A stretch of 64,000 nucleotides of DNA, taken from Lasiosphaeria ovina (lineage: Eukaryota; Ascomycota; Sordariomycetes; Sordariales; Lasiosphaeriaceae). The stretch covers positions 372,001-436,000 of the forward strand of contig JAULSN010000005.1 of the NCBI GenBank assembly GCA_033439765.1, given 5' to 3'. Shown one piece after another: positions 1 through 64,000 of this stretch (positions within the stretch are counted from its first letter, which is position 1; each line of letters begins with the position of its first letter). Position numbers and translations under genes: made by a program. The notes below the pieces were generated by a model that saw only the letters and a list, made by a program, of their open reading frames with translations, was not told the DNA's origin and made no database searches.

Positions 1-376
1 CGAGAGCCCAAAGACTGTCACGGGATCCATGGTTGCGCACGATTCAGTTTGAGTAGGCCAGCTTGGCTCGTGACGGAAGGGACTGTCGTCAGGCCGTCGG
101 TGCCATCTCTAGATGGAAGGCAGCTGGTGGTCGAGTGAAGGCGAGGCTCCAGAGCGGGCAAGCACAGCCCACCACATGTTTTGGGCCAGACAGCAACCAC
201 CTCAGTTTCACGTGATAATAACAAGCAATCATTGGACGCTACTCAATATGATTTATTTCGCTTTCTGGTACTCCGTACCGTGCCCAAGAGGGCAACCAGT
301 CGCTAGACGTGACGGAACGGAAAGCAAACCACATCCCCTTCCAAAGCAAGCCATCTTACACACCAATGTCAAGCTG
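1..376. other. Left-edge intergenic stretch
   Basis: Downstream flank of the kinase gene that ends at 377. I see no coding pattern, RNA gene or repeat here; the short open frames lack splice logic and recognisable motifs. Confidence 0.5.
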
Positions 377-1599
377 TCACGCGTGCTTGACCCATTCCAT
401 CTGCAGTATCGCCCTCAGCTCGCCAATCATGATTTTCCGAAAGATTTTGCTGTTTTTCCGAATCACAATCGCGAGCAGGACGTAATACTTCATGGCGTAG
501 ACGGCGTTCCGGCCGTCAAAGTCGGCTCTGGGCGCGGATATTGGCACCAAGTTCTGGTACTCGTCGATGCACGGCTTTCCCAGCTTGTACCGCGGATTCC
601 GGCACACGCCGAGGTCAGCTAGACAGGTCAGCATAGCGCAGACTTCAGGGGCTCCTGCGAGAGGAGCAACAAACCTTCGTTGTGCCCCCAGTACGCACAG
701 GCGTCAAAGATACACAGATCACCACCCGACGCGGCCGTTAACAGCCGCACATTCCCCAGGCACAGGTCCGAGTGCAGCAGGCAGGGCACGACGGACCGGC
801 CGTTGCGCTCCAGCGGGCCCAGGTACCGCGGGATGGCCTTCTCAAAGTAGGCCTTACGGAGGCGTGTCAGCTCCTCGTCGGGGCCGTTGAGGCGCTCCTC
901 CCGCTCGAACAGGCCGCGCATCTGCTGCGCCCAGAAGGCCTCCCACGACGCGTTCCACGTGTTGTCGACGGGCACGTCGGCCAGGAACGTCGGTACGCCA
1001 AACCCGAAGTGGTTTGGGACCGGCGACTTGCCCATGCTCTGCAGGTGCAGTTTTGCTACAGCTGATGCCCAGTCGTACGGCGGCGGCGGGATCTCCTGGC
1101 TGAGCATGTGCGCGAACTCGCACAGATAGAAGTGCCTGTCGGGGTCGGCCGCGAACGAGCCCCGTGCTATCGGCCGCGGCACCTGCACCGGCAGGAACGC
1201 CGCCACGGCCGTCTCCGACTCGAACGCCGAGTCCATCAGCGCAGCCCCGCCGGCTCCGGCGGCGCTCTGTGGACGCCGCGTCAGCGGTGCTTCCGGACAG
1301 GACGGAGCTTTGGTTGTGACGTGTGCATACCTTCATGAAGAACTCGGCCGTCGTCTCGCCATCCTCGAGCTGGACAACAATCTTGACCGCCTCGATTGGA
1401 GTCTCGGGCTTTTTCTCTATCGCCAGCACGGTGGCCTCGAGGACTGCTTTGTGGGGTGGGAGTTCTGCCACGCATGATATCAGTCAACGTGCCCAGGAGT
1501 CGAAGTGGCGATGGGGAAGGCACAGCACTGACGGGCGATGACGTTCGGGTCGAGCTGCACCTGTGCGCCGCCCGCGCAACTGTCCAAAACGTCCGACAT
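377..1599 (-). CDS. Fructosamine/ketosamine-3-kinase family protein
   Basis: Four exons: 1599-1533, 1464-1331, 1266-675 and 618-377, giving 344 aa. Introns of 68, 64 and 56 nt all have GT-AG ends and the phases match. The family phosphorylates ketosamines on glycated proteins or small molecules and uses the aminoglycoside-phosphotransferase fold. Visible features are a nucleotide-binding lysine in FFMK near residue 67, the GSF..DPD.HFYLCEF stretch, a catalytic-loop segment HSDLCLGN near residue 232 (usual form HGDL..GN), and FDACAYWGHNEADLG near 254, which is the metal-binding/DxD-type motif and is only restored when the last intron is removed. Length fits the fungal family. The HSD in place of HGD is a small deviation. 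The substrate cannot be told from sequence. Start chosen at 1599 because it gives the usual LDPxVIAxLP N-terminus. Confidence 0.85.
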
Positions 1600-2898
1600 G
1601 CTGAGGACGCTCGTGGAGGATCAATCCTGGCAATGGAACGACAGGAGCATGAGCAGAGAGGCGGAGAAAAAAAAATGAAATTGCAGTAATTAATGCGGGT
1701 GGAGCGGGTGCAAGCGGAAGGTTTAGCAGCGTGATGCTTGCAGCGTGCGCCGCGCAGAGGAAGGAAACGGGAAAAGCGTGCAAACGAACGCAGTGCCTTT
1801 TATTGGGCCCCCAAAAAAAACAGCAGCAGGCACGGCCGGGTTCCTAGCGGGCAAGACCGTTCGTTGGGTGTTAGCTTAACTGTGAGACACGTCGGCGGTC
1901 TACGTGTCGGGTGGGCGGGTGTCGTCCGGCCCGGCCCGGCCCGGCCCCGGCCCGCGGGACGCCACGTCCGCACGTCGGCCGCTTCTCCAACAACTGATGA
2001 CTGCAGCGGCGCAGCACGCCACCTCGGCTCTCGGCCCACTGCAAGTTGGCGGACTGCTTTCCCGGTCGGGCCTGGTGCGGCTTTTGGTTGCCGGGCAATT
2101 GAATTCGCGAATGAGAGAATGCGTTGAAAAACTTGATCTGAGCATATCTCGGATGCAAGTCGCCGTGCTCGCGGATTGCACGTATTGACAGATTTGGAGG
2201 ATTCCAGAACCTGAACGACTGGTGCCGTGATCACATGCGCTCGCTCACTGGGTGAAGGCGTGCAAGGGCTGGCTAAGATGAACTTAGATTCCCGGCTGTT
2301 TGCCTTTGGAAGTAAAGAAGAAAAAGGCTGAAGCAGGTAGACCGGATTACCAACTGCAAAATGGATCACACCAAAGTGGCAAGAGATACCTTTGCACCCC
2401 GCGAAACTGGACGGTCTACGAAAAAATGAGGATTAGGTTCAGCAATCAGACTATTGAGCGCATTGGACAGAAGAATACCTGCAAGAGACAGATCCAGATG
2501 GAACGGCGTGTCCTTGCTTTCAGCGGGAGAAAGAGTACACCTGGCCTGGACGATCTGGCACGGGCAGAGAATGAAGGAGCAAAGGCAGGTCTGTGAATCT
2601 GCTGCGGGAAACTCAAAAAGTGCTTGACTAGAACTGATGCTAACCTGCCAGCAGCCTCTTATTGAAAACAAGGTCTCGCAACTTCAAACTTAGGCTAGAT
2701 TAGGCAGCATGTTTCTCTTTGTCTGGAAACAAGCAATTATCTGTACTCTGTTTTTTTCCACCCATGCTTTTTGTTCAACAGAATTCGGATATATAGCGGA
2801 GGAGAGCCGTGGTCCGTCTTACTGACCTTGCAGGCTCGGCAACCGATCTTGCGACTCTCTCTTGCACCGTCCAGTGTGCCACCACAGCAGACTTCTCC
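1600..2898. other. Gene-poor spacer with a GC simple repeat
   Basis: Between two genes. It contains a short run of about six cggcc-type units at roughly 1926-1955 and an A-rich tract near 1810. Open frames on both strands show no conserved motif. Nothing else is supported; part will be promoter or UTR of the flanking genes. Confidence 0.45.
1924..1956. repeat. GGCCC/CGGCC simple repeat
   Basis: Low-complexity GC tract of tandem five-base units in otherwise non-coding DNA. Confidence 0.6.
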
Positions 2899-3581
2899 AT
2901 GGCCGCGGCCTCGAGCCAGAAGATCGCCCTGCGACCCTTTCGATTCTTGAGCCTTCCTCCCGAAGTCCGGAACATCATCTACGAATACTACCTTGCACCA
3001 CAAAGTGGGTGGATTTTGACAAGATCGAGTACGTAACGGAATATTTGCAGACAAGTATTCAGCATATCGAGCGCCTTCCCGATTTGGTGCGCACGTGCAA
3101 GCAGCTATACCGAGAGATGCGGACACAAGTCCACCACGAGTTGGCGGTGTACCCACGGTCTACCCAAATCCTCAACTATGCTCATCACGGCAACTTGATG
3201 CTGGGACGGGTAAATACGCTGCACGTATATTGGGACCATGACAGTGGTCGCGAGCCAAACAGTTACGGACACGGATACGTCACTGCGTGGCGCGAATCCA
3301 TTTGTATTGCCGAAATACCCAAGTTTGAATCCATCGCGGCTCGAGAGCTTTTTATCAGATGGGCACCCCGACAACAGCGCCCGCCGGCATGGTCCCGGGT
3401 GGTGCCTGACGGTCAGACACACAGACGCGGACTGCCGTTCTTCATCAAGTGCCTGCTTCGTGAAATGAGGGACCTCAAAGTCTTCCGGCTACCAGGAAGG
3501 ATCCCGCCTCATGTTGCTGAAATGGTTCGGAAGATCACGGATGGCCGGGTCATCTGTCAGCCATACATGCAGAGAGCGTGA
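2899..3581 (+). pseudogene. 2EXR/F-box-like fungal protein with a frameshift
   Basis: The reading frame from the ATG at 2899 encodes a typical fungal N-terminal signature FRFLSLPPEVRNIIYEYYL at about residues 15-33, as in 2EXR and F-box-like orphan proteins. It then runs into a stop near 3034. The continuing homology (WVDFDKIEY..., LVRTCKQLYREM, ending at 3581) is in the next frame, so the two parts are out of register by one base around 3000-3010. No GT-AG pair can repair it. Repaired length would be about 227 aa, normal for these small fungal proteins. It may be a young pseudogene or a sequencing error. No homopolymer lies at the break, which slightly favours a real mutation. Function unknown. 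Confidence 0.6.
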
Positions 3582-3892
3582 ACTGCTCATACACGGCATG
3601 CGCAGCACAGAGTTCGACCGCGTCGTTGTCTGCCAGGCACGGAAACAAGGAGAAGGGGGGTCGGGAACAAGGAGAGAACCGAGGCCGGAGAGAAGACAGG
3701 AGGCCTCATGTTCACAGGCAACTTAGTGGCTTTTGCACGGCATGTCTGTTCAAGTGGATGGGAAACCAAGGGGCAAATATGTAATTAAGTCTTTACCAAG
3801 CATGGCGCAGGAGCACGCGTGGTTTTCATACATCAGCATCTGCCCAAACCAAGACGGACAACATAGACAAAGGTAGTCAATAAAGGAAAAAG
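3582..3892. other. Intergenic stretch
   Basis: Between the frameshifted 2EXR-like gene and the terminator of the tRNA gene. Nothing supportable seen. Confidence 0.5.
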
Positions 3893-3898
3893 AAAAAA
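3893..3898 (-). terminator. RNA polymerase III terminator (T6)
   Basis: Six consecutive T on the minus strand, beginning 17 nt after the last base of the tRNA gene. A run of at least four to five T is the usual Pol III stop in fungi, so the interrupted tRNA looks transcribable. Confidence 0.7.
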
Positions 3899-3914
3899 GA
3901 AATTATGTTTCCAA

Positions 3915-4053
3915 TGACCCTGACCCGATTTGAACCTGTTGATAACATGTTAGCGCCGTGATACCGATGTGTGTGTGAGTGTGCGCGTGGAGACAATCGT
4001 ACGGATAACCTTCCGATCTGGAGTCGAACGCGCTACCGTTGCGCCACAAGGCC
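3915..4053 (-). tRNA. tRNA-Trp(CCA), interrupted in the T-arm
   Basis: Two segments, 4053-4003 (51 nt) and 3935-3915 (21 nt), make a complete 72-nt tRNA. Acceptor stem GGCCTTG pairs with CAGGGTC, discriminator A; D-stem GCGC/GCGC; anticodon stem TTCGA/TCGGA with loop CTCCAGA, anticodon CCA; variable loop AGGTT; T-stem ATCCG/CGGGT closes loop TTCAAAT only if the 67 nt at 4002-3936 are removed. The A box TGGCGCAACGG is intact and a B box GGTTCAAATC is present at the 3' junction. The anticodon loop has no intron, so this is not the canonical 37/38 position. A T6 terminator follows. Could be a functional gene with an unusual intron or a tRNA gene disabled by an insertion. Confidence 0.8.
3936..4002 (-). 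other. Intron-like insert in the tRNA-Trp T-arm
   Basis: 67 nt lying between tRNA positions 52 and 53. Read as starting with GTACGA, it contains GCGCTAACAT 15-20 nt before the end and finishes with CAACAG, which is the layout of a fungal spliceosomal intron of typical length. It also carries a CA/GT dinucleotide-rich middle (about 3965-3990). Because the base at each junction is G, the cut could also be placed one base later (between 53 and 54). I do not see an obvious bulge-helix-bulge by eye. Confidence 0.65.
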
Positions 4054-4483
4054 TGTTGCTCTTTGTTGGAGTCGATGCGTTTAATCTCTCGTCTTGTCCT
4101 ACTCTCAATCACGTGCGGGCGGTGCGGGATATTTAGCCGAGTGGACTCTGGATGGCCGAAGGTCGGGGGGGTTTTGGGAAAGGGCATGTCTGGTGTAAGT
4201 GACAAGCAATTCTTTCCATTACGGTAGGTTACAAGAGCTTCAGCGGCGAAGATTTCGGTTTGAGGTTACTTGGATGCTCAATCTCTTTATAAACATGAAT
4301 TTCTTCAGTCTCGAGGCGCTTGCTTCTCGTAATCATGCTGCAAGGCTAGCTGCGGCAGCCACTGCCATCACATTGCGTTGGGCAAGATTCAAGCGCTCTA
4401 TGAGTTTGATAGGAACTAGCATCAGGCAAAGAAAAAGGTAGATCAGCATTGCTACAAACTCGACACGGCTAGGAAGGGCGCAT
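4054..4483. other. Intergenic stretch upstream of the tRNA
   Basis: No gene supported. A short plus-strand open frame at 4199-4441 has no recognisable motif. Confidence 0.45.
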
Positions 4484-5555
4484 CTATCTATTCTTCTTCA
4501 ATACCTCCTTTAAAACCTGTAACATCCTGCCGTGCACGCCCCTCTTAGCCGCTATGACTCCACAGCTCAGCGCAAGCTCCCTTCCAGCACCAAAGTCAAT
4601 GGCCTGCCCATTCAAGTCTGTGACAGTGCAACCAGCCTCGGCTAAGATGAGCAGCAGGCAGGCATGATCCCGGATATACACATGGCTCGGTTTCGGCCCT
4701 CCTGGAAATTCTCAGTTGTATATCCCCGCCGCCGAGAACAAGTGCCACGTATCTCATGTGCGAAGACCAAAGATTTGTCCCAGGGTACACTGCACCAACT
4801 TGAGCTGCAATATCGCGCAGCCTCTGTTGCCGCCAGACGTTCCCCTTGGAAGTACCCAATATATGCAACATACTCAAGTCCGTAGGTCCATCTCCTATGG
4901 CTAGCAACTCTATAGCAGGCCGCAATACCCCCGTGCCCATCGAGCATATCTAGACGCCCTGCTCCCGCACGGCCGAAAGCATCACGCCGTATTCCTCCTC
5001 ATCAACAACAGCCTCCTCGATCCTTGAGGTGCAAGTCGGTAAGTTCGGGCAACCGACTACGCCGACTTTCTCTATTGCGTCCTCGGTTAAAGCTAGGGAG
5101 ACAGCATATTGCTGGCCTTGAAGGAAAGTAGCTGTCCCGTCGAGCGGATCCATCATCCAAATGCGGCCTTTGCGCCCGCCCATTCCCCGGCCGCCAGAGT
5201 CAATGTCGTCGAGCATTGCGCCAATTGAAGACGGGCGTGCCAGCAGCGCCTTGCTCTTGTCATCGTCTAGCCGAACGGATGCGACAAGGTCCCAGACGTG
5301 CTGGCGAAGCTCAGCGTTGCCGCGAAGCGCATCAGCATTCTCCTCACCAATAAACTGGTCCAAGGGGAACGCGCCACGCACAGCGCGAATTAGCAATGCT
5401 TGCGCAGCAAAGTCGGCGATCGTTACAGGGGTGTCATCTGACTTGGCGAATTCGCCGCGGGCTACTGATTGAAGGACTTGCTTGGTGAGGAGCGAGGCAC
5501 GCTGAACGGCCAGCTCGGCGATGAGACGCTCGTGCGAATATGGTGCCAAGGACAT
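4484..5555 (-). pseudogene. Decayed 3'(2'),5'-bisphosphate nucleotidase (Hal2/Met22-type)
   Basis: Starts at 5555 with a normal N-terminal half: VTIADFAAQ, GEENAD, the metal-binding WMMDPLDGTATF at about residues 132-143, and QYAVSLAL..VGVVGCPNLP. An in-frame TAG at 4951-4953 then interrupts the frame just after SAVREQG; the same frame continues with RPAIELLAIGDGPTDLS and VYPGTNLWSSHMRYVALVLGG. A frameshift near 4690 puts the rest (DHA, then GCTVTDLNGQAIDFGAGREL) in another frame, and the usual VWDHAGG metal site is altered to an IRDHACLL-like sequence. Active family members convert PAP to AMP and counter salt stress. Two disruptions plus a lost catalytic motif argue for a true pseudogene rather than one read error. 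Confidence 0.8.
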
Positions 5556-5997
5556 GGCTGTGTGCAGTTAAGCCAAGGCTGTTGGTAGGCCTTCCGATTT
5601 TGAATCCTAGAACTAGATTGTTGCGGCGGTTGCGGTGGTTGCGATGCGGGATAAAAGAAGTTGCTGGCGATCAATCGGCTAGTGACGCTGGGAGCCTGAG
5701 TCGCCAGACACCGTACTTTGTCCGACACCGCGCTGCACACTAAGATTGGTCACGGGTCCTGTAGCAACCAAGTGATCCCATACCTGCAGCGTGTTTGCAT
5801 TCGGAAATTTCCGACCTCGAAGGGTTACTAAATTAAATAGGTAACGTTACTAGAAATAATGCGACACTAATTAACAGTTATCAAGGATGAAATTCTCATA
5901 GCTCAAAGCTTGCTACCTAGCCACTCAACTCCTTTACGAAGTACTTACAGTCAAAGCAGTCTAGACCTTACCCACTAACAGCATAACAACATGCTGA
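5556..5997. other. Intergenic stretch
   Basis: Between two minus-strand genes; AT-rich around 5820-5900. Nothing supportable beyond likely promoter/3' UTR. Confidence 0.5.
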
Positions 5998-7611
5998 CTA
6001 CTCGATGGCAGACAAACCCACTGACATATCTTTCTCTCTCAACATCCTCGCCGACACAGCTCCATACCCACTCATCAGCATGCTATGAACCCATCTTCCC
6101 GTCCTGAACTCTCCATTGAACAGGAAGTACATGGTGAAAGTCAGGAGACTAAGGGGCAGCGAAACGGCAAAATAGACCCAGAACATCTCTCCTCCAGGCC
6201 CATATGGGTTTGGCACCCCAAAGAGCGAGGCTACAAGCCCAAGCGGGATAAAGACGAGCCCAACAAATGTTAGCGCCTTCATACTCCTCGCCTCCTGGCG
6301 CGAGAGCGTCTGTTCTACCGACGCATGTCGGTTCCCAGAGATTCCTGCCAGTCCCGTGATCGATGAGCTGAGCACTTCAGCCTGGTGCCGAATGTCCCGG
6401 TAGCGCATGAGGAGGTAGCTAAAGTCGGCGCCGATATCTGCCCAGCCTACTGGGGCCGCCGCATCCGGCTGTTGACGTGGTGGCATCCTGCACTGCATAG
6501 TGATAGACTCTATGGCAATAACCCAGTCAGTCAGTCGCCACTGGAGAGCCTGTGTGTCGCTCCACTGCATCTCGATCGCGTCGGTTGTGAAGATGTCGAG
6601 CTTATACAGGTGCGACATGCGATGATGGATTGTATAGATCTGGGCTTGGAGGAACTCAGAGTGCTTGCGGAAGTGGCTGGCGATGATTTTCTGGCAGACG
6701 AGGAGGATTGAGTCTGGGTCGTCGGGATCCAAGAGCTTATGGTGCTCGACAATGTAGAAGCAGAGGTCTTCTAGCATGGAAGTTCGAGGCGGGCCCTTGC
6801 CTGCACGGAGCTGATCCGCAAAAGGGACGAAATCGAGATAGCCACCCTGGAAGAGAGTGCGCATGACAGGGATGGGCTTCGGATCGTGGGCAAGCCGGGC
6901 ATTTTTCAGGGGCGGATCGGTCACGACGACACCTGCCATCCCGCTTAGTCAAAGCCGTTCAAAATCAAGAACAAGACGATACCTACAATCCCAACCCCGC
7001 TCATCCCCTGCCCTCCGCCGTCTCCATACCGAGCACTTCCGCGATGAGATGTAAACATTGGAGAATTCCCCTAGGGTCCGCGTTGCGCTAATAAGCCGGC
7101 CCGTCTCGGCGCAGACGATTTTATTCTTGCCGTGGATATTTCCCTCGAGGCAAATCGGCTCTGCATAAGGTAGGATTACATGTTCTTGGGTAGCAGTAGA
7201 TGTCGGAAGAGCTATGCTGTCGTTTTCCAGACTCGAATCAATACTTGGCGGCGTGACCCGGTCGTGCTGCGCGAAGAGGGCCGGAGGGATGCTGAAGTGG
7301 GCTCCCAGAAGACCGATAAAGTCCCGATCCATCGCTTCCAGAATTATGACACAGCTGTTTGCCTCGCATGGTGTTCCTCTCAGATAGGTCTTGAAGCCTG
7401 CCGGGTCGTGGAAGTAGATAGGACCCCGGTATGCGCCATCAGGTGACGATTCAATAACGGCGACTTTGCCATTTCCTGGTCTTGGTGGCCATGGGCTCCG
7501 GGACGTCGCTTTTGGATCTCTTTGTCTAAGGCGTGGGTCGAAACCACAAAGACGCTTAATGAATCGTTGGTATTCCTCGTTGCCAGTAAGCCATTCGCCG
7601 CTGCGATCCAT
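5998..7611 (-). CDS. CorA-like Mg2+ transporter family membrane protein
   Basis: Two exons, 7611-6987 and 6932-5998, separated by a 54-nt intron (GTAGGT...TTTGAC...GGCAG), giving 519 aa. The N-terminal two thirds are soluble, with a helical region resembling the CorA cytoplasmic funnel (HRMSHLYKLDIF..., RYRDIRHQAEVLSSSITG). Two C-terminal transmembrane segments follow, about ALTFVGLVFIPLGLVASLFG and FWVYFAVSLPLSLLTFTMYF. The CorA GMN signature after the first helix is replaced by a GVPNPYGPGG-like loop, common in fungal CorA-like proteins of unknown transport activity, so Mg2+ transport is inference from family only. ATG at 7611 (MDRSGEWL) was chosen because the longer frame starts with TTG. 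Confidence 0.8.
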
Positions 7612-9269
7612 CTTGGACACTGTATCATGAGCTGGAGGGGCCTGGAAGACCAACCGTCAAGGCGAGAATGGTCACGGGTTTTAGATAGCAGACGCGTTGG
7701 TACAGATCAAAAGAGGGGAATGTGAGAGAACTATTGGAAAGCTTGCACCAAAGAAGGCCAAAAATCGGTCAAACGTAACACTCTAATTATGTGCATACGG
7801 GACAGAGGGCAGTCAACCTACCACAACAGTGTGTAACCCCAACTGCAAGACCAACTGTTAGGCAAACAAGGGCGGCAGTAGGGTGAGTGGCCGTAAGGCA
7901 TTCGTGAGGATTACGTGACTCGCGAGCGGAACCAAGGCACTAGCATGAAGCATAGTGTAAGAATGTACCCAATCATAGAATTTAGGTAGCCGCCATAGAT
8001 AGAACCAACAAGCGGGCCTACAGGTACTAAGGCCAGTCTTCCTCAGGCACAAATAGGCCTTGCTCCCGCAATAGGTTTTGTGAGGAAGCAGGGACCTTGA
8101 GGCTAAAGAAGATTATTACGTACCAGCACTTCGCTCCAGGCCATCTTGCCCTAAAGGCAGATCCCCTCGTCATATTCTGTCTGCTCTCTCAAGGTAAGTC
8201 CTAGGGACTTGCTAGCGGGGGACCCTCTTTTACCCTGTAAATTGAGGGGTTTCCTAGGCTAGGCCCAAAAGGTGCATAAGCCTCACAGGTCGGACACCCA
8301 ATGAAATCCGCCTTTGCCCGCGCCTTGCAAATCCAACAAGAACCTAAAGGCTTCAAATCGAGCAGCATTGAAAAGTGCCCCGCAGCCCAATTCGCGGTGG
8401 CGCGTGGAGGGGTGTGAACGCCGAAAGGATATTAGGCTGTGGCCCGTGCGTAACCCTACTACGTGACCCACACCTCGGCCTACTTCCCTACGCCTTGACC
8501 GAGCCTTGAGAGCTTTCCTTTCCTTTTTCTTTCCTTAGCTTTAGATTCTACGAATTTAGCGATTATTCCTGCAGCCCTGTCTCTTTAGGTCGACTGAGCC
8601 ATGAGGCCCACCCGACATGTGCTTATTGAGGCAGCCTAGACTGCTGAAACTTGAGGCCACACGCCCGCCAAAAACAGCAGTCCAAACCACTGCACATATA
8701 GACTAGTCTGGATGGAAGAAACGCCCGTCTTGACTAGACCTGGTAGAATTTGGCTTAAACCAAGTTTGATTTCACGTGACCCAAATGCCTTGGAATTGAT
8801 AAAGCAGTTGCAGACACTATCCTTTGTTGTTAGAATATTTGCAAGAATATGAATTGCTCCAGATTTTTGGAGTTTCCAACGAGACAGCGCCAAGCCGCCA
8901 CCTTGGCGATCATTCACATTCCAACCCTCGTCGTCTGAACATGCTTCGGTCAATGCAATCCTTTTCTCAACCAACTCACTGTCCAGACTTTCGGCAACAG
9001 TCGACATGTCAGGCAGCACACTCGAGGTTGGCAATCCACCCCCTTTCTCTGGCACCTGTAGGCAGCTGCCACGCTGACCCAAGTCCGACCTGACGACTAG
9101 CAACAACGGGGCAGTGCAGTTCCTGCCCAAGAAACAGCCCAGCCTGCCTGGCGGCTGGCTGCCTCTTGTGAACATGAATATAAAATCCAACATTCACAGC
9201 AAGTCGACCGCCGACGTCGACAATTCCGAAACATTAATCACCCCTGAGTTCTGACAAGCTGACAACACA
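7612..9269. other. Gene-poor spacer, 1.7 kb
   Basis: Between the CorA-like gene and the HET gene. A minus-strand open frame at 8636-9193 (185 codons) has no motif or splice context I recognise and is not called. Some stretches look like worn remnants, but no terminal repeats or transposase signatures are visible. Confidence 0.45.
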
Positions 9270-12180
9270 ATGGAGCAACTCCCCCTCCCGCGAGACCCGA
9301 TCCGGGGCCACGCGACGATCGCGCTCGCGAGCGCGCAGTTCGCGGACCCGGGCCCGTTCCTCACCTACGCGGAACGGTACGGCGATCTGCTGCGCGGCAG
9401 CCACCCGCACGTGCCGACGCAGGCGGACGCGCTGGCGGGCCGCTTCGCCGCGGCCGTGTCGAGCGCCGACGTCGCCAGCTACTACCAGGGCTGGCTGTTC
9501 TTCGCGCTGCTCGCCGAGCTGCTGGGCCCGGACCTGTACCGCGCGGACCGGTACCTTGATGTTACGATGGGCGAGGACGGCGAGATCGAGCTCGTCGCGC
9601 TGTCTACGCGTTACTTGCATGAGGACCTTGCCGCGTGGCGCGAGCGCGGCGCTCTGCGGAGGGTTGTTCGTGGTGACGCCTACCACGCGCACGTCGCGGC
9701 GTGCCTGGACGCTGCGGCCGGCGCGTTCGACGATCTGGAAGCTACGTTTCCGGGGTTTTTGGCTGTGGCGGCGGATGACATGCTGTGCGTGGCGGCGCTG
9801 GGCGAGACGCTCGACAGCTTTGTCGAGACGGCGCTGGAGCGCGGGCCGCTGCCCGACGACGGTGAGAATTCGTCTATATCTACATTTTTAACAAGAGCCC
9901 TCTAACACACCCGCAGGCCCGCCGGCGCCCAGCCTCACCATCGCGCAGGCGTCACGCAGCTGGCTGCAGAAAGTATCCTCGCTGCTCGTCCTCGACGGCG
10001 ACGCAGCCATGCTGGCGGCCGGGTGGTGTCCCAGCGACGTGCGGCGCGTGGCCGACTTCTTCAACACCATCGCGGCGTACTACTACTTCAGCCACTTCAG
10101 CCACTTCAAAGCCGACGCGGCGCACGGCAACGCGCACGCCGCGTGCCCGGCGTGGGGGTGCACACTCTCACCGCCATCATCATCGCCACCCCAGCAACCG
10201 CAGCACGTGGCGCCCGACTGCGCGTGCCCGGGCATGATATCCTTCTCCGAGGAGTCACTGATATCCATCTACGAGGAGGGCCACATCCCGTGCTTCAGCA
10301 TCGGGCGGCTCGAGGGCGGCGGGCTCGGCGTAGCCCTATCGTCGATCCCGCTCGACGGCGACCCGGCACACCGCTACGTGGCGCTGTCGCACGTATGGGC
10401 CGAGGGCCTCGGCAACGCAGCCGCCAACGCGCTGCCCTTTTGTCAAGTCGCCGACGTGCAGTACTGGGCGATGCTGGCGCAGCAGTCGGTCGACGGCGCC
10501 GCAGCCAGGGTGCACGACCCGTTCGCGCGCGGCATCGTGCAGGCTAGCTCGCAGGGCACGCAGCAGGTCCACCTGTGGATCGACACGCTGTGCTGCCCGG
10601 CGACGCCGGGCTACGGCAAGAACCTGTGCTTGGCGCGCATGCGCGACATCTACGCCCACGCGCACGCGGTGCTGGTGCGCAGCGCGACGCTGAAGGGGTT
10701 CGCGCTGGCGCCGTACATAACCGACCCGCGCCGCGGCGTCATGGACCCGGCCGCAGCGCTGTTCCTCTCGCCGTGGATCCGCCGCATGTGGACGCTGCAG
10801 GAGGGCGTGCTGGCGGGGCTGGCCCACGATGTTCGGGGCGTGGGCGAGCGGCTGCTGCTCGGCTACGGCGATGCGCTGCTCTCGCTCGAGAGTGTCGTGG
10901 CGCTGCTCAAGCAGGCGCCCACCCACGAGGTCGCGCTCGCGTTCGACATGCTCGGCCGCTTCTCGCAGCTCAGCCCGGCCATGTACAGCCTGGAGGACCG
11001 AGACAGTGACAGCGATGGCGGCGGCGCCTTCTTCCTGCACGTGCTGACGACGGCGCTCAAGTTCCGCAGCGTGTCGGTGGCGGCCGACGAGGTGGTGTGC
11101 CTGGCGACGCTGCTGGGGCTACGCGTGGCCGGATCGCGCGGCGCGGTGCCGCTGATCGGCGCCGGCCAGACGCCGCAGGACGGCATGTGCGAGCTGTGGC
11201 GCCGCGTCGAGGCCCATGGCCGCGGTATTCCGGCGGATATTGTCTTCTCCACCGTCCCGCGCGTCGCTGTTGCTGGCTTCCGCTGGGCGCCCCGCACGCT
11301 AATCCAGACCGGCAAGTACGGGCCGCTGTACCCGGTCGGCCGCGCTGCGCGCATCACGCCGCGCGGGCTCGAGGTGCGGTTCCGCGGCGTGAGGCTCAGC
11401 TGCGCGAGTCCTGAGATCTTTGGGCGCAGGTTGCTGAGTAGCGCTGAAGGAGAGAAGCCTGAGGCTGCCGAAGAGGACTTCACGCGCGTGATGATCGTGC
11501 AGGTTCCCTCGAGCGACGGCGATCCGGAAACGGCGCGGTGGTTTGCGCTACGCATCCGGCGCATCGGCGAGTACCGCGACGCCGCCGGCGCCACCAAACT
11601 CGACGAGGCAGACGATAACACGGACCGCAGAGACCCGTACGCGCTCCTCAAAGCCGGCAAGCTGGCGCTGATTCTCCGGCACGCTGGTTTTGTTGAGGAC
11701 GACGACGAGATCGGCCAGGGGCTGCTCGTCAGCGTTGTGGATGGGGATGACGCGGCGGCGGCAGTGCCCAGTCAGGGCCAGAGCGAGGGGAACACCAACG
11801 AAAACAAGAACACAAGCAGCGGACTACAGGCGCGCACCGAATATCCCGTGTCGATAACGCCCCTACTCTCCGGGGCAAGCCAGATCGCGGCGTCCTGCAT
11901 GGCGTGCCTCGAGCGGCTGCAGGTAGCAGTGAACAGTGAAGCGGCGGAGTGGACCGACGGCGATGCGGTCGAGCGGCTGCTGCGGCAGGCGGCGCGCGAC
12001 ACGGTGGCGGCGTCCGAAGCGCTTAGTGCGGCCCTGTTCGCCGAGGCGCTGAGCGGCGAGGCGTCGACGACGGCTGAGAGGGTGCTGGATACGTTTGTAA
12101 GGCACGTCAATCGCACGGCGCGGTTTGGCGGCGTCGTTGGCACGGTCACGGGAGAGGACCAGCTGTGGTGGGTTGATTGA
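9270..12180 (+). CDS. Large HET-domain protein
   Basis: Two exons, 9270-9861 and 9917-12180, with a 55-nt intron (GGTGAG...CGCAG), giving 951 aa. HET-domain proteins mediate heterokaryon incompatibility or act as fungal NLR-type effector domains. The HET core is split in the usual order: RYVALSHVWAEGLG near residue 349, LWIDTLCCP near 418, and RRMWTLQEG near 486; the first two blocks are spaced more widely than in short HET proteins. The roughly 340-residue N-terminal region carries a Cys-rich PDCACPGMISF segment just before the core. The C-terminus is unrecognised. The coding region is extremely GC-rich and its flanks are much less so. There are no NACHT, ankyrin or WD repeats. Allorecognition function is inferred from the domain only. 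Confidence 0.85.
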
Positions 12181-13072
12181 TGTGTTATTGTTGATGTTGA
12201 TCACAGTTCCCTACGACCTACCCTGCACTTGGTCTGGGGCATAGTTCCCTACGACCTACCCTGCACTGGCAGATCTGCCTTACACCTGGCAGACCTGCCT
12301 TACACCTGGCCGACCTGCCACTTGGCCGACCTACCCTTCACTTAGCTCCCGACTTCGCTACCGCTTCCGCTCCGCCAGCTACAGTACCGAGCCCACTGTA
12401 GCACCTTGATAGGTGTTGTATTATAGGCCTATCAAGCACGCAGTTAAATTTAAAGTAAGTATTATAGCTTATTTTTAGGATTATAGGCCAATCCCTATAG
12501 AATACGGTAATATTAGTCGTTTAGAAGGATAGTAAGTTTAAATTAAGGTTTAGTTTAAAAAGAGAGTTTATACCTGCAATGCTCCCACTGCCCCGCACTA
12601 ACAGACCAGCTGCAATTCCTCACAAGCAGCGCGAAACATCTCAAGGTTTCTGACCAGTAGATCCCACACCCTTCACCAGTAGATGCTCGAACATCTAGAG
12701 CACCCCTCGCATTTACAACTAATTAAGATACAATTAGGACGTGCCCCACTATGAGAAGTTGAAACCGGCGTTCGAGTACACCAAGAGAAGCCTTTGCAGT
12801 CGTAATTTGAGTACTGGTACGTGTAGCAGAACAGGCCCGTGCGTACAGGCTTAATATGCGCACCCACATGACTAATCATGGATTCACCGCCTTACATTTT
12901 GCCAGAGCAAACCGTTTCTTGCTTCGCCGGCAACGTCAGCAACAGGTCGGTTACTCATAGCAAAGACTGCTTGACCACAACCCCCCCCCACCTCTTCTTC
13001 TCCCTACACCTTCCTCCCTATCGGCAATGCACCCAAGGCAGTCGGTATTTGGCAGCAGATCCATCTACCACC
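12181..13072. other. Spacer with tandem repeats and an AT-rich patch
   Basis: Contains the repeats listed separately (12205-12340). An AT-rich region follows at about 12390-12570, including a short inverted repeat TTGATAGG...CCTATCAA (about 12401-12430). No gene supported. Confidence 0.55.
12205..12340. repeat. Two families of short tandem repeats
   Basis: An identical 25-base unit occurs at 12205-12229 and again at 12243-12267 (period 38). It is followed at once by a roughly 20-base unit built on tggcaga(c/t)ctgccttacacc, at 12267-12286 and 12287-12306, with degenerate copies to about 12340. Non-coding, just after the HET gene stop. Confidence 0.8.
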
Positions 13073-14709
13073 ATGCCATCAACCATCGAGCTGGTCGACC
13101 GCAGGCCCATTACATACGAGTCAGCAATCAACAAAGACGAGAACTTTATCAATCAGGCCGCATACGTTGCTGCAATGGAGGCATTCTACGTACAACTCAG
13201 GAAAGAACGCGATGCCATCATTTCGGTCATCAGACACCACCTAAACCTCGGCCCTCCGCATACGCATATAGTTACTATCGCGCCGGAAAAGCAGTGGATC
13301 CGGGGGAGTTTCAATATATGCATACCAGTTGAAGTCAGGGGCGGCGCTCCTACTCCGCAGAAGCTCCTACTCCGCTGTCCCTTTCCGTTCAAGCTTGCCG
13401 AGGCGAGATACCCTGGCACCGTTGACGAGAAGATGGGCTGCGAGGTCGGGGTGTATGCGTGGATGCAGCATCAATGCCCCGATATCCGTATTCCGCACTT
13501 GTACGGTTTTGGATTTTCCGAGCAGCGTCAGGTACGTACGCTTCTACTATCTACATCATCTATCCTATTTCCTTTAACTTACTTGCTGATATAATAGGTA
13601 AGCGCGATACGATACAGGGCGCCCAGTTCACGCACGAATCACACCGTCCCTTATACGTCCGCGCCATCCAGATACTCCGCCGCCTTACCTACCGGCTCCT
13701 CAGATACCCGACGCTCTCATACTACACACGGCACCCCGCTAGCCCTGACGGCCGCCTCTCGACAGCATATATCCTGCTAGAGCACATTGGCCTAGAGACA
13801 GGCCAGATGCTCTCCAACACTTGGAGCAGGCAGCGGCAAGAAACTGAACGCCGGCAGAGGCTGTTCCGGGGCCTGGCCCGTATCATGCTTTCGCTGGCAC
13901 GAGTACCGCAACCACACATTGGATCATTCCAGTTCCACAACAACGGCGTCGTGACCTTGACCAACCGGCCGCTGACATGCGCCATCATGATGCTTGAGAA
14001 CGATGGCACGCCGCGGACTATTGGCCAGCACAAGACATTCACTTCTGTTCACGCCTTCGCATCCGACATGCTCTCTTTCCACGATAATCGCTTCCTCAGC
14101 CACCCAAATGCTGCTTTCGATGTTGAAGACTGTCGAGGGCACATGGCTGCCCGCGTAGTCCTCCGCGCATTGCTACATCGCTATACTGATCCCTTACAAG
14201 CCGGACCTTTACTGCTCCAGCTTACTGACTTGCATCCGAGTAATATCTTGGTCGACGACGATTGGAATGTCGTTTGCCTTATCGACCTGGAATGGGTTTG
14301 CGCGTTGCCCGCCGCAATGCTGAGCGCGCCGTACTGGCTCACCGGGCGTGGCATCGACCAGATTACAGACGAGCACCTAATCGAGTTTGATAAAGTGCGT
14401 CGCGAGTTCATAGATATATTCGAACAGGAGGAGCACGAAGCCAGCGGCGGCGGCGGCCATAGTATATCACAAGTCATGCATTCTTCGTGGGATTCTGGCG
14501 GTGTGTGGTTTTGGCATTCCATTACGTCCGTCAATGCCATGTTTGGCCTCGTTAACAAACACCTTTGCCCCTCCACCGAGCTTTACCTCCCCCAGGTCAC
14601 AGCGGCGTTATCCAAGTTCTGGTGCGACGATGCCGAGGCTGTCGTTGAGAAGAAGCTGGCCGAGTTTCATGAATACGACACGAAGCTCAAACGTCTATTC
14701 GCCGAGTAG
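13073..14709 (+). CDS. APH-type phosphotransferase-fold kinase
   Basis: Two exons, 13073-13531 and 13603-14709, giving 521 aa. The 71-nt intron starts GTACGTAC and ends at AG 13602, skipping an AG five bases earlier to keep frame. The protein belongs to the fungal aminoglycoside-phosphotransferase-like family. Visible are the catalytic loop LTDLHPSNILVDDDW near residue 360 and the DFG-equivalent IDLEWV near 380, with KLLLRCPFPFKL near 100 as the probable nucleotide-binding beta strand. These proteins are usually 450-600 aa and of unknown substrate. The ATG at 13073 follows an ACCACC context and is preferred over an upstream in-frame ATG at 12878. Confidence 0.82.
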
Positions 14710-14781
14710 AATCATAATTATTCTACAAAAGCAAACTCAAGAAATACTAAATTGATATCATCCAGCCCCATTTTGTGGCCC

Positions 14782-15114
14782 TTACTTCTCCCTTGCCTCC
14801 TCTCTCGCCTTCTTCTCTCTCTCTCTTCCTTCTCGCTCTTCCTCTTCTCTCGCTTCCTTCCCCCTCGCTTCCTTCTCCCTCGCTTCCTTCTCCCTCTCCT
14901 CTCTCTCCACCCTCTCCTCTCTCTCCGCCCGAATCCTCTCCCTCTCCTCCTTTGCGCGTTGGCCGGACGAGACTACCGTTAGCAAGTCTGTCGCGTTGCC
15001 GCTCATGCCAACCGTCGCCTCTCCGACGATGAATTCGTTGGCCTTGTTGATACGCTCCTGAGCTTCTTTCATCTCTCCGGACGAGTGGCTCCATCGAGTA
15101 GGGTCGTCGGTCAT
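14782..15114 (-). CDS. Glu/Arg-rich coiled-coil small protein
   Basis: Single open frame of 110 aa from the ATG at 15114. The first 50 residues look like ordinary protein (KEAQERINKANEFIVGEA, NATDLLTVVSSGQ). The rest is an almost uninterrupted charged helix of RE/EK/EAR heptad-like repeats encoded by a near-pure purine strand. Unrecognised. It could be a genuine small coiled-coil protein; alternatively the repeat tract expanded within a UTR and only looks coding. The coherent non-repetitive N-terminus supports coding. Confidence 0.45.
   Translation of the reverse strand: MTDDPTRWSHSSGEMKEAQERINKANEFIVGEATVGMSGNATDLLTVVSSGQRAKEERERIRAEREERVEREEREKEAREKEARGKEAREEEEREGREREKKAREEAREK
14788..14950. 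repeat. Polypyrimidine/polypurine tract
   Basis: Over 150 bases of almost only C and T on the plus strand, with imperfect 15-base units of the type cctcgcttccttctc. Overlaps the charged coiled-coil coding sequence on the other strand. Confidence 0.8.
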
Positions 15115-15483
15115 CTTTGCGTGACGGACTCGGAAACCGGGTGGAAATGCTTTTGGGCAGTCGGGCAACTCAAGCAAGGAGTAGCCGAAGTGCAGGCCAA
15201 CACGGCTTTAGGTGTTGGGGGGTTTTGACTGCTAGTAGGCAGACCGTCAGCGGCGAAAAACGACCATTTAAACCATAGTAAGTTGAAGTCGCGCGAACTA
15301 GCGAATGTCAGTGCACCACGTTGGCTCACGTCTGCGGGCTGTCGGCGGTTTTGCCGGGTTGGGCGCTCGAAGCTAGATGGTAAAAGTGTATTGCGGTGCC
15401 GTCCCGCCTCGTTTTCACATGCAACATGGGGCCTTTTGGGCCTGTCTGGGACAGGCCCAACATCGAGGCAATCGCCTCCTACG
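15115..15483. other. Intergenic stretch
   Basis: Between divergently oriented small genes; likely shared promoter. No further feature seen. Confidence 0.4.
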
Positions 15484-16124
15484 ATGCATAGTGCTAGTTA
15501 CCCCGCTCCAGACGAGGTATCAGCGATTGAGTTACCGGCTCTGAAAATGTCGCGCCAGCAACAGCAGCAGCAAGACACCGTCTCGCCCGCGCCGTGTGTG
15601 TCGTGCGCGCAGTGCCGCAGCCGCGTTATCTGGCCCGTCGAGTACCGCGGCCCGTCATCCACACACAAGCCCGGATTCATCTACGTGGGGTGCCGCAGCG
15701 AACATGCAACCGTAATCGAGGCAACAACAACGCCGCGCAAGCTAATCTCTGAGAACGGGACGCGCTCGCCGTGACCGTCCACATCCTCCCCGCCTTCTCC
15801 TCCTGTCGTGCCCACGACGACGATACGCAAGCGCCGCCGCTGACGCTGACCATCTCAGGAAAGGCAGTGCACGACCCTGCGGCGCTGCTCGCCATGCTGC
15901 ACGGCCGGGTCGATCCGGGCGCTGTGCGCGCGGCGACGTGCTCCGTCTGTCTCGAGACGGGGTTTGTGGCGAGCGCGCTGCGGCCGGCGTGCGGAGATTG
16001 CCAGTGCGTGCAAAGGGTGTGCGCGCCGTGTCTAGCTGCGTGGCGTGACGGGCGGAACGGCGTGGCTGCCCTGCGATGTCCGTTCTGTCGGTGGCGGTGG
16101 GACGGCGACGGCGTCGCTGGTTAA
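15484..16124 (+). pseudogene. RING/zinc-binding-like gene split between two frames
   Basis: The first frame (15484-15774, ATG at 15484 or 15547) has a Cys-rich segment CVSCAQCRSRVIWPVEYRG and a GFIYVGCRSEH motif, preceded by a polyQ run. It stops with TGA at 15772-15774. The next frame is open from about 15750 to 16124 and carries CSVCLETGF, CGDCQCVQRVCAPCLAAW and RCPFCRW, a RING-like pattern of paired cysteines. The two look like halves of one protein (repaired length about 210 aa) out of register around 15750; I found no intron that joins them. Could be a frameshift, a read error, or two adjacent genes. E3 ligase function is not demonstrable. Confidence 0.45.
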
Positions 16125-16527
16125 TTATGGCGTGCTTGTGTAAGGAACTGTTGCATAATCATGGTAGTCAATATCGAAAGCAGCCGGTCCTGCTTTATCT
16201 CTTCAACCTAAAGCTGATTGCCTTGGACAAAGGCACATCAGACTCACGAAGCAGACTCACGAAGTAGGTTAGATCAAGGCGAACAACGCCTCAACAGAGA
16301 TGTAGCTGTGGCTGATGTGAGATCTCAACTTATTGAATTGTACAGTTGTACTGATGCCATGAGTGACAGCTGATGTTGACTTCTTCGCTAACTAATCTCA
16401 CAACCTCGTTTCTCTTGATTACTGGTTTGAACTCCCGCTTGTATTCTTCTCTCGATCCCAAATGAAACCTACACGCAGCGTGACCGCAGCCTGCTTGCAC
16501 CACACGTTTGCGCAACCGAACCGTCCG
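16125..16527. other. Intergenic stretch between convergent genes
   Basis: No gene, RNA or repeat supported. Confidence 0.5.
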
Positions 16528-17922
16528 CTACTCGTCGTCCTCTGACCCGTCCTCGTCTTCGTCGTCTTCGTCGTCCTCGTCCTCATCCTCATCCTCATCG
16601 AATTCATCTTCGTCAGACTCGTCTTCAAATTCATCACTATCATCACTCATTGGCGCCCTGGCAGCACGAAGCCGCAGCAAGTGGTAGCCGAAGTTGCTCG
16701 GGTTGCTGACGGCATCACCAGCGGCCGCCTGCTTGGCCGAGTCGCTGACGGCGCCGCCGAGGCGCTCGACGACGCGCTGGGGGCGAAAGACGACGGTGGC
16801 GATGTAGTAGTCGACCACGCCGGGGGCGGACTCGTCGCGCTCCCAGCGGCGGCCGTTCCAGGTGCTCGCGCCGGACCAGCGGCTGATTTTGACGGCCTTG
16901 CCCGTGGCGTCGGGGTACAGCACTTCGCCGTCGACGCGGGGGAACAACCAGCGGTCTGCCATCTGCTTGGCAATGCCGTCGACCTGGTCCTTCTTGCGCT
17001 CGAGTGACTCGAGCTCGATGCGCAGCTCGCGCACGCTCGCGGGCAGGACCTCGGCGACGGCGCCGATCCAGCCACCCTCGAAGCGCAGCGGCTCGTCCTG
17101 CTCCCACCACCACCAGTCGGCGTGGCGGATGGTCAGGGTCAGGCGGCGCGGGTGCAGGTGCGGCGTGCGCAGCAGGCGGGCCAGGGCGTAGTCTTCGAGG
17201 GCCCACATCTGGGCGAAGACGCGCAGGCTCTCGATCTCGACCTTTTCGCCGCCGTGCTGGGCCGTGATGCGGGCGAGGGTGGTGCGCAGGCGCGACAGCT
17301 GTTCGTGCTGCACGTACTCGGGCGGGGCCCGCTCCTGGCCTGTCAGCCAGTGCGTCTGCTCGCGCATGGTAAAGGGAAGGAACCAGGCCTCGTGGTAGAC
17401 GGCGCGGCAGGTTCGCAGCAGGCGGGTGTCGGTCTTGCGCGGGGCCAAGTAGGCCGGCCGCGTGAAGCACGTCTCGGCTTCGTAATGGGCGTCGGGCGAC
17501 GGGTCGGCGTAGTCGGCCAGCGCGAATGCGAAGATGTCGCTGCGCACCTCGGGCGGGATCATGCCGAACAACGGCGACTGCGCCTGCGCCTGGATGGGCG
17601 TCGACAGGATGCGGACGTGCAGCGGGCCTCCTGCCGCCGCCACCTCGTCTGTCGCCGTCTCGTCTGCCATTTCAGGCATTCCTGGCTCCATAAAACCGAA
17701 AGAGAAGTCAAAACCACCCTCGAAATTCGAAAGAATGCCGTCCGGGAGGAAAGCGTCAAAGTCAAAATCGTTGACGTCGTTTGAATCTGCCGCGACCTCG
17801 GCTGCCTCCCCTTCCGCCAAATAAGCGTCAAACTCGGAATCCTCCAAAATATTGTCTCCGCCTGGCGGGGGCAACGCGTAGCCGTCGCAGTTGATATTGT
17901 AGTCGATCTGAAGCGGGTTCAT
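16528..17922 (-). CDS. 2EXR-like fungal protein with acidic tail
   Basis: Single exon, 464 aa from the ATG at 17922 (MNPLQIDYN); the longer frame to 18066 begins with GTG. The first 100 residues are acidic and Phe/Asp-rich. At about 117-140 is the 2EXR/F-box-like LFGMIPPEVRSDIFAFAL, followed by a TDTRLLRTCRAVYHEAWFLPF block that is very typical of this fungal orphan family. The C-terminus is a 40-residue run of almost pure Asp/Glu (encoded at about 16530-16650). Such tails can be nuclear or histone-binding, but that is only inference. Function unknown. The paralogous signature in the broken gene at 2.9 kb belongs to the same broad family. Confidence 0.75.
   Translation of the reverse strand: MNPLQIDYNINCDGYALPPPGGDNILEDSEFDAYLAEGEAAEVAADSNDVNDFDFDAFLPDGILSNFEGGFDFSFGFMEPGMPEMADETATDEVAAAGGPLHVRILSTPIQAQAQSPLFGMIPPEVRSDIFAFALADYADPSPDAHYEAETCFTRPAYLAPRKTDTRLLRTCRAVYHEAWFLPFTMREQTHWLTGQERAPPEYVQHEQLSRLRTTLARITAQHGGEKVEIESLRVFAQMWALEDYALARLLRTPHLHPRRLTLTIRHADWWWWEQDEPLRFEGGWIGAVAEVLPASVRELRIELESLERKKDQVDGIAKQMADRWLFPRVDGEVLYPDATGKAVKISRWSGASTWNGRRWERDESAPGVVDYYIATVVFRPQRVVERLGGAVSDSAKQAAAGDAVSNPSNFGYHLLRLRAARAPMSDDSDEFEDESDEDEFDEDEDEDEDDEDDEDEDGSEDDE
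16535..16625. repeat. Trinucleotide repeat coding for Asp/Glu
   Basis: gtc/ctc/atc-type triplets on the plus strand that encode the acidic tail of the minus-strand protein. Confidence 0.75.
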
Positions 17923-19100
17923 TATACTGCAGAGGACATTCGTAGGACCGCTGACGATGGTTGCGGGGTCGAGTGAATCTCCAGCCCACGCCGCACGCAC
18001 GCCGAGCGAAACAATCGGGTCGCTTTCGTCTGATATATATAGGGGAGGAGCGTTGGAGACTCGCACTATCCGGAAGCCGTGATTGGCCGTTGCGCCTTCT
18101 TCGTCTGTCGGGTTTCAGGGGAGCGTGCAGGCAGCAATCACAGGCAGCAGCGGTAAGGCAGCCTTCACTTGACCCCAACAGCATAATGCGCCTTCCGAAT
18201 GTTTCCCTCAGTATTTGCCATAGACAGGCATGGCCCTGAGCTGCCGCTGCTTCACCCTGAGCTATGGTGATCCTAGGGTGTGGTGTGTGTGTATTGCGCA
18301 GCCCCGTGCCTTGTTTCTGGCCACCCCGGCTAAAGTTGCCATTTACCAAAAGGGACAAAAAACCCTTCAGGGTATTTTCCGTGGACCTACATCTGGGTGC
18401 ACACCATTGGATCACGATTTTATTGTGGAGACTGTTCGTTGAAGACCTATTACCTAATAAGTCTCAAAGGCTCTGGCATCGGTATAGTGGATATTTATAT
18501 AAAATATAACGTTAGAGAGGTATTATAATTATTTATAGAGCCATAACGTTATCGTATTTTAAGACCTGTTAAAACACCCAGTTTAATAGACTGATAGAAC
18601 TCCGACGAAGATCCATGGCGGCGTATAATAGTTGAATCTCCTATATCGCCATCATGCGAAATATGATATATAGATTAAAAGTTGGTCACGAAAAAAAGCC
18701 AATACCCGGCGGAAGCACGAAGCACAAGTGCGCATTGGGGAGCGTGTGCTATTGTTCGCCTCCCCTTTGGTTTCACCTCTTTTTGCCCCTATAACTTATC
18801 CTGCTTTTAACCGAAAAATGCCAGCAAACGTCTAGCAAATCTTAAATCTTAATTTAGCTCCTCATAAAATTTCCAATTATTGGCTAGACGTTCCATGGGG
18901 CTTCTCGAAGGGGAGGAAGTAATTAGTTATTGAACATGGGACAAAGACGCGTGATCACGTGATGTTTTCGTGTCCTTGTCGCGTCGAATTATTTCTAGAA
19001 CCTGAAGCGCAGAAGAAAACCCAGTAGCCGAGTCAACGTAAAGGGCCAACGCCCAGAATCCTCCGATACTGATACTCCGAAAGTGAACTCGACCACGACC
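17923..19100. other. Gene-poor spacer with an AT-rich core
   Basis: Divergent intergenic region. The part from about 18470 to 18900 is strongly AT-rich compared with the flanks and has no open frames of note; this could be a RIP-mutated repeat remnant, but no ends can be defined. No gene supported. Confidence 0.5.
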
Positions 19101-19766
19101 ATGAATGCCCTCAGATTCGCGTCGGATCACACAGTCCGCGCCATCCTTATCGCGCTTTGCGATGACTCCGAGGTCTGCAACAAGGCGCTAGACTACCTGT
19201 CTCAGCTGGAACCCAACGCTGTGAAAATAGCCAAGGAGCTGCCACAGATGAACCTAAAGCGCAAGTCGACAGGCATGAGCATCTGCGTCCAGTGCGAGGA
19301 GGCGTTTGATGAAGCCCACAACACTGCCAAAGATTGTCAATACCACAATGGTGAGCCTATGATATTGCCTTGCGGCGTTTACCTCCTATCAGGTGTCACT
19401 CCCCATCATCCAATGCGGTACTGATATATTCCTGTCAATACAGGCGAGCTGGAACCTGACTACGATTCTGACTTTTGGGCCGATCACGATGAGAACTGCC
19501 ACGGCATTATCGACTCAGACTTCTGTCGGAAAGAGTATCCGGAAGGCTTTGTGTGGACATGCTGCGATAGGGTTGGCACGGAAGATGGTTGCGAATTCGG
19601 ACGCCATGAGTCTGACCCCAAGAGGAATAAGCGGCATCGTGACGATGACTCGGCTTCGGAGACCTCCTCGACCGACGATGGAGCGCCGGGTGAGTCGAGA
19701 GAGGAGTCAGCAGAGTCAGCAGGGGAGTTAGAAGAGGGCTCACAGACGGCAGACGATGAATCGTGA
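19101..19766 (+). CDS. CHORD-like Cys/His-rich protein
   Basis: Two exons, 19101-19350 and 19444-19766, with a 93-nt intron (GGTGAGCC...TACAG), giving 190 aa. The metal-binding layout is CVQCEEAF, then C-QYHNG formed at the splice junction, then FVWTCCDRVG and GCEFGRHES, i.e. C..C-C-YH-G-W.CC-GC-H. This is the order of cysteines and histidines in CHORD zinc-binding domains, though with a longer acidic insert (ELEPDYDSDFWADHDENC). N-terminal 60 residues are helical; the C-terminus is a Ser/Glu-rich disordered tail. CHORD proteins partner Hsp90/Sgt1; here I claim only similarity of the metal site. The frame at 19083 starts with GTG, so the ATG at 19101 was used. Confidence 0.75.
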
Positions 19767-21561
19767 AGCAGAATCTGCCAGAGGGGTCGTGTCAAAAGCA
19801 CTGCTAAAGTGGGCAAATGTGGGAGCAACGGAGATGGCCACTGATTGATTCGAAGATATGAGAAAATAATAATGCTACGAAGCTACAAAGCTGCTTCATC
19901 TTCATCACCACTTCCGTGTCTGCAACATTGCAACTTGGCTCAGTGCTGAAGCCATTCTATATCAGCTCTTATGGGCGAGCCGCGTACAAGAAGAACTCTA
20001 CCATCTTCTTCTCTCTGCCCCTAGGCAACCTTCCAAAGGCACAGGCACCTGAGCCACCAGCACCTGTCTGAGACAAAGACGGCAGAAAGAATGGCCGCGC
20101 CGGCACTTACACAGCCGGCCCAGGGGGCGACGGCATCAAAGTGGTCCTTATAAGACCCAACCCCTCGAGGTACGTGTATCACTATTAGCTCTGCGGCTAT
20201 TAGTGGAATTTCACTTTTGGCCACATGACGCAGTGGTTCAGTGCTGCGACAATCAGCCTCCTGGTGCGGGTGAAGAAGAAGACGGCCCTAAAAAGTGGAT
20301 TGCTTAAGTCTAAGAACACCAAAGACAACCGGGGATTACCTACGGTTTAGGCTTGTTGTCTGCCCCCTTGCGGTGGATGAACTTGATTGACATTACTAGG
20401 ACGTCCTCGCCGGTTTCCGGGTGGCGCACCGCCATCAACATGATGTCTTTGTAAAAGGGGCACTTTGAATGTCCCCTGCCCACGGTCTCTTATGAGAGTA
20501 CCTATTTGAGTACCCTAGACTCCCATCTAGCGCTTCGTCTTCTTCATCTTTGTCGCTGATGGAACGGCCAATGACTTGAGGGTCGAAAGCTCTTCTAAAT
20601 GCCCGCCCTTGGATGTCTTTCTCGTCACCTCCAAACTTGGCCGGCCGCGCCCCTATGAAAGCAAGGCCGAGGTAGTACCCCAATATTTGTATGCGATGCC
20701 TCTCAAAAGAGAAGATGCTGGTGTCTTACGCGGTATTGGAAGGTCTGGAGGGCTAGTAGTCCACTTACAAGCATCAGCATTTAGGTCTACATTGATATAG
20801 AGACACCGAAACGAGACGTAGCCTGAGAACATCTCTGATATCGTTCCCGTCTATAACAGCCTCTGACGCTAACGTATAACTCCTTATATTGGCGAAAATA
20901 TTCCTACGGTGTGCCCCATGACTTGACGCTATGTGGTACCAAGTACATTAATAGTGACCAGCGTCCCTCATTGTTGAGGCCGCTGAAAATGGTGACACGC
21001 GCCAGCCAAATTCGGCAACCGCAACAGCGTTTTCTCGACTTAATCTATAATTATCATAACTGCGTACCCAGGCACCCTGTAGGATTCAGCGTGATCACCC
21101 ACCACGCGAAAAATTTGTCTTTCAGGCCTTCTAAACGCCTCATTACTCTCGTCATCTAGATCACTAGCATTCGTAAAGGATACCGATTGGGACCTTCACG
21201 AGTTTCCCGATCGCTGCTGCTCTCTCCGTTTCCTCGCTGTGAGCAATGTTTGGCCGAATTGGAAGGCCCTCGTATCAGAAGCTACAGCACGCAAAGCAGT
21301 CAAGAATGAGGGTATTCTAAGTGTGTGTATTCAGTGTTGTGTTGAGGAGAGGAAAGGCCTGCATGCCCGGGTCGGGGACCTGTGTTGACCCTGTGGAAAA
21401 GGCGGTCAAATTAGGTGCCCTGTGCAGGCCCTGCCCGATCGCCCTGAACCATTCCAAAAGTAGTATGGCCTTTCTGACACTTACTTATTGCGCTGTGTCA
21501 CTCTGCGCGCCAAGATTTACTTCATCATGTTCGTTGCGAGCATCTATAGAATGGCAAAGCC
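19767..21561. other. Gene-poor spacer, 1.8 kb
   Basis: Convergent intergenic region. Several sub-100-codon open frames on both strands, none with a motif or splice logic. Nothing supportable. Confidence 0.5.
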
Positions 21562-22527
21562 TCACAAAGAGTCTTTACCAAGCGGCGTCCATCGCCCCAA
21601 CTCTACATCCTCCTCGATCCTCCTCGCCACTTCCTTCTCTGCCTCAGCAAAATGATCTGTCTCATTTATCCACTTCTCCTCCTCTGCCGTTGGTGGCCGG
21701 CCACACATGCTATTCAGATAAGGATAGCGTCCAAATCGGTCGATGATGGGCTTGTGAATGTCCATGAGCATGCCCATCCAAAACGTCCAGCTCTCGCGCG
21801 TCACGTCCTCGCCCTGAGGCGGGCCCCTCCGGTACTCTCGCGGGAAGCCATACAGGTCCGCAAGGATCTCGTCTCTGTTCGTACGATATGGGTCCGTCTG
21901 GCCAGACACGCGCTCGACGACCGATCGCGTCTCCTCGGTAAATGCCACGGCGATCTTCTGGTTTGCTAGCAACTCAGAGTGCACGAACGGCGTACCCAAC
22001 CAGAAGCGCACCCCGATCCAGTAGTCGAGACCTGTGTCCGCCTGCCGCCATCTTTCCCATTGGTCTGGTCGCTCCGTCGTGGGTAGAGAGTGCCAGACCC
22101 TAGCGACCCGCTCCGAGACGTGGTTGAAGTATGCATAGGTCCAGCGCTGGTCTACCCCTCGAAATAACAGGCGCGGGCAGTTGTCCAGAAGCAGCTGAAG
22201 ACCCAGGCATTGCTCAGGGTATTCAGGCTCGGTAGGCAGGGGCAGATAAGATGACAGGTCTGGCATGTGGTCGAGGCCAATCTTGCTGAGGGCAATCAAG
22301 GCAGGCCAGACTCTGTCTCTGACAAGAGGGCCGAAGTGGTCTTCCAAGAAGATATCTCGGCCGAATCTAGAGAAGTCGATCGTCTCTCTTTTGTGGTAAG
22401 GGAGACGGGCTTTGACGAGCAAGGCGAAGAGTGTAGGGGTTAGAAGTTGGCGGAGCTCTCCTGGGGTGACTAGACCTCCGCCCATGGCTGCTGTGTATTT
22501 CAGATTTGATTCGTTCGTGGATAGCAT
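21562..22527 (-). CDS. DUF924 family protein
   Basis: Single exon, 321 aa. The family signature is visible: LQLLLDNCPRLLFRG near residues 110-124 (usual ..LLDQFPR..FRG), a FVHSELLANQ block near 185, and the C-terminal DIHKPIIDRFGRYPYLN.MCGRPPTAEEEKWI motif near 258-290 (usual H..II.RFGRFPHRN..LGR.ST.EE..FL). DUF924 proteins are soluble all-helical proteins shared by bacteria and fungi with no established biochemical role. The fungal version here carries longer loops than the bacterial 180-200 aa form. No signal peptide. Confidence 0.8.
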   Translation of the reverse strand: MLSTNESNLKYTAAMGGGLVTPGELRQLLTPTLFALLVKARLPYHKRETIDFSRFGRDIFLEDHFGPLVRDRVWPALIALSKIGLDHMPDLSSYLPLPTEPEYPEQCLGLQLLLDNCPRLLFRGVDQRWTYAYFNHVSERVARVWHSLPTTERPDQWERWRQADTGLDYWIGVRFWLGTPFVHSELLANQKIAVAFTEETRSVVERVSGQTDPYRTNRDEILADLYGFPREYRRGPPQGEDVTRESWTFWMGMLMDIHKPIIDRFGRYPYLNSMCGRPPTAEEEKWINETDHFAEAEKEVARRIEEDVELGRWTPLGKDSL

Positions 22528-24625
22528 GGTATTGGGACGTTTCGTTAGAATCGGAGGGCGAGGTAATGATCGCCAAACAGCCTTTACCCCTCATTTTGCC
22601 GATCCTTCCGAAACACGAACTCTCATCTTATTGGTTTGTTAGTCGAGCAGATTCGTTCAGTCACAGGTATCAAACAATATACTAGTGCGCGATAGGGCCT
22701 GTTGCTCTTGGCTAGCTCTTGGTGCTGGCGCGAGTTGTGGAGCGCATTGTCGTCATGATATTTGTAGTAAGGTAATTAGTCAACAACTAGGAATACTACT
22801 CACCGACGACTTCAATACAGCAAAGGAAATACTCCTCCCGGCTTTTGTAGTCAAGTGAGATGCCAGAGTTTCACATTATGATCATGAGTTGATTTGGGAA
22901 GGTGTTGCGGCCCAGCCTGTATCGGGACACACATTTCAGACCGAGTTGTGATGCTGAGGTACCTAGGCAGCAGGAAATTGGGGGCGGAGAGCCCACCTGA
23001 AGTTAATCCAATTACAAGCATTGACGGAGTGGTAAAGGGGCCACTACAGGCATTCGCAGATGCGAACATGACAACGGGAGAACCCCTCCACCCTAGCCCC
23101 CCAGTGCGTGCTTGAGGTAAACTTATCAAAGAGCGTTGAGGTGACGACAGTGGCAGCCTGGCACGCCGGTGAGGTGATTGATTACGAGCCTTCCACCAGA
23201 GCCGCGACCCAAATCCGGTTGGCATATAAGCACACCTGTTCCAGGAACCTTGGGTCTATCAGAGGCTAAAGCAACCATTTCAAAAAACCCTGCTCTTTCC
23301 CGGGAATGCAAGTTGCTGACTTCTGGGAGATGAGCATCGTCACGCCGCGGTTGGCTGGCAAGACCTCAAATCTCTGCGGCCAACTCGCATCGCCCATCTA
23401 GCTACAGCCTAATAACCAGCAAAATATACCGCCTTTGACGTCCTGGTCGGGCAAAGCAGCGTGACAGACAACCCTCGACCTCGCCACGCAGCGGGACGGA
23501 CACCGCCCCTGAGCAGACAGAATCTGCCGGCAATAAGCAAGCCGCCCCGCAGGCCCAGCGTTGGCCCAGCGTTGCGATATACGACGTGGCACACCAGCCG
23601 AGGCATGGAAGTTCTCGAACGACGCAGCACACTATAGCTGATTGGCCGTGCGAGCCCAGATGCCGTATCTGCACTCCGCGCCCCTGGTCTTGGCTGGCAG
23701 GCGCTCGGCGTCAGAGGTCGGCAGTCAGTCACCTACACGTTGTCGCGGTCTGCTTCCAGGTTGCCGCCCAACACGGCCGACAGCCGGCAGACATGTCTCT
23801 GCGGAGTCTCTCACTGCCGTGGCCAAGGCCAAGAAAGGCCCTGCAATACAAAGCAATACTTGGGTGCTGTCTGGTCTGGGCGGGAACATGTCGTCAAGGG
23901 TCTGAAAATAGATGGGCCAGCTCCGAGCTGCCAACTTGTGGTCAACCGTTTACCTGGTCAGCGTGGGGCGGGTTTTCGTGAAAGATGTTTGGACTTTGCG
24001 AACCGCACTTCACCCACCGCATCCTTTGGAATTAATTACCTGGTTGGTTGTTGGTCCTGTTGGAGCACCAACACGACAGGTCCAACAGCGTAAGTAAAGA
24101 CAGCGGTTCAGACGTCAATATATTTGTCTCCGTCCTTTTTCTCGCCCGGTGGCGACCAACGTGTATCTACCTACCTACTGGTGAGAAACAAGCAGACATT
24201 ACACTTGCAGGGCAAACAAAGCTTCTAGAACACTCGCCTCCGATTCCACAGCTGACCCCTCGCGCGGGTCGGGCCCGTCGAATGGGAGCGCCAATGGCTG
24301 TTGACGTGCCGGTTTTAGGCGGAATCGTGGGCACAAGACTTTTTAATACGGGGGAAATGAAAAAGGCTCAGCACCGGGCCTCCTGACCCCCGCATTTTAT
24401 ATGGACGACGGACGTCGACAAGCGTCGTGGCGGCTAGCAGGCGCCAAGCCGCTTTCTGCCCGCGGGATAATAGCAGGCAGTCATCAGGGAGTGCCTTGGC
24501 GTTGGGAGCAACAGACTTTTATATCTTTGGGCCCGCCATGGTCCAGACCTTTTGGGGGGGGGGACAGGTCTCGCATCGCTCGCTTCTTCGAACCCGGCTA
24601 CGAAACGAACAGCAACCCAGCAAAG
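22528..24625. other. Gene-poor spacer, 2.1 kb
   Basis: Divergent region between DUF924 and DUF1996 genes. A G10 run lies at about 24549-24559, close upstream of the DUF1996 start. No gene supported; open frames are short and motif-free. Confidence 0.5.
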
Positions 24626-25774
24626 ATGAAGTGGCTTTCCATCGCGCTCGCGCTCGCGGGCCCGTCGCAGGCAGCGCTGCGGTTCGGGTGCTCGACGCTG
24701 ACGATCCAGCGGCTCGACCCGCTCGTCGAGCCGGGCAGCGTGCCGTCGGCACATCTGCACCAGATCGTGGGCGGCAACGCCTTCAACGCCAGCATGACGG
24801 GCGACATTGGCGAGCAGGGGACGTGCACGACGTGCACGTTCACCGAGGACTTCTCCAACTACTGGACGGCCGTCATGTTCTTCAAGCACTCCAACGGGTC
24901 GTACAAGCGCGTGCCCATCATGCAGAACACGGCCCTGCCCAACGGCATCAACGGCGGCATGACCGTCTACTACACGCAGCTCGACTTTAACGGCAATGGC
25001 AAGGACAAGATCACGTCCTTCAAGCCCGTAAGTGCCCTTCTACTCCTCTCCAGACAGTCCTAACAAAAGAGACAGGGCTTCCGCATGACCGTCGGCAGCC
25101 CGACGGCAAACTCCAACACGTGGAAGGGTCTCAAGTTCGTCTGCTTGGCGGACAAGGGCACGCGCTTCCCGGAGCTGGACGACTTCCCGACCAAGTCGTG
25201 CAAGGGCGGCATAATGACGGTGCACCACTTGTAAGCGCCCCCTCTTTTCTCTTTTTTGAACAACTAAATCTCACAACCCAAACAGCCCCAGCTGCTGGGA
25301 CGGCAAGAACCTGGACTCGCCGGACCACCAGTCGCACATGTACAACACGGTCAAGGACGCGTTCACGCCGTCGGGGCCGTGCCCGGCGTCGCACCCGGTC
25401 AAGATGCCGCAGGTGGCGTACGAGACGCTGTGGGACACGACGCAGTTCAACGGCATGTGGCCGGCGGACGGGTCGAACCCGTTCGTGCTGAGCTTTGGCG
25501 ACGGCAAGGGCTACGGCACGCACGCCGACTACCTGTTCGGCTGGAAGGGCGACTCGCTGCAGCGCGCCATGGACTCGAGCTGCATGTTCCAGGGCTGCGA
25601 GAACGGCAAGCCGCTCAAGTCGCAGGCCGTCGCGCCCATGAACAAGTGCGCCGTCAAGAGCCTGGTCAAGGAGGACATTGATGGCTGTGAGTTTTTTTCT
25701 TCTTTTTGTCTGTGATGATCCAACGCTGACATTCGCAAACAGGGCTGCCGCACCTCCCCGGCATGAAGATGTAA
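24626..25774 (+). CDS. Secreted DUF1996 protein
   Basis: Four exons, 24626-25027, 25076-25230, 25286-25686 and 25743-25774, giving 329 aa; all three introns (48, 55 and 56 nt) are GT-AG and in phase. A 16-residue signal peptide (MKWLSIALALAGPSQA) starts it. The DUF1996 hallmarks follow: QRLDPLVEPG, HLHQIVGGNAFN, CTTCTFTEDFSNYWTAVMFF, YKRVPIMQ, GGMTVYYTQLDF, FKPGFRMTVGSP, then LSFGDGKGYGTHADYLFGWKGDSLQ with the conserved GxGxGxHADxxFGW. Many cysteines suggest disulfides. The family is extracellular, often linked to WSC or carbohydrate-binding modules, which are absent here. Molecular function is unknown. The final exon encodes only the last ten residues. Confidence 0.9.
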
Positions 25775-26116
25775 AGACTCCTTGGTTTCGGCACTGATTT
25801 TGGGCACTGGTTTGTTAGCGGCAGAGACGGTGGCGTGATAAGATGGGTGCTGTTGTAGTTCTAATACTTTCGAGATATTCAGTAGCAAGACTTGAATCTG
25901 TGCAAACTCGATGCAAAGGTGACAAGGCCCGTGAACTTCCCTGCGTAATTAACTAGATCCTTGTGTGCATGACATTCCCTTTCGAACGCCTGAGCAATGT
26001 AGGTAGGCGTGTATCTGATAGTTATACCTTGGCTAGATCTTTGACGGCCGGTTTGAAAAAAGGAAAGAAAGACGAAAAATATAGAAATATGGCCAGACAA
26101 TCCATGTGCATCAAAT
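25775..26116. other. Intergenic stretch between convergent genes
   Basis: Likely both 3' UTRs. Nothing else seen. Confidence 0.5.
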
Positions 26117-27031
26117 TCACCGCGCCTTAGCAAGCTCGAGCGGGCCGCCTGGCTTCGTCGCCGTAATGGCCACATACCGCCAGCGGCCGCGGCCACGATA
26201 CGACTCGACGCCGGCGATGGTGTTAATAAAATACCGCTCCAGCCCGAGCAGGCGGACAAAGACGTAGGGCACAATGGCCAACACGAAAAGGAGGCGTGTC
26301 ATAGGCTTGATATTCTCAGAAAAATCGCGGACGACGACGTCCTCGAACCCGGCCTCCTCGAGCATCTGCTTGAACACGCCCGGGTGCGAGCGGTGGTTGG
26401 TCGGCATGGCGGCGTACTGGTTGATCTTGCGCATCGAGGCCGCCATGTCCTCGGGCGCGCTGTCGACGAAGTCGTGGTCATATTCAAAGTGGGCGACGCG
26501 GCCGCCCGGGCGCAGGAGACGGTAGAAGCCCGCGAGGACCGCCTCGGGATCCGTCGCATGTACGAAGGTCTCCATGGTATAGGCCCCGTCGAGAGACTCG
26601 TCGGGCAGGCTCTCGAGGTGGTGGTAATCCATCTTGCGCACCGTAATGGCGTTATTGAGCAGGCCCGAACGTTTAATGTTGCGGCGCGCCTTGGTGATAT
26701 GGTGATCGATAATGTCGATGCCCGAGATGCGGAGACCGTGGACTTGGGCCATGCGAAGCGCAACGTGACCAACGCCGCAGCCAGCGTCGAGCACGTGCGC
26801 GCCGCGAGGCAGAGCGAGAGCTTCGGCTAGCTTGTCTTCCATCGCCCTCAGTGACGTCGAGAGTGGCAACGGCCAGTATGTGTCGCGGTTCCAGTACCCG
26901 AAATGGCGGGTGCCGCCGAGAAGCAAGCGGTACCCAATGCGGGATTCGAGGGAGTGGTAGTAGGTCTGGAGCTGTGGGTTCGGATTCACTAGTAGGGGTG
27001 TGTCGGACGGGTCAAGTGACACGGCTGCCAT
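26117..27031 (-). CDS. SAM-dependent methyltransferase (class I), copy 1
   Basis: Single exon, 304 aa from the ATG at 27031. SAM-binding motif I is VLDAGCGVGHVALRMA at residues 80-95, the acidic post-I residue is in GIDIIDHH, and motif II/III regions are DGAYTMETFVHATDPEAVLAGFYRLLRPGG. A pair of hydrophobic stretches near the C-terminus (LLFVLAIVPYVFVRLLGLERYF) suggests membrane association, as in sterol- and lipid-modifying members. Clearly paralogous to the plus-strand gene at 31449 (same SLESRIGYRL.LGGTRHFG and PTN.RSHPGVFK.ML blocks). Substrate unknown; ubiE/ERG6-like relatives act on isoprenoid, sterol or lipid substrates. Confidence 0.85.
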   Translation of the reverse strand: MAAVSLDPSDTPLLVNPNPQLQTYYHSLESRIGYRLLLGGTRHFGYWNRDTYWPLPLSTSLRAMEDKLAEALALPRGAHVLDAGCGVGHVALRMAQVHGLRISGIDIIDHHITKARRNIKRSGLLNNAITVRKMDYHHLESLPDESLDGAYTMETFVHATDPEAVLAGFYRLLRPGGRVAHFEYDHDFVDSAPEDMAASMRKINQYAAMPTNHRSHPGVFKQMLEEAGFEDVVVRDFSENIKPMTRLLFVLAIVPYVFVRLLGLERYFINTIAGVESYRGRGRWRYVAITATKPGGPLELAKAR

Positions 27032-28319
27032 TATAGATTTTCGTTGATTCGGTTCGTAATTAGTTCTTGCGCAGTAATTAAGAGGAAGCAGGATACAGAG
27101 AGTGTGGGAAAGGCAGTTGATCGATCCTCGCATTTGGCGGCGGGGGGAAACCCCTCCTCGGACTCGTGGGCGGAAATACATGCTGCACGGTACTCCTCAC
27201 AGCGTACGAGAGGCACGAAACCGGGACCCATCGTCCCAGCATAGCTTTACCACCGCCACTCGCAGTTGAGAATGAACCCGGGATCAATGCGCCGCCAAAA
27301 CTGAGGGCTCCCTGATCTCAAGTCCATCTCCAGACACAAGCAACGGGATCCAGCCGAAGATGGAGACAGCTCCTCCCGAGACGCGTGGTGGTGCGGCCGG
27401 ACTGTCTCGTCAGGAGATGCGACGCGCGGCTGGATCGCATCCGGAATATTTTCGCCGATAGGGACCCGGGAATGGCGCTGCCGCTGCGCGTCATTGTGCC
27501 GGCCACGGTTGTGTGTGCGCTCTATACCGTTTGCCGCGTCTATTTCTACGTCGAGGATTTCATGTCTCTCCGGGTCCAGCCCGTCGGCATCTTCGTGACG
27601 GCCAATCAGTTTGTGCCTTCTTGGGGAAATGCGTAGACATTTCCGGCAGCCGTGTTTTTCTGTAAGGCGTTGCAGGGGAGGCTATTTAAATTTTAGGGCT
27701 GGCAGATTCAGGTTCGACCAGTTCCTGGGGGGGGGATATTTCAACGACTAGGCCGGTCGGCCTGGACTAAGTGGGCCGAGCCATAATCTGATGGTAGCAA
27801 TGAGGAAGGAACGAGGCAGGGTCGATTGATTGCGCCACACTCCGTGGGTAGTTGCTTGAGGAATCTCAGAGAGCGACGGGATGAAATTAAGGTATATGTG
27901 GCTCAATGGGATGAATGGCTTTAACTTCTAATCCCGGCATTCCCTGCACCTGGAATACCTTGTGCCCGGAATGCCTGCCCTTTTTACGGACTTCCGTGAG
28001 GAATTACAAGAAGACGCTTTTTCACCTGTATTCTAGACCCTACTTAACCAGACAATTCAATGCGCTGTCAACCTACATCACGTGCAACAACTTCCATGTC
28101 AGATTGTCGTGACCTGTGCTTCCAGGTGCAATCCTTGCCGTTCGTTGCGCCACCAAGACATCAACCCGGGCCCTCGTTGCTAAAGAAGAGACTGCATGTC
28201 ACTAGAACATCACGGGAGGAGCTGATACCAAAGTGTCTGCTTTCACTGAAACCAGCCTTGCTAGACTGTGCATTTTCAACATCCAATTGATCTCAAATAA
28301 AATCCAACACCAAAAACGC
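27032..28319. other. Spacer with a membrane-protein fragment
   Basis: Holds the small remnant at 27385-27636 (listed separately). A G9 run lies at about 27727-27735. No complete gene seen. Confidence 0.5.
27385..27636 (+). pseudogene. Possible C-terminal fragment of a fungal membrane protein
   Basis: The frame encodes RNIFADRDPGMALPLRVI, a hydrophobic helix PATVVCALYTVCRVYFYVE, then an F.SLR..PVG.F.T..W-type tail. This resembles the last transmembrane helix and tail of multi-span fungal orphan proteins, but no upstream part is present. Probably a relic; low confidence. Confidence 0.3.
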
Positions 28320-30315
28320 CTACCAATACTCCCTTCCCCTCCTCACCATCCGTTCCGTCTCGACCGCCTTGCCCTGCCTGGCCCCGGTCGCGCTCGTGAG
28401 CGCAATATATCCTACATCATCGCGGGGCGCGACATCCGCAATCTGCACGCGCAGGCCCCTTAGCCTCCTCGCGCGCTCCGCACCGCCCATGGCTGTCCCT
28501 CCCGGCGGCACGTAGTCGGGCGGCAGGTGGGGGTTCTCGCGCGTGAGGCTGCTGGCGTAGTCGAAGATGTCGGGCGCAGCAGTAACAGCGCGCAGCACGA
28601 GCCCGAGCACCGCCATAACCATCAAAATCCCCGTCGACGCGAGCAGCACGCCGGCCCACGCGCGGTTGAGGCGGTAGACGTCGGTCGCGATGGCCACGGT
28701 GGCTGTGGCAGTGCGCATGTCGGCGCCCGAGTCTTGTGAGGGGTCGGGCAGACGCGGGTCGGCGGTCACGCTGGCGTTGGTCGCCTGCAGCGGGTCGAGC
28801 GACGCGAGGAAGAAGGTGTTGAAGGCGGCCGTGAGGCGGCGCGAGACGTCCGCCAGCGGCACGCCCGCCCACGCGCTCGGATACCACACCGCGTACGGGA
28901 ACTCGGTCGCTCCGCGCACGAAGTTGTCGGTTGGTGACGCCGAGTAGCGGTCCGTGAACCCGGCCGCCAGCGGGAACGCGCTGAGCAGGTTCGTGATGCC
29001 CGGGTTAGCCTGCGTCCACGCCATAAGGGTCGGCGGCGACCAGGTTGCGTTTTGTGAGAGGCGTAGCCGTGTCACGCCGCAGCCGTCTGCTGCCGAGCAG
29101 CCGATGTTGAGCTCCACCGCCACGTTGTGCACCGTGCAGTTGAAGAGCGAGTATACGTCGTTGGCGTTGGTCGACTTGGAGCCGTAGACGACGTGCAGCG
29201 CGCTGTTGAGGCGGCCCGCCCGGTTCCACCGCCACACGTCGGCCGCCATGAAGAAGCTGGAGCGCTCCGTCGCGTTGGGCTGCTTCGGGACGAACATGTT
29301 GGCCCGCAGCGTCGGCTCGTAGTCGCTTGCGTTGAGAAAGGTCAGGATGCTGGCGTTGATGGGCATGTCGTGCCCGACTAGCGCGCAGTCAAAGTCTGCG
29401 TACGACGCCTCGGCCGTGAAGTTGTAGTACGTGTTTTGCGCTGCCAGGTCCCGCAGCCCCTGGACCTTGATGCCGAGCAGCGAGGCGTAGCTGTCGGCTT
29501 GCATGGCGGCGGCGTCGACGTGCTGCCACGTGTATTCGGTGGTGCTGTTGGGCGGGAACCGGTACGCCGGCAGCAGGTGCGGGATCTTGGGCCGCGACCA
29601 CATGTCGGACCTCGACTGCTTCTGCAGCCCCGACGCCAGGAGGCTCGCAGAGTAGAGCGTGTTGACTGCTGCCTGGTTCACGGCCTTGCCGGACACGGAA
29701 ATCAGCGCGGTCACGCCGTCGGTTGACGAGTGGTAGATTGTTGCCGTGTCCGTCGTCACGTTGCTCGCTGTCTCGATCAGCCGCGATGAGCTTTGTCCGC
29801 CGACCGGGGACAGCGCCCATGTCGAAAAGATGAGAAGGCCCAGAATGATATGCGTCCGGACCTCGAGGAGCCGCACGACGGTCCCTGCAAAGCTCTGGCT
29901 CCCCAAGAGCTGCTCGAGGGCGCCGATGCTGATGCCGCGGGGCCGCGCCGCGGTCCACAGCGCAACGCTTCGGTAGAAACGGCTAGCTACCGCGGTGAAG
30001 ATGATGGGGTAGATCGAGGGGCCGAGTCGTGTTGCGTCGACCACGTTCTGGCCGTAGTTCGAGAGCGGCTGGCCATCGAGCTTGGCCGCGAGGATTGCCA
30101 GTACTATTGTGCGGGTGAGCAGGCAAGACGTCGCCTCGGGCATGTCAGGACTCACTGATGAAGCTGATTGGGAGGATGGTGAGGCCCAGTTCGCCGGCGA
30201 AGCGGAGATACCACCCAAGTCGCCTCTTTTCAATCTGGCTGGGGCCCGTGGGCCAGTCGTCTTTTGTGCCCAAGATTTCTCCAATGAGTATTTCTCCCCT
30301 TAATAGCAGCCCCAT
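28320..30315 (-). CDS. Polytopic membrane protein with large glycosylated extracellular domain
   Basis: Two exons, 30315-30156 and 30103-28320, with a 52-nt intron (GTGAGTCCTGAC...CAATAG), giving 647 aa. The splice restores a typical N-terminus: KRRLGWYLRFAGELGLTILP leading into a first helix ISFIILAILAAKL. Further helices are at PSIYPIIFTAVASRFY and THIILGLLIFSTWAL. A loop of roughly 400 residues with many N-glycosylation sites (NFT, NAS, NAT, NST) follows, then a last helix AGVLLASTGILMVMAVLGLVL and a charged cytoplasmic tail. This three-plus-one topology is common in a large family of fungal orphan membrane proteins. It is transcribed divergently from the second methyltransferase. Function unknown. 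An unspliced start at 30284 gives a non-homologous N-terminus. Confidence 0.8.
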
Positions 30316-31448
30316 GATCCCAGAAGGCTTGACTGGTCTGCAAAATTGACAGAGGTAAAGTGTCTCATGATGGACAGAAGTTAGACCTGACCCAAGAAGT
30401 GCGAGTCCGATTCCAAGTATTAGTAGGGATTGTACGGAATGAAAGTAAAAAAGCTATCCGTAGAGCTGGGCTCAAATCCGAGCCGACGAATGAAATTCGG
30501 GGGGCCGAATCCTTGGCTCAGGGGCAGTGCAGCTCTCCGGTAGGCAGCCGAGTTCTCAGCGAATAGCAACGCCGATGCCCCCCGAAGCCGGCAGACGGAC
30601 CTTTCCGCTGCACAGCACCCATGGCGGGCGGGCGGTTTCACTGCCACGTTGTTTATTATTAGCCGACGAAAAGGGTGCTTACCAGATGCTCGGGACAGAT
30701 GCTCGGTGCAGCTTTTCGGCTACCAGCCGTCCAGTCGCACCTATTCAAAGGACCGTCGCTGCTGGTTTTCGAAGAATGAAATAATTACGCTTTGAATTGT
30801 CTTGGATAATTCTCACCCTACAAATGTTCTTCATACACCGAGAAGCCTGTCCACTTCTCTCATGTCTTTGTCCATGCTGTATTGCCCAATATCGCATGCG
30901 GTTCTTCCCTTCTTTCGCCTGGGTTGACTGAGTTGACGATGGGCGCAAAGGGCAGATAATTCTGTAGCAAAATCCCTATATCAATCCTTCTAGTCAACGG
31001 TATTTCCGTCTTGTTTTCTTTTCGCTTTTCTGTTGCTTATTAGCCAACGAGGCCACTGTATCAGGCGATTTCCAGCGCCATTCGAAGAGAATGAAAATAG
31101 AAAACTCGTGACAGTAGGAATTAGGGAGGCTGTCGAGACCCTTGTTCAATCACCACAGCAGTAAGCACTGGCCCTCAAAACGGGTTCTTGGCTCAATCAT
31201 GGGTTGGTTGGTGGTGCCATGCTGCAGAGGCAGCGGCACAGTCACCCATCCCTGCACCGCCGCCCAGAGGGGAGGGGATGGCATGGCTGGCCGTCATCCG
31301 TGGATTCGATTTGGAACTGTTCAAGGCAATCTCACTATCGCGCCCTCGCAATTGACCACGCCATCTGCTGTTAACCGACCCACAGCAACAGGCACTCGCA
31401 TATAACCAAGAAGGCACGTCTTACATCAGTAGCCGCCCTACAATCGAC
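30316..31448. other. Divergent promoter region
   Basis: 1.1 kb between the membrane-protein gene (minus) and methyltransferase 2 (plus); a shared regulatory region is possible. No gene or repeat supported. A short segment near 30470-30490 resembles a tRNA T-arm but has no partner arms. Confidence 0.5.
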
Positions 31449-32393
31449 ATGGCGGCGACGACCAGCCACGCCGGCTCAGAACCGGAACCCATTATTAACC
31501 CCAACCCGTACCTGCAGGCGTACTACGGCTCTCTAGAGTCTCGCATCGGCTACCGCCTCGTCCTCGGCGGCACGAGGCACTTTGGCTTCTATGAGAAGGA
31601 AAACTCCTGGCCAGTACCCATCGGGAGGGCCCTGCGCGCCATGGAGGACAAGCTGTTCGACGCCCTGGGCCTGCCCGCCGGGTCGCAGGTGCTGGATGCC
31701 GGGTGTGGCGTTGGCCATGTGGCCCTGCACATGGCGCGGCGCGGGCTGCGCATCACGGGCATCGACGTCGTCGAACACCACATCGCCAAGGCCCGGCAGA
31801 ACGTGGCCCGCTCGGCGCTCCCGCCTGGCCAGGTCACGGTCCAGAAGATGGACTACCACCACCTCGAGTCCGTCGCCGACGGCTCGCTCGACGGCGCCTA
31901 CACTATGGAGACCTTCGTGCACGCCACCGACCCCGAGGCGGTGCTCGCCGGCTTCCACCGCATCCTGCGGCCCGGCGGCCGGCTGGTGCTCTTCGAGTAC
32001 GACCACTGCGATCCGGGGGGCCGCCCGGACGGCGACGACGCGCAGGCTGCGGCCGAGGCCCTGGGCTACCGCGACGTGGTCAACAAGTTCGCGGCCATGC
32101 CGACCAACCAGCGGTCGCACCCGGGCGTGTTCAAGCGCATGCTCGAGGACGCCGGCTTCGGCGACGTCGTGGTCCGCGACTACTCGCCGCACATCCGCCC
32201 CATGCTGCGCCTGTTCTGGCTGCTGGCCGCCGTGCCCAACTTCTTCATCCGCCTGCTCCGCCTCGAGCGCTTCTTCATCAACACGTTCGCCGGCGCCCAG
32301 GCCTACCGCTACCACACCCTTTGGCGCTACGTCGCCATCTCGGCCACCAAGCCTGGGGAGACGTTCGCGGCCGAGAGCGCCAAGACGAAGTGA
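31449..32393 (+). CDS. SAM-dependent methyltransferase (class I), copy 2
   Basis: Single exon, 314 aa. Motif I VLDAGCGVGHVALHMA at residues 81-96, GIDVVEHH as the acidic ribose-binding loop, then MDYHHLESV and DGAYTMETFVHATDPEAVLAG, nearly identical to copy 1. A ten-residue acidic/Gly insertion (CDPGGRPDGDD) is unique to this copy. The C-terminal hydrophobic pair LLAAVPNFFIRLLRLERFFIN is retained. Strong GC bias at third positions. With copy 1 in opposite orientation about 4.4 kb away it forms a dispersed inverted duplication. Substrate unknown. Confidence 0.85.
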   Translation: MAATTSHAGSEPEPIINPNPYLQAYYGSLESRIGYRLVLGGTRHFGFYEKENSWPVPIGRALRAMEDKLFDALGLPAGSQVLDAGCGVGHVALHMARRGLRITGIDVVEHHIAKARQNVARSALPPGQVTVQKMDYHHLESVADGSLDGAYTMETFVHATDPEAVLAGFHRILRPGGRLVLFEYDHCDPGGRPDGDDAQAAAEALGYRDVVNKFAAMPTNQRSHPGVFKRMLEDAGFGDVVVRDYSPHIRPMLRLFWLLAAVPNFFIRLLRLERFFINTFAGAQAYRYHTLWRYVAISATKPGETFAAESAKTK

Positions 32394-32754
32394 GCTCTTG
32401 TCGGCGCGGGTACTTTGATTCAGGATCCTAGGGCAGCAACCTTCCCTAGGTCACGGGTAGTTAGGTTTTATTCCTTTGTTGCATGAAATCTTTGGGCAGG
32501 CTCTTTGATTTTGATCAAAGGAACCAACATGGCTGGTGTGGCAGGGCGCAAGGAGCTAAAGTAGATATCTCAGGCAGGCTTGTCGTATCTTTCATAGAGA
32601 TGGCTGGTGGATAGAAGGTTTATTCTACAAGAAATAGCACAGCTGAGTTTTGCACTTGATTTCCACCATGACACCGCCAGACCATTCCCACCTCTAGTTA
32701 TAGTCTCCATCTCGTGTGAGAGAAGCTCCCCTCAACCTACCAAGACAGAGCCAC
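32394..32754. other. Intergenic stretch between convergent genes
   Basis: Nothing supportable seen; likely 3' UTRs. Confidence 0.5.
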
Positions 32755-33369
32755 CTAATAGCAGCATTGCACATCGTCCCCGCCTCCGCAGCGGTTTCTT
32801 CGCCGTCGCATGTCAGCCCACCTGGCAACCAAGAGAGAAAGATCCCTGAAGCCGAGACCTCAGAAAATCAGAGAGACACTTACGCGATCCGCTTCCCGTT
32901 CGTCGCGTCGCAGTGCGTCGTCGTCGTGCAGAAGCCCGTCTGGCCCGAGGGGCCTTTGCAGAGCTGAAACACGCAGCAGCGGTTGCTTGATCCGCCTGTG
33001 GCCGCCGGAGTCTGTCAGCACGCCGTCCCCTTGGGGCTGTTTACAACAAGAAGCCCAGACACCTAAACGCACCCGAGCAGAGCCCCGAAACCCAGTAGCC
33101 AAAGTTGTCGTTGACGCACGTGGTCGGGTTCCGGCAGGTCCCGTCAAAGTCCTAATGCACACAGACTGTCAGTCGAGGTGCCTCGTTGTTTGAAATAAAA
33201 GGCAGCCGGCCCGTGGCGTGTGGGCGTGACATGTTTCTCAAGATTTATGTTCCGCTTCTCCTTGAAAAGGGGGCCGGCTTACTCCATACTTGCTGCTATG
33301 GTACGTGCATCCCTCGCTCGCAACGAGTACAACATGCAGGGAGAGCATGACGGTATTGAGCAGCTTCAT
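32755..33369 (-). CDS. Cysteine-rich small secreted protein with two six-Cys modules
   Basis: Four small exons, 33369-33283, 33151-33073, 32995-32884 and 32821-32755, give 114 aa; introns of 131, 77 and 62 nt are all GT-AG with matching phases. A signal peptide (MKLLNTVMLSLHVVLVAS) is followed by twelve cysteines in two similar modules. Module A is C21-x13-C35-x5-C41-x12-C54-x7-C62-C63. Module B is C68-x9-C78-x5-C84-x19-C104-x7-C112-C113. The C-x5-C and C-x7-CC spacings are identical in both and each ends in GG...CC. Similar Cys patterns occur beside lysozyme-like or NlpC/P60 domains in secreted fungal proteins. Role unknown; extracellular action is inferred. The last exon, needed for the final CC, is less certain because an unspliced stop (TAA) lies at the third donor. 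Confidence 0.72.
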
Positions 33370-34291
33370 TGTGAATAAAAGGCTGTGCTGCTGCCGGGCA
33401 GTATTTGGGGTATCCAAGTCGAAATTCGGCCTCTAGTCTAGTCACAAGAATCGCTCGAGACCGAGACTCCCCCTTCTTAAATACCTCCCTGCTTATTGCC
33501 CAGCCACATTCACCCGCCTGTTTAAACACCAACAACAAATCCCATTCTCCTCGCAAGAACATCCCTCGGGAGAACTATACGGCGGTCTTACTCTTTATTC
33601 AAACGCCTTTACGTGCCTACTGCGACGCTGCCATCGCCGGTTGCATGGGCATGTTGGAACATCCGGAGTCTCATTGGCTGGCGGCCGTAGGGTCAGCCTC
33701 CAGACCACACCCCAACGTCAGACTATTTTGAGGTTGCGTTCCAGAGTCACATCGGTGCGGGGCGGGTGTAGCTGCACCTTCCGTTCTGGACTCTTGTTCC
33801 TAGATTCTTATCTGGGCTTTGCGTAAGCGTGCAGGGCAATGCATGTAACAATGGTTTTTCAGCTAGTACGGGTCCCAGGAAAGCGAGTCTCGGGGAATCG
33901 AGTGCCTGCCCCTCCTCTCTGCCCTGGCCAGACCAACATGAGTGTCGGACGGAGCATCCCATCTTGGGTCGTTCAGACGAGTGTAACGCTGTTCTTGAGG
34001 CTGTATCGTTCGGCGGGTGGCAAGTCCTAGACTAGGCCGAAGTGACACCTACCCCTGTCCAGCCCTGTTTAGTGTACAAAGGTAGGTCATACGATCTCAG
34101 AGTCATGTCTGGAGCAATGTCTCCGAGTCTTCCTTACGGCTCGCCCTGAATAATGTTTCTCGCCGAGGGAGGCAATAGCTAATGGAATCCCTATTGCCGA
34201 GACCCCAAAGGCCTATCTCTCTCTAGAAATACATATTACAGGCCTTTCGTAGCCGGCAAAATTCAGAAAGAAAAAATCAACCCATCTTGCC
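33370..34291. other. Intergenic stretch
   Basis: Upstream of the Cys-rich gene and downstream of the broken HET gene. Open frames on both strands are short and motif-free. Nothing supportable. Confidence 0.5.
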
Positions 34292-36386
34292 TCAAACCAA
34301 TGTCACTGGCTCCATCACCAGATTCCAGTTGACCGGACCATCATCGCCCGTTCCATCTTCACTCTTGCGCCACAGTTCCCCTTGCATGATGCCATGAACG
34401 TACGCGTCGCCAAGGAGAGTGAACTCGCCAGGCCCGTCCGCCTTTCTCAAGACATATGGGACACGCGCGCCAGCCAGGGCGAAGACCTCATCTCCAGGAC
34501 GCAAATTACCAGGCCCCAAGCCGAGGAGGCCGCTCTCCGTGAAAAACAAGCATCTGCGTTTACAGATAGTCAGCATGGGCCGGCAGCTCTCCGCCACTAA
34601 GCACACACGCATAGTCTCGGGGCCTAGTGGAAGATCATAGTTTGTCTGCCAAGACCACACGAGCACGGCAGCAGCCTGGTTGGCTGCGTCACTGTCAATA
34701 GCACCAACGAGAGGCGGGGACGAAGCTCGGATCTCCTTAAAGAGGAGCGTGTAGCCGGCGACTAGGTCGTCGTAATTCCCAACCCAGTCCCGCCTATTTA
34801 CAAGGCCGGTTGGCTCATCCTGTTTTCTTGAGTCGAAGCAAGCTTCGTTTATCGCTGGTCCGTGTTGGTTGAATCCGCGCGACTGCAAGCATTTATCGAC
34901 TAGGCTTCTGCGGTTGTGCCATCTAAAGATATCGGACTTAGTTCCTCGTTTCATTTTGGCGCTTAGCGGAGTCACATCGCTAATTACACAGTGTTCGAAA
35001 TGTGGCTATTTTAGCCGTTTCCCCAGTGAATCGGTAGTGGCGACCGATGCGTATTTGAGAAACGAGATACCCGCCAATTTCTCGAATCTGGGGACTTCAA
35101 CTTCCTCTCTTTCCAGTACGTCTTATCGATCTCAAGAGATGCTCCAGCGGCAAAAGCGCGTTTGACTAGGCCGATTTGTGCGCCACGCAGCCCGAGTTTT
35201 CGGGGGTCGACAGTACAATCGACAGAAATCTGTTCATTCCTTCCACGGTTGACGCGGTACAGAGTAGGTATATATTCAATACCGGCTATTGCTGAAGATT
35301 TTAGATTTTCTCTCCAGTCTGGAACCCATGAGGACAGATCGAGGCTGAGCAACTCACGTTGCACGTCGGCCAAGATGTCGATGTTTTGCTGTCTTCAATA
35401 ATGGCCCTGGTGTACGTAATGTATATATCTTCTGTTGAAGTGATGTAGCTTGGGCAGATTTCGAGGACAATGCTTCCTTTGACAATGCCGAGTAAGGCGA
35501 AGATTTTATCTCGAGGATCCGAAGCAACTCTTTGTCTGGTTCTTCCTAGTAGCCAGGTCAGGTTCCGTATTGTTTGGTCCTGGTCGATCCGTTGTCCATA
35601 ACGAATCATATCCCATGCCCATAACACGTGACTAGTTTGTGCGAAATAGCGACAGTAGAACAACCGAGTTGGCTTTTTTTGCTGCGTCGTAAGCGGCAAC
35701 AGCTGCGGAAAAGTCAATCTTTGCAGTTCCGCATATCAGCCAGCCATGACTGGCCAGAGTTATTTCTTGAAAAGTCCAGGCTCGACTAAACCATGACCGG
35801 TAAAAAAAAGGTCCTTAAAGAGCGGCAGCGCTTGAACATATTCTCGGAATCTCGTTCATGCTCTGCCATGTTCTCCGGGGTGTTGCTCCACTCTGCCCAC
35901 TTCTCGAGGATTGACATGGCAAGTCGCGAGTCTTCGTCTTCCTCCCCGAGCCAGACCAAGACTCGGACGGCATCGGAATAGATGTGCTTCATGAGTTGAA
36001 CTTGGTGGCGTCTCTCGTCCAGGTCTGCCTGGTTGATACATATCGCGTCGATCCACATGACTTGAGAACTCTGTCCGTCCCGGAGATACTGCAAGGCCGT
36101 ATACAGCACTTCGGTGACCATGATGGCTGCTCCTGCACAAGACACTGAGACTGAGCGAGATCCAGTGCCCCAAGCATAGGACAGCGCCTCAAACCCCAGC
36201 AAGGTGGCTGTAGGCAAAGTTATAGGCCTCAAGCAAGATATGAATAGGGTCGTAAAATTCGCCTAGTTGGAGGGTAAGGAGACAAGTAGAAGTGGTGGCT
36301 TGGAGGGGAACAAATTGGTACATGGGACCCGCCGCAGGCTGACAAGCCTCAACGGGCCCCATATCCGGTACAGCGCAGCCCGACAT
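34292..36386 (-). pseudogene. Broken HET-domain gene
   Basis: HET-domain blocks are all present but scattered over three frames: FVPLQ..., FEALSYAWGTG, VMWIDAICINQADLDERR and QVQLMKHIYSDAVRVLVWLGEE in one frame; WFSRAWTFQEITLASHGWLICG in another; then SDPRDKIFALLGIV and SSWVPDW in further frames, and a C-terminal tail at 34292-34975. Breaks are near 36230 and 35810 (at an A8 run), near 35675 (at a T7 run), near 35395, and again near 35000. Two coincide with homopolymers, so some could be read errors; five breaks in about 2 kb make genuine decay more likely. Intact relatives trigger vegetative incompatibility. Confidence 0.82.
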
Positions 36387-37086
36387 CTGGGCGCTTCGGA
36401 AACCTTGGTATCGGCACTTTCTAATCGATCACCCAGAAAATAAGGGGACAATTGTACAGTTTGAATGATTGCAATGGCAGGCAGATACTGGGCAGGTGTA
36501 GATGGCGGCAACGATGAGATCGAGAGCACGATGACCGAGAGAGTGAAATACATAATTGAAGATTGGGCGCCTTCGCAGTCCGCCTTGCTCAGCCGCCAAC
36601 CCTCGCCTTTGCACATCATCCTGAAGTTGGGGGCCAGACTTCGGAGAAGCGTGGCAGGGGCTCCATTCCTTAAACTTGGGGAGGAAAAGAAATTGAAGAT
36701 CGTGGGTTTGCCTCTGCTGTGGGTAACAAGGCCGCAAGAACTCGGACAATTCGGCAAAGGTGTTAAACAAACCCGAACAGGACTCGAAGCAAAAATGCAT
36801 GATCTGAGCCAGATTAACAACGCATGGCGAAATAGCAGCGCATGCAATTGCACAGATTGTTTGGCAGAGGTTGAGCCTACCTAGCCTGGCTTCTGTCCCA
36901 ATCAAGACCCATCCATTCCCCACCCCGAACGTACCCAGGAATATACTACAGTTTTGTTATACCATACGCGCCTGATATCATGTTGATACAATGGACGGCG
37001 TAGAATGCCTTCTCTGACCTTACTTGGCGAAGAAAGGCGGCACAAGGGCCAAATATCCGGACCAGCACTCCTTCCGCCGCGACCAC
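36387..37086. other. Intergenic stretch, end of accessory region
   Basis: Overlapping open frames on both strands (36429-36923) show no recognisable motif. Nothing supportable. Marks the transition to conserved housekeeping genes. Confidence 0.45.
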
Positions 37087-37780
37087 CTACTCTCCGTAGT
37101 CGCCGACTGGCATGCTGAGATCAATCCCGAGCTCGTCACGGAAGAGCTGGTTTATGGTCGAGTTGTCGCGCAGGTACAGCCACTCGCCACAAGCCGTGTC
37201 CTGCTTCTCGTGCTGGCCGTCGCCCATAACGACGTAGTCGTAGCGCTTCGGACCCGACTTGGGGGACGACAGCCAGATCTGCTTGTTGGGCGGTTGCTTA
37301 TTGATGACGTAGGTGCCAGTGTCTCCCCCGAAGCGGAGGGTCAAGACGCCAGCCTAAATCCAGTTAGTCGAATGTTGCAAGCAAAGGCGGAGAGCCAAAG
37401 CGGGAAGGTATACTCACGGAATACTCAACATCAACATCCTCTCTCGTGTCCTGGATATCCTCTAGATGCGAGACAAGCCTCTCGAGATACTCGTCTGCAA
37501 CAGAATGGTACTCGGAGTCAGTTATAACAGCCGGCGTCTTGATGACCGGGGATAGGTCCACGTCTTTCGGCTGGGGAGGCTTGTCGTCGGGCGTGATGCC
37601 TTTGCGCTGGGGGCTGTTGGAGATGAACCTAGGAGTCACGACGGCGGACGGGGGCCGGGCCACAGGGTGGGGGAATGACGGGGCTGCCGTGAGGCTCGGA
37701 GAGCTGAAACGCACGAGTCGAGATGTCCGGAGACCTCGCGAGGCCGCTCGAGCAACGAGTCCTAGACCTTGAGATGCCAT
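37087..37780 (-). CDS. YFH1: Frataxin, mitochondrial iron-sulfur assembly protein
   Basis: Two exons, 37780-37418 and 37353-37087, with a 64-nt intron (GTGAGT...GACTAAC...TTTAG), giving 209 aa. The first 70 residues form an Arg/Ser-rich mitochondrial targeting sequence. The mature domain opens with an acidic helix ([32 protein letters not shown]) that carries the iron-binding acidic ridge, followed by the beta sheet [36 protein letters not shown], with the invariant N-KQ-P-QIW-SSP-SGP. Frataxin acts in the matrix as activator of the cysteine desulfurase/scaffold complex in Fe-S cluster biogenesis. Conserved length and complete motifs indicate a working gene. Confidence 0.95.
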
Positions 37781-38281
37781 GCTGCCGTGACAAACGAATG
37801 CAACAAGACGTAATGCAGGCTCGTGCAACCGAAAGGTCCAATTGAGCGCCGGATAGGGGGGGCACCACGTCAGTGACAGCAGCAAGGAATCAAGAGATTC
37901 ACGAAGAGACTGAAAGATTGCTCAGAGTCGGGCGTCTTGGGAGGAAAAGAAGCACCACCCAGGAATGTCATCGGTCGATGGAGCTCGTATGTTTGGAGCT
38001 CGAAACCACCCCACTCAAGCTTTCTTTCAGCCAAGCCGGCAGGTAGGGAAGCCCTGTGGTTTCAAGTGCGCTAATAAGGCGCTACCCAGCAGGTGGCAGA
38101 GACCCCGCGCAGATGCAAGTACCGGCCTAACACCCCTGTCCACCGGCGTCATTTTCCCCGCAGCCCACAGTGACCGGGACGCGGTAAAACTTCGCGGGCC
38201 AGCACACCTTGGTCCTGATATCGTCAGATATTATTTGACATTGACCCTGCGAACACGGAATAGTGACAGCCTGCTCGGAAC
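37781..38281. other. Divergent promoter region
   Basis: 500 bp between frataxin (minus) and AP-3 sigma (plus), presumably holding both promoters. No discrete motif assigned. Confidence 0.5.
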
Positions 38282-38926
38282 ATGATCAACGCATTTCTGG
38301 TCTTCAACGGCCAAGGCCAGCCGCGGCTGACCAAGTTCTACACCCAACTGGTGAGTTGGTCCCTGATCCCGTTCTGCGCGACCATGCGCCGGATCTGACA
38401 GCAGTCGCGTGGGCGGCCTCGATGACAGGACACGAGCATACAGCAGCGACTGATATCGGAAATATTCACGCTCGTCTCAAACCGGCCGCCCGGGTCGTGC
38501 AACTTCCTGCCGCTGCCACCGCTGCTCGCCGCCTCAGGCACTTCGCACTCAGCCTCGGAGCCGCACAACGACGTGCCGTCGCTCGTGACGTACCGCAACT
38601 ATGCGACGCTCTACTTCATCATCATCTCGACGTCGACCGAGTCGCCGCTGGCGCTCATCGACCTGATACAAGTCTACGTGGAGGCGCTGGACCGGCTCTT
38701 TGAAAATGTCTGCGAGCTGGACCTCATCTTCAACTTTGAGACGCTACATGCCACGCTGGGCGAGATGATTGTCGGCGGAGTGGTCATCGAGACCAACATG
38801 GACCGCATAGTGGCTGGCGTCAGAGCACAGGGAACAGTAGCGAAGAGACCGGTCAACGAGTCACGGTCAACCGGGCTGGGAGCTGGGCTTGGTATGGGCG
38901 GGAACTTTGTCTGGCATGGCCGGTGA
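38282..38926 (+). CDS. APS3: AP-3 complex sigma subunit
   Basis: Two exons, 38282-38350 and 38429-38926, with a 78-nt intron, giving 188 aa. The sigma-adaptin fold is evident: MINAFLVFNGQGQPRLTKFY at the start, DTSIQQRLISEIFTLVSNRPPG over the splice junction, YRNYATLYFIIISTSTESPL, and LIDLIQVYVEALDRLFENVCELDLIF..ETLHATLGEMIVGG. AP-3 sorts cargo from Golgi/endosomes directly to the vacuole. A fungal insertion of about 25 residues (LLAASGTSHSASEPHND) sits between the second and third strands. The C-terminal 40 residues are an unstructured extension. Confidence 0.92.
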
Positions 38927-39252
38927 CACGGCGGCACACCCTCTCGTCGCCCAACCGCCCGATTCCTACCTGCCTGCTGAGCCGGTACAACAACCGGAAT
39001 TATGATATACTTCCATCCTTGGCATCCGCGCATATCCTCCGAGCCGCCGCCAGCAGAAATACAGAAAGAGCGGTGTCGGGGCTCGGGCGGATTCAGGCCA
39101 TATGAACATTGGTTGGTCCATTACACCACCGTTCCGGGCCGTGATGCCACTGCCCCGGGTATTCAAACGCCATATATGAACTCCAAGAGGCGGATCGCGT
39201 ATTGTACAGGAGGTTGGGACAGCAACTACTGCATAGAATTGTTGCGTTGTAG
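38927..39252. other. Intergenic stretch between convergent genes
   Basis: Nothing seen beyond likely 3' UTRs. Confidence 0.5.
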
Positions 39253-39753
39253 TCACTTTGTGGTCGTCTGCTCGACAGGCGCATCCTCTCGTCTCTCGTG
39301 TCTTTGATCGGGGGAGAAGACGCCTAAAGCGCCCCAGAACTTCGCTCGGAGCTGTCGGGCCAGTTAGACTTGTAATGCGAAAGCAGGAGAGCAAATATCC
39401 TACCCCTTCGAACGGCTGATGCTCGTTTTTCGCGTCCATGAATAGAACGCTGTACACAAGCACGACTTAACACACAGTCAGCCCAAGATCTGGTCGGCCC
39501 GGTCCCAATTGTGCACCCCCTTACATGATATTGTGAAGTACTGCGTGAGCTTGACGATTTTGTTCCACCGCGGCCGCTGCGCCATGTGCGCCAGCCTCCT
39601 CTTGTATCGCTTCTCGAAGCGCAGCTGCTCCTGGGGCGTCATCTTGGTGAAGTCGGGCGGCCAGACCCTCTTGGGCTTCGATGGCGCTGTTATCGACTCA
39701 AATATCTGAGGCTTGGGCGCTTGCGCCAATCGGCGCACGAGTGTTGGGAACAT
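39253..39753 (-). CDS. Small single-span, probably mitochondrial protein
   Basis: Three exons, 39753-39525, 39465-39404 and 39351-39253, with introns of 59 and 52 nt, giving 129 aa. The N-terminus (MFPTLVRRLAQAPKPQ) looks like a mitochondrial presequence. A very basic helix (TKMTPQEQLRFEKRYKRRLAHM) follows, then one transmembrane segment formed across the first splice junction (QYFTISFVLVYSVLFMD). The third exon adds RAKFWGALGVF and a charged tail. I do not recognise the family by name; the PPDFxKMTPQEQLRFEKRYKRR block looks strongly conserved in type. Without splicing only the first exon would be found. Confidence 0.75.
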
Positions 39754-40200
39754 TGTCGGCGAAAGCGGCTTCCCGTCTCGAGATCAAAGGGTCGAGGAAA
39801 AGTTGAAGCATCTCGCGATGACGCGAAGCACTGGCCGCGCGAAGCCACAGGATCTACAGGGCTAGCAGTGGCTTGGCCCGCTACGCTCACTGGTTGCGCC
39901 ACATGCTGAGACCCCAGGCCCCGGCCCAGGCCCCACATCGCAGTGCATAAGCTGGACCCCGCGGCTGTTAGTTACCCCTCCAAACGGCGGCAGGAGTCTA
40001 AAAAATTCACCCCCCTCTGATTCAAAACAGTTGGACACACCGAAACAGTTCCGACTTGCGAAAACAACTTCCCTCAAGAGCAGTCTACCCGACAAGCCCA
40101 ATGCGCAAGGTCTGCGACCAGGCGCATATATAAACTCGGTTGTCGACCGTCTGACTACCAACACGTACCTGAATCCGAGGTCTGAAACCGAAAAGACAAC
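39754..40200. other. Divergent promoter region
   Basis: Between the small membrane protein (minus) and LeuRS (plus). No discrete motif assigned. Confidence 0.5.
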
Positions 40201-43200
40201 ATGGCCGACACGTCGGTGCCCAAGGCACTCGAGGCCCTCACCCTGTCCAAGACGAAGGAGTTGAAGGGCACGGAGAAGCGGGATACCTTAGTTGAGATTG
40301 AAAAGGTCCGTCCCGTCTTATTCGTCCGGTGTCCTCTTGTGTGCTAACACGTCCCATAGAAATACCAGCTGAAATGGGAGGAAGACCACATCTTCGAAGT
40401 CGACGCCCCCTCAACGACCGAGATCCCCCTCGACTCGATCACGGCGGATGAGCTACGCGAGAAGTACGTACATGCGCTGGCCCAAGAAAATTCTTGAAAT
40501 TCTACAACACGCCAGGGAGAGGGGCAGTTACGCCCCGGGAACGGCGGCTATTAGCTTCGCGCTGGCCTGCTTCGTCTTCGCTTGCGCGCCCAAGCCTTAG
40601 ACATGGATTGCTGACTTGTTTTGTGTTTAGGTACCCCAAGTTCTTTGGAACCATTGCGTACCGTATGCGCTCACGCCCCGCGAACGTTTACCCTCAACGA
40701 ACGACTAGCTGACTTGTTTCCGCAGCATACATGAACGGCCGTCTCCATGCCGGGCATGCCTTCAGTTTCAGCAAGAGTATGGGATATTCCGCTCCGGGGC
40801 GCCTCGCCCACACCGTCTGCGCTTGCTAATCGGAATGCAACGGTTGCTAACCGTGCCTTCGTACAGTCGAGTTCCACACTGGATTTGCCAGGATGCAGGG
40901 GAAACGATGCCTGTTCCCCCTCGGATACCACTGCACTGGTATGTTGTCGGCGCCCGGGCGTTCCTACTCAGCCTAGTTTTGGTATGGTTCAGGCACTGAC
41001 TTCTTCAGGACTTCCGATCAAGGCGTCGGCGGACAAGCTGGTCAAGGAGGTCGAGATGTTCGGCCGCGACTTCCAGCGCTACAAGGAGAAGGACGAGGAA
41101 GAGGCCGTGCCCGTAGTCCCTAAGGGGGCAAAGGACGACGTGACCAAGTTCAACGCGAAGAAGGGAAAGGCTGCCGCAAAGACAGTCAAAGTGAAATACC
41201 AATTCCAGATCCTGCAGTCCATCGGAATTCCGATGGAGGAGATCCATCTTTTTGCCGATCCTCAGTACTGGTGCGTCATTCTATTGACTCTGAGCGCTCG
41301 TGGTCCATAAACTAACAAGCATCCCAACAGGCTGCAGTTTTTCCCCCCTGAGTGCAAGAAGGACCTGACCAACTTCGGCGCCCGGATCGACTGGCGGCGG
41401 CAGTTTGTGACGACCGAGGCAAACCCCTACTACGATGCGTTCGTGCGCTGGCAGATGATTCGCCTAAAGGAGCTGAACAAGATCAAGTTTGGCAAGCGGT
41501 ATGTCGTAGCAACACGCGCTTCGCGTTGAAGGCCCACTGACAACGTATAGGTACACAATTTACTCCATCAAGGATGGCCAGCCCTGCATGGACCACGACC
41601 GCAGTGAAGGTAGGCTTATTTCTGTTCCTTGGCAAGCGTGCTGATGACTGACGTCCATTCTACAGGCGAGGGTGTTCTCCCCCAGGAATATACGGCTTTA
41701 AAGTTGAAGGTTCTTGAATGGGCCCCCAAGGCCGCGGAAAAGCTGAAGGGCAAGCTTCCCGAAGGCGCTAACGTGTTCTTGGTGCCCGCCACCTTGAGGC
41801 CCGAGACCATGTATGGCCAGACGTGCTGCTTTGTCGGCCCTAGTCTAAGCTACGGAGTGTTCAAGGCCGCGGAGAACGAGTACTACGTGATAACCGAAAG
41901 GGCTGCCAAAAACATGGCCTTCCAGGGCGCCTTTGCGCAGGAGGGCGTCATCGAAAAGGCAGCCGATGTCCTGGGTTCCGATTTGATTGGAACTTTGATC
42001 AACGCGCCCCTGAGCTTCCATCCCCAAGTCCGCGTTCTCCCCATGGACACTGTCCTGGCCACAAAGGGTACTGGTGTTGTGACCTCGGTTCCGTCTGATT
42101 CGCCAGGTAGGTTCATGTCCTTTGTGAATAGACTTCGCCAGCTTACCTTGATTAGATGACTTTGCCATGGTCACGGAACTCGCCAAGAAGGCCGATTTCT
42201 ACGGCATCAAGAAGGAGTGGGCTGAACTGGAGGTCATCCCGATTATCCAAACGCCCACATCTGACTTGTTGGCCCCCTATTTGGTCAAGAAGCTGAAGAT
42301 TTCGTCTCCTAAAGACACCAAGCAGCTTCTGGAAGCAAAAGAGCTTGCGTACAAGGAAGGCTTCTACCAGGGCGTTCTCAAGGTCGGCGACTTCAAAGGC
42401 GAGAAGGTCGAAGTCGCAAAGCCGAAAGTAAGGGAGCAGCTGGTCAAGGCCGGCGAGGCCTTCGCATACTGTGAGCCTGAAAACAAAGTAGTGTCGAGAT
42501 CCGGCGACGAGTGCTCCGTTGCCCTCCTCGACCAATGGTATATCGACTACGGCGAGGAGTCCTGGAGAGCCATTGCCTACGACTATGTTGAGAACAAGGA
42601 CGGCACTGGCCTCAACACGTATTCCTCCGATACCCAGCACGCGTTCAAGGGAGTCGTCGACTGGTTGAGGCAGTGGGCTTGCGCTCGCACCTACGGCCTG
42701 GGATCGAAAATACCCTGGGATCCCCACTTCCTCGTTGAGAGTCTGAGCGACTCGACCGTTTACATGGCCTACTATACCGTAGCCCACTGGCTGCACAAGG
42801 ACCTGTTTGGCCGAGAGAAGGGCAAGGGCGATATCGCGCCCGAGCAGATGATTGACGAGGTCTGGGACTACATCTTCTGCCGGGCACCGCTGACGGACGA
42901 TGTCATCACCAAGTCCAAGATCCCCAAGGCAACTCTGGAGGGCATGAGGAGAGAGTTTGAGTACTTTTACCCGCTGGATCTCCGCGTCAGCGGCAAGGAC
43001 CTTATCCCCAACCATCTCACCTTCTTCCTGTACAACCACATCGGTATGTTCTCGAAGTCCGTTGGACTGATGGAGCAGTTGTGTTTGTGCGTCTTGCTAA
43101 CAGTTGAAGCTCTCTTCCCCCGCGAGTATTGGCCCCGTTCTGTTCGTGCCAACGGGCATCTCCAGCTGAACGGAGAGAAGAGTAAGCCAACCTTAAGCCA

Positions 43201-44777
43201 CCAGGCTGAGCCAGTGCTGACCTGCTGCAGTGAGCAAATCGACGGGAAACTTTATGACTCTGGACGACGTAGGACATCCATTTCTGTCTCCTACTAATCT
43301 ATCAGTACTAACCTGGAACAGGTTGTCAAGAAGTACGGCGCCGATGCCGCGCGAGTTGCCCTTGCAGATGTAAGAACAGTCTTGGTCCTTGATCTCAAAA
43401 CCTATGTACACTGACCCACTGTTGTTCAGGCCGGTGATGGTATCTCCGACTCAAACTTTGTCGAGGATGTGGCAGACAACACGATCCTGCGCTTGTGAGT
43501 GTATCCATTCCTGTATCAACGCATGAGCTATGCTAACCTCTCGCAGCTGTATGTGCCCTTGATCCTCGTGTTTTTGTGAATACTAACATAGGGTAAGACA
43601 ACAACAAGGAGTGGATTGAGGAGACCGTCAAGGGCGTCGACCAGCTACGGACCGGGGAACTCAACTCTTTCCAAGATGCGCTCTTTGACAACGAGATGAA
43701 CGGGCTAGTGAACGATGCAAAGAAGTACTACGAGGAAACGTCGTACAAGCTTGCCCTCAAGGCCGGCCACTACGATTTCTTGAATGCGCGAGACTCGTAC
43801 AGGTTCGTGTCTTTTCCGCTCAGTCCGGGTGCACACAAAGAAAATAGATGGGCTGCGTCGTCGCACTTCATGTTTGGTAGCTGACATTGTGTGCAGAGAG
43901 GCATGCAACGCTGCCGGAATTGCGCTCCATAAGGACTTGGTGTTCAAGTATATCAGACTTCAGGTATGTTCTGTCGGGACTCGGCCTCAGCTGCTCGATT
44001 CACTGCGGTATTCTGGGCTTCACTGACACTCTACCGCTCTAGGCCCTGATCTTGACCCCCATTGCGCCGCATTGGGCCGAATACATCTGGCAAGAGGTTC
44101 TCGGAGAGAAGACGTCGATCCAGTTCGCCAGATACCCCGACGTGCCAGCTGCTGACCCAATCCTGACTGCGGCTCGCGAGTACGTTCGGCAAACGGCGTC
44201 GAGCGTCAACTCAGCCGAGGCAGCGCAGCTGAAGCGGATGGCCAAGGGCAAGACGAGCGACTTTGACCCGAAGAAGCCCAAGAAGCTTACGGTCTTTGTG
44301 ACTGAGTCCTTCCCGGCGTGGCAGGCAAAATACATTGAGCTACTGCAAGAGGTTTGGGATCCGGCGACAAACACGCAGAATCTTGATGACAAGGATCTGA
44401 ATGGCCGGATCGGCAAGATGGGAGAGATGAAGAAGGCTATGCCCTTCGTGCAGTCTTTGAAGAAGCGCCTGCGCGATGGAGAGCCCGCCGATGCAGTCTT
44501 CTCGCGCAAGCTGGCATTCGATGAAAAGACAACTCTTTTGGTAAGTCCCAATCCCCATATCTATGCCGGTAGATGATGATGTCTGACTGTTTTTCAGGCA
44601 ATGGTTCCGGGCTTGAAGAGGACAGCCGGTCTGGAGTCGGTCCAGATTGTAGCCGTGGCGGAGGGCAGCAAGAAGGGCAAAAACCTGACCAACGGCGGTG
44701 AGGAGGTCGACATCAAGACGCCTGTCGCTGACTCGGCCATACCAGGCCAGCCGAGCTTCCTGTTTGAGAACGTTTGA
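40201..44777 (+). CDS. CDC60: Cytosolic leucyl-tRNA synthetase
   Basis: Nineteen exons: 40201-40305, 40360-40463, 40631-40662, 40726-40776, 40867-40938, 41009-41270, 41331-41498, 41551-41609, 41666-42106, 42156-43043, 43110-43181, 43231-43268, 43322-43369, 43430-43494, 43547-43548, 43598-43802, 43897-43963, 44043-44540, 44598-44777. The sum is 3357 nt, 1118 aa, all phases consistent. The class I HIGH motif is [14 protein letters not shown] (about residue 81), split by an intron before its second residue. KMSKSTGN (about 751) is split inside the Met codon. The editing domain carries [16 protein letters not shown]. The C-terminal extension is eukaryotic type. It charges tRNA-Leu in the cytosol. 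Exon 15 is only two bases long. The gene symbol follows the yeast orthologue. Confidence 0.93.
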
Positions 44778-45646
44778 TCGATTACGAAAAGAAACAAAAA
44801 GGACGTGGTAGCGATGGGCGATTCTGTTTGGTGGACACCGATGAATGAATAGACTTTGACCACACATCATGCTGTGTTCATTGCTGAAGGAAGTCATTTA
44901 CCCGCATGCCGTGACATGTTTCCTCCGTGCTTGCAGCTTCATCAGAGGTGGTATTCCGGAGGCTCAGTTTTCCGGAGCGGACAGCTTAGGGCTGCGAATG
45001 GACGGAGAACAGTGTGCGTGTGGCTGCGACGTCTTGGTGAGGTCATTCTTTTCTAATACCTGCCTCCCCTTCCTATATCCCTGCCTCACTTCTAGGGTAG
45101 TTTGTAAGTATTGTTCACATTACCAGGGACTCTCACATGTGTCTCGAGTGCTTGGTGGCTGCAGCCTACACCTGAGTGATATTGTCGAGTCAAGCCCCAG
45201 CATCACAACGAGGTTCCAGGATCAAAACCTCATAACCTAATCGCAACGGCATCCATCCATGTCTGGCTTCTCTTTGGCAAGCTGCAGTAGGAATAGATGA
45301 CGCACCTGCTAAGCCATTCTCACAGCATTGATGTTGGTGACCCAGCTCTTGCGGGCACTCGCAGTGGGCGTCATCACATGTCGGTTCGTTGTGACTCGCT
45401 TGTCTCGTTGAGGTAATTGTGAGAGTCCATATAGATCTATTCCCCCGAGTCTACCAGAGGCTATGATGTTGTTCCCCAGTTCGCCATCCTCTAGCAAAAC
45501 CGTCTGTCTGCCCTAGCCGCTGCCGTCCGCACCTTGACTTCCACCGAGATTCCATAATATATATCCTTTATATTCGCCTCTGCCAGGTAGCCCAGCTATC
45601 TTTCCTCCTGCCCACCCCCGACCCGCAGATACACAACACCGCCGCC
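44778..45646. other. Intergenic stretch
   Basis: Downstream of LeuRS. No gene, RNA or repeat supported. Confidence 0.5.
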
Positions 45647-46156
45647 ATGCGCTTCTCTCATGTCGTCACGGGCCTCACAGCCAGCTCGCTCAGTGCCGCC
45701 CAGACCCTCCCGTCCGGCGACAGCGTCACCGTCATCACGTCGACGTACACCCCCTCGTCGACGGCCACCTTCTCCAGCGCCGTGTCGGGCATCACGGGAG
45801 GGCCCGTCACGCCATGTGAGTTATGTACTTTACAGACGAGCACAGTACACCATCCTCTTGACACGCACACGCTGCATCCCAGCCATACTATACCATCCCA
45901 TCCCATCCCATCTCGCATCCCCCCGTCATCACCCATCCTAGGAAGTTGATACTGACGCCGCCGTTCATCAACAACAGCAACGACGGTCACGTCGGGCACG
46001 TCCACCGTGACGTCGACGGCCATGCCGTCCGTGGTCAACAGCGGCGGGGACCACCACCTGGTGCCGCTCCGCGAGCCCATGGCCGGGTTCGTGGTGTTTT
46101 GCGTGCTAGGCATGATGATGCTTTTAGAGATTTCCCTAGACTCTGATAGCATCTGA
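45647..46156 (+). CDS. Small Ser/Thr-rich secreted, probably GPI-type protein
   Basis: Two exons, 45647-45815 and 45978-46156, with a 162-nt intron (TGTGAGTT...CAACAG), giving 115 aa. A signal peptide (MRFSHVVTGLTASSLSAAQT) precedes a Ser/Thr/Val-rich region typical of O-glycosylated wall proteins (TSTYTPSSTATFSSAVSG, then TTVTSGTSTVTSTAM). A hydrophobic C-terminal segment FVVFCVLGMMMLLEIS follows a small-residue stretch NSGG, which would suit a GPI-addition site, although the segment is followed by five further polar residues. Unrecognised family. The intron is longer than average and contains a pentanucleotide repeat. Confidence 0.6.
45893..45913. repeat. CATCC pentanucleotide repeat inside an intron
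   Basis: About four tandem catcc units in the intron of the small Ser/Thr-rich gene. Confidence 0.7.
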
Positions 46157-47056
46157 CGAGAAATAAAATAACGACCTTCTTTGGCTAGCTAGGGTGCTGC
46201 TTCTCGTCTTCGTTGCTCTCTGGCCTTTCCCCCAGGGACGGATAGATAGACGGACGTCAGTCAGTCAGTCTTATAGGCGGAGGTAAAGGGCAGCACGCCC
46301 AAGGGGTTAGAAACCAAAAAACATGTGTGAAACAGCTTCTCTTTGTATTGTACAATACATGGAAAGTAGGAGGTGTATATGTCTGGTGTATATAGAAACG
46401 GAAGAAAAACAAAACATCGCTTCTCTGCCACCTACGCCGTTGGCGGGCATCTGATCTCTACTGCCATGCACAACCTGGCTGCCTCGCGGCAAAGGACTAA
46501 ATCTTCATCTTTTAAATTCCCCTGTACTTACATACATACGACCTCCATCTACAACGCAGGCTCGATCCATACCGCAGTCTCTGGTGCCTTATTTTAGGTT
46601 GGCCCAAACAATCAACACGTCCCGCGGCGCAGCGGCAGTTTACTCGTTCGACCTGGCCGGCGCGGAGTGTGATATCTACGAGCCTCACATCGCGTGCGAG
46701 CCGTGGATGTACGCCAGCCAAGAGAGAACTCGAACAGACCCATATTCTCCTGCTGCCTGATCTTGCCTTGTCGTCGCCACGTGATTGACGGCTACGCGGT
46801 TGACTGCGCGCCGCGATGACCTTTCGGATCCGGCATTGACGAGTTCCTCCGGCCAGGTTGTGCTCAAGCCAGACAGACCACTCTCTCCCCGTTATAAGTG
46901 AGCCATTCCCCTCGACCGTCAAGATATCGGGTGGAGAAGCACGCCTTGTCGCGCTGGCACCGCATCGGCGAACTCCCGTCGTGTCGTGTCGGAGAGGGAG
47001 CGCATTGCATTGCATCGCATCGCAAGGCATCGCGTCGTAAAAGCTGAGCAGCTTGT
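46157..47056. other. Intergenic stretch between convergent genes
   Basis: Contains a short gcatt/gcatc-type repeat at about 47000-47035. No gene supported. Confidence 0.5.
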
Positions 47057-47404
47057 TTAAGCAGCAGCAGCAGCAGCAACCGGAGCCTTGGTGGCCGCAG
47101 CAGCGTCCGGGCCCGGAGGAGGCTCGGGCAAGTTATCCTGAGTGGGCATTACCGTCAGCACGCACACAAAACCATCCACGCAACAAACAAAACGGCAACA
47201 TACCACCTCGAAAATGACGCGGATCATCAGGCTGCAGCTCGGACACACGGCAATGTCGGCAGCGTCCTGCAGGTCGGCAAGGGCGATCTCGAAGCGGTCG
47301 CCGCAGGGGCAGGGGTAGTGGTACAGCTGGCGGGCGTCGTCGTACGTCATATCCTCGATCTCGACCTCGTCGTAGATGGCGAGCTGGTCGTCGTCGTCGG
47401 CCAT
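47057..47404 (-). CDS. DPH3: Diphthamide biosynthesis protein 3 (CSL zinc finger)
   Basis: Two exons, 47404-47204 and 47137-47057, with a 66-nt intron (GTATGT...CTCAG), giving 93 aa. The CSL-type zinc site is complete: Cys32 and Cys34 in YPCPCGDRF and Cys54 and Cys57 in VCPSCSL, after the conserved EVEIEDM and RQLYHYPCPCGD. Dph3 (Kti11) donates electrons to Dph1-Dph2 in diphthamide synthesis on eEF2 and also associates with Elongator function. The C-terminus is an Ala-rich tail (AAAATKAPVAAAAAA) encoded by a cag/gca repeat. Small size is normal for the family (80-95 aa). Confidence 0.93.
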   Translation of the reverse strand: MADDDDQLAIYDEVEIEDMTYDDARQLYHYPCPCGDRFEIALADLQDAADIAVCPSCSLMIRVIFEVVCCRFVCCVDGFVCVLTVMPTQDNLPEPPPGPDAAAATKAPVAAAAAA

Positions 47405-48252
47405 TTTCTTTCTTGCCTCTGTATATCTCGCACGCACGCACGCACGCACGCACGCATGCAGTCGGCTGCTGCTGGGGGGAAATAAAAATGAGCGCGGTGC
47501 GGTGGAGCGGGTGGCGATGTGTAGAGTGCGTGCGGCGCCGGCCCAGCACAAACGGATATTACTATGATGCGTGTTCCGAATACCGGTCTGCGCAATGGGT
47601 CAAGATGAATGATACAATCTTGGAGTGTTCCTGGGAGCGCGACACCGTCGTCCGTGTTCCTCGGTGAGAGCTGTTGGGACCTTGATGAGTCCGGGACAAA
47701 AAAGTTGGAGGGGTCAAAGTTTTGGCGGGGTATCCGTTGGCCACCGTTGTACTGTAGATTGTTAGTAGCCACACGCCGCGGGCACACATCTACAAAGCAT
47801 ACTTTGGTACACATTAGATGGCAAATTAGACAGCAGGCATTCACAAATAGATATTCTCTACAGCAGCACACGCACAAGATGATAAACGAGAAGGTTGTAT
47901 TTACGCTCCAGGCAAAGAATGGACATCGCCAAGGTACAATACATACGTATTATACATTACACCGGCCATGCTGGCTTAGACGGATAACTGAGACCAGGCT
48001 CGAGACGTAGACGTAGGGGTGGATGGGCTGAATTAGGTATAGAAGAGAAAACAAATAAAAGTGCGAGGCAACACTCGGTAGGCTCCCCCAGACAATGCAA
48101 ACTTATCAAAAAAGGTATCAACCGTGAAGAAATAAATGCCACAATCTGCTCGCCGTCGTGTCTTTTGGTCATCCCACTCATCCAAAGAAGGTCTTCCTCT
48201 CCTTCTCTCCGAGATATCACTATTCGATGCTATGCCATACCCGTTGTCACAG
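47405..48252. other. Promoter region of DPH3 with microsatellite
   Basis: Between DPH3 (minus) and the 3' end of EDE1 (minus). Contains the CGCA repeat listed separately. No gene supported. Confidence 0.5.
47429..47457. repeat. CGCA tetranucleotide microsatellite
   Basis: About seven tandem cgca/cacg units, 25-53 bases upstream of the DPH3 start codon, hence probably within its 5' UTR or core promoter. Confidence 0.8.
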
Positions 48253-51200
48253 CTAAGACTGGCTAGCAAGGTAGTTGGCCGCCTAAACCCGTCAGTGAAA
48301 CAGTCCAGCCTCACATCGACCCCAATCATTGCCAACTTACCCTTTCCAAGTTGTAGTCGTACTTCTCGAGCGCCGCCAGTCCATCGGCTCTCGAGTACCC
48401 CATGCTCGTCAAGTTCTTCAACATCGGGTCGTCGTGCTCTCCTGCCTCGGTCAACGCCCGGCCGGGTGCATTCGGCCGCGCGGCTTCCTTTGCGCTGCCA
48501 TTTCCACTGCCAAGCGGCGGGGACGACGGGGTCGGGGTATCGTCAAGGCTAGCAAAGATAGCATCCCAGTCCTGCGACTCGGGCGGTGCGGGGCCCTTGG
48601 CTTGGCCAGGCCCGGAGCTGGACGGCGCTGCGCCAGTGCTGCCGGCCACCGATGCGGTCGAGAGCGAGGCAAAGTCAAAGCTGCTCTCAGCGCCGAATGC
48701 GGTATTGGTGTTGGCCGACTCGCTCTTTGCCTGGCTGGGCGGCGGGCTGCTGTCAAAGACCGGGTTGAAGTCGTCCAGGCCGGATCGTGAAATGTTGGCA
48801 AAGTCATCGTCAGCAGAACCTTCCTTGGCATCCTCGAGTCCCTCAAAGTCGTCGTCGAGGTCGTCGAATGCGCCCTTCGGAGGCGGAGGCGGAGCTGAGG
48901 ACTGGCTCGCAGCAGCCGCTGCAGGGGCGGGCGGAGGGGAAGCCGCCGTGCCAAATATGTCGTCAACACTCGACCCGGTGAATCTCTTGTTAGTGGCGGC
49001 GACAGGGGGCGAGCTAGATCTCTCGCTGTAAGCGAATACAGGTTAGCGTCCATGCAACATACAACAAAAACAGGCATGAAAGGTATCAGAGGGCATACTT
49101 CACAGCTGACTGCTCGGGTCCTGAAGTGTTGAGGCCAGCGGCCGGAATCTCCGAGGCAGCCTTGATAATGGTCGGGGAGACGGACTTCGTTTCCGGGCTC
49201 TTTTCGACAGGTGCCTTCGGCGGAGGGGATGCCGGTGCAAAATCATCATCGAAACCGCGGTCGCTGTCCGATTCCGTATCATCGTCACGCTCCAGCTCGG
49301 AGATGGGAGGGAACTCTGAGTGGAATGCAGAGAAGACGGTATCGTTGTTCGAGCTTGCCGGGGCCTTGGCGTGGGAATTCTTGAAGCTCGCAAAGGCCGA
49401 CTCAAAGTCTTCCTTGGCCTTTGCCTGATCCACAGCTTGGAACGGTTCAAGCTCAGCCTGGGCTGCAGCCTTCTTCGAGTCATCTCCCGACGAGCCAGTC
49501 AGTGGATGTGTTCCATTAGCACTGGCTCTAGTCTCGGTTGGCGATGCGGGAGAGGCGGCCTTGGGGGCATCCGAGCCTGATCCAGAGGCAAGACTCTGTC
49601 CAGTCTGCGCCGGTTCGATGGGCGCGGCCACGGGATGTGCCGGCGCCTGGGACGGCGTCTCGGGCAGGCTGAACCGGCTTTGCGGGGGCGAGGCCTGGCG
49701 AGAGGTGCTCAGAGAGTCGCTAGTGTCTCCAAACGGCAGGTAGCTGGGATTGAGCTGTCTCGGTTCTGGAGCCGGCGGCTCAGCTGCGAGAGTGGCCTGG
49801 CGGCTGACAGTTGGGCTGGTGGAGCCTGGCGTGGCAAAAGACCCGACACTGCCAGTAGACGTGCCCGTGTTTTGCGGCTTGAACATTGAGATTGCAGCAG
49901 GCGGCGGCGGCGTACCGCTCTGGCTACTTGGTGCGGCCGGCCCAAAGACGTCGTCAAAGGACTTGTCATTGAAGGACCTGATGGGGGGAGGGCTGTAGGT
50001 GGCGGTGATGTCGGTGCTAGCTGTCCGCCTGAAGAAGGGGTTATTAGCACTCGCCGTGGACAGCGCGGGGCTGGCGACCTGGGTGAGGACGGGAGAGTTG
50101 TTGGAGCTGATCTGACGCGCCAGCTCCTCGTTGCTCTTGGTAAGGTCTTCGGCCTCCGTCTTGAGCTTCTCTCGCTCGTTCTCGTTGGTGGTCAGTTGCT
50201 TCTTATTGATAGCAACGAGGCCCTTTTGCTGCCGAGCTTCCAGCTTGAGCTTCTCAATCTGCGGCTTCAGCTGGGCAATCTCGGCATTCACAGCCCGGAT
50301 CTTATCCTTCAGGCTGGAGTTCTCCTGCTGGTCGGCTTGGAGAGCTGACAAGGTCTGGCGGTGCTGGTTCTGCAGGTCCAGCTGGCTGGCTTCGATCATG
50401 GCCATCTCGGCCTGCAGCTTCTTGGTTTCAGTCTTCGAGACGTTGAGCTGCGCCTCGAGAGAGCGCACATCCTGCGCCTCCTTCTCGTACATGGCGCGGA
50501 GCTGGGCAAGTCGCTGCTCAAAGTTCTTCTTCTGGGCGCTGGCTTGGTTCAGCTCGTTCTGCGTCGCAGTGCGCTGGCCCTGCACGTCCTGCATCTGCTT
50601 GGAAAGCGACCCGATCTGGTTGGAGAGGTTTGCAAGCTCGGTAGTCTCGCTGTTGAGGCTCTTGTTGATCTCAGGCTCCGTATCTCCAAGCAGGTCGTCT
50701 TCCACGGCCGTCGGGAGCGGGGCGGGCCTAGCGAAGCTGGATCCCGAGTTGTTCGAGCCCCCAGTAGCCTGTGCGGTAAGACCGCGGCCGAAAGAGGATG
50801 AAGGGACAAAGGGCTTGAAGCCTGATGCCCCAGGCGGAGGTCTCACAGGCGAAGACGGCGCCGGCGGGCTGATGCTGGTTCCAAAAGGGTCGGTAGCAGC
50901 AGATCCGCCCGTGCCGAGCGCGACTTGGGTCGGCGCCGGCGGCGGAGGGTCATCTAAGCCAAACAGATCATCCAAAGCGGAGGGCTTTGGTTGGGGTAGT
51001 GGAGGCCGCGGCGGTGGGGGTGGTTCGAACGCCGAGGTCGCTGTTGGGGGGCGTACTGGGCCGCGCAGGCTCGGGGGGATGAGGTTGGGCGGCAGGGTGG
51101 CGGGTAGCGGGCTCTGTTTGGTTCTCTGCTGCCTAATAAGATACATGGCAATCGCAAACTCGTCTTTGGTCAGCCGCCCCTCGGAGTGGACGTCGGCAAG

Positions 51201-52437
51201 GTCCCAGATCTGGGCGAGCGCAGCCTCGGGAAGCTTGGACTGGCTGAAGAAGGGCACGGCTTCCTCGCCAGTGATGAACCCCTTCTTTGTCTTGTCGAGC
51301 TCGTCGTAGAACTGGTCGAATTTAACCTTTTCAGCGGCCGTCACCAGCCAGTCTCCCGTGGTCTGTGGCGCTAACGGTTGACGCCCGAGCGGGCTGCCCG
51401 TCCGCAGCTGCTGCACCGACGTTTGGCCGGTGAGCTGGCGCGGCACGGCCGAGACGGGAGGCGTAGCGGTGGTGGGCGACTGCTGCCTGGGAACGGCACC
51501 CACGACGGAAGCTCGCCGGGTGGCAGCCTCATAGAGAGCGGCAGGCAGGATGTTGGGCAGGCCGCGCAGTGTCCCTGTCTTCATGGACGTGAGCAGGTGC
51601 ATGGCAATGACGAATTCGGTCAAGACCAGAGCGCCGCGCTGCTCCGTGTCGGCAAGCATCCAGATGCGAACCAGCAGGTCGTTTGGCAGACCCGACTTTT
51701 CAAAGATCTGCTTGGCCTGCTCGCCGGGGAGCATGTTGCCGTTCTGGAGCGTTTGTCGCTCAAAGAGGCCAGCATACTGGGCCACTTTCTCGGGTGTCAG
51801 GGGCGGGATGCGAATGGGTCCTCCCGCGCCCGTCCCCTGGGCCTGCAGCACAGGCGGCTGCGGCGGCGGCGGCGGTAGCGGCGCGGGGGTCGGGGTGAAG
51901 CCATCGAACCGGGGCATAGGGCCCTGGCTGAGCGCTATTTCGGGGCTGGGTTCGCGGCCGGCTTGCGCATGGCCAATAAGGCGGAGGACGATTCCAAAGC
52001 CGGCGGGCGTGAGGAACCCGCGGTTCTCCTTGTCGGCGATCTGCCATATCTGTGTTGAAAAAGATGCATGTCAGTGCCAACCCTCAAGCAGCGCACGCTC
52101 TTAGCTTATTTATCTTTAGCACTGACCTCTCCCAGGACCCTAGAATCCAGTCTCGTCTTCTCGAAGAACTTGACGGCAATCTCGCCCGTAACGACGCCGA
52201 CGCCATCTGTATCGGCCTGTCGAAACAGCTGTCCGTACACTCGTTTCTCTTCGGGGGTGAGGTTCAAGTTCGGCACATCTTGGGAGCGGATTCAACGTCA
52301 GCTTTTGTCACTTCAAATTTCAGACAAAACGGCCGCTGCATCCGTTGGACACCGTGTCGGCATCTCGCGGCGTGCAAAACGGCCGCAGGGAAAGGGCAAA
52401 AGAACTCACTCGCGTCGACTGATGACTCGGAAGCCAT
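48253..52437 (-). CDS. EDE1: EH-domain endocytic scaffold, Ede1-like
   Basis: Five exons, 52437-52410, 52278-52127, 52049-49099, 49025-48341 and 48282-48253, giving 1281 aa. Three EH domains: about residues 11-85 (LTPEEKRVYGQLF...IWQIADKENRGFLT), 143-213 (LFERQTLQNGNMLPG...IWMLADTEQRGALV) and 297-366 (FDQFYDELDKTKKGFITG...IWDLADVHSEGRLT). A Pro-rich linker, a long coiled coil (about 530-745), a Ser/Pro/Asp-rich region with NPF, and a C-terminal UBA domain (LKNLTSMGYSRADGLAALEKYDYNLERAANYLA) completed only by the 30-nt last exon. Ede1 is an early scaffold of clathrin-mediated endocytosis and a selective-autophagy receptor for endocytic condensates. Domain order matches yeast. Confidence 0.93.
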
Positions 52438-53365
52438 GATGACGGTACTACACCCTCTGTGGGCAGACGAGGGCGGGTGCGGCGCTGCGATGGTTCGAGG
52501 AATTTAGTGACCGCCGGGTAAGGCCGGAACAGGTGCAGCGAGCCTTAAATCGAAATGGGTAGTCGGTGGGGATGCTGCGTTGGGATGAGCGGAGCCCTGG
52601 CGAGAGGAGAAAGCAAGGCAGCTTTACACATGCGGAGATGCAGTGCGCTGGGGAAGAAATTGGCGATGCTGCTCCCTTATGCGCTACTTTGGAGGTTGGG
52701 AATGCGACCCCCAAGCTCCCTCTGGGCGACGAGGAACCCAAACAGCTCGCGAGTGGTTTGGGTGTCGCTGAATGGTCGTCAGCCCGCCGTGTGCGGGCCC
52801 TGATTGGTCGCTGGGATCCGCCGCCTATGCAGGCATCTGCACTCCAGACTGTCGAATAAGCACAGACGGTCCAGCCGAGACACGGAATTATTGGCACTGC
52901 ACTGCATATAAGCAAAACTTCCAGAGCCCTCCATACCACGAGAATAAAGGCTGCATATGCACTCTACTGTTGGCCTGAACTGCGTCTTCCATGCGACGCA
53001 CCAAGGTTCAACGTCTGGAGTTAGGCATTTTAACCTAAAACTAATGCCACGCCTTGACCGGTCCCGTCGCATCAAGACCACAGTCTACATAGTATCACGT
53101 ACACAGAACGCGCATAGAGCCAGATGTCCCTCCGAATAAATGGGCTTGTTCTGATTAAAATCGACTATCACTTCAGTCTAACATAGAAAAACCAAGGTCC
53201 TGCGCTTGCCAAGGAAGAATACCTATCATCTCAGAGCAAGACAACTACCAACGGAGGCTGTAGCCTAACCGCTGCGAACCAGAGAGTCGACGACTGGGGG
53301 CGTCCCATCAAAGTACTCAGTCAACGTCGTCATACCATCATCATCACCAGACAACTCTACCAAGT
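52438..53365. other. Intergenic stretch
   Basis: Promoter of EDE1 and 3' flank of alpha-tubulin. No gene or repeat supported. Confidence 0.5.
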
Positions 53366-55168
53366 TTAGTACTCGGCCTCAACCTCCTCGCCCTCCATCG
53401 AGTCGGCAGCAACCTCTTCGTAATCGCGCTCCAGAGCTGCGAGATCCTCGCGAGCCTCGGAGAACTCGCCTTCCTCCATACCCTCACCAACGTACCAGTG
53501 GACGAACGCACGCTTGGAGTACATGAGGTCGAACTTGGCCGACAGGGCAGACCATGCCTCAGCGATGGCGGTGGTGTTGGACAGCATGCAGCTATTTTCG
53601 TCGCGTTAGTTTCAAGCCAAGAGTAGTGAAGGGGGGCAACGTACACAGCGCGGTTGACCTTGGCGAGATCGCCGTTGGGCACCTGGTGGGGGGGCTGGTA
53701 GCAGATACCGAGCTTGAAGCCAGTGGGGCACCAGTCGACGAACTGGATGGTCCGCTTGGTCTTGAGAGTGGCCACAGCAGCGTGAGCGTCGTTGGGCACG
53801 ACATCACCGCGATACAGCAGGCAAGTAGCCATATACTTTCCATGACGAGGGTCGCACTTGACCATCTGGTTGTTGGGCTCGAAGCACGACATGGTCATCT
53901 CCTGAACCGAGTTGGCCTCGTGGGCAGCCTTAGCAGCCGAGATGACAGGTGCGTAAGCCACCAGAGGGAAGTGGATGCGAGGATAGGGAACCAGGTTGGT
54001 CTGGAACTCGTTCAGATCGACGTTGAGGGATCCATCAAAGCGGAGCGAGGCAGTAATGGAAGAAACGACTAGACAAAAAAAATTAGCAACACGAGGCATC
54101 AACAGCAGCGTCAGAGCTTACCCTGGGCAATCAGGCGGTTCAGGTTCTCGTAGTTGGGGCGCTCAAGGCCAAGGTTGCGACGGCAAATGTCATAGATGGC
54201 CTCATTGTCGACCATGAAGGAGCAGTCGGCGTGCTCGAGAGTCGTGTGCGTCGTCAGGATGGAGTTGTACGGCTCGACGACCGACGTGGCCGTCTGGGGA
54301 GCGGGGTAGACGCAGAACTCGAGCTTGCTCTTCTTGCCGTAGTCGACCGAGAGACGCTCCATCAACAGAGCACCGAATCCGGATCCGGTACCGCCACCAA
54401 ACGAGTGGAACACCAGGAAGCCCTGGAGACCACTGCAGTTATCGGCCACACGGCGGACTTTGTCGAGCACTTGATCAATAAGCTCCTTGCCCACGGTATA
54501 GTGCCCCCGTGCGTAGTTGTTGGAGGCGTCCTCCTTTCCAGTAATCATGTGCTCAGGGTGGAAAAGCCCGCGGTAGGGTCCAGTGCGGACCTCGTCGACG
54601 ACATTAGGCTCGAGGTCGCAATAGATCGTCCGAGGGACGTATTTTCCATTTCCTATGCAGTGCACCTAGTTAGAAGTGCCCCACAGGAAGCCTCAGGTTA
54701 TCTCAACGGGGACGCCGTACCGGTCTCAGAAAAAAAGGTGCTGAAGCCGTGATCGGGGTCAGCGGCCTTGCGCTCCTCGGTGAGGAAGCCATCAGGCTAG
54801 CGAGAGCAAGTCAGTGACGGGTCGTCAAAGGCCAGAGTAAGGGAAACGCAACGCACCTGGATACCGTGCTCGAGGCAGTAGAGCTGTGACAGTTAGCATC
54901 GCGCCACGAGGGTTGGAGGCATTTGTGCAGCCCAAAGGCCTGGACGGGCGCGAGATCCTACCTCCCAGCACGAATTGGCAATCTGGCAACCAGCCTGGCC
55001 GACTAGATAGCAAGAAACGTTAGCACGGCGTGGTCGGGGAGTGCTGGGTGGCGGCCTGCAGGTTCGCCGACGTCGAATGGCGGACGATGCGGTGAAGGAA
55101 AGACGCGGCAGCCGAGGCCACAGGATTCAGGGACGCCACGCACCGTTGAGACTGATGATTTCACGCAT
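53366..55168 (-). CDS. Alpha-tubulin
   Basis: Seven exons, 55168-55144, 55002-54962, 54883-54857, 54796-54721, 54652-54122, 54068-53645 and 53591-53366, giving 449 aa, the normal length. The N-terminus [31 protein letters not shown] is spread over four exons of 25-76 nt. The tubulin signature [13 protein letters not shown], the [15 protein letters not shown] and [22 protein letters not shown] blocks and [14 protein letters not shown] identify the alpha isotype. The tail EGEEVEAEY ends in the detyrosinatable Tyr. It is a structural subunit of microtubules. Fungi often have two alpha-tubulin genes; which paralogue this is cannot be told here. Confidence 0.97.
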
Positions 55169-56127
55169 CTTGATCGAGTGCTACGAGTGGTGTGCAAGTT
55201 GATAATGGATAAATGAGAAGAGTCCGGGCGTCAGTTGGCCAAAGACAGACTGCTTGACGGTCGGGAAGTTGAAAATTGTGGTTTCTGCGGAAGCCTGGAT
55301 TCTGTCTTGGGTAGTGGGGAAATTTGATTGTTGACAACCAGGCGATCCCAATCAAGGAAAGCGCGGGTTGTCGTGGGTGTCCCAGCCAGTCGTGGCCGAG
55401 AGCTGCTTAGCCGCGCCTTCCTGGGGTTGAGGCGGGGCGCTCGTGGCACAAGCTGGTCCGTGCTTCAGCCACTGTAGGGGAAAGGGGTCCAGGGGAGAGG
55501 GCTTGTGCTCAGTGCGCTGGGATTGCTTGGACCCCCATTCGATCACTGTGACGGCGACGACTTCTTGCCACACCGCCTACACGTGTCCCTACAGTGGCCG
55601 TATCACGCGAGGTTCGATTCTAGACAAGTGCCTCTTTGCGCGACTGAACAGGACTAAAGCATGCTTGTAAATGCGATAGCGTTGAAAACTTTTCGCGCTG
55701 CCAGTCTGCCAGACTGCCACACTCGTTGCTCGGAGCAATTACCCTTTGCAAGTCATTTCTTTCGCTGTGGATCCTGCTATGGGCCGAGAAGGCCATGTTG
55801 GATTGCTTTATTACTTGGCGGTTACCGTGTCCGTCTGAACTCGCGATGCACAGAAGGTGTATGTACAGAAGATCCGTATCACCTCTGCATACTCCGTGTT
55901 CCCAGATCTATCATATTCGTGTTCCACATGTACGCCCGAGCGACAATGGCGAGCCAGTCGCCTTCCTGGGATATTTCTCCATTTCCGCCTCCTTTTTAGC
56001 CTCATAGACAGGATCTATGGAGTTTCTTGCCTCGATTCTCAAACACCTGGCGGTATTCCATACTTTGACATTGACACGAGTTGTACATGTGCGTTGTGTA
56101 TCTTGCGCATCCAGCCGTCCGCCGGCT
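55169..56127. other. Promoter of alpha-tubulin and 3' flank of MFS gene
   Basis: Nearly 1 kb without supported gene. Plus-strand open frames at 55661-56327 overlap the MFS gene and have no motif. Confidence 0.5.
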
Positions 56128-57693
56128 TCAAGCAATCCACTTCCATCCCTTGCCCTTTCCATCGGCCCACCGCACCCCAACGCAGCAGGCCATTGACCCC
56201 ATCAACAAGGCCCCGTCCCAGTACGCGATGCTGGCATACGCCGCCGTGCCCTCGTCCGACGTGCCCAGCAGCTGCCCGCCCACTGGGCTCCCAAACATGG
56301 TGCCCAGCCCCCGCACCAAGAGGATGAAGGCGTTGACGGCGGCATACTGCCGGATGCCAAAGACCTCGGCGATCAGCGCCGGGAACAGCCCGTAGTACCC
56401 GCCGGCGGAGAAGCTGTAGAGCACGATGAAGGCCAGCCAGAGCGGGAGCGAGGCCGACGACGTCGTCGCCAGCACGCTGCTGAGCCAAAAGGCAAACACG
56501 CTGGTCGCCGCCAGGAGCAGCGTCAACACCAGCGTGTTCTGCCGCCCGAAGCGGTCGCCGGCGTAGCCCGTCAGGATACGCGACACGGCGTTGATGGCGT
56601 TGCTGGTCGCGAGGAGCGTCGCGCCCTTGGAGGCGTCGAGCCCGAGCACTACTGTGTAGGACGGGATGAAGGAGAGGGGCAGCTGAGCGCCGGCGGCCTA
56701 GGTAATTTAGGGTCAGTCGTTCATCGACACAGTGATGCAGGGGCTACTGACCTGGAGAAACGCGGCCACGGCAGAGAAGATGAAAGTCGCTCTCGAGGCC
56801 AGCGCGCGGGACACGTGGGTGTTGCGTCTCTCGGGTCCTTCCGCGGTCGAGGCGGCTGCAAAGCGGCTCTGGGGCACAGCCCAGGCGATTGGTAGCCCCG
56901 CAACGAGGTTGAAGGCCGCATAGATCCTGAGAGTCCAGCGCCCTCCAACGGAGCTGAGGAGCGCCCGGATCACGGGCGAGAAAATGAGACCGCCGGTGCC
57001 ACCGCCGGCCAGTATCTTGAAGAATTAGCAACCATAACCTGGCGGCGAGGGGGTGCGAGACGCAGCACATACAAAGCCCATAGCCGTGGCGCGGTGGTTC
57101 GTAAAGTACTCTGGGGCGGGGGCCAGGAGCGGAAAGTACAGCATCGACATGCCCAGGCCGACAAGGAAGCCCTGCGTGAGCAGCAGGTGCCAGATAGACG
57201 TGCTGAGGGACGCCAGCGCGAAGCCGGCCGCGATCAGCACCACCCCGGAGATGGTGATTGTCCTCGGCGTCAGCAGCTTGCGCAGGATCCTGCGGCGCCA
57301 CAGCCTGTGGGTCGAGGGAGTGGCCGGGTCCCAGGTCCCGTGCTCTATCCGCGATATGACGGGATTCACGAGGATGCCCCCTGCCCACGTCAGCCCGTAG
57401 CACAGCGTGCCGACAAAGGCGAGCAGCGCCGTCGGCGGCGAGGCCCGTGACGCCGGCGCCGGCTCCAGCACGTCCTGGCCGGCCGAGAGGTAGTACTCCT
57501 GGAACACGCCGTAGCACTGGTTGTAGCCGATGGTGAGGGCTATCGTCATGAAGGCGGACAGGAGCACTGCGGTTTGCTTCTTGCGCGGGATCGGAGGCAG
57601 GGCCGGCGGCGCTCGGGTCGAGTCCAAGTCGGATCCGAGTCCGGACCTGGGCTGCCGGGCTGCGAGCGGGATTGCGTGCGTCTGCGTTGCCAT
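56128..57693 (-). CDS. MFS transporter, monocarboxylate-permease type
   Basis: Three exons, 57693-57073, 57015-56752 and 56697-56128, with introns of 57 and 54 nt, giving 484 aa. Twelve hydrophobic segments are visible, e.g. TAVLLSAFMTIALTIGYNQCYGVF (first), GVVLIAAGFALASLS, LTQGFLVGLGMSMLYFPLL, LRIYAAFNLVAGLPIAWAVP and the last GALLMGSMACCVGVRWA. The second half contains the NAVSRILTGYAGDRFGRQNTL loop, the MFS D-R-G-R signature, and the fungal MCT-like GGGTGGLIFSPVIRALL. Expected at the plasma membrane; substrate unknown. An upstream GTG in frame was ignored in favour of the ATG at 57693. Confidence 0.88.
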
Positions 57694-58752
57694 TGCCACT
57701 GGTCACTGGTCAATTGGTAGTATATATGATCCTTTGAAGCCGCAAGCAGCGAACAAGAACGAGAGGGGTAAGCGATGGACTCGGAGTCCGACTAATGGAG
57801 AAAACCGGAAGGAAGATGCACCTCAGCAAACAGGCTTTTACTCCCCACATTTCTTCACTCGAGGTCATTCGTAGTGCAACGCCATTCGCACTAATGGGCC
57901 TTTGGGATCTAACGTCCAACGGTTTAGGTAATCACTACCTTTCCAGTCACGGCCCCAACTATAGCCAAGGTTTTCTTGATTCGACAACCCATCTTGGATT
58001 CCGCCCTTCTTGCGTCTAAAGTGTAGCTGTCATCCTGCCAAAGTCCAGGAACAACCCAAGAATTGGTCCTTGAATTACGTCGAGGATTGTTTACCCTGGT
58101 AGCTGGAGTGATGGCGCCTCCTTTTCGCTCGTTATACAAACAAAACACATAGTTCGCAACTTAAAAATAAAAGGGGAATGGACGTACAGAATATATTTCA
58201 AATCGGGGTTTATTTGCTTGTACAACCGCCCTCGGATGAATTGTCATTCAGATATTGCTCCGTCACAAGAATCGACATTCCAGATGACCAAGTCGGCGAG
58301 TAACTGACGCTGCCCAAATATCAACCCCAAGCCGCGGCTCAACTAGGGTTCGGCATGGATAAAGACAGAAATCCGTTCTTCAGAACTCTCAACCCTGTCC
58401 CAGATTGACAGCCATTGATCGACTCGGTGGCAGGCTCTTCTTCTAATCTGCAACACTTTCTTGCCATCGAGTTCTGCTCAGCGAAATCACCACAAAGGGT
58501 ATGAAATCAGTCATACCTGAAGAATTAAGAATCGTTGTTTATTTTGTACTTTTCATTCAAATCTTCATTTTTGAAAGTCTCCGAAAAGCAATCATACTTA
58601 TTCAAACTATTATTCAAGCAATTGACAACGGATTATCATCGACAACGACAACCACTAAATAGCACACAGTCGCCTCCAGCGAGTAAGCCCCCATCAGCAC
58701 CCTCCAAGCACCTCACTAGATTTTCAATCCCCAGACGGCCTCCCTAGGCGCT
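57694..58752. other. Gene-poor spacer
   Basis: Divergent side of the MFS gene. AT-rich between about 58130 and 58640. No gene supported. Confidence 0.5.
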
Positions 58753-59080
58753 TCATGCGCCTTTTTGCCCACCTCCACCCTTTGAGGATAAAAAAGACCT
58801 GCTGTCCGAGCTTCCATCTGCCCCGTTCGACATCGACATGGACAAGCCCCTGGACCTCCTGCTGTTCTGCCTCGGTATGCGGGGCAGTTTCCCAGAGGAT
58901 TGCTGCGTCTTCTCTTCCGCCTTTGCTGCTAGCACCATGCTCTGAGTGAGCGCGTGGCCCGGCGCTAGGGCGTCGTGATTATCAACGGCGTGCGAATCAA
59001 CAACGCGAAAGCGGGGCCAGACCACCATGATGTCGGATATCATTGAATCGGACGAAGCGTCCGCCTGAAGTTTGGCCTGG

Positions 59081-59116
<36 letters not shown>

Positions 59117-60300
59117 TTCTTGTTTACGGCACTGTCGCCCCCTCCACCGGAGCCGGGACCGGACGACGCGTTGCCGTTTCGAATCCCAGCCTGGGTCTTT
59201 GGAGGAGGGTTCACCGATGGAAAAACTACCGGGTTCCAATCGTAGTCGTCAGGTATGGGGTCGGCAAAGTCGGGCTCGATTTTCTTCTCCAGCACCTGTA
59301 TGTGCTGCCAGAGCTTGGAGGCCTGGTAGCAAAGGCGGGACAGTGCGTCAGAGAGCTTGGCTCGTTGCTCGGCAGAGCCCAAAACGTCTTTAACACATGT
59401 TAGCACGGCTTCTACGACGCTCTTGACATATTCCTGGGCTGTCCGCCTCTGGTCGTCCGGCGTCGTGGCTAAAAGCACGGAGCGGAGGTACGTCTCCCGC
59501 CCCGCGTCATTCTTGGCCAGGTCCGAGAGCAGATCGGAGAGGGACTCGCCGCCCTCGTCTAGGTCTAGAAGGTATGTCGGGTGGAAAAGCTGCTCCGACA
59601 GCTCTGACGAGAGGATGGCCAGAAAGGCAGCCATGCGCATCTGCTTAGCGGGGACTGTGTTGGACAGGGGCAGAGGAAGCATGGCTTTTTTGACCGTTTT
59701 GTAGCCCCTTACCCCGTCCCAGATAGAATAGTCTTCAAGAAGGGCTGGGGCAAAGTCCACCCCAAAGTACGATTCAGCAACGTTGCGCGCCGAGATGAAG
59801 AGAGTATTCAGCTGGGACGCTCTAATCGCTCCAAGTGCGGTCGTCAGCATTCACTCGCTACTGAGAAGCCGAGCCATTGGAAACTAAAGAGCAGGAATCA
59901 AATCATGGGCTTACATATCCTCGGTCGGCAACGGGATCAGCTTGACCGCGAAACCCTCCAGTCTCTCGAGCTCGCGCTTCTTGGTGTCGAGTTCCTCGCT
60001 GGCCGATTTGAGCTTCTTCCTCGCGTCAGCAACTTCCCGCTCCAAAGCCAACTTCTTCTTGCGATGATCCTCCAGCTCAGCGTCTTTGTCGTTGTGCTGA
60101 GTCTTCAGGACTTTCATTTCTGCCCTGAGTGCTGCACTCCTGTCTTGGTTCGCATCGTTTACGTTGTTGAGCGTCTCGATTTTCTTGTGAAGGCTGCCGT
60201 TTTCAGCGAAGATGTCGCTCAGATGCTTTACCGAGGGATTTGCCAGGACGTTGTTCAACAACGCTGCCACTTTCTCGGCATGAATATTTGAAGAGGACAT
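58753..60300 (-). CDS. Coiled-coil fungal protein with polyalanine tract
   Basis: Two exons, 60300-59915 and 59821-58753, with a 93-nt intron (GTAAGC...TGCTGACG...GATTAG), giving 484 aa. The acceptor at 59822 was chosen because the nearer AGs leave stops in frame and a canonical TGCTGAC branch site precedes it. Residues 30-120 form a strong coiled coil (LHKKIETLNN..., LKTQHNDKDAELEDHRKKKLALEREV). The middle is a helical domain with SIWDGVRGYKTVKKAMLPLP and LFHPTYLLDLDEGG. Then comes a 13-alanine run (repeat at 59081-59116) and a Ser/Arg-rich tail. Family not recognised with confidence; looks like a fungal coiled-coil regulator or recombination-type accessory factor, which is only a guess. Confidence 0.72.
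59081..59116. repeat. GCC trinucleotide repeat (12 units), coding for polyAla
   Basis: Perfect tandem gcc units on the plus strand, read on the minus strand as Ala codons in the coiled-coil protein. Confidence 0.9.
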
Positions 60301-62691
60301 GTTTCGTTGGCCTAGGTCGGGTTGCGACTTGATGCCCTGGCGCCTTAGTTGATGAGGAGTCGGTTGGAAATATGGATATGCCAGGACGAGATGTCGGCAG
60401 CGAGGCCGGATCGCTGAAGGAGAAAAGAGGGGAAGGAGAGGGCCGGCTCGAGTCAGAGGTTGCCTCCCTTTTCATTCCGTTTCCACGTTCCCTGGCCGGC
60501 CATAGACAGCAACGATGGGCGACGCCATCCTGCAAGCCAGGTGCATTGTTTGCTGCGATAACACCACCAATTCCCGTAACTGCTCCGTGCTTCAATCGAG
60601 GCAAGGCAACAATCAGCGCCTTGGCCAGTCAAAGCGCTCGGGGCGGGATGTGCAGTCCCGACTGAAGGCCTCGCGCAGGTTGTCCAGTAAAATCCAGCCA
60701 GCCATGCCACCACACCATTGTCTTGCAGCTCTATGCGGCTTCGTACAGCAATGATATGATTCACCGAGGACGGGATGCGACAATCACCGCGGGGCATCTC
60801 CATGTTCAAATGCGTGCGAAGACGCAAGTGGCCAGCTGCTATCGGCATCTCGTGAGCCGACCTGCAGTGTGTTAATGAGGCGTGCAGTTGATACCGTGTG
60901 AACGTGAATTCTTACTCCGTGGTGAGCATTATCTCCTTTTCTCCCATTGGGCCTTGTGTCGCCCAAAGCATTACTATCAATAGGGCTTCACGTCCCATCG
61001 TAGACACGAAGATTTGGCGCACAAATCACCCGAAAATCTTACACCTAGAACTCCGCGTTAGCAGGATTCTCGAATTCACGGTTTGTTCCTTTGCGGCAGC
61101 CTGCGTAGACATCAGACGGCAATGGCAGACAGCATGCAAGCACGTTGCATAACTGTGATACGAGAGCATTACGGAGCTGTAGCCAAAGGCTGCCTCTTGT
61201 CGTACAAGGCGCGTCTCCAATTGGACATAACCTCGAATGAACATACTATGTAGGCGAGCAACTGAGCTGAGCACAACGCACGCTTCACCGCACTTCTCGC
61301 GAGAGCCAGCCTCGTGAGACGCCAGCCTTGTGAGAAAAGAGGCCTCAGGTATGTGGTCTCAAGGACGTCAGTCCAGTCCCGGGCCTACAAAAACAGCATA
61401 CCAGCGTTGTTTTGCAGGCGGTGTGGAGCAACCCGGCCCGGCTTTTGCTGTGTGGACGCTTGTCCGGCTGGCAATGTGTAGTTCCGCCTCACTGTCCGTG
61501 CCGTAGCTGACCGGCATACCAGAGCCGAGCGGGAGTCGGTGCCTAGGGTACGAAGGAGGTGGTGTGGCTATTGGTTTGGGACGAAGAGAGGACCCGAGCC
61601 GAGGGAGCGGCGGGAGTTTGTGGAGGGAGCTAACTCAGAAGGTTATTCTCCACCTCCCCCGGGGTCTGAAATCGACCGGTGGTAATACTTAGTACAGTAC
61701 AGCCAAGCTGCCACGTAGCTTTTTAGTGAGAACCTGCTAGAAAAGTGACTTCGAACCCCCTGTATTTTTAGCTCATATCCCCTGCTAAAATCCCCTGCCA
61801 AAGTCACTGCTGTCTGATTTCAAACCCCCGGGGAGGTGTACACTAGACTTAGAAGGTCGTTCACCTGGGCTGGGGCTCTAAGGGAGCAAATCCGCGTCCA
61901 GTCTGGAGAAGACGGGCGCGGCAGAGCAGAGGCAAGGAGGGTAAGGAGGCAATGCAAAGCTTCTTCCCCGCGAGAAGCACTGTTCGCAATTGACGGCGGT
62001 GTGGGATCCCATCATGGAGAGGTCGCCAACGGTCCCGCCTAGCTTGTTCGCAAAGTCAGATCTGACAAGCTGCTGCCGTGCCGCACAAGCCAGGCCGGAG
62101 TCCCGATGGAGGGGTCGAAATGGACACTGTCCATGCCATTGCTAACCGAAAGCGGCAAAGGTACACCTGCCCAGCGTGCTGCAGAGAGGCAGGGGCTGCC
62201 CGGGCGCTGGAGGAAAAAACGTTGGCGGGCTTCGCTTGCCTTTCCAGCGCTCGCGCCACCAGCCACTCGGCCTGGCCGTGTGGATCCCGTGCCAAGGCTA
62301 GAGGACGACCTGCAAAGAGCAACCCGAAGCAAACTGCAATTGGAGAGCTCGCGCCGGCGGTGGCTGCAGCACGGTGTGGCAGCCCAGATTTCAGGTAGGT
62401 TGTCGGCCATCCAAGTTACCGAGCCTTCCATGGGAAAATGCGGAAGGGCGGCAACCCTCCCCTGTTGCTGACATAGTGAAAGCTTCAACTGATTTTCAGA
62501 GGGACAAGTTGGGCCATGAATCGTCGTCTTCTTCCGCCCTGCATTTCATCCGAGTTTAATAACTGCCTGTCCATACCTGACCTCGGACCGCCAGACCCAC
62601 CTCACCTCAACTCAACTCTCGATAGAATCCCAGCCGTGACAAGAAGACTCTTGACGACGACGACGACGACGACGCGAGACGATAACGATGA
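60301..62691. other. Large divergent intergenic region, 2.4 kb
   Basis: Between the coiled-coil gene (minus) and the BTB gene (plus). It holds the small element with inverted ends at 61651-61838. No open frame with coding character; the rest is unexplained and probably regulatory or UTR. Confidence 0.5.
61651..61838. mobile_element. Small MITE-like element with inverted ends
   Basis: The 23 bases at 61651-61673 match the reverse complement of 61816-61838 at 21 of 23 positions; each end carries a C/G-rich core followed by GAAATC. The 142 bases between are non-coding. A shared AGAAGGT lies outside both ends (about 61637-61643 and 61851-61857) but not at equal distances, so a target duplication is not established. 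Size and structure suit a miniature inverted-repeat element or a chance hairpin. Confidence 0.45.
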
Positions 62692-64000
62692 ATGACCGCG
62701 TCGGCCCGACACAACACCACACGATTGCGCACACCCAAAGTCGCAACGTCAGCAGCCATGGCCATGGCCACCCTGGGCGACGGTAGGCCCGCCACCGCCA
62801 AACAGGTGCAGAGGGGCGTGCATCAGCAACCACGCCAGCACCAACACCAGCACCCGCACAAGCAGCAGCAGCAACAGCAACAACAACAACAACAACAACA
62901 ACAGCTGCAGCACGACGACGACGACGACGATGACGACACGGAGTCGCCAAATCTCCACAGCCCGCACATCCCCAAGATCCTGCCCCATGAACGGGTTTTC
63001 CCCATCCAGATAGGCACCGAGCTGTTCAAGCTCTCGGGCGCATCCCTCTCATCCGATGGTGAGTGGCCCGCTCATGTCACTGGCGCTAATTTCAACTTGG
63101 ATTCCATCCCTTTTCCATTTCCCCCTGCCCGTGAGGCATCGAGTTGGCGACTGACTGGCCCCAGCGCCTTCATACTTCTCCCAGTACTTCCACTGCCAGA
63201 TCAAGGGCGCCGAGGAAAACGGAGACGACATAGGACCCGTTATCCGGACCCTCTACATCGACAGAGACCCCGTCACCTTCAGAGACATATCGCTCCATCT
63301 CCAGGGCTACCATGTCAGGCCTCGTGACAGCACACACTTTGTGCGCCTCTTTGCCGATGCCCAGTTCTACAACCGTGAGTCCCAACCCGCGCCTAGTCTC
63401 ATGGCCTGCTAACAGTCCCGCCAGTCCCAAAGCTCATATCGCAACTCTACGAAGAGTGCATCTTCACGTCCGTTGGCAACCGGGAATTCCAAGTCTCGCG
63501 TGAGCTATTCGCGGGCCCGGGCAACTCGCCAAACTTCTTTACCCTCAACCAAGCCCTCTACTTCTCCAACAACACCGACGAGTTGTTCCCCGGCCTGGAA
63601 CGTGTGAAGCTTTTGCGGCCACCTTCCATCATGCCACCCTCAGTCCCGCATCGCAGCCCCGAAATCTTTGCTGAGCTTTTGCATCTGCTGCGTGGGTATC
63701 CGCTAGCAATACGTGACGAGACTCATCGCGCGGAACTGATCCGCGACTGCAAATACTTTAACTTTAAGGGTTTGGAGCAGCACTTGGTACCGCACTCCAT
63801 TTCGTTCAACCTGGCCCGTCAGCGCAACGAGATTGTAATGCGCCTCCGAGACATCCTCAAGAGCGGCATCTCGATCGGCCCGGAGAACAACTCGGCCGAC
63901 CCGCTCGCCGCCTGGGTCATGTACGCGCGGCCCTGGGTCGACGACGGCGCGCGGCCCCACGAGCTGGTGCTCGAGATTGGCGACGAGAACACGCGCCTGC
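62692..64000 (+). CDS. BTB/POZ (T1-like) domain protein, 3' end cut by the window
   Basis: Exons 62692-63058, 63165-63374 and 63425 to beyond 64000, with introns of 106 and 50 nt. The start may instead be the ATG at 62758. A polyQ run (about 62861-62903) and an Asp run precede the domain, which opens FPIQIGTELFKLSGASLSSD and continues after splicing as APSYFSQYFHCQIKG, then RTLYIDRDPVTFRDISLHLQGYHV and FVRLFADAQFYNLPKLISQLYEE, the potassium-channel-tetramerisation-like BTB. The third exon repeats a related pattern (REFQVSRELFAGPGNSPNFF...LRGYPL...LIRDCKYFNFKGLEQHLVPH), so two BTB-like units in tandem are likely. Such proteins are Cul3 adaptors or transcription partners; function is inferred from the domain. 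Confidence 0.83.
62861..62903. repeat. CAG/CAA repeat coding for polyglutamine
   Basis: Fourteen consecutive Gln codons, mixed cag and caa, in the N-terminal region of the BTB protein, immediately before a GAC/GAT repeat coding for Asp. Confidence 0.9.

Follow-up and report, generated by a model that had tools for sequence, protein, structure and literature searches.

Genes for U6, U3, and ascomycete rRNA are known to carry introns of the mRNA type, and the removal of tRNA introns has been ascribed to a separate, protein-only pathway. According to the available text of a 2017 survey, frequent interruption by an intron was known, among small structured RNAs, for U3 and U6 only (PMC5832005); the consensus given there for fungal U3 introns is a GTRWGT donor, an RCTRAY branch motif 6 to 36 nt before the acceptor, and a YAG acceptor. 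The U6 RNA of S. pombe is a Pol III transcript, and its intron is removed by the spliceosome, as described in the available part of PMC8917221. The word element "spliceosom" does not occur in the available main text of a 2014 review on tRNA introns (PMC4090602), which describes inserts in the D- and T-arms of eukaryotic tRNA genes mostly as features of pseudogenes, except in nucleomorphs and C. merolae. Among the matches listed, the open-licence PMC literature, searched by title and abstract start, yielded no report of a tRNA gene with a spliceosomal intron. An earlier note on the DNA studied here had held that a GT-AG insert in the T-arm of a Pol III-transcribed tRNA gene would be a new situation, and this fits the open-licence literature as represented by the available text of PMC4090602 and PMC5832005.

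The window analyzed here, meaning the whole stretch of 64,000 nucleotides, contains a gene of this kind. It comes from Lasiosphaeria ovina, a Sordariales ascomycete, and the genome searched for related loci comprised 51.7 Mb in 32 contigs. Five tRNA-Trp genes were found in that genome, and the T-stems of two of them, to judge from their sequences, quite probably contain short and functional spliceosomal introns of the U2 type. The evidence set out below suggests that the mRNA-splicing machinery may take part in producing a tRNA.

A tRNA-Trp gene split in the T-arm

The tRNA-Trp(CCA) gene of the window (L001) lies on the minus strand at 4053-3915. By ARAGORN on the joined exons, exon 1 (4003..4053) comprises the 5' strand of the acceptor stem, the D-arm, the anticodon arm, the variable loop, and T-stem positions 49-52, and exon 2 (3915..3935) comprises G53, the T-loop, the 3' strands of the T-stem and the acceptor stem, and the discriminator A. 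The intervening 67-nt insert (3936..4002), a proposed spliceosomal intron, has the layout GTACGA ... GCTAACAT ... CAACAG. As read from the sequence, the proposed 5' splice site GTACGA is at 3997..4002, the proposed branch motif CTAAC is at 3949..3953 with the branch A at 3950, and the proposed 3' splice site CAG is at 3936..3938, all on the minus strand. The A box of the internal Pol III promoter is presumably TGGCGCAACGG (4036..4046, minus strand) and the B box presumably GGTTCAAATC (3927..3936, minus strand), both assigned by consensus. The insert sits between the two boxes, lengthening the A-to-B distance by 67 bases, and its last base is also the first G of the B box. A run of six T's on the same strand (3893..3898), a likely Pol III terminator, starts 16 bases past the gene.

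The earlier note had described a T-arm split by 67 nt at 4002-3936, an insert with these same terminal and internal motifs, and an intact A box, B box, and T6. The coordinates proved exact, and every one of these elements is there. The note had also stated that a perfect 72-nt cloverleaf is restored when the insert is removed. Indeed, the insert-free exons give a complete 72-nt tRNA-Trp(cca) cloverleaf by ARAGORN, but "perfect" is slightly too strong a word for a structure with four G-T wobbles in the ARAGORN drawing (two in the acceptor stem and one each in the anticodon stem and the T-stem). Minimum-energy folding of the joined exons, unlike ARAGORN, puts another structure ahead of the cloverleaf, and this counts against the reading that we favor. 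The intact precursor was not recognized as a tRNA by ARAGORN, nor by Rfam at the gathering score. In a permissive Rfam scan, 4053-3988 matched the tRNA family at 24 bits, below the cut-off of 29, and the 3' part of this match is taken from the insert. Because both the insert and exon 2 begin with GT, the insert can be drawn in three equivalent registers, 52/53, 53/54, and 54/55, with one and the same product.

Five tRNA-Trp genes, two with T-arm inserts

An identical set of five tRNA-Trp genes was recovered whether the interrupted or an uninterrupted gene served as the query. L003 and L004 are uninterrupted, with a one-base difference at position 16 in the comparison of tRNA-Trp products, and L005 has a 7-nt intron at the usual position after the anticodon. 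L001 and L002 have inserts in the T-arm. The listing of further tRNA-Trp genes that the earlier note had proposed thus added four, one of them interrupted like the gene of the window. This second gene, L002, lies at C1:5360313-5360442, on a different contig from that of L001, and its 58-nt insert, GTACGTTC ... ACTAACAA ... CAAAG, is located at exactly the same point of the T-stem as the 67-nt insert of L001.

The joined product of L002 is identical to that of L005 (72/72). The L001 product matches both at 71 of 72 positions, with a G in place of A at exon position 41; the change is found in L001 alone among the five genes, and it keeps the base pair (T-G for T-A). For L002, as for L001, the precursor gave no tRNA with ARAGORN, and the joined form gave a tRNA-Trp. 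Neither gene shows the decayed exons or lost promoter elements that mark tRNA pseudogenes; the cloverleaf, the A and B boxes, and the T-run are kept in both. An exact 25-base tRNA-Trp pattern had no match in genome and viral contig collections without fungi.

Splice signals and the mRNA introns of the same genome

GTACG, CTAAC, and a terminal AG are common to the two inserts, which are otherwise very different. The branch motifs, GCTAAC and ACTAAC, agree with the RCTRAY sequence 6 to 36 nt before the acceptor given in the available text of PMC5832005, and the branch-to-end distance measure is 14 for L001 and 11 for L002. Both donors are close to the GTRWGT of the fungal U3-intron survey, GTACGA of L001 with two departures and GTACGT of L002 with one. 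Measured against YAG, the acceptor of L001 is CAG and that of L002 is AAG, a trinucleotide that also ends one of four protein-mapped mRNA introns. The double departure of the L001 donor and the AAG end of L002 count against the reading of the inserts as spliceosomal introns.

How often such a layout would fall into the T-arm slot by chance was estimated from local segments, taken from the window and from the other loci fetched, real introns included. The full splice layout, defined as GT[ACG]NG, a suitably spaced CTRAC, and AG, occurred in 30 of 425,120 segments of 67 nt for the L001 slot and in 39 of 426,308 segments for the L002 slot, or 7 to 9 per 100,000. A bare GT...AG occurred in 0.66% and 0.68% of the local segments.

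Protein-coding genes of the window provided introns for comparison. Open reading frames at 10009-12180 (plus strand) and 5998-6939 (minus strand) in this region carry a HET (heterokaryon incompatibility) domain and a CorA-like domain. The annotated protein P0001, itself a gene prediction, could be matched exactly to the window with four introns of 131, 77, 73, and 58 nt, which have CTGAC or CTAAC near the end and terminate in AAG, CAG, CAG, and TAG. A stricter intron finder, used first, gave 2 candidates. A looser one, requiring GT[ACG]NG, CTRAC, AG, and flanks that resemble coding sequence, found 21 candidates (1 of them a mis-ended form of a P0001-mapped intron) versus 5 in a reversed-sequence control. 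Twenty of the 21 candidates are 48 to 116 nt long and one is 135 nt; GTACG donors occur in two, and the donors seen include GTACGT and GTACGG. The tRNA-Trp inserts fall within the range of the window's introns and candidates in length, branch distance, and donor. The earlier claim that the insert has exactly the layout of short mRNA introns in this genome therefore holds broadly, on the strength of the four P0001 introns and of the 21 candidates against 5 in the control. Absence of TTTT from the inserts had been considered as an indication of constraint by Pol III and was dropped, with 16 of the 21 candidate mRNA introns likewise lacking it.

U6 genes with mRNA-type introns

Rfam gave 10 U6 matches in the genome, 9 of them above the cut-off. 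Two of the eight U6 loci first read carry mRNA-type inserts, both at one site: a 60-nt intron in L062 (C1:1028232-1028339, minus strand) and a 58-nt intron in L063 (C5:92575-92686, plus strand). In both, GCCTTCGGGCAATATGGTCAAT is followed by an insert that runs from GTAGGT through GCTAAC to CAG, and then by TTGAAACGAT and the remaining U6 sequence. When joined, L062 and L063 match the uninterrupted L057 at 101 of 101 and 100 of 101 positions, respectively. Since these U6 genes carry them, mRNA-type introns do occur in Pol III-type genes of this organism.

U6 is multicopy here, and L058-L061, L064, and L072 are variant uninterrupted genes (e.g., ...GGTCACACTGAAACAAT...). A further locus, L073 (C12:451559-451629, minus strand), is a worn U6-like copy with an apparent remnant of a GT...GCTAAC...CAG intron. 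In its sequence, L073 looks like what a dead copy becomes in this genome, and the tRNA-Trp genes do not resemble it.

Relationship of the two inserts and their flanks

Alignment of the whole L001 and L002 inserts gave a score of 12, reached by none of 2,000 shuffles; without the splice signals the similarity is weak (p 0.053). The same score of 12 was obtained between one tRNA-Trp insert, that of L001, and a U6 intron. Given that p value for the middle and the equal score with the U6 intron, the two inserts may be either old and worn or gained separately at one site. The upstream flanks of the two genes show no similarity (640-odd of 1,000 shuffles reach the score; p 0.643). Their T-rich downstream flanks align with a score of 23, reached by none of 1,000 shuffles. 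Downstream flanks of 31 other tRNA genes scored at most 19 against one gene and 22 against the other, the best being within one point of 23, and the likeness may reflect the make-up of terminators or shared descent. The flanks are thus compatible with old and worn inserts as well as with separate gains, and the splice signals and the exons appear to be the parts that were kept.

A genome search for copies of the 67-nt insert, as the earlier note had suggested, returned no second copy; the inserts of L001 and L002 each find only themselves in a search that skips very common words. An introner-like element would be present in many near-identical copies, and that search found none for either insert.

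Other tRNA and small RNA genes

An RF00005 search, in which 63 of 1,379 candidates were scored, included L002 among the 14 of 63 rows of at least 84 nt. L001 is not among the rows, and a search of this type can therefore miss genes interrupted in the T-arm. The other 13 long tRNAs have their extra length at the anticodon loop (9 by alignment and 4 by eye). DNA searches with single tRNAs returned 16 Lys, 15 Ala, 1 Val, and 6 Phe rows. Visual inspection of all 6 Phe loci, of 2 long Lys loci, and of 2 further long Ala loci placed their additional bases at the anticodon loop. Some tRNA copies (Gly, Lys, Arg, and Asn-like; L050-L054 and L082) are degenerate or truncated, and L082, a truncated tRNA-Lys copy, has 4 extra bases in the T-arm. 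Among the tRNA genes scored, a set in which some isotypes were never met, intron-type T-arm inserts are seen for tRNA-Trp, and other tRNAs may have them as well. All 47 matches to 5S rRNA (47 of 2,894 candidates scored) are 119 to 124 nt long, and the one SRP RNA (27 of 388 candidates scored) has 291 nt versus 293 in the model.

Proposed maturation and alternative explanations

We consider it fairly probable that the spliceosome makes functional tRNAs from these genes, with the T-arm introns removed before tRNA-Trp folding, trimming, and modification, and with the introns either kept or twice gained at one site, as in U6. Pol III would transcribe the gene, with the A and B boxes as promoter and the T-run as end point, giving a precursor that would be unable to form the T-arm before splicing. 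U1, U2, and the spliceosome would then recognize GTACG as the donor, CTAAC as the branch motif, and the terminal AG, and would excise the insert as a lariat. Only after this would the T-arm form, presumably followed by end trimming, T-loop modification, and CCA addition. Splicing would precede end trimming and T-loop modification because an unspliced T-arm cannot close properly, by analogy with a red alga in which Pus4 is inactive on a precursor with a T-arm intron (available text of PMC9602550).

The earlier note had offered both maturation in an unexpected way and silencing of the gene. We favor maturation because there is a second insert at the same site with the same signals, because the exons are intact, and because U6 is interrupted in the same genome; the L002 insert, the intact exons, and the U6 inserts likewise uphold the note's view that the insert looks spliceosomal. 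Silencing is the main rival, although we regard it as unlikely: L001 and L002 would be dead genes into which intron-like DNA was inserted, for example by reverse splicing and reverse transcription, and their tRNA would no longer be made. Consistent with this, inserts in the D- and T-arms of eukaryotic tRNA genes mostly affect a single member of a large synonymous set and are interpreted as pseudogene features in the available text of PMC4090602, and the truncated tRNA-Lys copy has 4 extra bases in its T-arm. Uninterrupted tRNA-Trp genes exist, and L001 and L002 may be dispensable because the three tRNA-Trp genes without a T-arm insert could supply the cell. However, the exons of L001 and L002 are intact, with 1 difference in 72 and the pair kept, whereas dead-looking copies in this genome are visibly worn (the tRNA-Lys, -Arg, and -Gly remnants, including L082, and the U6-like L073), and the two inserts, different in other respects, have both retained their splice signals. 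If the two insertions happened recently, the intactness of the exons would say little. A very recent insertion might have left its source copy, and none was found in the non-exhaustive search.

Removal of the inserts by the tRNA splicing endonuclease (TSEN) at a noncanonical site, as reported for T-arm introns in a red alga, strikes us as very improbable. Precedents exist in a C. merolae tRNA-Ile intron at 53/54 in the T-arm (PMC9602550, available text) and in the archaeal intron positions, which include 53/54 (PMC4090602, available text), one of the three registers here; moreover, many nucleomorph ectopic introns lack a defined bulge-helix-bulge, according to the available text of PMC3978253. 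Against this, when the precursors were checked for a bulge-helix-bulge, as the earlier note had proposed, none formed: under the strict motif with a 4-bp central helix, only 1 or 2 of the 4 central-helix pairs were present in all three registers of both genes, and a strict bulge-helix-bulge was rejected for every register. Nor would such a motif need GT, CTAAC, and AG. A canonical TSEN intron at 37/38 is excluded by the position of the inserts at 52/53, 53/54, or 54/55.

Self-splicing introns are far longer than 67 or 58 nt, the lengths of the two inserts. Group I and II introns and other Rfam elements were rejected, as 4,227 Rfam families gave no ribozyme match over 3700-4300 at E values up to 10.

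That the loci are chiefly Pol II noncoding transcripts, in which an ordinary intron happens to fall within a tRNA-like stretch, is scarcely credible: Pol II is the usual partner of the spliceosome, and same-strand open reading frames of 100 amino acids (3903-4205) and 112 amino acids (L074:4748-5086) wholly or partly span the loci, but neither has a Pfam match, both loci retain their A and B boxes and T-runs, and it is the T-rich downstream flanks, not the upstream ones, that align.

If maturation by splicing is true, the spliceosome can serve a tRNA precursor, and two RNA-processing worlds meet in one tRNA, whose folding and end maturation wait for splicing. The tRNA-Trp genes would also be a new test bed for the entry of introns into noncoding genes, with U6 of the same genome as a ready comparison.

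Comparison with known systems

Canonical eukaryotic tRNA introns (37/38, TSEN) also interrupt tRNA genes, and L005 has one; the inserts of L001 and L002 differ from them in lying at another position, in forming no bulge-helix-bulge, and in carrying spliceosomal signals. Ectopic T-arm introns in C. merolae, nucleomorphs, and archaea resemble the inserts in being in the T-arm, around 53/54. They differ in their removal, where known, by the splicing endonuclease in the bulge-helix-bulge manner, and the available text of their descriptions does not mention a GT-CTAAC-AG layout. Ribosomal RNA is a Pol I transcript. The introns of ascomycete 18S rDNA (Cubero et al. 2000 and Bhattacharya et al. 2000, as cited in the available part of PMC11889510) are, like the proposed tRNA-Trp introns, of the mRNA type and in a noncoding RNA gene, but the host RNA is an rRNA. 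Fungal U3 snoRNA introns share with the inserts a small RNA as host, GT-AG ends, an RCTRAC motif, and, in some genomes, paralogues with and without an intron. They differ in that the host is no tRNA and that they are almost always in the U3 5' stem-loop (PMC5832005, available text). In the U6 introns of S. pombe (PMC8917221, available part) and of other fungi (Canzler et al. 2016, as cited in the available text of PMC5832005), the host is a Pol III-type gene for a small structured RNA, with a short GT-AG insert, a CTRAC branch motif, and copies with and without the insert, and such genes are present in L. ovina too. The difference is that U6 is part of the spliceosome and a tRNA is not, and that the tRNA-Trp insert splits the T-arm between the A and B boxes.
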